From the NCBI GenBank assembly GCA_015178975.1, contig WHVD01000143.1, positions 62,001-126,000 on the forward strand: a DNA stretch of 64,000 nt. The letters run 5' to 3'. The position numbers and the translations under genes were made by a program. The notes beneath the pieces were generated by a model that was given only the letters and a program-made list of their open reading frames with translations, had not been told where the DNA came from and made no database searches. The stretch is from Hysterangium stoloniferum. Its lineage: Eukaryota; Basidiomycota; Agaricomycetes; Hysterangiales; Hysterangiaceae. Shown piece after piece: positions 1 to 64,000 of this stretch (its first letter is position 1; every line of letters begins with the position of its first letter).

Positions 1-247
1 ACACATCCCCCTCTTTCTCGCCTCTGCTTCTTTTCCATCGTCGTGACTTTCTGCATGGCGTAGCCGCCTTCCCAGCATGATCTCCACTCCTCAGATCTGC
101 GGCTGGGGATGATGGTACGGCTGGAGTCGGAGATGGTGTTGGAACTGAGATGGATGGGAGTGTGGGAAAGGCAGAGGGTTGATCAATTCTGACCTCGATA
201 GTAAGGAAGGAGGTGCTGGTATCTGCCATGGAGATATGCCAGGAGTG
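1..247. other. no gene recognised at left edge
   Basis: Left-edge sequence before the ire1 fragment. No coding stretch with a recognisable domain was found on either strand, and it does not match the sequence next to the second ire1 copy near 24.2 kb. It may be intergenic or part of a feature outside the window. Confidence 0.4.
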
Positions 248-677
248 GTATTGACGACCCAGGGACTGGCACGTCGACGTCTACTAGTATGGGTAGTGCG
301 GATCGGGGATAAAATGGAACATGGGTGTGATTGATACGGGTTTAGAGAGCTCTACCTGAACAGGAACGGGCTTGGAGAGACGGGAAACGGCGGCTGTCAG
401 CTCTTCCAAAAGGCAATGAGAATTCTCACAGACACACACACAAAGCATGGTGAACCCCAATATCCCCCACATTCGCAGATCAATCCTCGTGTGCCCGACT
501 CCGCTTGGTTATGTCCAATAATACCATCACCGATAGCAGTCACGGGCTCATTCATATCACTCTCACCTGCAAGACTTATCCGCGACAGCAAGCGGTGATC
601 CAGGACTGTGGCAGTAGGAACAGCATCGAGGTGCGGCGGAACGTGCCACTACAGTCCAGGTTGAACGTTGCGTGACT
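248..677 (-). pseudogene. ire1 fragment (membrane/linker part), short duplicate
   Basis: This stretch aligns closely, base for base, with 24267-24695, which is part of the longer ire1 pseudogene. Homology starts at about 248 and stops abruptly at about 677. In the minus-strand frames both copies share peptide blocks such as LSKPVP, EELT and PHYPY. In the longer copy this segment lies between lumenal-type and kinase-type sequence, so it would be the transmembrane or linker region of the UPR sensor kinase. No kinase or RNase part follows here, so it cannot be functional. It is read as the left remnant of a duplicated ire1-kre33 locus. The alignment is sure; the name is inherited from the longer copy. 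Confidence 0.65.
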
Positions 678-2002
678 TGACACTGGGTTCCGTCCGTCAT
701 CGACTATAGCACTCGTCCTGTTGTTCTGTTCAAGCCGTGAAACCTCTCATCTGCCGACGACAGTCCATGTTGAAGTTTTCGTGGTGTTCCTAGACCGTAT
801 AACTTTCCGTTTGTCTGAGTGAGATGATGGTACTCGTTGTAAACGGATAAGGACTAAATAAATAGACCTTATGTAACCCATAGTACGCGGTGAATTCCCA
901 ATGCTGCGACCCGAGCCCTAATGCTCGCAATCCGTCGCTAACCCGAAATCCCAGAAAAGTCAACAGTCCAACCATTCCTAACAATGAAAGATCATCTGCG
1001 ACTGAAGGTAAAGCATTCGATTCTCGGGGATGTCCCATTATGTAATAGACGCCCAGGGATTTCTCAGGTGTCGATCCGCCACGACCACTCTTTGGCAAAT
1101 TACATGGCGGATAGAGTTTAGGTATGATTTCTTGACTCTTGGACTTCTGCTTGTCATTATATATTGAATTCCCCTCTGGTCAATGTGATCAGAGTTTTAA
1201 AGCAACTTTGAGATGTGCAAGGTTTCTGTGAGATTGACCTGAACCAGCATCGCCTCAAGCTCTGAATGTAGAAGCAGCCACGAAACGATTTATATTCCTT
1301 CACAGACGATGTCGTCTCGTCCAAATCTATACCCTTGCCCGTAGGAGCCGGTAGGTCCCCAGACATTGTCCGAGGGACCAAGATTAAATATTATTAAATA
1401 TTTACATAAAAACCAAGAGATAATCTAAATAGAAGGGATCTTCCTTATTCTCCACGTTTCGAGTTTAATGATATCAGGTAGAAATCGTCCATTAATCTTC
1501 ATGAAATCCATCTCCTCGATAAGATGATAAACTGGGTGTATGTAGACTTTTATGGCCGCAAGAATATATGACTGAAAATATCGTTGTACACGAACACTCT
1601 TGAAAATTCATCCTGAAGCACTAATATTGATATCAGCGTCAATGGCCGCCAAATTCCAGTGGCGTCGGAGTCTTGTTTATAAGTTGACACCACTAATACT
1701 TGAATCTCCCCAGGATCTTGCCTCACATAGACGCTCATCGAAGAAGCTTGTACAGATCACGTTACTCAGTTGCTTCCACGCTGCTAACCATCTCTTTCAA
1801 CAACGCAACCGGTGGGTTTGTATCGATCATCAGCGTGAAACTGAGGGACTAACATGTATAACACAGGCTATAACTGTTACAAACGTTTACTTCGTGAAAA
1901 CAATAACTACAGAGAATACTGTCGCAATAAGGTATTCTTCAAGTTAACGTTTGTGTCCAGCGTTGCTTATATATCATTGTAAACAGTACTTCCTCAGAAC
2001 CG
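678..2002. other. intergenic, no recognised gene
   Basis: This lies between the ire1 fragment and the NLR. A few open stretches exist on both strands (for example 790-1098 minus and 1600-1947 plus), but none shows a known domain, codon bias or a convincing intron pattern. The region around 1390-1560 is AT-rich. It probably holds the NLR promoter and decayed sequence. Confidence 0.45.
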
Positions 2003-2245
2003 ATGATGACAGACACTAGAGGTACGAGCACGATATTGGCGACACATCAATCACTGACTTTGTAAAAACAATGATAACTACAGACAATACTGTTGCGATA
2101 AGGTATTTTACAAGCATGTAGCTATGTTCAGCGTTAATGATATATATTATCGGGAACAGTACTGCTTCGGCATTAATCAAGATTGAAATTAAAGGTACCA
2201 ACGCGATATCCATCACCTCTCCACAGACTACTTACGACTCCTGAA
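1882..2245 (+). repeat. diverged tandem duplication (about 185 bp x2) upstream of the NLR
   Basis: Two neighbouring segments, about 1882-2060 and 2067-2245, share the same order of blocks. These are an AAAACAATAACTACAGA-type block, a GATAAGGTATT block, a CAGCGTT block, a GTAAACAGTACT-type block, and a final GGTAC(C/G)A(A/G)C(A/G)CGATAT block. They are diverged but colinear. The unit spans the likely 5' region or first exon of the NLR, so the duplication may have altered its promoter or start. Confidence 0.5.
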
Positions 2246-5200
2246 GATATAAGTGCTCGCAATCTTCCCAAGATCAAGCCTCTCAATTACCTCCGAAAAT
2301 ATTACGTGCAGTTGACAGTTGACGGCGTTGCTCGTAGAACGGCACAGAAGCGAGGAGGGCCAGACATCACTTGGGACAATACCTTCTCCATGTATGTTTC
2401 GTAATTTTGACATCGTGATGGTGGAATATTTCTAATTCGAGGTGAAGCGATACTACCCGCCCCTCCCAGCTCTCGTTCAAAGTATATGCGAAGAGACACA
2501 TCGGTTCTGATACAGAAATCGGTCGTTTAGTTGTGTCGGTTTCTTCCCTCATCGGGGACAGATCCGAAGGTATGTGTCTACTTGTTCAATTATGTTTTAT
2601 CTAGCGCTAAAATCGATGGCAGTCGTATATCGAAACCTCATGCCGGCTGATAACACCTCTTCTCAGCAACTAGAGACCGTCCTTCAGTTCACACTGTCAA
2701 CCTTAGCGGAGTCTTCAGCGGATGGCGACAAGCGCCAGATGACAGATGCTGTCACTAATGCTGACAGTAGTATCCAGAATATAAAACCATCGCCGTCCTT
2801 GCAAACTGCTGAGCATGTGTATGAATCAGTTGATGTCTCAAATATAACATCTATGATTGATCTGTGGTCTCCATTGTTGGATAAGATCAAGGCTTTTATG
2901 ACGATAGCAGATAAAATAGCCGAGGTACTCCATTCTTGTTATTTTCACACTTGTTGTACATGTCTTATCTTTCTTACTCAGGTTCATCCATACACCAAAA
3001 TAGCTTGGAGCGCCCTCTCTGTCATTCCTAAAGTGGGTCATTTAGTTTTCCTAAGTGCAGTATCGCTGACTGGGGATGATAGGTTGCTTTTTCTCAGATG
3101 GATCGCGATAATCAAATCAAACATCTTCTGGAATCTATGAAAGACGTTTACACTTTGATAATTGATGCCGAAGCCGCACAACTGGGCAAAATTGCTTCGC
3201 AGCAGAAAATCATCACCAAGTTGACATTACAAACCACGGAGTGTGCTTACTTCATTAGTGCCTATGCTTCTGACAAAAGTTTTTGTGAGGCGACATTTAT
3301 CCACCCATGGTTGTTGTCCATTCTAACCTGGTTTGTCAAGGGAAACGATTGTTCAACAGCGCCATTAATCCGGTCGACAAGGCGATTGAAGCCTATGAAC
3401 AGGCCTTCAAGAACCTTCAGGGTGCCTTTCAAGGGACTGCTCTGCTCCAAACTGAGATTATTGTCTTTAGAATGCTTGATAGTGTTAATGCCTTGGGTAA
3501 TTCCTGCTGTTATTCTGTTCCTATTCTACAGGACTAACCCTGCATGCTAGCTGCTGACATTGGTCTCAATGATATGGCTTGTGCAAATAATGCAAGGTTT
3601 GACTCTGGGAAAAAATGTCTCCCAGGTACTCGTGAAGGTATCCTTTCTGAGATCACTGATTGGGCTAGACACCCGATTGAGGATAATTTTCCCCGCATAT
3701 TCTTTCTTCATGGTGTGGCTGGATCTGGCAAGTCAGCCATTGCCCATACAATTGCCAAGTTGTTTCATGGGGCCAAGCGACTTGGATCTTCATACTGCTT
3801 TGATCGCTCTCAATCAGAGACACTACATGCAGGCAATCTTTTCAGAACTATTTCTCGGGACTTGGCAGCTTTAGATTCAAAATGGAAAGAATCATTATAC
3901 AATATTGTCAAGGCTGAGCCAGCCTTGCGCTTTACCAATGCAGTTGAGGATCAATTTGAAAACCTTTTCCTCCAACCTAGCCAGGAAACAAACCACATTG
4001 GCCCAATCCTTATTGTAATTGATGCACTGGATGAATGTCCTGATACAAAGCATTATCGCCAAAACCTGTTGAAACTCTTGGGTAACTCTGAAAATATTAA
4101 AAGAATCCCGAAAAACTTTCGAATTCTCATCACAAGCCGGCCTGAGCCAGATATTTCAAAAACTTTCCAAAAGCTTCAAGATATGCATGTTTTATACAAG
4201 GCTATGTCAGCTATTGATGATAATTCTACTAACAATGATATCTCATTGTTTATCTCCAATGAATTGAAGGACCTTGATGAAGAGTTAAGTATCAGATGGC
4301 CAAATAGGGAATGGCACCAACTCTTGGTGAGTAAAGCAGGGGGATTGTTCCAGTGGGCCTATGTTGCTTGTCATGCCACAAAAGATGTGAAGACAGCTCT
4401 CACTCCTGTAAGGAAACTGCAGAAATTTCTAAACTCAGGGAACCAGCTAGATGGACTATATGAGAGTATACTAGAGCAGGTATCTCCTACCAGTGACCAG
4501 GATTCCATGGATGTCTATTTTACAGTGATGGGTGCAATATTGCTAGCCAAAGAACCACTCTCCATCTCTGCTCTCATAACTCTTTGCAAGCCTGGGAACA
4601 TTGGTGGTGATGTCAAAAGTCTTCTAAGACCTTTAGGTGCTTTGTTGCATGGTGTTACTGAATCTACAGTTCCTGTTCGACCTCTCCACACTTCATTTCG
4701 TGATTATCTGTTAAATATAGGCCGGAGCAAGGCATATTTTGTTGACCTAAACCAGCAGCATGAACATTTCGCAACAATGATCTTCAATATTATGTCCAAG
4801 GAACTGAAATTCAATATATGTCAGATTGAGACATCATATCAGCTAAACAAGGACATGAAAGACTTGGATGATAAAGTCAAGGCTCACATTAGTACCCAAT
4901 TGGCTTATGCTTGCCAGTTTTGGTCTCACCACCTCTGCTCATGTACAGGAATCACAGCTCTCTTGGAAAAAACTGAAAGCTTCATTAAGGAGCACTTCCT
5001 TTTCTGGCTAGAAGTCCTCAGTGCAAGGAGTAAAGTTGGAAATGTTTCGGAAATGTTGCTGGATGCTGCTGAATGGATGGAGGTGAGTACTACCACATTT
5101 TGTATGTTTGTATAAACAGTAAACCTCTAATTTGACATGTAGAGATACAACACTAATGCAATGTGGCTGAGGGATGCAGCCATATTTGCCAGAGCTTTTA

Positions 5201-7743
5201 AAACAGCTATCATCCAGAGTATACCTCATATATATTTATCAGCTCTTCCATTTGCACCAAAAACATCCATCATAGGAAAGTGGTATAGGGCAAGGTACCC
5301 ACAACTATTACAAGTAGACGATGGGGGGGATGAGAGTTGGCCAACAACCCAACAAGTATTGGTTGGGCATGCTGCAGCAATTTGCTGTTTAGCACTGTCT
5401 CATGATGGAAGGTTGATTGTCTCTGGATATAGTGATGGCACCCTTAGACTGTGGGATACAGCTACAGGGAGCAGTGTACATGGCCTACTGAAAGGTCATA
5501 TGGCCGATGTGCACAGTGTTGCCATCTCCCCTGATGGAAAGTTCATTGTATCTGGAGGCCATGAGCCTACCCTCAGACTGTGGGACCCAACTACAGGGAG
5601 TAGTGTCCATGGTCTACTAGAGGGTCACACTAGCACTATATTGTGTGTTGCCATCTCCCCTGATGGACAATTCATTGTATCTGGAGCTATTGATTGCACA
5701 CTCAGACTCTGGGATCCAGCTACAGGCAGCAGTGTCCATGGTCCATTAAAGTGTCACACAAACTCGGTGAGATGTGTGGCCATCTTCCCTGATGGAAAGT
5801 TGATTGTTTCTGGATCTGAGGATCACACCCTCAGACTCTGGGATCCAGCCACAGGGAGCAGTGTACATAGCCCACTGGAGGGTCACACAGGCTGGGTGAA
5901 CTGTGTTGCCATCTCCCCAGCTGGAAAGTTCATTGTATCTGGATCTGAGGATCACACCATTAGACTCTGGGATCCAGCTACAGGGAGCAGCATCCATGGC
6001 CCACTGGAGGGTCACATAGACAGTGTGATTTGTGTTGCCATCTCCCCAGCTGGAAAGTTCATTGTATCTGGATCTGAGGATCACACCATTAGACTCTGGG
6101 ATCCAGCAACAGGGAGTAGCATCCATAGCCTACTGGAGGGTCACATAGACAGTGTGACTTGTGTTGCCATCTCCCCAGATGGAAAGTTCATTGTATCTGG
6201 ATCTTATGATTGCACCCTCAGACTCTGGGATCCAGTCACAGGGAGCAGCATTCATGAGCCACTAAAAGGTCACACAAATGTTGTGAATTGTGTTGCCCTC
6301 TCTCCTGATGGAAAGTTCATTGTTTCTGGATCTGGTGATTCCACCCTCAGACTCTGGGATCCAGCCACAGTGAGTGGTGTCAATGTCCCATCAGTTGGTC
6401 ACACAAGCTTCCCACTCTGTGTTGCCATCTCCCCTAATGGAAAATTCATTGTTTCTGGATCCTATGATCATACCCTCAGACTGTGGGATGCAGCCACAGG
6501 GAGCAGCATCCATGGCCCCCTGGAGGGTCATAAAGAATGGGTAGGCTGTGTTGCCATCTCCCCTGATGGAAAGTTCATTGTTTCTGGATCTGCTGATTGC
6601 ACCATCAGACTCTGGGATCCAGCCACAGGGTGCAGTGTACACAGCCCACTGGAGGGTCACACAGACTGGGTGAACTGTGTTGCCATCTCTCCTGATGGAA
6701 AGTTCATTGTTTCTGGATCTGGTGATTACACCCTCAGACTCTGGGATTCAGCTACAGGGAGCAGCATCCATGGCCCACTAAAGGGTCACAAAGGATTGGT
6801 GACATGTGTTGCCATCTCCCCAGATGGAAAGTTCATTGTTTCCGGATCTTATGATTGCACCCTCAGACTCTGGGATCTAGCCACAGGGACCAGTGTCTAT
6901 GGTCCACTGGAAGGTCACACACACTTGAACTGTGTTGCCATCTCCCCTGATGGAAAGTTCATTGTTTCTGGATCTGGTGATCATGCCCTCAGACTCTGGG
7001 ATTTGGCCACAGGGAGCAGCATCCATAGCCCACTGGAGGGACACACAGGCAGTGTGACCAGTGTTGCCATCTCCCCTGATGGAAGATTCATTGTATCTGG
7101 ATCTGAGGATCACACCATCAGACTCTGGGATCCAACCACAGGCAGCAGCATCCATGGCCCACTGGAGGGACACACAGGCAGTGTCTGGTGTGTTATTATC
7201 TCCTCTGATGGGAAGTTCATTGTATCTGCATCCAATGATCACACCCTCAGACTGTGGGATCCAGTCACAGGGAGCACTGTCCATGGCCCATTAGAGGGTC
7301 ACACAGATGCTGTGACATGTGCTGCTGTTTCCCATGATGGAATGCTCCTTGTTTCTGGATCTAGTGATCAAGCCATCAGACTGTGGAATTTGCCCACATT
7401 ACCCAATATTTTGTGCCAAAAAACCACAACTACTATTGATCTGACATCTTCATGTATGTCCAACTTTCTGACTTTATATTTCTCTCATTTTTGACTATAT
7501 AAAATTACAGTTTTCTTTGCAGACAGCTTTCCAATGAATCAGGAAGGCTGGATCTCCAGACATCCTGGTGGTGTTTTGTTTTGGGTGCCACCCCAACACC
7601 GAACAACTCTTTTCAGACCCAGTAACAGAGCTGTAATCTCCAGCATGGGAAAAGGTACCCACCTCAACTTCAAACATTTTGTATTTGGTGTAAATTGGGT
7701 GGATTGCCAAAGATCCATACCCAGCTCCTCATCTATCTCCTGA
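2183..7743 (+). CDS. NLR-type STAND protein: C2-NACHT-WD40
   Basis: A fungal NOD-like receptor. This class acts as cytosolic signal-transducing ATPases, some of which control heterokaryon incompatibility. Following frame and splice signals gives introns near 2392-2447, 2570-2604, 2925-2981, 3033-3097, 3285-3340, 3497-3550, 5083-5142 and 7454-7522, with all exons open (about 1,700 residues). The N-terminus is C2-like (ARNLPKI, YVQLTVDG, WDNTFS, LSFKVYA). A helical linker follows, then NACHT with Walker A GVAGSGKS (about 3,710), Walker B ILIVIDALDE (about 4,010) and FRILITSRPEP. Sixteen WD40 repeats follow (5365-7400). The tail has the GWI...LFWVPP...LF(R)P pattern typical of these proteins, ending at TGA 7741-7743. 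The true start codon is unresolved: no ATG opens the C2 exon, and ATG 2003 (exon to a GTACGA donor, acceptor near 2246) is one candidate. The gene appears intact. Its ligand cannot be read from sequence. Confidence 0.88.
5365..7400 (+). repeat. 16 tandem WD40 units of 129 bp
   Basis: Sixteen consecutive 43-residue units lie within the NLR. The consensus frame is GH...V.CVAISPDGKFIVSGS.D.T(L/I)RLWDPATGSS(V/I)H.PLE. The framework is almost invariant, while residues after GH (TGW, IDS, TNV, KEW, TDW, KGL) and around SGSxDx (E-H, Y-C, G-S, A-C, G-Y) vary. One unit (around 6,915) is a residue short. Such high unit-to-unit identity points to recent unit duplication or concerted evolution, as known for the Podospora HNWD proteins. 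Sixteen units would be enough for about two seven-bladed propellers. Confidence 0.92.
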
Positions 7744-8749
7744 GTATTTCCTTCATCATGAGAAAGAGATTATTGTCATGGTATGTTTCAGGAGATAGTT
7801 GGCTTTATTGATTTGTTCAAGTGACTTAGAGAAAAATATAGCAAACCCAAGTACAAATGCTAGTATATTCACAGCAAAATATCAGTGTTTGTTATTTCAT
7901 ACTTTTGAGTGAAATGAAATTAATAGTGAAGTAGTTTGGGTATCTTAGAAACTGAATTCAGAATCAACAAGTTATTAAATAGAAGATTGTCACACCATGT
8001 ACTCTCATTAAGCAATCTGCTGATCCACCAAGAAAGTGAAGCTGAAATAAAACCCTCTTTCCACATGATATTAAGAACTGAGTCTACAAGTGTATTCCGG
8101 GAATCTGTGGAGTATTATCATGAATAGGACTGCACTTTACCTCATGTGTGTTCCCTTGTACAACAATCACTTCAAGTCAATGAAGTACTTCACAAAACCT
8201 GGAACCACATTCATCTGAGCTGGGTCGAGGATACAGGTATCATCTGGAAATTGAGGAGTGTGGGATAATGAACAAAGGCAGGAGTCAAGAGATGAGGGGT
8301 AGACAAGTCTAACTCAACATTTGAATTTGTTGTAGTGCATGCAATTGCGCAATATAGAGAGTCAGATACTTACATATAAGATGTGTTCTGGGTCCCAGCA
8401 GGTTTCCCGGTCCTAACACCAGGCAACATTATAGAACATAGTTGAACACATAGAACTGTAATATCATACTCTGTAAGAGGGATGTTATAATCATTTCTAT
8501 TATATTATTTTCTTTACTCTAGTAACCTGATATATTCTATCTTCTATTTTTTCCCTTAATTTTTCCTTATTTCTCTTTTGTTTTTCCATTAAGTTATATT
8601 CCTCAAATATCTTAACCTACTATTAGCTCAAGGCATCATGTATACTTGTGGGTGCACCAGGCACTAGAATGACAGCAACCTTTACCCCTAAACCCCAATG
8701 TGAAAACTAGTGCAATGCTCAGTAGGATGTGTAGCTTTTACCCCTACTT
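7744..8749. other. AT-rich intergenic region
   Basis: Sequence after the NLR stop. It is AT-rich, especially 8440-8640, and has no recognisable gene. Short open stretches (7936-8127 plus) lack any family resemblance. It probably holds the NLR 3' UTR followed by decayed sequence. Confidence 0.45.
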
Positions 8750-9246
8750 TTGGCTGAAGTAGTTGAAGCCTCCCTGAACTCAAACATCTCAATTGATATG
8801 AACTCTTTCCACAAAAGCCTCAGTGATCCCTTCCTCATGTTCATCCACTATCAACGGCTATCAAGGCATTGGAATATCCCTGTAAAACACAATTATCCAA
8901 CTACCCCGATAAGCTCACTTTCATTGTTGGCTGCAGAAGCATTACATGCTGCCAGACCTGCTGATGCAGTTACCTCAGCATCCACCAAAACAATCGCCCA
9001 CAAAGTTTCCTATAAAGCAAGGTCATTTTCCCATGATCAAGTTAGAAAGACAGCGCAGATGACAAGGTGGAAAAGTGGCTTAACCTTAACTACATATTAA
9101 GTCTAGACGACACAGTAGCATCCAAATTGCTATTCACTCAAGGATATTTGCAGCCTCAAAATGCGAGTCATTCTGCATCTCACAGGGTACATTATTAAGC
9201 GATCACCAGGGCTCTGAGCATTTCTTGCAGCGGATAATGGCACTTA
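8750..9246 (+). pseudogene. kre33 fragment, left half (duplicate of about 27140-27575)
   Basis: This is closely similar to the central exon of the complete kre33 gene. Shared blocks include the CCACTATCAACGGCTA stretch, SLAAEALHAA, KVEKW-like sequence and the CAGCGGAT(A/G)ATGGC(A/G)CTT stretch at the end. The reading frame is disrupted in several places, and neither the N-terminal helicase part nor the GNAT domain is present, so this is a dead copy. It stops at about 9246, inside a codon run that resumes at about 20954. The kre33 fragment was therefore interrupted by the 11.7-kb insertion after it was duplicated. Confidence 0.85.
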
Positions 9247-9479
9247 CTTCACCAATTTTAAGCCGCTTTTGGCCACCCATTTTGCCTCCGTGCTCATCTG
9301 CGGGATACCCCGCACGCGAGATACCCGAGTATTCCCGATTAGGCATTATCTTCCCACACTGGGTCGCTCCCTGGGCAAAACGTAAAATATATATATAAAT
9401 ATTTACAATATTTACACTATAATTGGGAGAGACCATGAGCACAACTTGATGCTTGACGAAACAATATTATACCTACCAA

Positions 9480-10880
9480 CTGGGGCATATCTTCAAGCAA
9501 AGTCCGAACCCTCACCCTTCTTTGGCCCATATTCTACTTTTTCATTTTATCGCTGACCATGGATACTTGCAACAGAAACGGTGCTAGTGCGATGGATTCA
9601 CACACGTATATATATGTAATCAAGTACTTAGTGGGCAGGTCACAAACCAAAATGATCTCAGCTAACATAATTAAGACATTGCTAATATTTTATTAGAAAT
9701 CCGAGTACTCCTCATCTATGCAGATGCATAAACTCAAGGTACAGCATCAAATTGCTGCATATTGCATCATTCGCTAATTTAGATCAAGCGTAGGAATAAG
9801 GTAATGTGGGATATGCACTTGAGAGTGGCTGGGGATGGATGGATTAATGGGAAGTGCCTTATTTATTTCAAGCCACTATTGGAAAAAGCCTATGATGTGC
9901 GAACACACCACCAGGGGATTATCTTTGTAGTATTTAAGACCTGATGGGAAAATCTGTCTTCCTCAAATAAAAATGTTGAAACCCATAACCCTTTACACTG
10001 CAAGCACCCCCAATGGTCTGTTTCAATATGTAGCTTGGATCAATATTTGCTGATATTAATATACTAGGTGATCCCATCTCAATTGCATTGGAAGAACTTG
10101 ATGTTCCTTGTGAGTGCTACAATTCCCTCTCTGATTTAAACTATAACAAGTAGAAATTTCAGACGAGGTCAAAGCCATCTCATTCAAAGGTAATTATTGA
10201 ATATTTTGGGAGACTTAATGTAAAAGGGCAAAGAACATTATTGTATAACACTGACTACATGACCTTTATTATATACCCAGATACTCAATTCAATCTCAGA
10301 ATCAAACATCTGAGACAACACGGGGGTCACGCAGCTTCTATGGCTCGCAGACTCCAACAGTAATCCCAATGGTCAGCACCTATGGTTATCATGGGCCTGA
10401 CATAACACTAATTTAAAAGTAATGACAGGTCATATTCCTGCCATAGTTGACCACAAGGATGGAGATTTCGCTGTCTTGGAGACCACTGCAATTTTGATTT
10501 GTAGGCAACATCCTGATTGTTCCACTACATGGCACACAACTGAACCAGTTTACGAAGCTCGCACATAACACTCAACAACAGGACAATAATTCCGCCATTC
10601 TCAGACAGCTCAGTCTCAAACATGAATTATGAAGAGAATTCACAAGGTTCCGCACAATATCGCTCAGTATGGTCATTATGGGGTGAGTCTCACTGTTCTC
10701 TTTATCAAATTAATATTTCTCCCCCTTCTCAAACTTCCTTCAAGTTGTGCCCAGAGTATTGCACCGACGGCCAATACTTTGGTCTTGGGCAGTTGGTTCA
10801 GTTGGGTCGGTTGGGTCCATGCCTATTGCTACTTCTGTTGCAGGTAGGAACTTGAACTTACCATTGTATGAAAAGCAATC
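9480..10880. other. no recognised gene, left part of the composite insertion
   Basis: AT-rich sequence between the left terminus and the 165-bp tandem repeats. Two overlapping plus-strand open stretches at 10622-10855 have no recognisable domain and are probably chance or decayed sequence. No transposase motif was seen. Confidence 0.4.
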
Positions 10881-10899
10881 TTCCCTTCATTATCAGATC

Positions 10900-11400
10900 A
10901 CCCTGCCACATTCAGATCGGCGCTGACAAAATCAACCTCACCTGCCCATTCCCGCTCGAGCCAGTCCAGCGTGAGGTTCACAAACCACAGGGACAAGTCA
11001 CAGCTCGAGTATGGGGTGCCATAATACCCCAACATGCGTGCCGCCATGGACATCTCTGTGTCAGTGTCTGCCACATTCAGATCAGCACTGATAAAATCAA
11101 CCTCTCCTGCCCATTCCCACTCGAGCCAGTCCAGTGTGAGGTTCACAAACCGCAGGACGAGTCGCAGCTCGAGTACGGGGTGCCATAATACCCCGACATG
11201 CGCGCCGCCATGGACATCTCTGTGTCAGTGTCTGTCACATTCAGATCAGTGCTGACAAAATCAACCTCGCCTGCCCATTCCCGCTCAAGCCAGTCCAGTG
11301 TGAGGTTCACAAACTGCAGGACAAGTCACAGCTTGAGTACGGGGTGCCATAATACCCTGACATGTGCACTGCCGTGGACATCTGTGTCAGTGTCTGTCAC
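10900..11400. repeat. tandem repeat, about 165 bp x3
   Basis: Three consecutive copies of a unit of about 164-166 bp start near 10908, 11073 and 11237 with CACATTCAGATC. Each carries the blocks CTGCCCATTCCC, CCAGTCCAG(C/T)GTGAGGTTCA, GGGTGCCATAATACC and GACATCTCTGTGTCAGTGTC. A partial fourth copy tails off near 11400. On the minus strand the first two copies read through as a 55-residue repeat (LTLDWLE.EWAGEVDF.SADLNVADTDTEMSMAARM). The unit length is divisible by three, so the repeat may once have been coding. No known family was recognised. Confidence 0.75.
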
Positions 11401-12615
11401 GGGTGTGAGCACATTCTGCACAAATGACCACATGCGATTGCTGCTACAGACCATGGTTTGGTGCGTGCTTGCCGCATTTGGGCTGAGCCTTGGCCTCGGG
11501 AGGCCAGTGGCACGACGAAGCGACAGTGGCATTGAAGCGGTACAGCGGGTCAGCCCCGTGTGTGTTTGTAGGGACAGGAGACAGTGTGAGGTACAGTATG
11601 TCATGTCTATCTATTGTGGGGATGATGCAGGACTGATGTGTGCCATGCGCGGTAGTGCGAGTTCAGACATGATGATGATAATCTCAATCCTTGCACTCTC
11701 ACGGAGATATATGCCATGAACACATACGTTGCCGCACGCATGGAGCAAAGCTTCACAAAAAGGGGCATCCCCGTTGTGCCATTGTTAGGTGCACACGCGT
11801 CTCACTTGCCATTTTTCTGCCCAATCTAATTATGGCTAACTACTAGTATCATCATCCTTTGTCTCCCTCCTTGTTGCAGTCATGGGAATCATCCTACCTA
11901 CTTCCAGTGTTTCCCTCCCATATTCACCTCAGCACTATTTTTGCACTTTTTTCTCCCATTCTTTGGGAGTGCCATATTGGCTTCTCTGTGGTTTAGAAGT
12001 ACCTTCTTCTTTGAGAGCATCCCTTAGTGCAAGGGTGAGCTCTGTTATACCATTTACTGCCATCGGCCACTTTTTTAGAAAGACCTCAGTGTCAGGCCAA
12101 TATATATAATATATATTTTTGCCATTTATTTTGATTTTATTTTATTTTAACTATATCTACATGTAGCAGTACAGGCATGGTGCGAGAGCAATTACGAAAT
12201 CACACTGCCACCCACACGAAAAACAGTGCGGTGCAGTAACACCGCGACATGACGTAACAGTGGCACGATGCAAACGACGGTGCCGACATAAGGCCGACGC
12301 CGCCATCCACATCCCAATCGTCATATAGTTGCGGCCGCGCAGCTATGCAATGTAGGGTGCATACATGCTGTTTTAGTATTCTTCTTAGTTTTTTCATAAA
12401 TAAAAAATACTAAATAAATATTAAATAAATAGTATAAATAGGGGGCATGTACATAGTTGGTCTTTAGTTTCAATCTCTTAGGAATCCCACTAAAACAAGT
12501 GGGATCTCCCCTGTCATTGAGCTGTCTCCTCTTCACTTCATATCTCTGTGTTTTATCTTGTGTTTGGTAGCCTTGTTAGTGTTGTCCTAACACTCAGTGT
12601 CACGTCTGCATCTGT
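11401..12615. other. no recognised gene between the tandem repeat and the recombinase
   Basis: Open stretches on both strands (11326-11604 minus, 11198-11719 plus, 11882-12109 plus) show no recognisable domain. The sequence turns AT-rich at 12100-12450. Part may belong to the gene that carried the 165-bp repeats. Confidence 0.35.
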
Positions 12616-14723
12616 TCATAAAATTAGAATCGAGATACTTTTGAGTCTAATAAATAGAAGTTTAACGCACATTAAGATGTACTCTTCAGCTATTAGTTTA
12701 TGAGCATGGTAGCTCATCGCAAAAGCTGGGTGAGTCTTCCATTCGGTGGGCCAATCCTTCAGCGGTTTGTGGAGACCTCGACTTTCATCTATATTTTCCC
12801 AATCATGTACAAATGTGAGCCATTGCTCATGCCTTGGAATGCCTTGGAATGCAGCTGGAATGCATAGCCCGGGAGGGGGAGACGGTGCTGATAAGGATGA
12901 TAACAGAAGTGGAATTGGGGTCACATTGGTTGCATTGGTGGTGGTGTTGTTGGGTTGTATTCCTGTGTGTTCACCATGCCGGTGGGAGGCTGCTGCTACC
13001 CCAGAAATTGAATGGGAGAATTCAGCTTTAATTTTTTCCCCCATAGATCTCTCCATAGAAGACCACAACTCTTTCATTTCTAAGAGTGACGCTGGGCGGA
13101 TATCCTTATGCTCACCAAGGAATGACATGTTGACTTCACGTTGAATTGGTCGCAAAGCATCACCATGCCCCTCCTCGTAATAATGGAGCTCATCAAGTAG
13201 GTATCTTATCAGAGTATCTTGCTTTTTCCCAATATTAGCTCTGATCAATCTCTGTCCAATATTTAATGAAACTTACATTCTCTCCCTCTGCCCATCCACC
13301 CCACCAACGGATTGTTGCTAGTGTCCAACGCTTTCTGACTGATGCCAGCATGAAGCGATATTGAGAGCCACCTCTCCAGAAACAGTGAGTTGAAAGGTGA
13401 GTGAGTGTGACATCAATACCAGCCCCTGTACAAAACTCTTTGATCCATTTCTGCACCACATCATGAGACATAGTAGATCCGGGTTGAACAATGCCACTGC
13501 TTCCTACAGATGGGAATAAAAAGTCCTCAGACTGCAATATTCGGCCAAATACATGTAATTCAAGAAAAGCTAATCCAGTTGCGCATGTGCTGATCCATAT
13601 CAACAGATGGTAGTTCAGGCTGTGGATATATTTCATATATATGTCCTATGCACTTTGTGTGTCAATTTCTCAAAATATATGTGACTGGGTATATACCTCA
13701 CAAATCCACCTCATTGTTGAGCTTACTCTGCCAGTTCTTTCTCTCAACAAGAGATAATTTCCAGTGTGGTATCTTAAATTCATCTTCTGTCACACACCCA
13801 AATGTGAAATGCTTCCACTTCAGCTTTACAGTCTCGAAATTCCTATTTTAAATGCCACAAAACCAGTTTACAATGGTACACATATTAATAGTGAAGAATT
13901 AATTGCATACCTGGTCCAGACAGTCCATGCAGTGGCAGATAATGCATGCCAACCCAGATGCTTGTGTAACATTTGCCGCTCATTCAAAGAGAGCTCTGTG
14001 GCATGACACAGAGGGAAGGATATTGGAAAGACACTTTGTGACCACTCAAACATGTGTTCCATATAACTCAAGCTCATGGCCCCTGAGTGTGTCTGAATTC
14101 CTTCCTCGCCATGTTTCTTGCTTGCGGCATGGAGGGTGTCCATTACATCTGATGCAGTTGCCGGATTTCCAACTGCAGTGTTAGAAGATTCATCCCACCT
14201 CCATGGCCCTCGATAAAGACCTTCACTGTCTCTGGAGGGAGAAGGATTAAAATCCATTAGTGAGCACAGTCCAACCTGGAAATAACAAATAGTTAAACTT
14301 GCAAATTATCCCAATATTTCTTGAATGCAGCATGGGCACCATCTGCTGTTGACTTCCCCAGATTATTCTCAAAGCACTTCCAGCTAATAAAACTGGCCAG
14401 TGCCCATGGAGATGCTCAATTTGGTTTGATATCAAATGCATGGGCCAAATCTGCCATAGTCCATTTCACCCCTTCCAGGCTGTCGGGACAACCTCTTGGA
14501 TTCTCTAATGTACTTTCCAATGTAGAGCCTTCAACCAATCCCTTCAACCATTCCTTTCCATGCCGGACATATCCATCATAGCCATTAGAGCTATTACTCG
14601 CCATACCATGCTTTCTTTTCGAGGCTTGTTTGAGTCATTCAGTATTGGCAACAGAGCTGCCTTTGACATTTTTTCTACAGCGCTTTCCTCGTGGTGTTGA
14701 GCAGCCAGTCATTGTAGAATGCT
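12616..14723 (-). CDS. tyrosine recombinase (Crypton-like/agaric YR family), probably inactive
   Basis: Reading down the minus strand gives a split gene of a family common in agaric genomes. An N-terminal lysine/arginine-rich piece is followed by YDGYVRHGKEWL, WRWDESSNTAVGNP and MSLSYMEHMFEWS, then LKWKHFTFG, KNWQSKLNNEVDL, YEIYPQP, EDFLFPSVGSSGIVQPG and HDVVQKWIKEFCTGAGIDVT. The catalytic core follows: LSTHCFWRGGSQYRF, WTLATIRWWGGWAEGE and, after an intron at about 13198-13256, QDTLIRYLLDEL with the candidate nucleophile Tyr. The usual THCFRRGGAQ signature reads HCFWR here: the Arg of the HxxR motif is Trp, one C-to-T change. A stop also interrupts the N-terminal piece near 14637, so the protein may start at 14604. 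It was probably the enzyme of a Crypton-like unit; whether it moved the whole 11.7-kb insertion is unknown. Confidence 0.65.
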
Positions 14724-15149
14724 TCAATAAAAGATTTACTGTGTGATTTAAATTTTGCTCCCGTGTGTCTGCATTGAGTAGTATTGTCAGATATATGTAC
14801 ATTGGGTAGATGACAAAATGAAAATGAAATTTTAACCTACAGATGAATTTCTGATGTCCAAAAGCCAACTTCACACCATAAATTAAGGACTCTGCAAATC
14901 GGTACTAAAAATTCCCAGTTGCCAACCCATACCCTGCGGGGTATATACAGATAACATAGAATACACGAATATACGCATCCTCACAGGTGCACCATCACAA
15001 CGCCAATCCTTCCTTCGATCCTGATCCCGATCCACCCGCCAATCGTTGTATGAAGTCACCAACCGCTTCCCAATACCCCCATTGCATACATGTGTCATCT
15101 TCACAGAAAATCAGTCAATACAGTTTGGTGCACACGAGGCAACCACACC

Positions 15150-15960
15150 ACTGGTTGTCACCTCACAGTGGTGTGGTGTGAAATCCAACATACTATGATG
15201 CCCAGAAACAAAATCTACCCATGTAGTGTTCTTCTGCCCACTCATCTTCACGATGTCCCAGAGTTCTTTCATGTGCCACGAGGGTATGATCTCATCTCGC
15301 GATCTGCTATCATCCGCACAAGTGATAAAAAGAGAAAACCAAAAGTGAGTAACTAGCCGACAACACAATGAGACCCCTGTCCATACCTCAGCATCAGAAG
15401 GGCCATCGTGGGAGGCAGCTTTGTGATTGTGACTGCGTTATCCCAGCGCTGGTGGCATAGGAACGAAACCAAGGTCAAGTAGGGCATCACATCTGGTATC
15501 AGGTGGGGCTAAGACAAAGACACAAGCAAAGGGTGTGTTTTCATGAGGCAGTGTGTGCAAGAGCGGGACAAGAAAAGTCAAGAGGCAACATATGATAGAG
15601 AGGAATGTATTCTCGAGGATGATCCCTTGGATGGCATGAGGATGTCGGGCAGCCAGGTCCAAGCCCACACTGTGCCGATGGATTGGCCGTATATGATTAT
15701 ATTGGACATGTGCTCAGCGTCACCTTGAGGTGAGTTGAAGATGGGGTGTGACGTCAAGTAGTCGAGCACAGTCTGTAGGAAGGAGACCATGTGTGGGTAA
15801 CTGTTGGGATCTGCTCGATTACTATTACGACGGCAATTGACGAACCTGCACATCAATACAGATTCCTGCGAGTGCCATATTAGTACAAAGATATTAATCA
15901 TGTGGGGGTAGATAAATCAATGCAGACCTTTCTCTGACGGACTGTGTCCGTAGCTGACAG
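15150..15960 (-). pseudogene. BEM46/ABHD13-like alpha/beta hydrolase remnant
   Basis: Pieces of this hydrolase family occur in the correct order on the minus strand in changing frames. They are VPVSYGHSPSEKGL (near 15,930), TVLDYLTSHPIF with IIIYGQSIG (15,700-15,790, the GxSxG nucleophile elbow), then, one frame shifted, GLDLAARHPHAIQGIILENTFLS (15,590-15,690), and finally DEIIPSWHMKELWDIVK and FVSGHH (15,180-15,300), which hold the family's Asp and His positions. The shift directly after the nucleophile elbow and missing N-terminal sequence make it non-functional. In intact fungi BEM46 is a membrane-associated serine hydrolase. It is probably host sequence captured by, or lying in, the composite insertion. 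Confidence 0.6.
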
Positions 15961-16899
15961 GCACAACCGGGGCATACCCTACAAGCCGCAGGTCAGTTTG
16001 ACAAGGGGACTGCAGGTTAGATGCAGGTACGGGATGCATAGGTGCGTGGATGTGGGTGCAGAGGTGCAGGTGTGTAGTGCTTAGCCATGTATGTTGAAGG
16101 AGGATGGAGTGAAGAGAGTCCCATAGTGATAGGGAATGAATCGACCAAGAAAGGACAGTTTCAAAGGACGAATGGGTATATGAGGAGAGGCGCGACACAT
16201 AATAGCTCAGATAATGAGGACAGGTAACTGGCAGTACTAGAGTCCCCAAACTCTGCTAGCTACCTCTCGAGTTAATTTTGTTGAGTGGTCACTCTGTGTC
16301 AGCTGGTTTTTGCAATGGAAGAGCGATGACTGCCCTGATGCACTTCCTGGTGTTAACTGGTGCACCATGCCATCCAGCGCACGCAACAAGTCGTAAAGGT
16401 TTGTGATAGATCCCCACAAGGACATCACCTACTGACAACACTGTACTGAGGTCAACAGGATAGATGTCAATGTGATAGGGTAAGAGGCAGGATTGGAGTT
16501 GAAAGAAAGGAAGTGGAGGGGATGTGGCCGGTATGGTGCCATCTTGAGGTCATGTAGCTTCCATAGTTCCCCTGATCTGGGTTTCAAGCTCTTTGTATGG
16601 GAAAAATTGCTTTAAAGAGACTAGTTCGATAGCAAATAGGTCGTAGTAGCCAAGTCCCTTGGAAATATGTGCTAATTGTACTCCACATTCTCCAAGTGTG
16701 TTGAGACACTGCATCTAGGTGAACCAGTGTTAGTCAAAGCTGTATAGTCAGACACTTTGTCATAAACCCCACATCCATTATCCAACATCATCTATCGTCA
16801 AACTCCAGTGGCTAAGGCCGAACCAGGTCAAAGAAATATGAGTGTTCTACCTCCTTGAGCCCATGCTTGATAGTATGGCTGTGGCATTTCTGGCGTGGA

Positions 16900-17640
16900 G
16901 AAAGGTGTAGTTAGTTATGCTTCAGAACGATGACAGGAAAGAGGTACATGCAGGAGATGCCACTGAGGATAGCTACTTCTATTGCTGAACATAAGCGAAG
17001 GTCATTAATATTGATACCAAGATAGTCAACAAGTATGTCACAGCCATAATTGCCATACCAATCTTTAACCGTAATAATGAAGTACATCAACCAGTCCTTG
17101 CTCCTCTCTGTGTTAGGGTTCAGACCAGACATCCACAGAATGACATCAACCATCAGTGTCCAGAGACATCCTCAGCACCATTCATGTGCAGGCGTGTCGT
17201 GGGGTTTGGGGTGAAGGTTTATGTTACAAACTGCCGCTGCACAGGAGGTCGAAGACAAGTTTGTGATTGGCATACAGCATGTAATCTACACATATCTCTA
17301 GCATGAATGCAAATACACATCAGTATCTTTGACTGTTCAAGAATTGCCTCATATAGACTCTATACTCACTAGTACCCAAAATGACCATTCAGAGATGGTT
17401 CAGTCCATTTTCCCTTTGATGAGTGGTTGCGGTAGACATAGCCGTTAGAGAAATGACAGTGGTAAATTTCATCCAGATGCACTAGTATGTATGTATGATG
17501 ATGGTGGAGTAGCACTGTGACACAAAAAAAACCCTCATAGTAGTGGTGATGTAAAAATGCACTCAGAGGTGAGGGTAAGATGTCGAGGCAGAGTGTGACA
17601 AAGTTCCGCAAGTTGCTTACATAATCAAACATACTTCCCT
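16900..17640 (-). pseudogene. decayed coding sequence of unknown family
   Basis: Two minus-strand open stretches, 17369-17632 and 16911-17153, have protein-like composition. The first includes CLDILPSPLSAFLHHHYYEG and GKWTEPSLNGHFGY, the second DWYGNYGCDILVDYLGIN. They could be exons of one decayed gene. I do not recognise the family. They lie between the hydrolase remnant and the Tc1 element, so they may be another captured host gene or part of a transposon protein. The call rests on composition alone. Confidence 0.3.
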
Positions 17641-17834
17641 TTCATAGGCTCGAGTAGTTTATTTGATTGATCACCTTTTTGCACTGAAGATAATAATATA
17701 TATTTTGATTTACAGTAAGCAAAAAATGGGTTGCAATGTTCAGTGAATTTTAACTCAAATTCTTATAACTCCAGAAATAAATTAGCTAAAATTAAAAAAA
17801 AATATATGTTAGAATGCCCTGTTTCTGAACTTTA

Positions 17835-18528
17835 CAGCTGTTCCGAGTACCAATGGCGGTGTTCAAAATTTTTAAAAAAAGTTCCGCTTTTGACCTACAG
17901 ACAAATTGTGCTATATGTCAGGAATGAGACCCAATTAAGACACAGTATTTTGGGGTGTATATGATATAGTAGAGATCTATATATTTATGTATATATTTGG
18001 CCTTATGACATCCTATTTAATATTCAGTGAGATATCAGTGCAATGGTTCCCCTGCATTCAATTATTCATATATTTGCATATAGGTTGGTGGAACTAATAC
18101 TATCTATTGTATGAAAATATCCCTTGAGTTGTGAGGCATAATGCTACCTTTTGAACAAGTTACACTACTGACTATCAAGGGTGCATACAGTAAGTAGCAC
18201 AACTTATTCAAAAGGTGGTATTAAGCCTCACAACTCAGGTAATATTCTCATACAATATATTGTATTAGTTCAACCAACCTATATTCAAATATATGAATAA
18301 TTGAATGCAGGGGAACCATTGCACTGATATCTCACTGAATATTAAATAGGATGTCATAAGGCCAAATATATACATAAATATATAGATCTCTACTATATCA
18401 TATACACCCCAAAATACTGTGTCTTAATTGGGTCCCATTCCTGACATATAGCACAATTTGTCTGTAGGTCAAAAGCGGAACTTTTTTTAAAAAATTTTGA
18501 ACACCGCCATCGGTACTCGGAACAGCTG
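17835..18528. mobile_element. 694-bp foldback MITE nested in the Tc1 terminal repeat
   Basis: The sequence begins CAGCTGTTCCGAGTACC and ends with its reverse complement. Almost the whole element is one inverted repeat with arms of about 330-340 bp, meeting near 18180. It sits in a duplicated TA (17833-17834 and 18529-18530). The other, uninterrupted Tc1 terminal repeat (around 19875-19890) shows the empty site. The TA duplication makes it a Tc1/mariner-class non-autonomous element. It has no coding capacity. The arms differ at only a few positions, so it is younger than its host element. Confidence 0.9.
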
Positions 18529-18649
18529 TAACATGATAAACAAGTTTGTTCAAAAATATTCACTCATTGTTGAGATATTAAATATTGTGTACAGGAGTAT
18601 CATTGCAACCCTTTTTTTGCTTTCATTTTATAAACATAAAGCTATGCAT

Positions 18650-19610
18650 TCTAGTACTTGGTATGACCTCCTTTAGCCTTGACCACTGCTGCAACCCTCC
18701 TAAGCATACTTTCAATCAAATTCTGGCACACTTCTGGCATTATTTTATCCCACTCTACTTGTATCCCCTCCCACAACTCCAATATCCCTCCTAGGGTCCT
18801 CTCATACTTTCCCAGCTACTTTTTCAGATGATCCCAGAGATATTTAATGGGATTGAGGTCAGGGGACTGTGCTGGCCTAGGAAGGAGCTTGTATCCATGA
18901 TCTTCAAATTAAGTTGTAGCTTTCTTGGACTTGTGCTTGGGATCATTATCCTGCTGGAAGATGATAGTGGAGGGATTCTTGCCTTCTCTGGAGTTCATCT
19001 TGCAGAATATTGGTGTATAACTCTCCATCCATCCTCCCATCAATCTTGTATACATACCCAACTCCCTCCCACAGCATGTAGCCCCACATCATCGGAGATC
19101 CACCCCCAAACTTTACAGTCTCCTTCACAAGTCTATCACTCAGACCCTCCTCTGCCTTCTTCCAAGCTCACCTCTTCCCATCTGACCCCAGCCTATTCAT
19201 TTTGGTCTCATCAGACCATACAACAGTCTTCCAGTCCTCTATAGTCCAATCCAAATGAGCCAGAGCAAAATCCATCCTCTCCTTCCTATGCCTCTTGGTA
19301 AGAAGGGGCTTCTTGGCCTTTACCACAGCTTTCATACCAGCTAACTTCAGGGTTATGAGTTGTCTGGGATGTGAGAGACTGGCTGGTAGTGTTCTGAAGG
19401 ATCTGGGTGATCTGAGAGGCATTTTCAGCCTTCCCTGAGGTGATGAGATACTGGGTATAGTGACTATCAACCTCAGAAAGCTTGGAAGGATGTCCACCAG
19501 TGGACTTCTTCAGGTAAGGATGGTGTTTGCTGTGAAGTCTGGAGATGGTACTGATATATAGACCAGTGGATGATGAAATCTGGTGGGCAGGATGACCAGA
19601 ATCCAAGAGG
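18650..19610 (-). pseudogene. Tc1-like transposase, inactivated
   Basis: The N-terminal helix-turn-helix region (GHPAHQISSSTGLYISTISR, HSKHHPYLKKSTGGHPSKLS) leads into the catalytic region in shifted frames: KRHRKERMDFALAHLDWTIEDWKTVVWSDET, then GGGSPMMWGYM, IFQQDNDPKH and QSPDLNPIKYLWD. The metal-binding set is D, D and K instead of D, D, E. Stops follow the second D block and the WDHLKK block, and a frame change separates the N-terminal third. The C-terminus LRRVAAVVKAKGGHTKY is typical of Tc1 proteins. Confidence 0.85.
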
Positions 19611-20009
19611 GAGAGGATGTATTTGCATTGAGAAATAGAAGAGGCTGTATGCTGGAATCAACAAGACTGTTGTGGTCTGTTTGTCATATGTTGAATGTTT
19701 TGAACATGTCATATGATTACACAATCAAATACAATCTAACAATGGATCAGAAACACCAGTACAACCTGCCCTTTCATATACAGAACAAAAGCAAAAAAAG
19801 GGTTGCAATGATACTCCTGTACAAAATATTTAATATCTCAACAATGAGTGAATATTTTTGAACAAACTTGCTTATCATGTCAAAGTTCAGAAACAGGGCT
19901 TTCTAACTTATATTTTTTCCTAATTTTAGCTAATTTATTGCTGGAGTTATAAGCATTTGAGTTAAAATTCACTGAACATTGCAACCCTTTTTTTGCTTAC
20001 TGTATAATG

Positions 20010-20840
20010 GTATATAATTAATAATGGGAGATTATAGAGTTGGAAAGTGTGTTAGTTTCATAACAAACCACATGATAGCCACTTTTGCCCATAATATAAT
20101 TGCAAGGCTCACCATCCAGCAGCCTCGGATGCAATAAAACTCGCTGAAAGGTTCTTTTGTATGTGAAGAGAATGAATAACAGTCAATATAAGCTACACAG
20201 AATTCTTTAGGTTGGATTTTAAGCATAAGTTGCAATTAAGTCACCTACAAGGCCTAATTAAGTTAACTGAGCTTAATTTTAAGGCAAATTTTAAGGAATT
20301 TTAAGGGCTCGCATCAACAAACCAGGTGATTTTATATTACAAAGATGGCTGCTAGACCTTTTCTCTACTATTAAAAGGCCAATTACCCATTTTATATAAT
20401 ATTTGAAGTGTAATACAGGCCCAATACATCAAATAAATTTCATTGCACGGCCTGTCGCCTTAAGCGCGCATTGAAGAAATGTAAGCTGCCCAATTTTGTA
20501 CGACTATATGTATATATGATAAATGCTACATGAAAGATAAATTAAATTCAAAATTATTTCCAGTTTCAATGGCAATGCAGTTAACTATGTGTCTCATCCA
20601 TTGTGAGATTTGAATAAATTTAAGAAACTGTCTAAATCAATATTTCTATGCATTAAAAAATCACAGCACCGACTTTGTAAAAAAGATCTAGAAAATTCCA
20701 AGAAAATTATTGTGCCATCTTAAATTGATCTATTAATCTATTCATTCATTCAATTTTTTATTGATTTATTTTTCAGTAAAAAAACGAGCCATGTGAGCAT
20801 GACTGATGGTGTTTAGGGCACAATGAAGGTGGTTAGAGTG
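20010..20840. other. AT-rich stretch, no gene
   Basis: Strongly AT-rich sequence between the Tc1 element and the right terminus of the composite insertion. TTTTAAGG-type words recur at 20250-20310 and resemble those in the terminal repeat, so they may be subterminal motifs. No coding sequence was recognised. Confidence 0.45.
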
Positions 20841-20953
20841 GGTGTTTGAGCGGGTTCGCGGCAGTTTCCGAGGGATAATCCTACACTATTCCAACTATCC
20901 CAATTTTAAGCGGTTAGCGAATTTTAACACCAAAAGGCTTAAAATATCGGAGT

Positions 20954-21166
20954 TAAGGGGACTTTATTTTGCGAGTCACTATAAAAACCAGTCGAACGAT
21001 CTTCAAATCATGTCTGACGCGCTAGCTCATCATTTCTTTGTTCTCTTACAGCCTGCGAAAGACGACGAGAGCACGTTGCCTGGGCCTCTTGCTATGTTGC
21101 AGGTGTCTTTGGAAGGAATTATCGGCAGACAGTCGATTTTAGTTGGACCAACATCAAAACCTAGAA
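20954..21166 (+). pseudogene. kre33 fragment, right half (duplicate of about 27572-27775)
   Basis: This continues the homology that stopped at 9246. It encodes ASHYKNQSNDLQIMSDALAHH, LLQPAKDDESTLPGPLAMLQVSLEG and QSIL, nearly identical to the complete kre33 gene (ASHYKNQPNDLQLMSDAPAHH and so on). It ends where similarity stops after the QSIL codons. With 8750-9246 it forms one continuous kre33 segment of about 0.65 kb once the insertion is ignored. Confidence 0.87.
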
Positions 21167-21440
21167 GGGTCTCACACAAGGTGCCTGAGATTTGTGGAGA
21201 ACAGGTTGTTATTAAGGAAAAGTGAGAGAAAAAGGACTGCCGGTGAAGAAATAAATAATGTGAGAGGTAATTAACCCCCACTCATATACCGTGTGTTCTT
21301 CGAGGGTTCCCATGTACAGTTGCCTAACTAGCAGCTCTCCCGACCTACTTCATGCCACCGCCACCGCCACTGCCCCACACTCCCTTCAAACCCTGACCCA
21401 TCTGAGTAAATGCTAGTGGGCAAGAGTCGACTCCAAAACT

Positions 21441-22000
21441 TCACTTAGTGTGTTTTTCCAGTGTTATGGCACGATAGGCCTTGGGCAATGTGTAATCTAA
21501 CTTGTTAGGCTTCCGCAATGTGATGGTGGTGAAGGCCTGCCACTGAACAGGGTGGTATCCGAGACGTATTGCAGCTGTGTAAACTGCTACAAGCTTGGGA
21601 AAAATAGGATGGCTGGCCTGTTGAAGAATAGGGTTTGGGATGCTGTCAGGGCAAGAGCTTGATGGCCCGGCTGACCTCCTCTTTGGTAATGCCACTAAAA
21701 TGCACCCTGTCAAGGCGGGCCAATAGTAAGCGCTTTCATTGGTAAAAGCGACGCAGTATGCAAAGGAATCTGGGGGTCTTTCACTACTGTTGAGCAGTTT
21801 GAGTCTCCAACAGGTGACGGGACCTATAATACTAACAAGACATGTTTGCTACAGAAGTCTTCTAAATGTTGCCAAATGATGTGATGAGGATGTATGTTCT
21901 TTTCAGGATCCCATGGAGGGTGATGCCATTCTCGAAGTGTTTGGGGAAGGGAAGGTAGAGTTGACATTGTTACAAAAATAGAATGTGCCAGTGAGAGGGG
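21441..22000 (-). mobile_element. LINE (non-LTR) reverse transcriptase fragment
   Basis: The minus strand at 21441-21713 reads like the early fingers part of a non-LTR reverse transcriptase: RRSAGPSSSCPDSIPNPIL, FPKLVAVYTAAIRLGYHPVQWQAFTTITLRKPNKLDYTLPKAYRAITL. This resembles the usual GPDGIPN, LGYFPxxW and LRKPxKxDYxxPKAYRPI series. Upstream (to about 22000) the linker continues with REWHHPPWDP-like sequence. The fragment lacks the YADD region, endonuclease and 3' end. It is a 5'- and 3'-truncated relic. Confidence 0.65.
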
Positions 22001-22979
22001 AAGAACATGTTCAACGGCCGTAGACCATGCGATGCTACGAGTGTAGCGTATTGCTCACATTTAAAACGGCTCGCATCTTTGTGAAAAAATTTGAACAATA
22101 TGAGGAAGTACTAATCATACTGTAAATGGTATTAAAAGCGGTTGGTGGTAACAGTAATTCAGTGAAGCAGAATTGACGTCACTGTGAACAGTCAACAAAC
22201 GGGAACTGGGAACGAGGAGATGTATGACGACTGCAAAGCGAGAACAAGTGATTGGCCCGTCCTGAGAAGAAGACCGAAAGAGAAAGATAATAACGGAGGG
22301 GATAGGATAAAGGGTCGATGACGCCTAAGAAAAAACGAGCAGGGAATTAAAAAGAAAAGTTAATTCCGAGCAGTGATTCACAATCTTTTACTCCTCGCCA
22401 TCATAAACACCCCCTCGCATCGCCCTTTCCCAACTTCGCACTCAAGCCCCAGGGACTCGTGACAGCGGTTCCCACTAATCCTTCGCCGCATCCTCCCATG
22501 AGATCCTTGAGGCCTTCATTTGTCCCTTCTCCTTCAACGACAATGGTGGCTACCCATTTGGGATGCACTATGAGACCCCCGGAGTCGGAAATTGGCGTGC
22601 CGGGAAGGATTTGGAAGCGGCAGCGGTGGTCCAGAGGAGTACAATGTGGTTGGAGCCTTAAAAGCTGATGTAGAAGTTGTTAGTCATTATAGCATTTGCG
22701 GCAAGGGAAGAAGAGACATACGTTTCAGTTATCACTTTATCCTAAAACAAGTGTACATTCTGTGCGATCTCTGCACACCCCGCACCCCAGGACTGATACC
22801 CAGCTAACAGAGTTGATTTCTATGTATTGCACTGCCTCTATGTATTCCCTTTACGCACCTTCACTCCAATATATCTTCCTTAGAATACATGTAACACATA
22901 TCGTTCCAGCGACACGACACAATAGTAATAATAATAATAACGCAATAACCAAACAAGATGACCTACAATGATTGTCATC
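22001..22979. other. intergenic, no recognised gene
   Basis: Plus-strand open stretches at 22459-22668 and 22592-22807 lack any recognised domain, and CT-rich sequence occurs near 22380-22440. A short ATA/ATAA run lies at 22923-22940. Nothing here could be assigned. Confidence 0.4.
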
Positions 22980-25140
22980 ATTTAGCCAAGTCAAAATACG
23001 ACCAAAACACAGATTCTCGGGTGAGTCCTCTTAATAACCTTACGCACATGGAGGAAGAGTCCATGAAATCAACGTGTAAAGTAACCAAAGAAACCTGGTG
23101 GCAGTGGCCCGAAGGATCGTGTGATGTGGTCATGGTGTTCTTGAAATAGCCCATCGAAGTTCACTAGGCTATGTACTTTATTCCGAACACCCGTAGCAAG
23201 TCCCGCACCGGCCGCCCATCATACCTTCTGAACTTGCCCCGGTTCTCTGCGCCCCTTCAATAAATTAATCCCCATCGCAAACCTATCTGCGAAAGGGTGC
23301 AAGCCACCCGTGAAGGTACGATAAAACAAACACCCCCGCACAAACACCTACCGACCTCGTCAATTGCAGGGGTTTTGCCTCTACTACGTCGACCCACTCC
23401 CTCGACGACAAATCATGCTCATCCTCGTCAATCAGCTGCTCATCCAGCTTCACATCCCCACGCAGAACCTCCGGCACGCGCCATCCCACCGCCACCGCCA
23501 CTGCATATCGCCACCGCCACCGCCACCGCCACCGCCACCGCCACCGCCACCATTGCACCATGCAAGGTCGGCAAAAAAGCCGGTCTCGTTCCCATCGAGT
23601 TAAACCACAGTCCAAAGTCCGAAATGCACGTTCTTCAGCTGTGACACAAGGATGGTCTACGGCTTGACATCGCGGTGCATGATCTGCTGCATGTACGCAA
23701 TGCTGCAGGCCCACCGTGATCTGTGCAATGCCGCGCGTCGGGTCGAACACCTTTATGATGGCGTAGAATACGTCGGGGCGCGGGTTAATGATGTTCGCGA
23801 GGGAGGCGAGGCAGAGATCGAGTGCGATGGACAGGAAGCCATCTTTGAATCCCTTGTGGTGGTGGCGGATCGCGTTCCGGTGATAGTCGGATTGTTGGAG
23901 GAACTCACCTTCGCGCGTGGCGATGGTGACGAAGTCTAGTAGGAGGCGTTTTACAGCGGCCGTGCGGCCCTGGAGGGAGCCTTCGTAGACAATCGTGCCG
24001 TGTGGGTCGAGTCCTATAGTAAGATGTCGAAGTCAAATCAGATCAGTGTAGCTGCAACGCCACGGGAATAGCATTAACACCCTTGCCCAGAACAGTATCA
24101 GGCACCATAAACATAGAGAACTCGGGGGCAGCGACGGTTCTCAGTATCGGTGGCGGAACAGTAACAGGCGTCGCAGCGGTCATAAGATTGAGAGGCTCTT
24201 CATCAAGAATATCCCTCGCATCATGTTCATCCTTCTCACCTTAAGGAAGATGCGCCGGAAGCGGTATTGACGACCAAGGGACTGGGACGTCGACGTCTAC
24301 TAGTATGGGTAGTGCGGTTCGGGGATAAAATACAACATGGGTGTGGTTGATACGGGCATAGAAAGCTCTGCCTGAGCAGGAACGGGCTTGGAGAGACAGG
24401 AAACAGCGACTGTCAGCTCTTCCAAAAGCCAATGAGAATTCTCAGACGCAACACACAAAGCATGGTGAACCCCAATATAGCCCATATTCTCAGATCAATC
24501 CGCGTGTACCTCGACACCGCCTGGGTATGTCTAATAATACCATCGCCAATAGCAGTCATGGATTCATTGATATCATTCTTGCCTGAAAGCCGTATCCGTG
24601 ACAGCAAGGGCTCATCCAGGCCTGTAGAAGTAGGAACGGCCTCGAGGTGCGGCGGAACGTGGCACCACAGTCCAGGGTTGAATTTCCGGACGCCAGTAGG
24701 ACACTGAACCCATTCACACTGCTGGGGAGCGGAGATGTCCCGTTTGGGGGATCGCCCGAGGGGTGCAGGCGAACACTACCAGAGGGTAGTTCTGGGAACC
24801 CATGACATAGAGGCACAACGAAACCCACGAATGTAACTTCAGCAAAGGTATCTTGGTAGCTGGTTTTAGAGTAGTTACGGTTGGAGAAAGAGGTGTGAGA
24901 GTGGGGCCGGAGGAGAGCGAGGAGGTATGTTGGAGAAGATGTGCATACGACGTCGAAGACTGGGACATTTTGAAATGTATACCAATCAGGATACATGCAG
25001 ACCATGGATAGTGGTACTTACACAAGCTGGCATGCAAATTCTCTGCCCCAAATAAGTATAGAATCGTACGTGGCCAACTTTATGATGAAGAATTTCGCAA
25101 TGGGTCTCCTGGACCGCATGCTGAGTTGGCACGAGCGGGT
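22980..25140 (-). pseudogene. ire1: ire1 (UPR sensor kinase/RNase) pseudogene
   Basis: Reading the minus strand, pieces of IRE1 appear in order: lumenal-type sequence (PVFDVVCTSSPTYLLALLRP, YVMGSQNYPLVVFA), the linker, then a kinase start VLGKG|LDPHGTIVYEGSLQGRTAAVKRLL (intron near 24010-24080). This is followed by DFVTIATREGEFLQQSDYHRNAIR, SIALDLCLASLA and FDPTRGIAQITVGLQ. The catalytic loop IMHRDVKP survives but lies in a shifted frame, followed directly by TAG in place of a Gln codon. VGWRVPEVLRGDVKLDEQLIDEDE follows a (CCACCG)n expansion. KEN-type RNase fragments (YDGRPVRDLLRVF, SFGPLPPGFFGYFTR) end near 22980. The N-terminal lumenal domain is truncated. IRE1 normally splices HAC1-type mRNA at the ER, so an intact copy is expected elsewhere. 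Confidence 0.82.
23488..23556. repeat. (CCACCG)n microsatellite inside the ire1 pseudogene
   Basis: A run of CCACCG hexamers, interrupted once by a CTGCATATCG segment, lies just before the VGWRVPE codons (minus strand) of the kinase activation region. In frame it reads as alternating Trp-Arg or Ala-Val. No such insertion is expected in an active IRE1 kinase, so the expansion either inactivated the copy or grew afterwards. Confidence 0.85.
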
Positions 25141-25639
25141 ACCAGTAATGTAAGGTTCAGTATCTTCTGCTGAAATTGCGTGACAAAGAGGATATGCAGC
25201 ATCAGGCTGTAATGCCCAGTACGAGGGATTTTTATGCTCATTTCCTAGCTTATTCTGATCTTTAATATATTATAGGTGCGGGTGCGAGGGGAGAGTCTCA
25301 TATGTCGTCGGGTCGTGAGACGGTTCACGCAAAGATTGATACAAGGTCCACGATGTAATCCCCAGTTCCCTTATATAACCGTTATCCGTGTAGTTAAATT
25401 ACTGCACACTATCCCTGCAACACCTTATCCCTGCAATAGCAATAGCACGTCTGCTGAAATTCACTCAATGAATTTTGCGCAACCTGAGAAGATCATCTGC
25501 GACTGAAGCTGGTCCTAAGCACCCGCAGACAGGAACTGGCACATATACTTCCGCCCTTCTATGGTATTTGTAATCATTACCATTTTGGGAATGTCATAGT
25601 GGGGGCACCAGTGGTACTTAAGCACGGCCACTTTCACAA
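25141..25639 (+). promoter_or_regulatory. kre33 upstream region
   Basis: The 500 bp between the truncated ire1 pseudogene and the kre33 ATG. No coding sequence was recognised. It should hold the kre33 promoter. No clear TATA box was identified. Confidence 0.4.
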
Positions 25640-28600
25640 ATGCGCAAACAGTTAGACTCTCGAATACCCATTCTCATTGACAACAATGTCAAGGAGAACC
25701 ATAGATCGTTCATTGTTCTCGTCGGTGATAAGGGTAGAGATCAAGTAAGTTGGGTAATTAAGTGTCCTGACAGGAGACTCAACTACTTTCTGCAGATCGT
25801 GAACTTACATTATTTGCTAGCTCAAGCCCGAGTTTCTGCTAGACCTTCGGTCTTATGGTGTTACAAAAAAGAACTTGGTTTTACGAGGTGAACTATAATA
25901 TGTATTTTATCAACCTTATGTTGATTTTGAACCAGCCATCGTAAAAAGCGAGAGGCGAAGATCAAACGTGATGTCAAGCGGGGCATACGGGAGGCAAATG
26001 AGCAAGATCCCTTTGAAATATTTGTTACGGTGACGGATATACGATATACGTATGTCACTATGCTTTGACAATGTCTTCTTCGAAAATTGAGTTTTGTTTA
26101 CAGTTATTACAAGGAGTCGCACAAAATTCTCGGTAACACATTCGGCATGTGTGTTCTTCAGGATTTCGAGGCTATCACACCAAATCTATTAGCGCGGACT
26201 ATTGAAACTGTAGAGGGAGGCGGTCTAGTCGTGTTACTGCTCAAGACTATGACATCATTGCGACAACTATACACGATGACCATGGTGTGTGAAAGCACCA
26301 TATCGTAGGCACACATGGCTGATAATTGAATCGCAGGATGTCCATGCTCGCTATCGGACCACCACTCAAACTGACGTTGTTGCACGATTCAATGAACGAT
26401 TTATCCTTTCTCTCGGCTCGTGTGAAGACTGCCTTGTTTTGGATGACGAATTGAATGTTTTGCCTATATCTCGAGGCAAGGACATCGTGCCCTTGGAACA
26501 TGGTGACACCAAGGAGACGGGCAAAGCCGATTCTGAGCTACACGAACTGAAGGACAGCTTGGCCGATACCAAGCCTGTTGGAGAGCTCGTCAAATTGGCG
26601 AAAACGATAGACCAGGTACGGCCTATGTTTCGTGGACGCTGTGATTTTTCTTATTATCTATACGTTCCAGGCTAAAGCTATCCTTACATTTGTGGATGCA
26701 ATTGCCGAGAAAACTCTATCATCCACCGTAACATTGACAGCTGCCCGTGGACGTGGAAAATCAGCTGCTCTAGGACTGGCTATCGCTGCAGCATTGGCGC
26801 ACGGGTATTCCAACATTTTCGTTACCAGTCCAAGCCCTGAAAACTTGAAAACTGTTTTCGAATTCGTGTTCAAAGGCATGGATGCCCTGGGCTACGAAGA
26901 ACATTTGGAGTATGACATTGCTCAAAGCACAAATCCCGACTTCAATAAGGCCATTGTCCGCGTGAATGTCTTCCGTCAGCACCGTCAGACCATTCAGGTG
27001 TGTTCATCTTTGTTCTAGCCGTCGCAATGGGTTAATCGTGTTTGTGGTAGTATATTCAACCCGAGGATGCTCATGTTTTAGGTCAAGCGGAACTGGTGAT
27101 CATTGACGAAGCTGCCGCCATTCCTCTACCTCTAGTTAAAAGCCTTATTGGACCTTACCTCGTCTTCATGGCATCCACTATCAACGGCTACGAAGGCACC
27201 GGAAGGTCCCTCTCGATCAAACTTATCCAGCAACTCCGGGAAAGCTCGCGTTCATCGTTGGCTGCAGAAGCGTTACATGCCGCCGAACCTACTGACGCAG
27301 CTGCCTCAGTACCCACCAAAAAAATCGTCCACAAAGCTCCCCCGAAAGCACGGACCCTGCGCGAGATCAAGCTGGAAACACCGATACGTTACAGCGCTGG
27401 TGACAAGGTGGAAAAGTGGCTTAACTCCATATTATGTCTAGACGCTACGGTTGCATCCAAATTGATATCCGCTCAAGGATGTCCACACCCCTCGAAATGC
27501 GAGCTATTCTACATCTCACGGGATACATTATTCAGCTACCATCCGGCCTCTGAGCTATTCCTACAGCGGATGATGGCGCTTTATGTCGCCAGTCACTATA
27601 AAAACCAGCCGAACGATCTTCAGCTCATGTCCGACGCGCCAGCTCACCATCTTTTCGTTCTCTTACCGCCTGTGAAAGACGATGAGAGTACATTACCTGA
27701 GCCTCTTGCTGTGTTGCAGGTGGCCTTGGAGGGAAGTATCAGCAAACAGTCGATTTTGGACGGTTTAAGTCGAGGAACAAGAACGGGTGGGGATCTAATA
27801 CCATGGTTAATATCCGAGCAGGTAAGCCGTAATCTCTGTTTGGTCGTTAATGTGACTGAAGGTGCTAACATATTATATCAGTTCCAAGAGAGCAAATTCG
27901 CATCCCTCTCAGGCGCTCGAGTGGTTCGTATAGCAACACATCCAGACTATATTAATGTTGGTAGAACATCTCCTTTGCCTTCATGATGCTCACATAGTTT
28001 AGATGGGATACGGCGCTCGAGCATTGCAGGCTCTTAATTCATTCTACAATGGTGAATATTTCAATGTCGATGAGGCAACTATACCACAAGACCCGGTGGA
28101 AGTATCACAGTCCTTCGCTCGTGCTTCCAATGTCGATAAAGTGTGTTCACCGTTACCATGCCCCGACAGCATCCCTCTTATACCATTTCACAGTCTACCT
28201 CACTTCTCACGGACAATCTCACCATCCGAGCAGCTTCCGCTATGCCCCCACTTCTGCAACGCTTAACAGAGCGGAAACCGGAATCACTAGACTATCTCGG
28301 TGTGTCATATGGATTAACACCACAACTCCTCCGCTTCTGGAAACGAGCTGGTTATGTCCCGCTCTATCTTCGTCAGACGACAAATGAAATTACAGGCGAA
28401 CATACATGCGTAATGGTCAGGGGTATCGGTGAAGCACATGGGGACAATGTCGAATGGTTAGGGGAGTTTTCTAAAGGTAAGTTTGACCTGTAGTAAACTC
28501 TTTGGTGTGGTAGCTGCAGCTCTTGTAGATTTCCGCCGGAGATTCCTCACGCTCTTATCATTCAAATTCCGGGAGTTCGGTAGTGTCACGGCACTCAGCA

Positions 28601-29542
28601 TTATAGAGGCCATCAATGCTGGCGTGAAGCATCTCGATTCGCAATCGACATTGGGTAAGGTTTATACAATGTCGCTAGACTATAATCTCATTTTCTGGAA
28701 TAGGTGTAACCTCACAAGAACTTTCTTTCCTTCTATCACCCTATGATATCAAACGCCTCGATTCGTACTCCAACAACATGCTCGATTACCACGTCGTGTT
28801 GGATATACTACCCGCCATTGCTTCGTTATACTTTGAGAAGCGGCTGGGTCAGGAAGTAAAGCTCAGCGCTGTCCAAAGTTCTATCTTACTAGCGTTAGGC
28901 TTACAGCGCAAAACCGTGGAGGAAGTCGAGGTAAAGAACAGCCATCACATTGGATATTTAGAAATTGATCTATTCGACGTTAGAGTGAACTACAACTACC
29001 CGTGTCCCAAACACTCGCATTGTTCATCAAATCTCTGCGCAAGATAAGCAAGCGACTCGATGACATCCGAAAAGCCGTAGTCAGTGCTGAGCTTGCTCAA
29101 CCGGAGGTTGCTGCACGTTCTGCATTGAATGGCACAGGCATAACTGCGGAGGATAGATCATGGAAGCCTCTCGCAGAAGATCTCGACGAAGAACTCGCCG
29201 ATGCAGGAAACGAAGAACAAAAAAAGCTCCGTGAGCGTCAACGGGAAATGATTGATTCCCTAGACTTGAGCAAGTAAGTGTCCACATCCTTTACTTGCCA
29301 CGAGCCTGATCCCTAATATCGAGGCTGCATCTAGATACGCCATAGACGACTCCGGGACGGATTGGCAGAATGCAGAAATGCAGGTCGCGCGGAATGCAGG
29401 TGTGAAGGGCAAGTCTGACATTATTAGTGTGAAGGCGGCTGCGGGTGTAAAACGGAAAGCTGAAGGCGAGGCTAGTCATGGTAGCGGACCATCGCCTGAG
29501 AAAACTAAGAAGTCGCGGAAAGAAAAGAAAACGAAACGGTGA
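25640..29542 (+). CDS. kre33: Kre33/NAT10 RNA cytidine acetyltransferase
   Basis: Essential nucleolar enzyme that makes N4-acetylcytidine in 18S rRNA and some tRNAs and acts in small-subunit assembly. It starts MRKQLDSRIPILIDNNVKE, the family's start. Spliced blocks include IVNLHYLLAQARVS, HRKKREAKIKRDVKRG, YYKESHKILGNTFGMC, DFEAITPNLLARTIETVEGG and ARFNERFILSLGSC. The helicase-like part has Walker A ARGRGKSAALG (about 26,740) and VIIDEAAAIPLP (about 27,095). The GNAT part has RVVRIATHPDYINMGYGARAL across an intron near 27,960-28,003, then SYGLTPQLLRFWKRAGYVPLYLRQT. The C-terminal tail is lysine-rich and ends KKTKR-TGA at 29540-29542. About a dozen introns of roughly 45-80 bp are needed and all joined frames stay open. 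Expected product is about 1,000 residues, the family norm. The central exon was the source of, or sister to, the fragments at 8.75 and 20.95 kb. Confidence 0.93.
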
Positions 29543-29698
29543 TGCTGAAAGTGGATGAGGGTTGAAGTTGACTATACGTGGGTTGGTCGCCTGTGCAGTG
29601 GCTACGAAGTTGGGAGCAGGCCAGCACGGTACAAAAAGGTGTAATGCGTATGTCATTAGCGTGACTATATTTTACTTTACTTGGGTTTTGTCAACTTG

Positions 29699-30640
29699 TT
29701 ACGACGTCTTAGTCGTCTTTGAATCATTGGCAAGTCGTGTTGCTGCTGAGTGCGGATTGTTACTGCTTTGTGGTTCGGTCGCATGTTCTGCATGGGCCAT
29801 TGTTTCAGGCTTTGTTGTTGCAGAGTGTTGCTTTTCGACCTCTTCGGATAGAAGACCATCCTTTTCTAGATAGTCGATATCTTCTGGGTAAATTTCTTCG
29901 CGTAGAGCAGGCCAGCTTACAATACAACAATTGAGGATAGCGGCTCCGACTTCAGGCCATTCAGGTGTCTCCGGTGTTTTTTCTTGAACATATGCCTCAA
30001 CTATTTGCCCACTCTCCAGCCACAATTTAGCTGCTTTTAACATTTCTGGGGAAAGCGTCCGGTTTGTTTCGGCTGCGATTGACATGGCTCGTGTAAACCA
30101 ATCATACGCGGATACAAAAAGCCAGACTGTAGCTTCACGAGCACGTCCTTTGGCAGACTTAGGAAATGCGAAGCCGGTGAGGAACTAAATAAGGAAAGAT
30201 AATAATTCAGTACCCTGCCAAAAGTGAATGGACGAAGGTACGACCTCCAAAGAATCATGACATGCTTGGTACTGAGTTATAGGTTGGAGACGCTCCAAGA
30301 TGACGTGGATACATGTCTCGTATGATATGCTGACGCCTTCTTCCTCAGCTTTGGAATCTAGCATGTGAACTGGCCTCGCCGCCTTCTCTAAAGCCTCTTG
30401 CGCTTTTATCTGCATATCTTCTTCCGAGCCTTCTTCCGATGATCCAATGGGTCGTTGACCAGGCCGTGATCTTTGGATGCGAGGTAAAGATTGGTATGCT
30501 ATAATAATTTTCAGTGACAATGCTGCGCTTTTTGAGAAAAAGCCTACAAGTTAGTGAGAAAGAGCGTGCAGCGGGCTAGAGGCAGATTAATGAGAATTTA
30601 TGAATTTAAAAATGGCCATACCATCGACTTCAATCCCCAT
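29699..30640 (-). CDS. conserved-looking protein of unknown function
   Basis: A three-exon gene inferred from frame and splice signals. A tiny first exon (30640-30622, MGIEVD plus one base) is joined over a 78-bp intron (30544-30621) to GFFSKSAALSLKIIIAYQSLPRIQ. The second exon (30543-30245) is joined over a 60-bp intron (30185-30244) to FLTGFAFPKSAKGRAREATVWLFVSAYDWF. It stops at 29699-29701. The predicted protein is about 270 residues, acidic, with glutamate-rich stretches (SSEEGSEEDMQIKAQEALEKAA) and a low-complexity tail. No family was recognised. It is convergent with kre33 (156 bp apart) and divergent from prp1 (309 bp apart), so its promoter is probably shared with the splicing gene. 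Confidence 0.7.
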
Positions 30641-30949
30641 TTGAGAGGTGAACTCATACAAGAGGAGGTCGAGCCAAGCTCGAGGCGGAATAGGAGGCGA
30701 TTGGCGGCGGGCCGTACAGCAAAGAAAGGTCGACAAACTACAAAGGTATGATACATCCTACTCAGCCGAAATTTATTTTATCGAGTGCAAGTTCGTCAAT
30801 GGTAGTTCTTAGAGAAAGAGGCTTAGCTCGAGCTTCTGGAGAAGTTAGTCCCAAAAAGTCACATGATGTAACCTGCTGCTGAGTCAGCACTGCAACTAAA
30901 GAGCTGCAGCCACACCCATTCACCTTGCTGACCTTTGTTTCCGTCAAAG

Positions 30950-33900
30950 ATGGCTTCAAACAAAACAAACAAACTGGCTTTCTTATCTATGCCAGCACCG
31001 GCATCCTATGTGGCCGGTCTTGGTAGAGGGTATGTACTTTTAGCTTCAAATTCTCAAGTCGAGCTGACCGTTGTCATAGTGCATCGGGTTTTACTACGCG
31101 TTCGGATATTGGGCCTGCTCGGGAAGGACCATCTGCAGAGGTTATTGCGTACGTAGTAAGCCTTGTATGTACTGTTATCTATCTCTAATCTGCTTCCCAG
31201 CGAGGCCCAAGCACGACGAGGCGAAGAGGCCGATGTCGACCCGGACGCTTTCCAAGATCCAGATAATGAGACTGGACTGTTCGCAGGAACAGTGTACGAG
31301 GCTGATGATGAGGAGGCCGATTTAATCTACGAGAGCGTCGATAATGCGATGGACAAGCGTCGCAAGGCCAGAAGGTTAGTTTGCCACTTCTATTCTACCC
31401 TTCTGTTGTTCAAAGAGAATTGACACTTTTAGGGAAGCTCGTGAAGCCGAGGAGCAGAAAGCTATTCGGGCCCAACGACCAAAGATCCAGACACAATTTG
31501 CTGATTTAAAACGAGGTCTTTCTGTTGTAACGGACGAAGAGTGGGAGAACATCCCGGAGGTTGGTAACCTCACCAAGAAACGCAAAGTTCGCGATTTTGG
31601 GAAAACTTATGCTGTTCCTGACAGCATCATAGTTGGTGATCGAGACCGAAGCAGCATGGAAAGCTCCTTGGACGCCAGGCAGCAAGAGGTCGGTATTTTT
31701 CCTCTCTAACGCATATAAAACTCATCCACGCTTGTTTTAGTTTGGTGGCTTTGAGACTCCTGCTGACTCCGGTGCTTTGACTGACTTGGTAGAAATGGGT
31801 CAAGCTCGTGACAAAGTCTTATCGCTCAAGCTTGATCAGGTCAGCCCATTTACACCTTATTACTTCATTCAATTGAATTCAACTTAATGCCTCTTAGATT
31901 TCCGGCACTTCATCCATCAATGGTTCGGCTTCGTCGATCGACCCCAAAGGGTACTTGACCGATCTCAACAGCGTCGTATTAAAATCCGAGGCGGAAATTG
32001 GCGATATTAAACGAGCTAGAATGTTATTTGATTCACTTGTCAAGTCGAATCCGAAACACGCTCCCGGCTGGATTGCAGCGGCTTGCGTGGAAGAACATGC
32101 AGGTCGTATGGTTGCCGCAAGAAAGCTCATCAAGGCAGGTTGTGAACACTGTCCAAAGAGCGAAGACATATGGTTAGAGGCGGCTCGACTTCACGTACGC
32201 GTCAAATTTCATCAGCTATACTACGCCGATCTTGACCATTCTTTTTAGAATAATGCCGATGCGAAGATCATTCTAGCAAATGCTGTCCAGCATGTCGGCC
32301 AAAGTGTGAAAGTATGGTTAACAGCGGCAAATTTGGAAAGTGAGGTAAAATCCAAGAAGCGAGTTCTTCGAAAAGGCAAGTTTCATATCTATCTCCCATC
32401 CGCAACAGTCAAGACTCATTGTCATATTAACAGCCCTTGAGTCGATTCCTAACTCGGTAAGGCTATGGAAGGAGACCGTGAATCTTGAGAGCTCCGCCGT
32501 GGACGCTCGCATACTGTTAAGTCGAGCCGTAGAGGTCATTCCACAGTCCGTCGAACTTTGGCTTGCGCTCGCACGTTTGGAAACGCCAAAGCAAGCCCGA
32601 GCAGTCCTCAACAAAGCCCGAAAAGCTGTTCCCACCAGCCACGAAATCTGGATCGCGGGTGGCCGCCTACTCGAACAAGAAGCAGAGCAGCCAGGAAAAC
32701 TTCCTGCCGAGCGCGCTGCAGAGCTAGAAAGTGTCGATAAGACAATCGAGAGTGGTGTGAAGGCATTACGGCGGCACCAAGTTCTGTTGACGAGGGATCA
32801 GTGGCTCAAGGAAGCTGAAAAGTGTGAATCGGAGGCATCACCTCGCACTTGCGAAGCTATTATTAAAGCTACTGTGAGCATGGATGTAGAGGAGGAAGAT
32901 CGGTTCGACACATGGACCGGGGATGCCGAATCTGCGGAATCGCGCGGTCATATTGGGACAGCTAGAGCCATTATTGCCTATGCTCTTAGGGTCTTTCCCG
33001 ACCGAAAAGCACTATGGCGACGCGCGGCAGATCTCGAGAAAACTCATGGTACACGGTATGCGGTACTTATAATACTTGTTGAACGTCAATTGATGTCTGC
33101 TTTAGGGAGTCACTGGAAGAGATTCTCAGCCGCGCCGTTCGTCACTGTCCACAAGCGGAAGTGTTGTGGCTCATGTGGGCCAAAGAAAAATGGATGGGGG
33201 GAGACGTTCCCGGCGCTCGAGAGGTGTTGGAAAAAGCCTTCGTCGCAAATCCGGAAAGTGAAGCAATCTGGCTAGCGGCCGTGAAGCTAGAAGCCGAAAA
33301 TGGGGAATTGGGCGTAGCTCGTGAGCTGCTCGTCCGAGCTCGGACTGTTGCTGATACCGAGAGGGTTTGTCCATGCCTTGACTTTGTGATATCACACTCC
33401 CTAATTGTCCTTCGCAGATTTGGATGAAATCAGCTGTTTTCGAACGTCAACAAGGACAGATAGCCACTGCATTAGAGACTCTCGCGACTGCTTTGACTAA
33501 ATATCCTAAATTTGCCAAGCTTTATATGATCCAAGGGCAGATTCATCAGGCGAACAAAGATTATGCGGCGGCACGAGCTTCCTTCGCGGCTGGATTGAAA
33601 GCATGCCCGAAGGAAGTGACGTTGTGGATTCTTGCCAGCAGACTGGAGGAGGCGGACAGAAAGAGCATTAAAGCACGGGCGTTGTTGGAGAAAGCAAGGT
33701 TGATTAACCCAGCTAATGATCTACTCTGGGCCGAGGCTGTTGGTGTCGAAGAGCGCTCTGGAGGAACAGCGCAGGCTAAAACAGTGCTGGCAAGAGGTGA
33801 GAATGTCTTTTACTTTGTTGCAATTGCTTCTAATATTTTCGTAGGTCTTCAAGAATGCGCGACATCAGGTTTATTATGGTCGATGTCTATTTGGGCGGAA

Positions 33901-34312
33901 CCGCGGCCGACACGCAAGTCGCGCTCAGTCGACGCACTCAAGAAGTCTGCAGATGACCCATTGATTATTTGCACCGTAGCGAGATTGTTCTGGGCCGAGC
34001 GTAAAATTGAAAAAGCGAGACAATGGTTCAGCCGGGCTGTTGCGACCAATCCTGATTTAGGTGATTCATGGGCATGGTGGTTGAAATTTGAGCGCCAGCA
34101 TGGTACATCTGTAGGTTTCAGTCTATGTTGTTTGACGATAGGTGACTGACTAGATTATCTGGGTTTAGGAGCACCAGCAGGAAGTGATTGAAAAGACTGT
34201 GGCGGCTGAACCGCACCATTCGTCTGTTTGGCAATCAGTAGCGAAAGATCTGCGAAGTGCTGGGAAGACTACAAGGGAGGTGTTGGAGATGGTCGTTGCT
34301 CAGTTAGAATGA
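30950..34312 (+). CDS. prp1: pre-mRNA splicing factor Prp1/PRP6 (U4/U6.U5 tri-snRNP)
   Basis: Scaffold protein bridging U5 and U4/U6 snRNPs. The N-terminal PRP1 domain reads [19 protein letters not shown], then across an intron [22 protein letters not shown], then [35 protein letters not shown] and [29 protein letters not shown]. From about residue 250 onward it is an array of HAT/TPR half-repeats ([139 protein letters not shown]). The ATG at 30950 starts [11 protein letters not shown]. The stop is TGA 34310-34312. About ten short introns are required, and all spliced frames are open. Length is about 900 residues, as in the family. Confidence 0.93.
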
Positions 34313-34464
34313 TTAACTATGTATTATTTGCCGACATGGCTGTAGCTTCCTACTTGACATGTATGTTACCAGCTATTGATTGAGACGGCTGGGTCATTTC
34401 GTAAAAATCAGTAAAATATGCTTGCAAAACACGATTGCAACATCGACATCTCTAGAACTCAAGC

Positions 34465-35144
34465 TTATTCTTCATCTGACTCCGGTTCAGTTTCTTCTTT
34501 CTTCTTTTTGGTTGGTTTCTTCTCAACTCTGGAACACTGCTTGAGTATCGTGGCAAATCCGCAAGACAGCACCTACTTTTTTGATTTTGTAACCTTGTCT
34601 TTAGCCTTAGATTTTTCTTTCTCCTTCGGCTTCTCCTTCTCCTCTGTGTTTCCGTCTTCTGCCGCCTTTACTTGCTCGCTGAGTCTAGCAGCACCGGACA
34701 CTAAGACCCCCCATTGTGCTGGGCTCAACGTAATGCCTTTCTTTCCAGGTTTCAATTCCCCAGACTTGTCAGCGTAGAACTGATTACTGGATGTTAATAT
34801 GGGCTTATATGCAAGAGAAAACTCTGCATAGGATGTTACCTCGCGAATATTGACCAAGGGTTTTCCTTTGAAAACGCTAACCGATGCTCGCTTTTTGTTT
34901 CCCAACTAAACTCACAATTAGTTGTTAATAGTTCAGAAGAGTAAAAGTATGCTTTACATCAAGATAATAGTTCCCTTCATCGTCTTTCTCCAGCTCGACA
35001 CTTGCGGTGCCATCGTCAAGTTTGGCCTCAAATGGGGCGTGTCAGCGATTTGGAACACGCGTCAAATGCTTTTTCTTCCTTCACTAGACATACCTTTTTG
35101 GACGGATCGCCTCCATCGCCTTCTTCAGCAGCGCGTTTGGGCAT
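34465..35144 (-). CDS. sub1: transcriptional coactivator PC4/Sub1
   Basis: Small single-strand-DNA-binding coactivator of RNA polymerase II. Exons read MPKRAAEEGDGGDPSKK, then AKLDDGTASVELEKDDEGNYYLD, LGNKKRASVSVFKGKPLVNIRE, FYADKSGELKPGKKGITLSPAQWGVLV and a charged lysine/glutamate tail (KSKKVEKKPTKKKKEETEPESDEE). The LGNKKR..V..FKGKPLV.IREFY....GELKPGKKGI.L...QW pattern is the PC4 fold signature. Introns lie at about 35027-35093, 34916-34960, 34783-34842 and near 34530-34576. The tail extends well beyond human PC4. The start faces rtt109 only 53 bp away, and the 3' end converges on prp1 with a 152-bp gap. Confidence 0.9.
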
Positions 35145-35197
35145 AATTGACTGACCCCTCTGAGAGAAGACCCTAGGCGCTCAAGGACGCCAGCTTT
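35145..35197. promoter_or_regulatory. 53-bp divergent spacer shared by sub1 and rtt109
   Basis: Only 53 bp separate the start codons of sub1 (minus) and rtt109 (plus). No TATA box is visible. With so little room the two genes must share core promoter elements, or each must use elements inside the neighbour. Confidence 0.7.
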
Positions 35198-37180
35198 ATG
35201 ACCTCCCAACCTCTACCTAGCTCAGCTCTCCGTAGCCACCTCCTCACTGTTCTGTCTAAGCTTCCAGGTGCACGCACGTTTTACTTACACGTACTCGTAT
35301 CTGCACATAGAAAGCCTAGTCAATCGCTCTTTCCTTATGCGGATACGAGGCCAAAATGTTTCGTTCAGGACATCCTGGTTTTACTTGCGGAGCATTCTAT
35401 AAGTGAGGCGCAGCAAGGTTCTACAGATGATACTACTCCCCGGACGTTTGTTACTGCTATAGAAGCAGCCGTTTTCGCATTCCCTACCAGTCACTCGACA
35501 ATTTTGTATATCTCAAAAGTTGACGGAACAGGGCAAGGTCTATATCCATCGCCAACGTCTACGTTGGTACGCGCATTCATCGAATTTTACGCGTCGCCCT
35601 CCAGCCCGTTATATTCATGTCCTAGGACACACCATTTATGGGTCCATCTATTCGCTCGGGCTCAACGGCAGTATTTATTTCCAAATTCTGCAGATCATCC
35701 TATAAAGAATCCACTTGGGGATGTAGGGCTTTGTAAATGGTGGAAGAAGACATTGACTGAGGTAGCAAAGTCAGTCTCTGTTGTAAAAAGCGATATTAGT
35801 AGTGACTCTCTTTTTGGTAAGCTCAATACGTACATCGATCGCTACTTTATCGATATTTTTAATGACTCAGTTAACAATACAGCCAGAACTTTGTTAAGCC
35901 ATCATATCCACCTATTTTACTTACTTCCTGGCCAGAGCGAACTAGAGGCAAGATATTTATTGAGAGAAACAGAATCTCAACCTTCGCAATCCCTAAATTG
36001 GGCTTATTCACATCCGTATGATGTCCACGCATGGGGAAAGATCCCATATGTATCGGCTACCTCATCTAAGACATCCTCTGATGATGCAGTCCCGGTCAGT
36101 CTTGCCTACCTGATACCTCATTTTGAAGATGATCCCAAGAGACGTTTTCTTGATGAATTGGCGGTTACAAGTGAAGCTCAACCTGTAGCTATCCCAACGC
36201 CCAAGAGAAAACGGCGAAAAACCGAAGAAAGGAATAGTGCTAGTGACCGTGCATCGAGCACCGGGCCAAGTGAAATTGTGGATAGATTCGCTATATCAGT
36301 TCCTATAAAGAACAATGAGAGTATGCAGACAGTAGTTGACGCGTCTAATACCTCTTCAGAAATCCCTCCCCCACCTGCAATTAAGTATATCCCTCCTTCA
36401 TCCTCCCCTCCGCCTCTTGGAGAGCAGTCCCTCCCCTCGCGTCCATCAACACCAGAACCTTCAGAATCGCAACAACGGGAAGATTTATCTCCCCATACTC
36501 CTAATCTCCCAACATTTCCTCCTTCTCTTCTCTCTCCCCATACACCTACCACTCTGACCATGCCAGTAAGACTTTCACAGACATCGCCACAATCACCACG
36601 CACACCCCGCCGGCCCAAAACAGATTTGGATACCACCTCAATAGGTGAATTCTGGGAACGAATGTCGTATCGACAGGAATGCTCGCAGGGTGCTGTCACG
36701 GGATTTTTTACTGCAGTCTTTTCGCAGCAATGCGACTTTTCAATGGAGGTTGATGCAGTGTCGAATATCAGTTCCGAGGCCACATCCGCCGTCGACGGGC
36801 ACCCCACTCTCTTAGTTGACGGCACGATTCCACATACCATCATCAAAAGGATCATGTCTTCGCTCTTGACTGGAGTAGAATTTTCGAATGCCGAGCGTTC
36901 TCACAAGGGTACACAAGTGATTGAATCTACCATCAAGGGTTTATGTGAGGGTTTAGGACGACCAAATGTTGACCCTTCGCCGTCGAACCAGAATACGGAT
37001 GGAGATTCGCATCCCGAGCACTTGACGTTGGATATATACTATGATCACATCTATGCAAGTTTATCTGTAGTCAACCCACCATCGGTTCGCAAGACAAAGG
37101 CTGGCGCAGGGGGCCCTGCTGCGGCTGCGCCTGTGAATGTCTTGGGCGTCCGGAGAAAAAAGAAGCGGGAGCTAGAATGA
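35198..37180 (+). CDS. rtt109: Rtt109 histone H3-K56 acetyltransferase
   Basis: Fungal p300-fold acetyltransferase that modifies newly made H3 at K56 together with Asf1/Vps75 chaperones during replication. It is a single open frame of 660 codons without introns, unlike every neighbour. Family blocks are LRSHLLTVLSKLPGARTFYLHVL, LFPYADTRPKCFVQDILVLL, FVTAIEAAVFAFPTS, ILYISKVDGTG, STLVRAFIEFY, LWVHLFARAQRQYLFPNSADHP, LCKWWKKTL, HLFYLLPGQSELEARYLL and LIPHFEDDPKRRFLDEL. At about residue 330 a basic PKRKRRK stretch looks like a nuclear signal, followed by a Pro/Ser-rich region of about 130 residues. A C-terminal segment from GEFWERMSYRQECSQGAVTGFF onward is much longer than in yeast (436 residues). 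It ends with RRKKKRELE. Confidence 0.92.
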   Translation: MTSQPLPSSALRSHLLTVLSKLPGARTFYLHVLVSAHRKPSQSLFPYADTRPKCFVQDILVLLAEHSISEAQQGSTDDTTPRTFVTAIEAAVFAFPTSHSTILYISKVDGTGQGLYPSPTSTLVRAFIEFYASPSSPLYSCPRTHHLWVHLFARAQRQYLFPNSADHPIKNPLGDVGLCKWWKKTLTEVAKSVSVVKSDISSDSLFGKLNTYIDRYFIDIFNDSVNNTARTLLSHHIHLFYLLPGQSELEARYLLRETESQPSQSLNWAYSHPYDVHAWGKIPYVSATSSKTSSDDAVPVSLAYLIPHFEDDPKRRFLDELAVTSEAQPVAIPTPKRKRRKTEERNSASDRASSTGPSEIVDRFAISVPIKNNESMQTVVDASNTSSEIPPPPAIKYIPPSSSPPPLGEQSLPSRPSTPEPSESQQREDLSPHTPNLPTFPPSLLSPHTPTTLTMPVRLSQTSPQSPRTPRRPKTDLDTTSIGEFWERMSYRQECSQGAVTGFFTAVFSQQCDFSMEVDAVSNISSEATSAVDGHPTLLVDGTIPHTIIKRIMSSLLTGVEFSNAERSHKGTQVIESTIKGLCEGLGRPNVDPSPSNQNTDGDSHPEHLTLDIYYDHIYASLSVVNPPSVRKTKAGAGGPAAAAPVNVLGVRRKKKRELE

Positions 37181-38724
37181 GGTATTTTTTCTCGGTATCT
37201 TGAATATTCATGCTATGTTACTGTTAGAACTCGCTATTCAAACAATTTTTTTACAAAGGAGAGGATAACCAATGTCACAAGTTTTTGATGGAAGTCCCTA
37301 TTTAATCTTTGAAAGACACTGCCGTCATAATGAACTTTGGCTTTGGGGCTTGCATCGCTACTTCTGAGCTTCTGTCCTATCTCACACTTCCCGAGCCCTT
37401 GGCTCGACACCGGACTGATTAATACTGACTGGCCACGTTCGTCTTTCGGAACCAAGGCCTGAAATGCCCACGAACGAGACCATCACTCGCTTGACATGCT
37501 GCCCGATATGCGGATACCAATACCAAATCTTCGTATTGTCAAGCCTGCTATATATAAGTGGCCGTTGACCGCGTCACATGAGTATTTACTGTTGATTTAT
37601 TCAATGCACTTCTTTCTTGTTTTCTCTCCATATCGACGACATTTACCTTACAACTTGCAATGCCTACGATCACTCGCTTTTATGCTGCTAAGTTCAAAAA
37701 AGAGTATGCTGGTGATGACGATAAGTCCGTAGCCATAAGAAGAGAGGTGTTTGATAGGCAGACGGCTATGTATGAAGCCATTCCGTATGTGATTAGCTTT
37801 AAAAGTCAGTTTTGAGCTGGAACCACGCTGTTAAATGTTAATAACGAAATCCCAATTGATTTATTTAATGATTTTAGGCACATTTGGCACAGAAAATTCA
37901 CGGTGGCCGCAACTATCAGGAGGGTTCGCTGTAAGAGGCTTATCTGGAATACACTACAACTACCCTTTACGTATTACATAAAATATCTCAGTTTAGTTTC
38001 ATTACAGAATTTGAGGTAGAGGATGTTCCTTTTTGATAAGGCGACTAGATATTATACTTGGACTGATGCCTCACTATTATTTAGTCAAGAGAGAAGCTCA
38101 TTTACTTTGATCTTCAAGATCCGGCCCACTTAAATTTGATGGTGCGCACTATCGCTCTTCATTCGTAGCTGTGCTACGACCACTCATGCTATCGTTGGTT
38201 GTCAGAATATGTCCGACCCGTTGATAGCGGAGAAGCTTCTCTGGGATTTTTCCTAATATCTGGGATAATCTGCGAGGTTATGATGGTCATGCATCGAGTA
38301 TCTGACATGTCAACAGTATCTTACCGTTTGTCTCTTCACCCAGTATCCAGCCACTTCTTGAAAGTGAAAAAGCAACCGGCTATAATTCCAAATGTCTGTC
38401 CCAAATCTGAGCCAGCACGTTATTCGTGTATTTCACTTGCATTTTCGATAATCGACCGAATGAAAGATAATGGATTATGATTTCAACTGAGTGATAAGTA
38501 TTGATACAAGCATGTCAAAGGATCGGAATCTGGATCTGAAAACGAAACCGACAGCGAATAATTCGAACATAACAATCGAGAACGATGCCAAGGTGAATTA
38601 TCGAAACCAATTGGAAGCTACATTATCGCCCGCTACTCTTGTTATCCTATACATCTTCTAGTCTGCAGAGAATAATAAGATGTTACTTCCAGTTCGATGG
38701 ACCTGTGAACGATGATCTAGCGCT
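37181..38724. other. intergenic; one possible small split gene at about 37661
   Basis: There is a promoter-like CT-rich stretch before ATG 37661, which opens MPTITRFYAAKFKKEYAGDD...RREVFDRQTAMYEAIP, followed by a GTATGT donor. Later exons cannot be joined convincingly, and stops appear within about 300 bp. It may be a gene remnant. Nothing else was recognised up to the forkhead gene. Confidence 0.3.
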
Positions 38725-40952
38725 TTAATAAACCTGGCTGACTGGCTGACGTGCTGACATCTTGGGTGAGGCTGGCGCCGGTTGCCTCTCATCACAGAAA
38801 GGAGTCTCTTCACGCAAGGTTGGGTAAAGTCTACGAGTGTTGTCTGGCACCCTGTCAGGAGCTGGGATATCGCCTGAATTGTTCCTTAGCTTGTCGAGCA
38901 TCTTCATAATATTTCTTCTGATAACAGCGGATTCTTCCTCAAGGCGCCTCGCCTTGTTCTCAAGACAACTATAGCTAGACTCGTCCTCAAGACAATCAAA
39001 CGTATTCAAATAAGCGCGCATTGTGGGCTCGCCACAAGGAGAGTCATATCCGTCCAGAGCAAGCGTTTCATCACGAGGAAATTCAGTCAGTCCAAGCTCC
39101 TGCGCCGGCGCGGGAAAATGACGCTTAGTGGCATAAGTCGAATGGGTCTGCCTGTCCGCCGACTGCTCCGAGGACCCGCTCCCGTGCGACGGCTCCCTGT
39201 CGTGGTAAGTTGCAAATTGTGGACTCTTCCGCCATAGTTCGACCAGGCCTAGTCGTGGACTCTGAGACGGGGAACTTACTTCGCTAGGCGTTTCTTCTCT
39301 GGTGAAAGCGCTTCGACTTGGAGGTTGGTCGGCGTGGCGGGAACCTGGCATTGTGTTGTGTAATATATGGTTCAAACACATCCTGTTATCGACATCGATA
39401 GTGTCTCGGGGATGTCGGTGGTTATCGATATGCTGGCACTCTTCAACATTCTTGTGGTGATCTTCGGGAATGTTGTAGTATTCAATAACCTCGTCCGAGT
39501 CGTCTTCGTCACCTTCACTTTCTCCGTCTTCAGAGCATGCCAGTTCAACTTCGTCGACCTCATCATCATCATCATCATGAGAATCATCCTTAGCGATCCG
39601 CCACAAACATGCCTGTATAGGATCCTAGTCAGACATATTGAACAACCTTGAACAAAAGTCACGTACCCTCTCCCCTTCGATTTTAACCTTTTCAAACGCG
39701 GTGTTTATACTAAGCGTATGCCGGACTACATTCTAAAGACTGTGTTAGCTCGATGGATAGCATACATGTACACACCACTCACATTGTTTTTCTCCAGAAA
39801 TGCAAAATTAGGAAATCTAAGTTTGATAGCATGGCAGATGTCCTTCATAAGCACTTCCATGCGCGGAGATCCCAGGATAGCGGCCATAACCAACGTTCCC
39901 CATTGAATCCTTTGACCACCAGCTCCGTCACAGAGTGAGTTGAGACCGGCGCATTCCCGTTGGAACAACGTCGCGTCTTTATGAGGTGCACTTGTTAAAT
40001 TTGGAGATATCTCATAGATCATACTCACCATCCAATTCCGCAAACTCTTTGTCAAGCCTGGGGTAGTATTTACTATTTGGCAACTTTACAGAATTGTCTC
40101 CTGGGACGCGAATTCTTCGTTTTCGTCCTGGCGTCTTGTGTGGAGGGCGCAGCGCCTGCTCAGTGGCGTGATCCTCTTGTGTGTGGTCTTGGGCTAATGG
40201 ATACGGATGGCAACCCCTCTTGGATTGGGACCTCAGACGTCGTTTATATATACCCCGTCTGTAGTTCTCAGCCGGATATTGAGACCGTTCCCGAGAGGGG
40301 GCTGGCAACCTGCAATGAGAAGACTGTGAGTTTATATTTTGGCCCAGTGGATGACATTCATGTTGTCGAGGCACACAGGGCTGAGGATTACAGTAGCCGT
40401 TGGCAGGAGGGCATGATGCATAAAGGTCCCGGCAATCATGAGGTGGCACTTCTGTTATAGGCACTTGCAGCGGATAACATTCGTCGACCTCAACATCCTC
40501 GTCATGAAGGAAATAGTTATGGCGGCGGGCGTTGAATTCAGCGATCTCGGCCTGAAGCTTTGCAGGCAGATCGTAGATGGAGATCAGTCCAAGATCGCGT
40601 AGTTTGGGGTGAGGTGTTGGTGAGTTGAAGGCGGGTGGCGGGTGGCACGTCTGTCAGGCAGTCAAGAATCAGTACAGGAATCAATTAGAAAGGGAGTCGT
40701 CATGGGCTTTGTTAATGCATGTAATAATTGATGTCCAAGCAAGGGTGATGAAGCCTGAGCGTTGAAAGCACTACTCACATTTCCAGCGGATGCGGTCAGC
40801 GGGGTCCTAGGCAACTGTTTGTTGAACACGCTATAAGGCATATGGATATGCGTTCGATAATGATGCTGATGGGTGGCGTCCGTATCCAGACGATGTGGGA
40901 GGCGGATAGTGTTGAGTAGTTCTGTCGAAGGGTCTTTATAGCAGCTGTCCAT
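38725..40952 (-). CDS. forkhead-type (winged-helix) transcription factor, divergent
   Basis: Multi-exon minus-strand gene starting MDSCYKDPSTELLNTIRL and ending VSQVY-TAA (38725-38727). A central DNA-binding domain is assembled from two exons: IQWGTLVMAAILGSPRMEVLMKDICHAIKLRFPNFAFLEKN, then after an intron with GTGAGT donor (about 39755-39802), NVVRHTLSINTAFEKVKIEGER. This matches the forkhead pattern (YATLI..AIL.SP...L.L..IY..I...FP.F / NSIRH.LS.N..F.KV), although the usual Trp-Lys before NS is not obvious. Upstream are a basic linker (GRKRRIRVPGDNSVKLP) and a His/Pro-rich N-terminus. Downstream are a long aspartate/glutamate-rich block and a serine-rich C-terminus. Target genes are unknown. 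A degenerate forkhead is the best reading. Confidence 0.72.
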
Positions 40953-42309
40953 TCATGCGGCTATATAATGGACTGCTAATTGTTCTCATAATCACGTACG
41001 AAGGTCTGTTAAAAGCCATGTGGAGTCGGACCGGGCTCTTCTTCCTTATTGTTTTTAAGAATAGAATTCATTTGGAATTGAAATGCATATGAAAGGGAGC
41101 GCCATCGTAAGACAGGGCAGGCCGAACTATCGGGTCTTTCTCTTCTGTTTGTGTGGCACAAAGAATCCTATTCGACTGTGCAGCCCAAATAACGGTAGTC
41201 TCGACAGTTGGTATCAGCAAGCGGGTTTGGTCTGCACATCACCGCATTAGCAATACAATTGCATATTAACAAGGATTAACTTTTAAGTGAATTATGCCAG
41301 TTCAAGTGCCATAGGTTACCGGAATTATATTTAGTACAATAGTGACCTGCTCTGATCTGAAGGCTTAAGCGATATTTCACCACGCCCACGCATCCTATGG
41401 TTTCGTTCATTGAGATCAACATCTGAATGGAAAGTACATAGCCACATGTATGTGGAACTATGGATTATGGCCACATCTATTGTGAAAGGAATTCACCCGA
41501 TATTGATCCGAAACGATCCAAACAGACCCATCCTGCGCGGTCTGCGCCATTTTGTTTTATTAATAAACATACATATGGCACTCAAATTGTAAGTATGCAT
41601 ACTCCAAATCGGGTCCTCCTCTATAGATTGCATCAAAATCCGTCATTGGTTGCCAATTATGAACGCTGGGCCGTCCTTTTCTGGAACAAAGTCATGATGG
41701 GCTTCAAGTTATCAATACATTTTGGCAAAAATTCCTCGGGATCCCACCAAAGCTCATTTGCAAAATCACAAACGTGCAATTGAGGATGCTTTAGTGGGTT
41801 TCCTTGTCACATGATATTTTTATTGGGCCAGTCGTTTGTGCGTGGCTTAGATCATGCACACATGTCACTGACGGCTTGTCCCGGTCCCAGTGTTTCCGTT
41901 GACACCTTGACTCTGAATTTCATATTCCGGGTATGATTGCTTCACTGCTATCAGGTCATAATATTTGGCACAAGGGGTTTCCTTTGTCGCTAACTTAGCA
42001 GGCGAATATGTTATCGATCATATTTAATTTAGCAATTTGTGTCCACCTGCAGTTTGCAGGCTTCCTGGTGAGTGTTGACTGATAAATCACACTATCACAA
42101 TTAATATTGTGACCTAATGATAGATAAACAGCTTACACACTCTCGTGACGGTGACTCAGGACATGGCGATAAGATCCTGTTAATTATTAGTCTACCGCTT
42201 GTTTGATCCGCAGTCGGGGTTCCGGCAAATCGTCCTTGGTATTGTGATAGAAAACAAGGCATAATGACGATGAAATAACACGATATGCGCGTTATGTGGG
42301 GACACCACA
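40953..42309. other. intergenic, no recognised gene
   Basis: Between the forkhead gene start and the end of the ABC1-family gene. Open stretches at 41410-41783 (plus) and 42101-42310 (minus) show no recognisable domain or family. Composition is AT-rich. It should contain the forkhead promoter. Confidence 0.45.
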
Positions 42310-44615
42310 CTATCCCAAAAAAGCATTCTCTCCGAGTTCAACCCCAAAGTGCTCCTTGGAAATTCTTCGCATTTCTTGTTCTAGTTCATCCTCATATGAA
42401 CCGCCTGAACCGCCTCGTGCCCACCGCCGTACCTGACGTGACGGTGTGTTATTGTGCAAACCATAGATCACGAGACAGTTGAGCCAGCGTACCTTGCTAA
42501 ACCAGAACGCCACGTCTGTAGCAAAAATAACAATGACATACGTTATGTGGCGCCAACCCTCAACAACACGCTGCGATAACGATAGATATGGAGCCTTGGC
42601 GAGAGAACGAGAGGCCCAGTGACCTATAATCTTCACTCGGTTCACAGGTGACCCAAGTGCTTGGTTGTTGCCTATACTCCGTGACTATCTTCCATAACCG
42701 TATCGAAAAACAAAAATACCTTGTACCATCCTCATATTTCGTCCCAAAAACACCAAGGCCTTTGGGAATTTCTCTGTATCTGATAGAAACTGCCGGAGCT
42801 TTTCTTTCATCTTGACACTCTTCTCATACGGGTCAATATCCTTTGATCTTCCTGGAAAAAGAGTCAGTTGGATGGCGGTCCGATGTGAATTAAAAATAAA
42901 TTATGAAACATACCCACGTCTCTCCTTTGGTCTTTTGATCTCCACGGCTTGAGTAGCACACCACTGGCCAGCAAATCCAGGCTCCCTTTGGCAATTCCCC
43001 ACTCCTCTGCAATTCGCCGAATGTCAGCCATATCGCCACTCAACAGCCCTTTCCAAAGCATCGCATAGTCCCTCCGCAAATCCTCGGGCATAGTGACATA
43101 GAGCCCATGATCAATGAGAACGAGCTGGGGTTTGTTTGATGGAACGCGTCGCCGAATTATTATATTTCCTGGGTGGGGATCGCAGTGTACAAAACCCCAT
43201 TGGAAGATCTGTACGCTAAAAAGAGAAACAAGAATTTCCATTATAGCGCGGGCGCCACCATTAATGGGTCGGGACGAATGCGACGGCGATTCAGCACCAT
43301 CCCAATTTATACGTGGGGCTCCGTCAATACCAGAACCGTTAGAAGAGGAATGGGGACTTGAGCCATTAAGCAACCGTGTGATAGACTGGCGGTCGCTGAG
43401 TTTAACGCCTTCTATGTATTCAGAGGTCATTATTTTCTTTGTAGTGTATTCGGGGAATACCTGAAATAAAGAAGACTCGTATAGATAGGGGTGAACGAAT
43501 CAAAGACAAATCACCTTGGGAACGTAAACTTTTCCTGAAAGCTGAGGCTCTGAGGCAATGAGAGCCGCTGTCCGATTAGCATTCTCCGCTTCATTGATGA
43601 AGTCGAGTTCGAGTCGTAAATGTGAAGATACGAAATCTATTACGGCCGATTGGTCAACTATTGCACTACAGAATATAAGGAAGATGTCAGCTCACCCACG
43701 AGAAAGTACACTGGCATGTCAAATATTCTACAGGATGCCTAGGTTAATCTTATATTTAGTATTTGAGATGTTGATCTGCGCGTACTGCTCGTATATCCAC
43801 ATAACTATCCTGTATGCCCCTAAATCCCAATCTACTTGCTTGCTAACTGCTGGCTTTTGCACTTTAACAGCAACCCACTGGTCCGGTTCGTCATCGCTCC
43901 GTTTCTTTAATTTGGCGCGATGTACTTGGGCTATGCTCGCGCTCGCCACAGCATTCTCATCGAATTCCTCAAATAACCCATTGTCTCCAACAGGAGGGCG
44001 ACCGAATTCAGCTAAAAATACTGGAAAAATCTCTGAAAAGGGCACCTGGGGGGCGTCGTCGAAAAGTTTGCTGAATCGAGTTTGAAACGCGGCAGGGAGC
44101 AGGGCTGTGTTTGCAGCAAGTGCCTGACCTAGAGACAAGTTTAGAGGAGCCGGCGATACTCAATAAAATTGATCACCTATTTTAATATACAATCCTCCAT
44201 TGTCAACCAATAAATTAAATAATCTATCCGCGACACGTTCATGCAGAGCCATAATATCATCGCCGCGGCCAGGTTTAAAACTAATCTTATAATCGGCAGC
44301 TATGAGAGCCCCCTATACGGATAACTGAGTGTTGTACTTCCACTCTGGGGTATGCATTGAACGAACTGTGTATAATGTACGAATGTTTCTCTGCGCAGCG
44401 GACGCATTGAACTGCCGGTCCAACACGTATAGGAATGCACCCGCAGAAGCAAGATATCCCACTCTTCTAGACCAAACAGCTCCTCTGGAGGCTTTACTCG
44501 ACGACTCTGTTGAGAAGGCACCCCTGAAGTCTCTATGCACCAGTGAAGCGGGACACCTAGGTTCTCTGCGCACAAGTCTAGTGCAGGACCACGAGAGTCC
44601 CCCACGAGCAAACAT
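42310..44615 (-). CDS. ABC1/UbiB-family atypical kinase-like protein, mitochondrial (Mcp2/Cqd-type)
   Basis: Member of the ABC1 (ADCK) family that acts in mitochondrial coenzyme Q and lipid homeostasis. The N-terminus MFARGGLSWSCTRLVRREPR is arginine-rich like a mitochondrial presequence, followed by a membrane segment (VGYLASAGAFLYVLD). Family blocks in order, over several introns: the KxGQ region around IGQALAANTALLPAAFQ, DDAPQVPFSEIF, VASASIAQVHRA, QWVAVKVQKP (putative ATP-contact Lys), WDLGAYRIVMWIYE, FVHCDPHPGNIIIRR (catalytic-loop equivalent), LVLIDHGLYVTMPEDLRRDYAMLW (DHG in place of DFG) and a C-terminus with YEDELEQEMRRISKEHFGVELG. The stop is at 42310-42312. It resembles Mcp2/Cqd2 more than Coq8. 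All exons looked open. Confidence 0.85.
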
Positions 44616-45259
44616 CGACCAGTTGTGATTTTTTTGAACTTGTGTATCCTCCCTGGCGAAGTGATCTTGAGTAGAAGGATCGAAAAAGAAATGACAGAAT
44701 TACGAGCCGAAAAGTGTCACGCAAGGATGCCGTTTATTGGCCGGTGGGTAACGCGTACACGTAACGTAGTCTGACGTGTTCAAGACGCGCGACGGTTATA
44801 ATTAGACGTTACAATCGCTCTTCAATAAAATAAAGTAGTTCTAGTACAAATTCTAATCATTCCAAAATTAATTAAAGTGTACGTGACAAATCCCGCCTGA
44901 GATGGACACATGACTCTAAAACGCTGAAATTCTGGAAGGTGAAATAGCTAAGGATGACTAAGCTCGTGCTAGATATGTTCCATAATCTACCGCATTCTAG
45001 GGATGACAGGTTAATAACCAACAAATGGGTCTGTATAAAGTGGGAAATAAGCGGATGAGGGGGAATGGTAACTTCCGAAAAGAAGCACAACTATTGACGT
45101 GGAATTTGTAGTCGAGTCGCGCGGTGCGGTCCGCATGCCGAGTTCGGAATTACCTGTTTTTTCGGGTCCTTGCTCAAGATGATCAAACTCTAAAGCTGAC
45201 TTTTTCTTCTTCTCCTAGCTTTGCTTGCTTGCCTTGTAGCGAAAAAGCGGTCTATCGTA
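44616..45259. promoter_or_regulatory. divergent intergenic region
   Basis: The 644 bp between the divergent starts of the ABC1-family gene and the F-box-like gene. It is AT-rich around 44800-44880. No open frame with a domain was seen. CT-rich sequence (TTTTTCTTCTTCTCC at about 45199) lies just upstream of ATG 45260, common before fungal start codons. Confidence 0.45.
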
Positions 45260-46503
45260 ATGTCGACGGACCTCCCAGTTCTCCCTTGGGATATTTTCGA
45301 GCATATCGTCATTCCCGATATCTTATCTGAACATATACATTCCTACCTGCTCAATCGTGAAGCTACCATCACATGGCATCCATTTTACGTTCTTCCTCTA
45401 GTATCACGTTCCTTTAATGAGGCATGCCAAGAATTAATCCCAAAGATATTTGGGGTCGATTTGAACAGTAACAACAGGTGCGTTGTGCCAGACGTCATGG
45501 CGACGAGCTTGTAATCTCAAATCCTGTAGCGTGATAAAGGACGAAGATACTGATTCCGACTCTGATGGCTTTGATTCTGATGTTGATCACGACCCAAGAA
45601 GTATCTTGATACATAAATATGAATACGCATCTACTGTTTGTCAGCGGGCTTGTCGTCCTGGCTCCCAAGTAGGACAAACGTACCATGCTCATTCAAGGGC
45701 CACGCTCATGGATCAGTGCGATCTCATCGGTGTATATACATGTTTTGCGCTGGGAAAGATATTTCTAAATGTTGATGTTCTCCAACCCTTGGGTCTTCTT
45801 AATAAAAAGACTGCAGCACGGACGCACACGACTCTTTGGGATGAGGACTATGAAGATTACGACGAGTTCGCGGTGGAGCCAACAAAGTTTAATGAAGAAA
45901 ATATCCACCGCTGTTTTATGCCGTTCGAATGTGCCCAACGGATCTGCGATACTATAGTTCCCAAGCGACTTGCTCTTACTATGGCTGAATACATGGCCAG
46001 TTTCTTGCCTATGTACCATTCTAGTACGTACTGACTTTTGCAAATTGGACTCATGCTCATCATAAATCTTTGCAGTACCTGTGTTCGCAAAATATGAGCT
46101 TGATTTACAATTTACTGTGGCGCGCCAGTATTACTTTAACATAGTAAGCAGTTTAATATAATAAAGATTCGTCTAATCTGAAAGATCAGACGGACTATAC
46201 AAAATGGACCTACGATACGATCAGAGGATTAGAAAATGGTGAAACGCTGCTGACAACTATGGTGTGTAGAGGAGACCTGGTAGCCTCTTATTGGACCAAA
46301 CGTGGCATACCAGCCGAGACTATCCAAGTGAGCAGGCATTCTACCTTTGATTGTGATGATTACTAAATTTTATGTTTAAACAGGGGAGCAAAATTATTAA
46401 TGCACTTGATAAGGTTGTAGGAGCTGATTGGGGTAACGAGAGGGATACGCTTGCAATAAGAATGAGAGCCGCTGCTTTAATCAGGCATTGGACAAAAGTA
46501 TAG
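45260..46503 (+). CDS. F-box-like protein of unknown target
   Basis: ATG 45260 begins MSTDLPVLPWDIFEHIVIPDI...FYVLPLVSRSFNEACQ, an F-box-like start (LP.DI...I, then L..VS+.). An intron at about 45479-45529 joins NNS to VIKDEDTDSDSDGFDSDVD, an acidic stretch. The body contains CDLIGVYTCFALGKIF and RRxFMPFECAQRI-type sequence. Introns with clear donors follow at about 46022 (GTACGT), 46143 (GTAAGC) and 46330 (GTGAGC). The last exon ends ALIRHWTKV-TAG at 46501-46503. F-box proteins recruit substrates to SCF ubiquitin ligases and are numerous in agarics. The F-box assignment is weak but the gene structure is good. Confidence 0.62.
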
Positions 46504-48052
46504 TGTGATTTCATTATCTGATTATGTCATTCATTGTCCCTTGTATTTGTGCGGGAGCATCGTGAATAAAATGAGTGGAGAACAAATCCCGAGACAATAT
46601 GATATTTTTCTTGTACCAAGCCTGAGACACTCCAGTAGGACGGCACATCTGAGTCTTCAACAATTCCATGACCAAGCAGTGAGGCATTTACCAGCTTTAG
46701 TTTAACTTCTTCAATTATATGTATGTCAAAGATTTTTAAGCGAGAGGTTTCCTCGAGTGGCCACATACATAAGTAGGTGACATTGCCAATACAGCCCCAC
46801 GATCCATTGTGGTTAGTTCGTGTCGTTATATCTTGTCGCACCAGTTATACAATTTGATAATAGCGAGGCGTTTAGAGTCTTCTTCAAAGAGGTTGAGATG
46901 GCTCAAAGAAAGGCATGCAAAGTAGAATCCCATATGCAACATATATGATTACTATTTTTATTATTGAAGAGCAAGAGCGGTAGGAAATACCAACAGCAAA
47001 AGGGTACCGATGTAATCTTGGTGGTACCTTCCTCAAACCTGGAAAAGCCCTTGTTCCAAAAATTTTTAGGATGGCTTATTTTATATAAACTCCGCCAATC
47101 ACTCATTGAATCCTTAACCGGTTTAAAGTCTGGTCAAGGATCTAACATGTGATTGGCGGCTTTAGAATCCAACGAACTTTGATCCTTAAAAGATCCATAA
47201 CCGAGTTAAAATCGGTTAAGAATCTAACATGTGAGTGCAGGGTTTAGAATCCACTGAACTTTAGGATCCTCAAAAGATCCCTAACCAATTTTAACTCATA
47301 AGAATTCAATGGATAATTATTGGGGTTCATATAAAATAAGGCTCTACTAAGGATCCTAAATTTTTTTGGAGAGGGGGCTATCCCAGTGTCTTGATGATTG
47401 GAGTTCATATAAAATAAGGCTCTACTAAGGATCCTGAAATTGTTTGGAGAAGGGGTTATCCCAGTGTATCCTTTTGACTATCACTTGGACCAGCAATAAA
47501 TCCCACAACGTTTACTGGAAATTTTGTATTTTCTTCACACCAAAAAATAGAGCAAATGAGAATTTTAATTCCACTTTTAACATACAAGCTATCAATGGAA
47601 AAGAGAAAAGAAATCCATCAGACTTGCAAAGCACCCGTTGGCCAACCCGTTCCGCTTCCCAAAGGGCAACAGTCAGGGTAGCCCACGTCCTCGAGCCTCT
47701 AAAAGAGGCATGTTCTCGGTATGACGGGGCAGTGCGAACTGTCATCTACTGGATTTAAAGGATGTGGCATGTGTAAACATGCGAGACTCGAGTTAGTTTC
47801 TATAGAATAGATCCTAGCTGAGTATGTTCTGGGGAAACAAGCGCTGTGCCCATTCCACTTTATATACCTCTCGGGAGTTGCCGGTCACCGCGCACAGATC
47901 ATCCCATTGACGCCCATTATGGAGGTCAGGTGACAAGTCATATGATCTAAACTCATACAGACGTTCCGAACATTCCTATCTCGAGTATTTCAAGTCCTTC
48001 TACTCCACCTAATCCCCCCCACCCACTGCTTCAACAACGATGAAATTTCCCC
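46504..48052. other. intergenic with short direct repeats
   Basis: No recognised gene. Open stretches at 46527-46841 (minus) and 47444-47758 (plus) lack known domains. It holds the two repeat pairs described separately. Confidence 0.45.
47134..47470. repeat. two adjacent short tandem repeat pairs
   Basis: Pair A is at about 47134-47195 and 47218-47280 and shares ATCTAACATGTGA, TTTAGAATCCA, GAACTTT and AAAAGATCC (period about 83 bp). It includes a small hairpin TAACCGAGTTAAAATCGGTTA. Pair B is at about 47324-47390 and 47402-47467 and shares GTTCATATAAAATAAGG, CTCTACTAAGGATCCT and TATCCCAGTGT (period about 78 bp). It is probably the remains of a non-coding element. Confidence 0.75.
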
Positions 48053-48896
48053 TTACGACTCTCCCGCTGCTGCAAGATCTGCAGGGTTTGTGCTCACAGT
48101 CATGAAATTTCCAGCAAGTGGCGGTCCTAAATGGAATTCTTCCGCAAATGCTGAAATATTGAATCCCGAAATACTTTGAGAGATGTTTGTAGGGAAGTCC
48201 ACAGATTGGCGGAATATTAACCAGGTGTATCTACAATCATACAAGTTAATTAGAAGGCTATATTTACTGGCAAAAGTCTCGCCTGTGAGCATCAGAGGTG
48301 TTGGGTGGGGTTGGCTGATGATATTCCGTGAGTGCTGGGGTATTGTTCACCAGGACTGCTCCGATTCCAACTTGGTGCTCAAGTTTGAAATCGCCCCCTA
48401 AGAAATGCCTAATTTGTGAGCTGGTAGGGTTTTGCGGAGTCGGCGCATCTGGATCCACTGCAGAGTATAGATCGGAATTAATGATACGTCATTTCACTTT
48501 CATAAGATATACTGCAAACTAACCCATGGCGACAACAAACGTCTCCTTCAATAGTTTCGAATCCACAAACGGAATGGACCAAGTCGGACTGTTTAATGTT
48601 TCTTTATGACAGTAAGAATGGTGCATAGACAATATATTTCTTTACGTACGGGGTCTGGTGAAATTCTTCCCCGGAGGATCAACAGCCTTCTTTTCCTCAG
48701 TGTCGGGGAGGGTGTAAGTAACATCCAACACTAATTTGGGATGGAATGAGGAGAGAACGTCAGGGACTAAACCGGCTTGAATAAATGCTTTTCTCTGTGA
48801 GGCAGGTGTCTGGACCTTGGTTGTCCGAGCGAACACCACACAGAGCAGTGAGAGAAGGATCGCCACTGTGTGCATGATAATACTGCTATGCTGCAC
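48053..48896 (-). CDS. secreted phosphatidylethanolamine-binding protein (PEBP) family member
   Basis: The start MQHSSIIMHTVAILLSLLCVVFA is a clear signal peptide, so the protein should enter the secretory pathway. The PEBP core follows: AGLVPDVLSSFHPKLVLDVTY, TLNSPTWSIPFVDSKLLKETFVVAMVDPDAPTPQNPT, SQIRHFLGGDF, LVNNTPALTEYHQPTPPNTSDAHR, YTWLIFRQ and the tail ISGFNISAFAEEFHLGPPLAGNFMTV. DPDAPTP and a C-terminal FHLGPPLAGNFM are family hallmarks. Introns are at about 48597-48649, in ATGG|GTTAGT, and at 48231-48282, where the donor reads GC rather than GT. It is about 200 residues, and all exons are open. Fungal PEBPs of this type resemble carboxypeptidase Y inhibitor Tfs1, but the secreted form has no fixed role. 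Confidence 0.85.
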
Positions 48897-50434
48897 TATG
48901 GTGCAATAGACTAGACCTTATGATGCTTGACTTTACTACATATAGGATCTCCCTGTAACTAAGTTACTAAATACTAGAGGCCCCACTTTCAGGTGGCCAT
49001 GGGTAAAAAATGACTTCACACAGGAAGTACCATATGTCCCAACCTCGGCCCGTTTTGACAGTGTGAATCCCCGTCTATAGCAGACAAATCCGTACTAACC
49101 AGACTCTAGAACCCAGTATTTGACTTATTATATACAATGTACGGTCCCACAAAGTGTACGCGCTTCAATATTGTATATAATTGGATATCTTTCTGGTTTC
49201 CGGGTATGCAGTGGCATTTTTATCGACACATTTGGATATAAGGATTGGGTTTCAATGACTGTCAAATGAAAGGCTGCTGTCTAATGCAGCCTTACATTGG
49301 CACCGGTCCAGACGTTGATAGGACCAAACTGTATTCCTCGAGAACGGTGAGTACGATATACGATGATGACACGGTAAGTAAAAACGATCTATCTAAAATA
49401 GTACTATGCGCATCTGTGGTGATGTAATCGGCATGTCGTAAGCCACCAGGCTTACATGAAAACCTCAATGCAACTGGGCATTCTCAACAGTCATTTGATT
49501 CAATGGTCAATAATTCCCAGCCGACTCTCTCATGGCCAGTAAGCACACACTTATCTCAGAAGTATTAGTTATACCGACGGAAGCTTTACATAAAATCGCA
49601 TGGTCTATGCGCCATTCGGAAATCAAATCGGTCATATGAGGGAGTGTACGTGCGAAATGAGAAGGTAGAGTGGATCATCTATTCAATTAAAAATGCCCCG
49701 GTCGCAATATAGCTGCCGAGTTATGCTTCTTCTACATACTCCATGTATTGACTATCATGAAATGTTCCGTAGGAGCCGGTCGAGATCAGCGCATTGTGAC
49801 GTTTCTGCCGGGAGATTTCCTCTTTCATCTGTCCAAACCTCCAATGGTATACGTCATGTCCAGAAAAAGCACCGGGATATAAGGGTAGTGCCTCTAGTAC
49901 CAGACCAGACCGATGAAAAATTCTTTCCGTACGGAATGTGTTGTGTCTATTTTACCAAGCAGACCACGGAGAGGCACAACAGAGGGCCGAAGAGAGCTGT
50001 TGAGCATATGATGAATAACTTATAATTTGAATCTCAAAAATGCGGGTCTCTGAGCAGGAGGTACACAACTATATCTCTCGTTGTGCATTGGTCTTCATAA
50101 AATGCGAAAGTTTACGTCCAAAGTGAGCCCAATAGGAGTATTCTTGAATGGGAACTATACCACTAACAGTGGTACTTATCCGCCGACTGGAGATATTTGT
50201 GTCGAAGGCTTCAAACAGACAGGCGTAAACCTGTAGTATCCGAGTCTGTCTCGCTCAAGGGGGCAAAACAGACCAACGCAATGGCTCTGAAAACGGAGAG
50301 AACATAAAACTGTTGCTGTTTTATTAGAAGCTTATGCGAGCGTAGACAAGGTGTCGCTATTGTTTTATGTGCACGTTGCCATGGGCTGTGCCACCAGAGA
50401 ATGATGGTACAATTGAATAAATAAAGTAGCTTAC
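48897..50434. other. gene-poor region, no recognised gene
   Basis: AT-rich sequence beyond the PEBP gene. Open stretches at 49245-49427 and 49693-50025 (plus) show no family resemblance or splice pattern. It includes the PEBP promoter. Confidence 0.45.
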
Positions 50435-50633
50435 CATCAGGAAAGTGGGAAGATCAGTAAGTATGCCGTCTATATTGTCTAGAGCCATCTAGGAGAGCTA
50501 GCTAGCTCGGCTAGACTCGGCTAGACACACTACTTTCGCGAGATCCCTATTTACTAGTATAAAAGCTTACTATAGATCTAGGGAGTCTACATAATGGGTG
50601 TAGACATTCCCAAATCCCTGATGACCGATCATG
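50435..50633. mobile_element. short MITE, copy 1 (199 bp)
   Basis: Ends are CATCAGGAAAGTGGGAAGAT and, inverted, CATCAGGGATTTGGGAATGT. These are imperfect inverted repeats flanked by the dinucleotide AC on both sides (50433-50434 and 50634-50635). A second copy lies at 60991-61186 with closely similar internal sequence (GCCGTCTATATTGTCTAGAG, CACTACTTTCGCGAGATCCC, GGGTGTAGACATTCCC). It has no coding capacity. Confidence 0.85.
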
Positions 50634-50635
50634 TA

Positions 50636-53600
50636 ACTACTCGTCCGTTTGCCTCCTCTTACGAGCTACAGAGGTCAAACAGAATATATCTTGCCTTGAA
50701 ACTTATTGTAGGACGACCTTCTGGTTGGAATGCGCTTATGCACGGCAGCTAAGCTACCAGTGTGGGACCTGGGGCAGGGGCTGCCTTACGGAAGTCTCCA
50801 TTGATAATGCCCATTGGGAAGAACCAGGGCCCGCCTCTCGTAGCGATTTTTGTTTCTTGTCAGTACGCCCACCCTATGAATCTCAACATAGTTATCTATA
50901 TATGTTTTTCACTTCACAATATGTGATTTCATGTGCCTTCCTACTCCTGGCGATATCTTTCCTCGCATCTGATTCTCCATATTAGGTGTGCGCCTTCTGA
51001 CATAATGGTTGTAAATAAAAGCTTCGCGCCTGCGTCTGGTTTGTCTCTAGTCCGCCTGGTCCTCATCCGGAAGTGTGCACTGCCCAGAAGTTACCGGATC
51101 TTATCCATACTTTATCCATGAGCTTCTACGTTGTGTCTTAGCCGGGGAATTTTCAGAAACAAATTTACCAATAGTATTAGTGTACTAGTAAGTCCGTGGA
51201 TGAAATGGCCAAGAGCACCCCAGATAGGTGGCCAAGGCCAAGCCTGGCTTCTACAAGCTGGTTCTGGATGATTCCGTGGCACGAGATTTATCAGCGCGGC
51301 GCCAGCGAGGCAATGAACTCTGTCGAGGTGGGATAGACGACTAGGAACAAGAGCAAAATGAAAATTTGAAGCATAAGTAACATCATGATGTGAGTTGGCA
51401 ATTGCCGTGTCAATGAACTGCCTGAACTCTCGAACTAACCTAAGTTCAATAAACTCCCGTGTCCGGGTGGTTTCCTTGGTTGACAGCCCCAAACGTCAAC
51501 CCTCCATTCTGCTCGGTCGTTATTATGCATTTTGAGTGGGACGAACTGTGTATTCCATCACCAATGATGATGTCATTAGGTTTCCTCCCAACCATATAAT
51601 CTAGCTCCAATTTTCAAGTTTTTAGGAGTTAAAAATCGAGACATCCGTTGAGTACGGTTATTGAGCCTCCCCTACGAAATATTGGACAAAACCTTGACCC
51701 GTAAGGAGGCTCAGATGGTCTAATTTTTGCTCGGGATGAGTTTGTGGCTGTGCGTCCTCCCTGGCTTTTGCCGTCGAGTATTTCAATTATGGGCGACGAA
51801 GAGGTGTGCTTTGCTGTGATTTCGAACATAGCTAGGCAGGTGAAGGAGCTTTGATTGATGCGCTCGTCGGCCATGCCCGATCCGATATAAGTCGATTTGC
51901 TCCCTCACCTGTTGGTTCATAATACCCAAATTCTTACCTCTCTCACTCATCTTTACAAATAGTATCGATATTGCCCCTGCACACCCGCATTAAGCATGCT
52001 AGCCTCAGGAATCGGCTGGCAAGGGCTCAGAGTCTGCCGGTGTTTCCGGCTTGCAGTCCGTCACTTACCATCTGGTGGGCGTGATAACGGTACCTGACAA
52101 GACTGTGCAGGTAATGTTGACAAACAACGTGGCCATGCGGGATAATGCAAACATAAGCCAATACCAAGCCATTTTCCGCTTGGCTTCTTAGATGAGACAT
52201 ATGTCTGCTACTCACATGGGCGTACCGGTTTTTCTTTCTTTCTTTCAATTCACATTTTCGATCCATTTCGAATGTTGCAAGGTTCACAAAAAGGTCTAAC
52301 TTCGAATGGCGCCGTTCGGCGGCTTTGGTCTTGCGATAGGGCCGGAAGCTCTCTGCTGCCAAGGACTGATGATGTATCCACAAACTTTAATTTTCGGATT
52401 TACACAGGGATGATACTTTATTCGATTATCCGAATCATCCGATGTGGCTTGCTTTGCCCAGACAACCTAAGGATAGTATGTATTGAGAATCGTGATGTCT
52501 ACCCGTTCCATATCAACGTTCACCTACTTTTCTGGCATGTCTCTTGCTAGAGGTCTTCCATTAGTATTTGAAGGTAATGTTAAGCTTGATTTGCGCTTAG
52601 AGATGCTATATTGAAATATCCGTTGGTAGGATCGCCCTCGTGTTGCTCTGCACCCAAGATCATCTCACGTCAGTCTGTGATAATTTCGGATGTTCCACCG
52701 GAAGTGAGTCGTCTGCAGACTTCCAGTGTTGTTCTCGATGATGCCCATCGTTCTCTACACCTCACTCCAGTGTACAACCGACTGCCAGCAATTTAACAAT
52801 GTCACAAATGTAACGATTCTATCACTTCGCAGTTAATTATCTCATATCTGGTGATAGACTTGCATAGTTAACAGGAATGTCACCTGTCTGTGCAGCGACT
52901 CAGCTGTTGACTCCGTCTTCACTTGCTTGAATTGCATGGTTGTTTTGCCTAATAACCCGTCTGGTTTTAGAGACCAAGAGCAACAGCGGCTGGATGGTGT
53001 GTACTTTCTAGTGACACAACAGTTGGGGTAAAAAGTTCCATCTAGCTATTCTATCATCCTGTCAAAGTGCTGGTCTTCCCGTCAACAAAACTGTACAGGT
53101 ACTGTTACTATCATGGGCACATCACATCCTACCTCTTACAACATTATCAGTTACGTCCAAGTCCTACAAGCTCGGCAAGATCGTCCATTTCCCGTCTTAC
53201 TATGCTCCCTATCCTCTTCGGATTGCTCATTGGCCAACTACATATTTCGTGGTTAGTGCGTTCAGTCTTTGCATCACTTTCATCGTCATTGAGATTATTG
53301 ATATTCAGCCCTCAGCTGACCGCCCACTGTTAGATGTACACGTTTCTATCCAATCTATTCACAGAACCATGCTTCATTTTGTGACAAACATTTCTTACTG
53401 TCCCATATGGGTTGACAAATTGATTGACCTTGGCAATTTCCCTTCGGCATGACTTCCCGCGGGATACGGACCTGATGGTTGGCTAGACCAAGTTACACCA
53501 AGGGGCGTGTATTGGTAAAACTGACGTTCGACAGTCTAGACTTCGCGGCTTAGAAGAGATTGGAACAGTCAAATATGGAATTTGGTTCTTTCACTTTAGT

Positions 53601-54459
53601 AAATTAGGTCATTGCCGTCATTTGGGGGAGAAATGTATTCTGCTGGGTGTGCGCCTTGCTATTAAATATTCCCTAAAAGCATAGAATTCGTTGAGCCTCA
53701 ATCACTTAGCTAATAACCTGGCGACCATATGGCACATTTTAGCAATTCCCTTGGACCCTTGATCATTAGCACGTTGCCACTGGCAGCTTTAAATGCATCG
53801 CCTCCCTCCATACGCATCGCTTTCCACCCATTATTGAGGGGTTACTTTTGGGATCTATCACAGCATCTTACTAATCGATCTATGATCGCGATGTCTGATT
53901 TCCTTGGGCCCACGGGGCACCACTTTACAATGGAAATCGATTGCAACAAACGACAGCATACTAGGTACAGTACGAAAAGTGCTTGAGCGGAGATCCCACA
54001 GGTTATGAATTATTCTAAGTCGCGGTCGGTAATTGATGAAGCGATGAATCATTGTAGACATCGATAGAATGTATTCTTGATGCAACCCCCACGACAACTG
54101 CTACGCCAGAAGATACGCGGCAGGCCCCACACTGTAGTAAACACAACGATTCTAGAAGGATGGTAATAACCTGATTGCCCGAATGTCCCTCACTATGATA
54201 CGTCATCGACAGATGCCAGCAGTGCCACTCTGTAAAATAGTTAGGATGTTAATTATCTCGAAGCCGTATAGACAATCTCTCTTAAGGCCCAAGGCACCGA
54301 GAGCAACGCCTACACCAGCCTAACCGGGGAGGAGTGATGATGACCCACAAACAGTGCACAAATAAACACACCACTTGAGCTTTTTTGATCTGACTGAATC
54401 TTACGTGTAAGTACTCAGGTTAGAAATGACTCTGACAGCGGTAAGAAGAGAGGGAGCGA
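50636..54459. other. gene-poor region, no recognised gene
   Basis: Nearly 4 kb without a protein I recognise. The longer open stretches (50725-50985 plus, 51112-51492 minus, 51629-51874 minus, 52027-52383 minus, 53067-53333 plus, 53729-53986 plus) lack known motifs and convincing introns. Probably decayed sequence between the PEBP gene and the P450 array. Confidence 0.45.
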
Positions 54460-54464
54460 TTTAT

Positions 54465-54597
54465 GTCCTCAGGCTTCACTGGACATATCATTCAGGCGCG
54501 TGAATCGCGAACGATCCTCGACAGTCGGCAGCCGGTCCCCAAGCAAGCTATTGAATTCCACCTGAGCCTTTTCTTGACGTCCACGGCCCACTGAAAA
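54465..54597 (-). pseudogene. cytochrome P450 exon relic
   Basis: On the minus strand, after a TTTTTCAG acceptor-like sequence, a short stretch reads EKAQVEFNSLLGDRLPTVEDRSRFTRLND. It aligns with KARDEVDSVVGDRLPTMADRRDMPYLNAF of the neighbouring P450 genes, the segment just after the I helix. A stop follows shortly. No other P450 parts were found within 500 bp, so it is an isolated old relic and an outlier of the tandem array. Confidence 0.6.
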
Positions 54598-55290
54598 ACA
54601 AAGCCGATCAACCTTTGAAGGCTCTACTAATAGTAAGAAGTAGTTTCTGTCATGTCTCTATCCTCTTCCCATAAAACATACACACTGTTCCTGCCCCTGG
54701 AGCACAAGCGACCCCTTCCCTCCCCCTTATCTCACTAATGAACTCTTCGTCTACCTTCGAGTGATTTTGACGGATTTTCGTTAGTTATGACGCACAACAG
54801 CATCATCGAAGGTCTCGCTAATTTCGTAGTGCTGTAAGCAATCGCAGAGCGTATATAAGGCATTTAGATAGAAGTAAGAAGTAATGGAGAGTGGCCTACT
54901 TCGGCCATCTTTACAGACATGACGGTTGCAACAACCACTCCCATGTTGGGTTTCCTCAATATCTATGTCCTCCTTTCAAAACCCGCACCAGGAACTCATT
55001 CGGGAACTTGGTTACATGTAATATAATTTAGGGAACCTGTCACCTCGTGCAGAATAACCGACTCAACGGCACCAGGTCGACGAAAAATGCGCCGGGAACA
55101 GTGGCCGCACTTGTGCCTTCCGAGTTAAGGTTACACACGCGGTCTAATATATCGTGGACTTTAAGGTTCATCCAATCTAGGACATAAGTTAAACCAGTAT
55201 TTCGCTAAATTAGGAGCAAACGCTGGTGGAATTCTTCGATAAAATATCTGCCAGTGGTATTTTCTGATCTGTTTACATGACTTATACTGA
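54598..55290. other. no recognised gene
   Basis: Sequence between the P450 relic and the first tandem unit. No domain, repeat or RNA gene was recognised. Confidence 0.4.
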
Positions 55291-56155
55291 GTGATTTCCT
55301 TTGAAACATAGAGGAAAGAGCTGATAATGCATTCCCCGACATCTTCGTCATAAAGGATAAACGTTCTTCTAGGCACAGAGTCTACTCGCATATTTACATC
55401 ATGTGGGAGAGCTGTCGATCTGCATGTAGTGCGGAGCGTTTATAATGTTGAATAAGTCTTTCACTGCATTCTCAGAAAATATTATAGAGTTCCCTAAGAC
55501 TTTGACATAGACTATGTCTCCTTCTCATTTTTTCAAGGAAGTCATTTTAAAAAGAGTATTTTCCATCGTTGGTTGTATCCTGATCCACGATGCGTCAGAA
55601 TATTAGCGACATTGCCAAAGGTGAATATGAGACTCCAGACTTGAACTCAATTGTTGTCATATGGTGCTTTGGTCGGAAGCTACAGCATGAGAATCACTGC
55701 GTCGAAGGAGGGACAGTTGTTAAGTACATGCTCGGTGTCAAATACTTGTAGTCCCCGCTGATTTATGTAAGCTTTTCATTCTTTGTCATTGTAAGAAGTG
55801 TGATGTGCGTCCCAGTGTATCCCAAGATTCAATTGGACATACTGTGATGGGACTTGTCATTTATATTATCTGCATGATTGGTATTGAATCTCTTGTGTTC
55901 GGTCTCCAACCATGGTGGGGTTCAGTTGCACTGCGTTGTATACCTGGTACCTGGTACACAAGTGAGGACACTCGCTTAATTTGATAATGCCCTTAAAGCT
56001 ATCATCACACTCAGAACATATACATAAGAAAACCTTGTTCAGTTTTTCAAGGTGAGTTTTTCAGTCCCAGATCGGGGTTTGATACTACATTTGAAAGGAA
56101 CAGTTTCCCTACAAAGAAATGAGGAAGGAAGGAACAACAGAAAATGAGCATAAAC

Positions 56156-57259
56156 TTACACGAAGGCACTGCGCGTGTACGTTCCCGGGATAGGAATATC
56201 CTTTCCGTCTGCATCCTTTGCAGGAGTAATGTCAAAAGTCTTAACAATATACGCGGCTACGATAAACAGTTGTTGCTGGTCTGCGAATAGATTCCGATTG
56301 TCAGCAAAAAAGAGTTACTGTCAGGCCTGTCTACATACCTACGACCGAACCATCACTGTTCCATAGGCAACGACTCATTGCGCTCTAGAAAAAGTTCGGG
56401 ATCGAATGTCTCTGGATTCTTATAGACCGCTGGATCGTGTAGCATTGCCCTGCGTAAGATAATTGTGCGATCCCAATCATCATGAACTAACCAAGCATCC
56501 CCAACAGCAACACTGTCTTTGGGGAGATATAAATCACCTTATATATCATCTTTAACAGTAGCGTGGGCAATACCAAGGGTAAAGTCGGGCGCCATCGCGT
56601 ACTAATTCTCTGAAGCAAAATAGATACTTTCGGGGTGGTCGGAACAGCTTACAGCAACTGACCTAGCAGCATTTTGTTGCACGGCATGGTAATCGGCCAC
56701 AGCATTGGCATTAACATACTGATGTAAGGTCTTCCGGTGCCATCTCCACCAATCTCCATAGCGCATAAAGCCAATATTGAAATCCCAGCCCATCCTACTG
56801 AAGTTATCAACATCTTTTAGACTTAAAGTACGTTGACGCGCACAGGTTTGACATCATGGAAGGAAAACGATCAGAATATATCTTGGACCGCTTATCAAAT
56901 AGCTGGTGGGCGATCGCAGAAAAAGATACGAATATTATACGTGTTCCCAAAAGATCGACAGACATCATGTCGCCTACAGTGCTTAGGCAGCATCTCAACA
57001 TGGATGAATCGGACTCGTACTATACTGTTGTCGCCACTCGTCCATGACTTGTCGATCGTGCAGTTTAAAAATGTTTCCTATATTGCCCATGACAGGTAAA
57101 CCTGGATGGCCTGACCACATCTCAGTGAGTTGCTTCGCAATGGTGGCGAGGCCGCACCAGCAGGAACCACATTCTTCTGATTAACCAAGTAACTGACGAG
57201 GCAGAGACAATACTAATAACGAGCGATATGTCGTAGATAATATTTCCAGTCGTCAGCAT
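56156..57259 (-). pseudogene. cytochrome P450, copy A, deleted
   Basis: Same gene as copy B but broken by deletions. It keeps the start MLTTGNIIYDISLVIS, DMMSVDLLGTRIIFVSFSAIAHQLFDKRSKIYSDRF and MGWDFNIGFMRYGDWWRWHRKTLHQYV. About 865 bp between the C-helix exon and the region after the ExxR helix are missing; the junction is at about 56597, where CGTACTAATTCTC follows GGCGCCATCG directly. Roughly 20 bp covering the proline-rich hinge are missing near 57110, and about 22 bp covering the heme-ligand Cys-Pro-Gly are missing near 56278. It cannot bind heme. Confidence 0.88.
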
Positions 57260-58122
57260 CTCGAAAGTATAGGTTTGAAGTGGGGAAAACGTCGGTATCC
57301 ATGTTATACGTATAGCTAATTCGAAAAGGTTTGGCGTGGGTTTCCTCGCATGGACGTATGTCTGGCACATCATCGGATTGGATTGAGTGATTTGACATCC
57401 TTCGGGCCACAAGCGGATACCACAATTTCCCAGAAATCATACCCAAGACTATCTCCCGTGCATCTCCCTTTTCTTGCCAAGCTTGGTACCACGCTAACCC
57501 ATTATTAGCGGCCGTTGCTGCAATCTCCAGCCTCACTTTTCACAGGGCCTGACTTTTGAAAAACTTCTGAAGGTTGGGAAATGGGAGAACAGCAGCTCTG
57601 CTGTATATGCGTGGGAAGACTCGTCGTTCAGAAGGGGTAGGCCCTTAGCTTGTGCACAGTTCTTTCTTCTCACAATCTATATTACATGGTTTACCCGAAA
57701 ACCTTGTCCAATTTTTTTTTTCTGTAAAATAAGCGACCACCTGTATGACTTTGTTTGAAATCATCTACGTGAAAGCAGTCACTACTCTGTGCATATCCTG
57801 TCCTAAATCCATTATGCCACTGCTCCTCCATATGCCCGGTCAGAAGAATCATCTTCTCGTAGTGAGACTTAGGATACTTCAAACAAAGTACCACTCATGG
57901 GCTCTTCAGCATCCTCTCATAAGATATGAAAGCAATATTTATGTAATTCTTTAAAAAGAAGAAGAACCTGATAATACATCCCGGTGACATCTTCGTCATA
58001 AAGGGTAAATGTCCTTCTGTCAATAGACACAGAGTAAGTCACTCACCGCAATTTCAAAACTGCAAATATTATAGAGTTGCCTAAGACTTTAACGTCGACT
58101 GTACCAGGAAGTCATTTTAAGA

Positions 58123-58153
58123 AGAATCCCCCCCCCCTTGCCCCCCCCCCAAT
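58123..58153. repeat. poly-C tract in unit 2, matched at about 61877-61899 in unit 3
   Basis: Two C-runs of about ten bases, separated by TTG, lie between AAGAAT and AATCGA. In unit 3 the runs have different lengths (about 13 and 7). No equivalent exists in unit 1, which reads AAAGAGTATTTTCCATCG there. Run-length slippage after the duplication is the simple explanation. Confidence 0.8.
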
Positions 58154-58772
58154 CGACGGTATCCTGATCACCGCGCATCAGCATCTTAGCAACATTTTGA
58201 CAGTAAATTCAAGACTCCAGACGGCAAACCTGATACCGTTTGTTGGTGTGTGTTGGTGCTCTGTTCAGAAGCTACAGTCATGGAAATCATTACACCATCG
58301 AAGGAGGGACGAATTATTATTGGTGTGATATATGCCCCTCCGAGTCGGTGTCAATACCTGTGTTAATTAACCACTTTCGCTGTCCCCTGATTCAAGCTCT
58401 TCACGCCTTGTCATTGTAAAAACGTGACGCTGCGTCCCGGTGTATACCAAGACTCAATTGGACATAGTTGTGATAGGACTTGCCATTTATGTTATCCCTG
58501 CATGGTTGAATCTCTTGTGTTAGATCTCCAACTATGGAGTTTCAATTATACTGCGCTGTATACCTGATACCCGCTACACGAGTGAGAACGGTCGCATAAT
58601 TTGATAATGCTTTTAAGCTACTGTCATACCCAAAACATATACATAAGAAAACTTCAGTTTTTCAAGATGAGTTTCTCAGCCCCAGATCGTGGTTTGATGC
58701 TGCATTTGAAAGAATCAGGTACCCTATAAAGAAATAAATAAGGAAAGAATGAACAACAGAAAGAGTATGAAT

Positions 58773-60788
58773 TTACGCGACGGCACCGGGCGCGTAGGTT
58801 CCTGGGATAGGAATATCCCTTCCGTCTGCATCCTTTGCAGGAGTAATGTCAAAAGTCTTAATAATATATGCGGCTGCGATAAACAGTGTGTTGCTGGCTA
58901 AGTAACGGCCCGGGCAAATTCTGCGAATAGATTCCAATTGTCAACAAAAAGAGTCTCACATTACTGTCTGTCTACCTACCTACGACCGAACCCCCACTGT
59001 GCCGTAGGTAACGGCTCGTTGCGCTCCAGATAACGTTCGGGATCAAATGCCTCTGGATTCTTATAGACCGCCGGATCGTGTAACATTGCCCTGAACATGA
59101 TGCATGAGATAATTGTACGATTCCAGCATCAAGAACTAACCAGGCATCTCCAATAACAACACTGCCTTTGGGAATATAGAAATCACCATATATATCATCC
59201 CTGGCAGTGGTGTGGGCAACACTAAAGGGTAAAGTCGGGCGCCATCGATGTGTCTCCTCGCAGAAAGCGTTCAAATAAGGCATATCACGGCGATCAGCCA
59301 TCGTTGGGAGTCGATCTCCAACAACGCTGTCCACTTCATCACGAGCCTTGAGTTGCATCTCTGGATAAAGCGCGAGTGCGAGGATTATGTATATCAACGA
59401 AGACAGACTCTGTATGTGGTAGAAATAACTCCAGTAAGCTCCTCTACAAAGTACTAAACATATAGACATAAAGCGTACAGTTCCGGCACCGGCAGCGTAC
59501 GCCATTCCAGTAACATTTTTGATGACGAGTTCTTGATCCGCAGTGACATTACCGGAAAGTTGAAGTTTGGTGAGACTTGATTCCATAATAGATGGCTGAG
59601 CCGTTCCATTTGCCTTGAAAAATTTCCGCTTATTAGCATGCTTTAGATTGGGCTGGCATTATAGTCTTACCATCGCCTCCTTGACTATCTTGAAGGGCAT
59701 GTCGGCAACTTCCATGGTTGGCTTGCGGTAGGTTTGGATCATTCGCTTGAAGCCTGCACCTGGAAACCATCCTGGTAGATATTTCACTAATAATTGACTT
59801 ACGTATTAGGGGTTAGGTTGAGATTGGGGAATAATTGTACGAACCGCTGGTAGGAAGCAGGTCCACAAGACAGCTTCCGGGATTCATGAACAGGGCCACA
59901 CCAACTAATGCGATTGAGATAATTTCCACGTAAGGGTCATTCTTGGGCTTCAATTTTAAACCGTACGTGACCTATAATGTTCAAGCAATCGATAAGGGTA
60001 GATACGGACAATTTATCTCAAACACAAGTATACCTCCATGATGATGGAAGCTGCATAGTGCCGACAATGATCCACGAATTCGTCCGGGTCTTCGTATAAA
60101 CTGCGTACTAATTCTCTGAAGCAAAATAGATACTTTCGTGGTGATCGCAACAGCTTACAGCAACTGACCTAGCAGCATTTTGTTGCACGGCATGGTAATC
60201 GGCCACAGCATTGGCATTAACATACTGATGTAAGGTCTTCCGGTGCCATCTCCACCAATCTCCATAGCGCATAAAGGCGATATTGAAATCCCAGCCCATC
60301 CTACTGAAGTTATCAACATCCTTCAGACTTAAAGTACGTTGACGCGCACAGGTTTATCATCATGGCAGGAAAGCGATCAGAATATATCTTGGACCGCTTA
60401 TCAAATAGCTGGTGGGCGATCGCAGAAGAAGATACGAATATTATACGTGTCCCCAAAAGATCGACAGACATCATGTCACCTACAGTGCTTAAGCAGCATC
60501 TCAGCAACGGAGAAATCGGACTCGTACCATACTGTTGTCGCCACTTGTCCACGGCTTGTCGATCGTACAGTTTGGACATTACTCCTATATTGCCTATGAC
60601 AGGTAAACCTGGAGGGCCTGGGGGGAGCTGTAGGCCTGCATGCCACATATCAGTGAGTTGCTTCGCAATGGTGACGGGGCCGCACCAGTAGGAACGGGAT
60701 TCTTCCGATTAACCAAGTAACTGACGAGACAGAGACCAATACTAATAACGAGCGATATATCGTAGATAATATTTCCAGTCGTCAGCAT
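58773..60788 (-). CDS. cytochrome P450 (CYP64-like family), copy B, apparently intact
   Basis: Membrane-anchored heme monooxygenase. It starts MLTTGNIIYDISLVISIGLCLVSYLV (membrane anchor). An intron after PVPTG leads to LQLPPGPPGLPVIGN, then DMMSVDLLGTRIIF, YSDRF, MGWDFNIAFMRYGDWWRWHRKTLHQ (C helix), HYAASIIMEVTYG, LPGWFPGAGFKRM, the I helix YAAGAGTSLSSL, EETHRW (ExxR), DPAVYKNPEAFDPERYLE and WGFGRRICPGRYLA (heme loop with Cys, split by an intron). It ends IPGTYAPGAVA-TAA at 58773-58775. About ten introns join in frame, giving close to 500 residues. The sequence resembles O-methylsterigmatocystin oxidoreductase-like P450s of basidiomycetes. The I-helix acid before Thr reads Gly. Substrate is unknown. 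Confidence 0.85.
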
Positions 60789-60990
60789 CTTGAATTCAAG
60801 TGAGGGGGAAACGTCGGTATCGGTGTTATGTGCGTATAGCCGATTGGAGAAGGTTTGACGTGAATTTCCTCGCACTATGTCTGACACACCATGGGATTGA
60901 CGGATGGCATCGAAGTGTTCGCTTCGGGCCGTAAGCGGATGCCACACAATTTCCCAGGGATCATACCTAAGACTATCTTCCGTGAATCTC

Positions 60991-61186
60991 CATCAGGAAA
61001 GTGGGAAGATCAGTAAGTATGCCGTCTATATTGTCTAGAGCCATCTAGGAGATAGCTCGGCTAGACACGGCTAGACACACTACTTTCGCGAGATCCCTAT
61101 TTACTAATCGGTATAAAGGCTTACTATCGATCTAGGGAGGCTAGAGAGGCTATATAATGGGTGTAGACATTCCCAAATCCCTGATG
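60991..61186. mobile_element. short MITE, copy 2 (196 bp), with sister empty site
   Basis: The same element as at 50435-50633, inserted upstream of P450 copy B. Flanks read ...AATC-TC on the left and TC-CCTTTTC on the right. The matching place upstream of copy A (about 57462) reads CATCTCCCTTTTC without the element. The empty site shows that the element duplicated 2 bp (TC) on insertion, after the tandem units had separated. Confidence 0.9.
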
Positions 61187-61943
61187 TCCCTTTTCTTGCC
61201 AAGCTTGGTATCACGCTAACCCATTATTAGCGGCCGTTGCTGCAATCTTCAGCCTCAACTTTCACAAGGCCTGAGCTTTGAGAAACCTTTGAAGGTTGGG
61301 AAATAGGAGAACGGCAGCTCTGCTGTATATGCGTGGGAGCTCAGGAGGGTGGGCTCTTAGCTTGTGTACATTTTTTTCTTCTCACAATTTATATTACAGG
61401 GTTTCCCCGGAAACCTTGTCCAAACTTTTTTCTTCTGTAAAATAGGCGACCACCCGTATGACTTTTGTTTGAAACTATCTACGTGAAAGCAGCCACTACC
61501 CTGTGCATATCCTGTCCTAAATCCATGCCACTGCTCCTCCATATGCCCGGTCAGAAGAATCATCTTCTCGTAGTGAGACTAAGGATACTTCAAACAAAGC
61601 ACCACTCATGGGCTCTTCAGCATCCTCTCATAAGATATGAAAGCAATATCCATGTAATTCTTTAAACATTAAACTGTTTATACTAGGTGATGTTCCCTAT
61701 AAATATTGAAGAAGAAGCTGATAATACGTCCTGGTGACATCTTCGTCATAGAGAATAACGTCCTTCTGCTAATAGACACAGAGTAAGTCACTCACCGCAG
61801 TTTCAGAACTGAAAATATTATAGAGTTGCCTAAGACTTTAACGTCGACTGTACCAGGAAGTCATTTTAAGAAGAATCCCCCCCCCCCCTTCCCCCCCAAT
61901 CGAGGGTATCCCGATCACCGCGCATCAGCATCTTAGCAACATT

Positions 61944-62109
61944 TATTGAGTTACGAGTATTGAAGGACCAAGCGCTGGAACGAGTTGAGCCGCACGTATG
62001 ATGCAACTTATGATGCATTGATCCACTTAGTAAATAAACTCTATCCACATGTACCATATATGTACGATAGTTAGTGTAAAAGAACAATAGCAACAGAAAC
62101 CTGATCTAT
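61944..62109. mobile_element. 166-bp insertion of unknown family in unit 3
   Basis: Unit 3 carries 166 bp that unit 2 lacks. Unit 2 reads CTTAGCAACATTTTGACAG (about 58180). In unit 3 the insert lies between two copies of ACATT (61939-61943 and 62110-62114), a 5-bp target duplication. The insert begins TATTGAGTTACG and ends CTGATCTAT. No open frame or internal symmetry was seen. It could be a short non-autonomous element or the end piece of a larger one. Confidence 0.65.
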
Positions 62110-62695
62110 ACATTACGACAGTAAATTCAAGACTCCAGACGGAAAACCTGATCCCCGTTTGTTGGTGTGCGTTGGAGGTGCTCCGTTCAGAAGCTACAGC
62201 CATGAAAATTATTACACCGTCGAAGGAGGGACGAATTATTATTGGTGTGATATATGCCCCTCCGAGTCGGTGTCAATACTTGTGTTAATTAACCACTTTC
62301 GCTGTCCCCTGATTCAAGCTCTTCACGCCTTGTCATTGTAAAAACGTGACGCTGCGTCCCGGTGTATACCAAGACTCAATTGGACATAGTTGTGATGCGA
62401 CTTGCCATTTATGTTATCCCTGCATAGTTGAATCTCTTGTGTTCGATCTCCAACTATGGAGTTTCAATTATACTGCGTTGTATACCTGATACCCGCTACA
62501 CGAGTAAGAACGGTCGTATAATTTGATAATGCTTTTAAGCTACTGTTATATCCAAAACATATACATAAGAGAACCTCAGTTTTTCAAGATGAGTTTCTCA
62601 GCCCCAGATCGTGGTTTGATGCTGCATTTGAAAGAATCAGGTACCCTATAAAGAAATAAATAAGGAATGAATGAACAACAGCAAAGAGCACGAAT

Positions 62696-64000
62696 TTACG
62701 CGACGACACCGGGCGCGTAGGTTCCCGGGATAGGAATATCCCTTCCGTCTGCATCCTTTGCAGGAGTAATGTCAAAAGTCTTAATAATATATGCGGCTGC
62801 GATAAACAGTGTGTTGTTGGCTAAATAACGGCCGGGGCAAATTCTGCGAATAGATTCCAATTGTCAACAAAAGGAGTCTCACATCTGTGAAGCCTGTCTA
62901 CCTACCTACGACCGAATCCCCACTGTGCCGTAGGTAACGGCTCGTTGCGCTCCAGATAACGTTCGGGATCAAATGCCTCTGGATTCTTATAGACCGCCGG
63001 ATCGTGTAACATTGTCCTGAGCATGATGCGTGAGATAATTGTGCGATTTCAAGCATCAAGAACCAACCAGGCATCTCCAACAACAACACTGCCTTTGGGG
63101 ATATAGAAATCACCATATATATCATCTCTGACAGTAGCGTGGGCAACCCCAAAGGGTAAAGTCGGGCGCCATCGTTGTGTCTCCTCGCAGAAAGCGTTCA
63201 AATAAGGCATATCACGGCGATCAGCCATCGTTGGGAGTCGATCTCCAACAACGCTGTCCACTTCAGCACGAGCCTTGCGCTGCTTCTCTGGATAAAGAGC
63301 AAGTGCAAGGATTATGTATATCAACGAAGACAGACTCTGTATGGGGTAGAAATAACTCCAGTAAGCTCCTCTACAGGGCACTAGACATATAGACACAAAG
63401 CATACAGTTCCGGCACCGGCAGCGTACGCCACTCCAGTAACATTTTTGATGATGAGTTCTTGATCCGCAGTGACATTGCCGGAAAGTTGAAGTTTGGTCA
63501 TACCTGATTCCAGAACAGATGGCTGAGCCGTTCCATTTGCCTTGAAAATTTTCCGCTTATTAGCATGTTTTTGATTGGGCTGGCATTATAGTCTTACCAT
63601 CGCGTCCTTGACTATCCTGAAGGGCATGTCAGCAACTTCCATGGTTGGCTTGCGGTGGATTTGGATCATTCGCTTGAAGCCTGCACCTGGAAACCATCCT
63701 GGTAGATATTTCACTAATAATTGACTACGTATTAGGGGGTTAGGTTGAGATTAGGGAATGATTGTACGAACCGCTGGTAGGAAGCAAGTCCACAAAACAG
63801 CTTCCGGGAATCATGAACAGGGCCAAACCAACTAATGCGATTGAGATAATTTCCACGTAAGGGTCATCCTTGGGCTTCAATTTCAAACCGTACATGACCT
63901 ATAATGCGCAAGCAACCGATAAGGGTCGATACGGAAAATTTATCTAAAACAAGTATACCTCCATGATGATGGAAGCTGCATAGTAACGACAATGATCCAC
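62696..64000 (-). CDS. cytochrome P450, copy C, partial (runs off the window)
   Basis: The 3' two thirds of a third P450, closely similar to copy B: HYAAS-equivalent sequence at the window edge, LPGWFPGAGFKRM, GMTKLQLSGNVTADQELIIKNVTG, YAAGAGT (same Gly in the I helix), LSSLIYIILALALYPEKQ, EVDSVVGDRLPTMADRRDMPYLNAFCEETQRW (ExxR kept) and WGFGRRICPGRYLA. The stop is at 62696-62698. Splice sites match copy B, and no break was found in the visible part. The N-terminal third lies beyond 64000. Confidence 0.83.

What the first reader, a model, noticed from the sequence alone, without database searches (positions are those of the whole stretch)
9247..20953. An 11.7-kb composite insertion splits the kre33 fragment and carries a recombinase plus host-gene remnants
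The kre33 homology stops and resumes at the same codon region, which fixes both ends. The ends form an imperfect inverted repeat (TTTTAAGCC and CTTTTGG cores) and the flanks look like an 8-bp duplication (GGCACTTA / GGGACTTT). The right end also holds a direct copy of the left-end word CCAATTTTAAGC next to its inverse, so it can fold. No DDE transposase was found; the only enzyme gene is a tyrosine recombinase. A large, gene-carrying unit with inverted termini and a recombinase would be unusual in basidiomycetes. It could be a cargo-capturing element or simply layered insertions.
Basis: partly seen in the sequence, partly recalled or inferred. Interest (0 to 1): 0.75.

Follow-up and report, generated by a model that had tools for sequence, protein, structure and literature searches.

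The report
Gene-capturing tyrosine-recombinase transposon family, fungal
The 11.7-kb insert is a worn copy of a repeated fungal jumping gene that appears to move by a cut-and-rejoin recombinase rather than by an ordinary transposase, and its relatives carry pieces of ordinary host genes picked up along the way.

Summary
The insertion is real and is a transposable element. Its ends (window 9242-20962) recur together in 16 further places of the same 111-Mb genome (17 paired copies, 3.0-16.5 kb). A kre33-like paralog on the same contig is an empty site. One copy's empty site shows that only AC is shared. Between two subfamilies little besides the ends and a five-exon tyrosine recombinase (YR) gene is conserved; the gene is under purifying selection (dN/dS 0.16-0.23) and aligns with XerD/XerC/FimB/FimE at the catalytic R and HxxR. 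Eight of 17 copies carry the YR, nine do not. Copies hold DNA-level fragments of host genes (hydrolase and DUF6699 here; monooxygenase and P450 in others). Best reading: a Crypton-like YR family that inserts a circle at AC(TTA) and picks up gene fragments; circle and catalysis are inferred. The window copy is broken and carries a nested Tc1/mariner and a solo-LTR-like insert. It differs from described Cryptons by inverted terminal arms and captured fragments.

The parts
9242..20962 (.). whole element as inserted (11,721 bp), left core ACTTA to right ...GGGGAC
   Evidence: ends shared with 16 other paired copies; empty site in kre33-like paralog
9242..9246 (.). left junction core ACTTA, near-constant in the family (25 of 27 left ends read; 1 GCTTA, 1 lacking the end)
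9247..9548 (.). left terminal region, inverted-repeat arm TTCACCAATTTTAAGCC
20003..20962 (.). right terminal region (~1 kb), arm GGCTTAAAATATCGGAGTTAAGGGG and core AC; AATTTTAAG at 20275, 20287, 20297, 20902
12626..14712 (-). tyrosine recombinase gene, 5 exons (about 14305-14712, 13911-14233, 13697-13842, 13278-13645, 12626-13222; mapped by offset from the C377 copy; the exon 1/2 splice is not settled); two stops in exon 1, and Trp for the HxxR arginine near 13376-13378
14948..15974 (-). captured segment with alpha/beta-hydrolase (Hydrolase_4-like) remnant, legible at about 15544-15815; 90% identical to non-element locus C346:340744-341798
16069..17371 (-). segment similar (mostly 71-82%) to a dispersed gene family of the genome; DUF6699 remnant legible at 16298-16579
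10903..11400 (.). three tandem copies of a 164-bp unit inside the element
12090..12592 (.). nested solo-LTR-like insert (TGTCAGG...TCCTAACA) with 5-bp duplication CTCAG (12085-12089/12593-12597), read by eye; absent at this place from the 7 other YR-bearing copies
17713..20002 (.). nested Tc1/mariner element, TA duplication, HTH_Tnp_Tc3_2 match; holds a long hairpin (17832-18531); absent at this place from the 14 of 16 other copies in which both sides align
7768..9241 (+). kre33-like left flank
   Evidence: 94.9% match to uninterrupted paralog L047
20963..22718 (+). kre33-like right flank, GNAT_acetyltr_2 at its start

Best explanation
The insert is a defective copy of a Crypton-like DNA transposon family moved by its own tyrosine recombinase (YR). 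Proposed cycle: the YR binds inverted arms at the two ends (GGCTTAAAAT... and ...ATTTTAAGCC), excises the element as a circle whose joint reads GTTAAGGGG-AC-TTAGTTCG, and recombines that joint with a chromosomal AC, preferably ACTTA. The left junction then keeps the element's TTAG and the right junction keeps the target's own bases. YR-less copies are moved in trans. Broken elements are now and then repaired with pieces of other DNA, so they gather intron-containing fragments of host genes and spread them. Shown by sequence: shared ends, empty sites, asymmetric junctions, YR conservation and selection, gene fragments and donor-like loci. Inferred: circle intermediate, YR catalysis, trans mobilisation, repair-based capture.
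For: Ends recur together in 17 paired copies of 3.0-16.5 kb. Left core ACTTA in 25 of 27 left ends read. Right core AC+TTA in 21 of 29 tabulated, with 3 TTT, 3 ATA, 1 TTG, 1 TTC (29 of 34 right ends read; 5 set aside: 1 ACTAG, 2 cut off, 1 palindromic right-right joint, 1 TCTAA). Empty sites: kre33-like paralog; a dispersed repeat (666 pattern matches at up to 2 mismatches, reversed-pattern control 0) for C377 and C201; for C105 the four empty repeat copies printed read ACATA, ACATG (twice) and ACACG, against left ACTTA and right ACATA in the copy, so only AC is common. Between subfamilies A and B alignments cover the ends, the YR gene, about 0.2 kb downstream of it and short stretches near the right end. 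YR dN/dS 0.16, 0.16, 0.17, 0.23 between subfamilies. Profile alignment with XerD/XerC/FimB/FimE: E 5.8e-4 over 170 columns, pairing R244 with XerD R148 and H379xxR382 with H244xxR247; 8 shuffles E 0.19-0.69, reversed 0.99. Gene fragments: DUF6699 E 1.1e-7; monooxygenase E 1.4e-4, 91.8% identical to C131 with its apparent intron; a P450 piece 97.7% identical to a P450 gene at C17 that extends beyond it.
Against: No circle, excision or enzyme activity was observed. The hhalign probability is only 29% although its E-value is low, and the alignment stops before the proposed nucleophile Tyr422. Pfam and PDB sequence searches do not call the protein a YR. The four proteins of the profile were chosen from this family and 10 relatives for coverage; 4 of the 10 relatives (L091, L093, L094, L098) have His where the HxxR arginine is expected, which I take as decay. 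A DDE element with a 2-bp AC duplication is formally compatible with the junctions. The empty site of C224 could not be established. Several gene-fragment matches are below curated cut-offs (Hydrolase_4, FMO-like).
Confidence: 0.84

Rival explanations
1. A TIR (DDE) transposon family with a short target duplication, in which the recombinase is only captured cargo.
For: Imperfect inverted ends; the first 5 bases of the two cores agree in 10 of 17 pairs and the first 2 in 15 of 17 as scored (16 with C323 corrected). DDE families are common in this genome (71 KDZ matches).
Against: The C105 empty sites show that the left TTA is not host DNA. None of the 71 listed KDZ matches falls inside the 17 paired copies (coordinates compared by eye). 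The YR is the gene shared by both subfamilies and under purifying selection. The right target bases match the element's own core TTA in 21 of 29, which a DDE duplication does not predict.
Confidence: 0.08
2. Layered, unrelated insertions that only look like one unit.
For: The window copy does hold a nested Tc1/mariner and a solo-LTR-like insert, and C112, C1a and C334b hold nested retroelement reading frames by eye.
Against: C105, C377 and C224 share the same order of left end, YR, inner segment and right end, at about 85-98% identity per aligned piece, without those two inserts.
Confidence: 0.03
3. A small Starship-type cargo element.
For: YR enzyme, direct repeat at target, inverted ends, host DNA inside. 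Starships are reported in a basidiomycete (PMC13066641, passages seen).
Against: No DUF3435 match listed in the Pfam scans; the YR is internal and points to the left end; cargo is broken gene pieces.
Confidence: 0.05

Closest known systems
CryptonF (fungal Crypton transposons; Kojima and Jurka 2011, PMC3212892)
   Same: YR as the shared enzyme; short direct repeat at the termini as presumed recombination substrate; presumed circle; C-terminal GCR1_C-like stretch in the expected place (E 0.09-0.13, below cut-off); non-autonomous derivatives (reported there for animal Cryptons).
   Different: Cryptons are described there as lacking terminal inverted repeats; this family has inverted arms, its A copies C105, C377 and C224 span 8.5-10.0 kb, and it holds fragments of several host genes.
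Starships (DUF3435 captain elements of Pezizomycotina)
   Same: YR-driven, short direct repeat at the target, sometimes TIRs, carries host DNA.
   Different: No DUF3435 match; most copies smaller than the 15 kb minimum given in PMC12134995; YR internal; fragments instead of intact cargo genes.
Pack-MULE / Pack-TYPE and gene-capturing Helitrons
   Same: Copies carry and spread pieces of host genes.
   Different: Those are moved by DDE transposases or rolling-circle replication (recalled); here the linked enzyme is a YR.
KDZ / Zisupton DDE transposons
   Different: No 8-bp duplication and no listed KDZ match inside the paired copies.

Membership tests
Crypton (CryptonF) | tyrosine recombinase with R-H-R-Y | tested here: met
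   R and HxxR aligned with XerD/XerC/FimB/FimE; R244, H379, R382, W410, Y422 invariant in the C377 protein and three relatives; 6 of 10 relatives keep R382, 4 have His. Tyr by motif only.
Crypton (CryptonF) | C-terminal GCR1_C domain | tested here: inconclusive
   only Pfam match of the C-terminal piece, residues 431-474 of 475, E 0.09, 13.5 bits against a cut-off of 23; 1 of 4 aligned YRs; the GCR1_C model finds 5 places in the genome, none in this family
Crypton (CryptonF) | short (4-6 bp) direct repeat at both termini | tested here: met
   ACTTA left; ACTTA or a one-base variant right in 29 of 34 right ends. Qualified: for C105 only AC is truly common to both sides
Crypton (CryptonF) | no terminal inverted repeats | tested here: not met
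   arms GGCTTAAAAT / ATTTTAAGCC (allowing a base change) at the two ends of the 17 paired copies
Crypton (CryptonF) | YR clusters with CryptonF in a tree | not tested
   no reference Crypton sequences on hand
Starship | DUF3435 captain | tested here: not met
   no PF11917 match listed at E up to 5 or 1; HMMER filters drop most matches above about 0.1
Starship | captain as first gene at one end, large intact cargo | tested here: not met
   YR lies about 3.4-5.5 kb from the left end in the C377 copy; the identified cargo is fragments
DDE TIR transposon with 8-bp duplication | target duplication of several bp, identical at both ends | tested here: not met
   C105 empty sites: only AC shared; left ACTTA near-constant while right varies
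DDE TIR transposon with 8-bp duplication | DDE transposase encoded in full copies | tested here: inconclusive
   listed KDZ matches lie outside the 17 copies; other DDE families were not searched for in every copy

The most novel reading that the evidence does not exclude
A 'Pack-Crypton': a tyrosine-recombinase transposon family that repeatedly picks up intron-containing pieces of unrelated host genes (hydrolase, DUF6699, monooxygenase, P450) and spreads them, also on non-autonomous copies, giving YR elements the gene-shuffling role so far credited to DDE elements and Helitrons; possibly one of several such families here, since diverged YR relatives (about 28-45% identical in the C-terminal exon) are numerous.
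Probability: 0.6. Interest if true: 0.72.

Novelty: new variant of a known kind. Interest (0 to 1): 0.62.

Why it matters
Crypton boundaries are described as difficult to characterise (PMC3212892). Here ends, target core, empty sites and non-autonomous copies are all readable in one genome, so the proposed circle-and-insert model becomes directly testable. If the fragments were taken up by the YR family itself, a further enzymatic route to shuffling host genes exists in fungi.

Tried and rejected
KDZ DDE hypothesis (from the recalled 8-bp duplication): 71 KDZ matches listed in the genome, none inside the 17 paired copies. 8-bp duplication: rejected by junctions and empty sites. Searching the C377 right flank as its target repeat (checked): the hits begin in a neighbouring repeat, not at the junction; replaced by a pattern search, of which only the first 100 places were listed. 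C224 right flank: repeat matches start mostly 10-15 bases inside the query and its left flank does not match, so it gives no empty site. PDB profile search with the YR alignment gave only an amylase at E 0.97, discarded as chance. GCR1_C search of the genome: 5 matches, none in this family. P450 piece: no Pfam match by itself and PDB only E 0.044; accepted through 97.7% identity to the longer P450 gene L106. C323 was mis-scored by the script as GACAT; the letters printed read GGG-ACATA, which is what I count. One search is a hand-entered tally. In one search no sequence was printed for L114. A DUF6699 look-alike C346 hydrolase donor could not be shown to be an intact gene. Structure prediction was not obtained.
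Full report
WHAT WAS CHECKED. The window is C50:62001-126000 of a 111-Mb genome in 554 contigs.

THE INSERTION IS REAL AND HAS AN EMPTY SITE. The right flank matches GNAT_acetyltr_2 (PF13718, E 5.1e-21), as expected of Kre33/NAT10 (recalled). A second kre33-like copy at C50:57866 is uninterrupted: 94.9% identical over 1,503 aligned columns to the left flank and 96.5% over 1,771 to the right flank. It reads GATGATGGCG-CTTTATTTGCG, against GATAATGGC-ACTTA[element]GGGG-ACTTTATTTTGCG in the window. Two further kre33-like places (L048, L049) also read GATGATGGCG-CTTTAT across the site; a fourth (L046) matches only from 9 bases inside the right flank.

IT IS A FAMILY. The first 300 bases give 39 matches and the last 300 give 38, the window included and some places split in two rows (lower bounds by the tool's own note). 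I fetched 16 further copies with both ends on one contig and strand. With the window these are 17 pairs, 3,017 to 16,506 bp long with whatever is nested in them, and 11,721 for the window. One more likely pair, C46:987167-995064, was not fetched whole. Blast of the window against the copies shows subfamily A (window, C105, C377, C224) and subfamily B (C112, C1a, C532, C334a; about 88-89% identical in the recombinase region). Both carry the recombinase region 12593-14913. Nine of the 17 copies show no match to it.

JUNCTIONS. Of 27 left ends read, 25 have ACTTA, one (C201) GCTTA, one lacks the end. Of 34 right ends read, 29 have AC after the terminal G run followed by TTA (21), TTT (3), ATA (3), TTG (1) or TTC (1). 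Set aside were C530 (ACTAG), C323b and C441 (end cut off), C516 (a palindromic right-right joint) and C529 (TCTAA). C554/C554b and C196/C85 have identical flanks and are probably segmental duplicates. By base composition (about 55% A+T) TTA is expected in about 2% of sites (my arithmetic), so targets resemble the element's own core. Two copies, C377 and C201, sit in one dispersed repeat; a pattern for it has 666 matches at up to 2 mismatches and the reversed pattern none. C105 sits in another repeat. Four empty copies of that repeat were printed: GAATC-ACATAATTTCTTAAG once, ACATG twice, ACACG once; the C105 copy reads AAAATC-ACTTAGTTCG on the left and GGGG-ACATAATTTC on the right. The third base is A in all four and T at the left junction. 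So the left TTAG is the element's and only AC is common; a target duplication of three or more bases is excluded for that copy. The C224 empty site could not be established.

ENZYME. The gene lies on the minus strand with five exons, read from the C377 copy, in which no stop was met; the exon 1/2 splice is not settled. The protein has TRNFE, HCFRR, GGWAEGE and LIRY motifs whose key residues are invariant in it and in three relatives. These three were chosen for coverage from 10 fetched relatives (L090-L099); 6 of the 10 keep the HxxR arginine and 4 (L091, L093, L094, L098) have His there, as has Trp in C334a and the window. A profile of the four against E. coli XerD, XerC, FimB and FimE aligns 170 columns at E 5.8e-4 (probability 29%), pairing R244 with XerD R148 and H379xxR382 with H244xxR247. 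Eight column shuffles gave E 0.19-0.69 and the reversed profile 0.99. The alignment ends before the proposed nucleophile Y422. Pfam gives GCR1_C at E 0.09 for the C-terminal piece and a chance-level hit (Phage_P2_GpE, E 0.12) for the N-terminal piece, plus Phage_int_SAM_1 at E 0.012 for one relative; PDB gives nothing credible. Counting substitutions from C377 to the four B copies gives dN/dS 0.16, 0.16, 0.17 and 0.23; to three A copies (C105, window, C224), 0.45, 0.58 and 0.67. The gene was thus kept functional between subfamilies and is decaying inside single copies. The window copy has two stops in exon 1 and Trp for the HxxR arginine.

CAPTURED GENE PIECES. Subfamily A: window 14948-15974 is 90% identical to C346:340744-341798, whose reading frame matches Hydrolase_4 (E 7e-5, 22.7 bits, below the cut-off of 27). 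C346 has no end match, but its own gene may also be broken. Window 16069-17371 resembles a dispersed gene family (mostly 71-82%), one member of which matches DUF6699 just over the cut-off; the C377 copy matches DUF6699 at E 1.1e-7, over the cut-off. Subfamily B: 462 aligned columns of a monooxygenase gene at C131, 91.8% identical, with an apparent GT-AG intron kept; PDB match to cyclohexanone monooxygenase E 1.4e-4; the C131 gene matches FMO-like at E 1.5e-4, just below the cut-off, and NAD_binding_8 over it. The C201 group (C201, C113, C335, C554), and C475 and C79, have a P450 piece. In C201 it is 478 aligned columns, 97.7% identical to a P450 gene at C17 whose reading frame (Pfam p450 E 2.5e-12) extends beyond the piece. 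It sits inside the monooxygenase piece, where C532 reads straight through, without a visible target duplication. The kept intron points to DNA-level capture; repair of broken elements is my inference.

LATER DAMAGE. The window copy holds a Tc1/mariner at 17713-20002 with TA duplication and a solo-LTR-like insert at 12090-12592 with CTCAG duplication. The first is absent at that place in the 14 of 16 other copies where both sides align, the second in the 7 other YR-bearing copies. Hence 'composite' is right, but the core unit is about 8.9 kb.

WHAT IS KNOWN. Kojima and Jurka 2011 (PMC3212892; abstract, parts 1 and 2 of 7 of the main section, and passages seen) describe Cryptons as YR elements with 4-6 bp direct repeats, no TIRs, and in fungi a GCR1_C domain, with a proposed circle. 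The G3 2025 paper (PMC12134995, passages) describes Starships as DUF3435 elements of 15 to about 700 kb that, unlike Cryptons, sometimes have TIRs and carry cargo. The Tremella paper (PMC13066641, passages) reports Starships in a basidiomycete. The plant gene-capture review (PMC13317346, one passage) mentions Cryptons only as an order. In the listings I saw no paper on gene capture by Cryptons or on this family; most listed papers were not opened (among them PMC5753468, which names Cryptons 29 times), and subscription papers and Repbase were not searchable, so the family may be recorded there.

VERDICT. A Crypton-like YR transposon family with inverted arms and captured gene fragments. It works like a Crypton as far as sequence can tell, but one trait of described Cryptons (no TIRs) is not met and the GCR1_C test is inconclusive, so I do not file it as a plain CryptonF member.

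Noticed in passing
G000: C162, C536, C223, C36, C356, C116, C346, C43, C399, C135, C301 and others (L090-L099): Diverged relatives of this recombinase (about 28-45% identical in the C-terminal exon) are numerous; two compared loci (C162, C223) are nearly identical, so further YR transposon families probably exist here.
   Followed up: partly
C50:57866 and C50:89579 (window 27579): Other kre33-like stretches lie within about 32 kb on the same contig, so the split copy is one of a local duplicated set.
   Followed up: partly
C516:380724, C554:292414 and C554:309447: A palindromic right-end to right-end joint, and two opposed right ends with identical flanks (probably a segmental inverted duplication).
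   Followed up: no
C210:9083 (left junction, L003): The host flank itself reads TTTTAAGGGG before ACTTAG, resembling the element's own right end: a chance target match or remains of a tandem joint.
   Followed up: no
L033 (C334b), about 3.1-7.6 kb of the reversed copy: A reverse transcriptase-bearing retroelement, DIRS-like by eye, nested in this copy; Gypsy-like gag-pol frames by eye in C1a and C112. Not domain-searched.
   Followed up: no
window 17832-18531: A long near-perfect hairpin (arms of 309 and 49 nt, 94-96% complementary) inside the nested Tc1/mariner.
   Followed up: no
G000, 666 places: A short dispersed repeat (AAAATTAAGAG..TTATGAGATAA, up to 2 mismatches) is the target of two copies (C377, C201).
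   Followed up: partly
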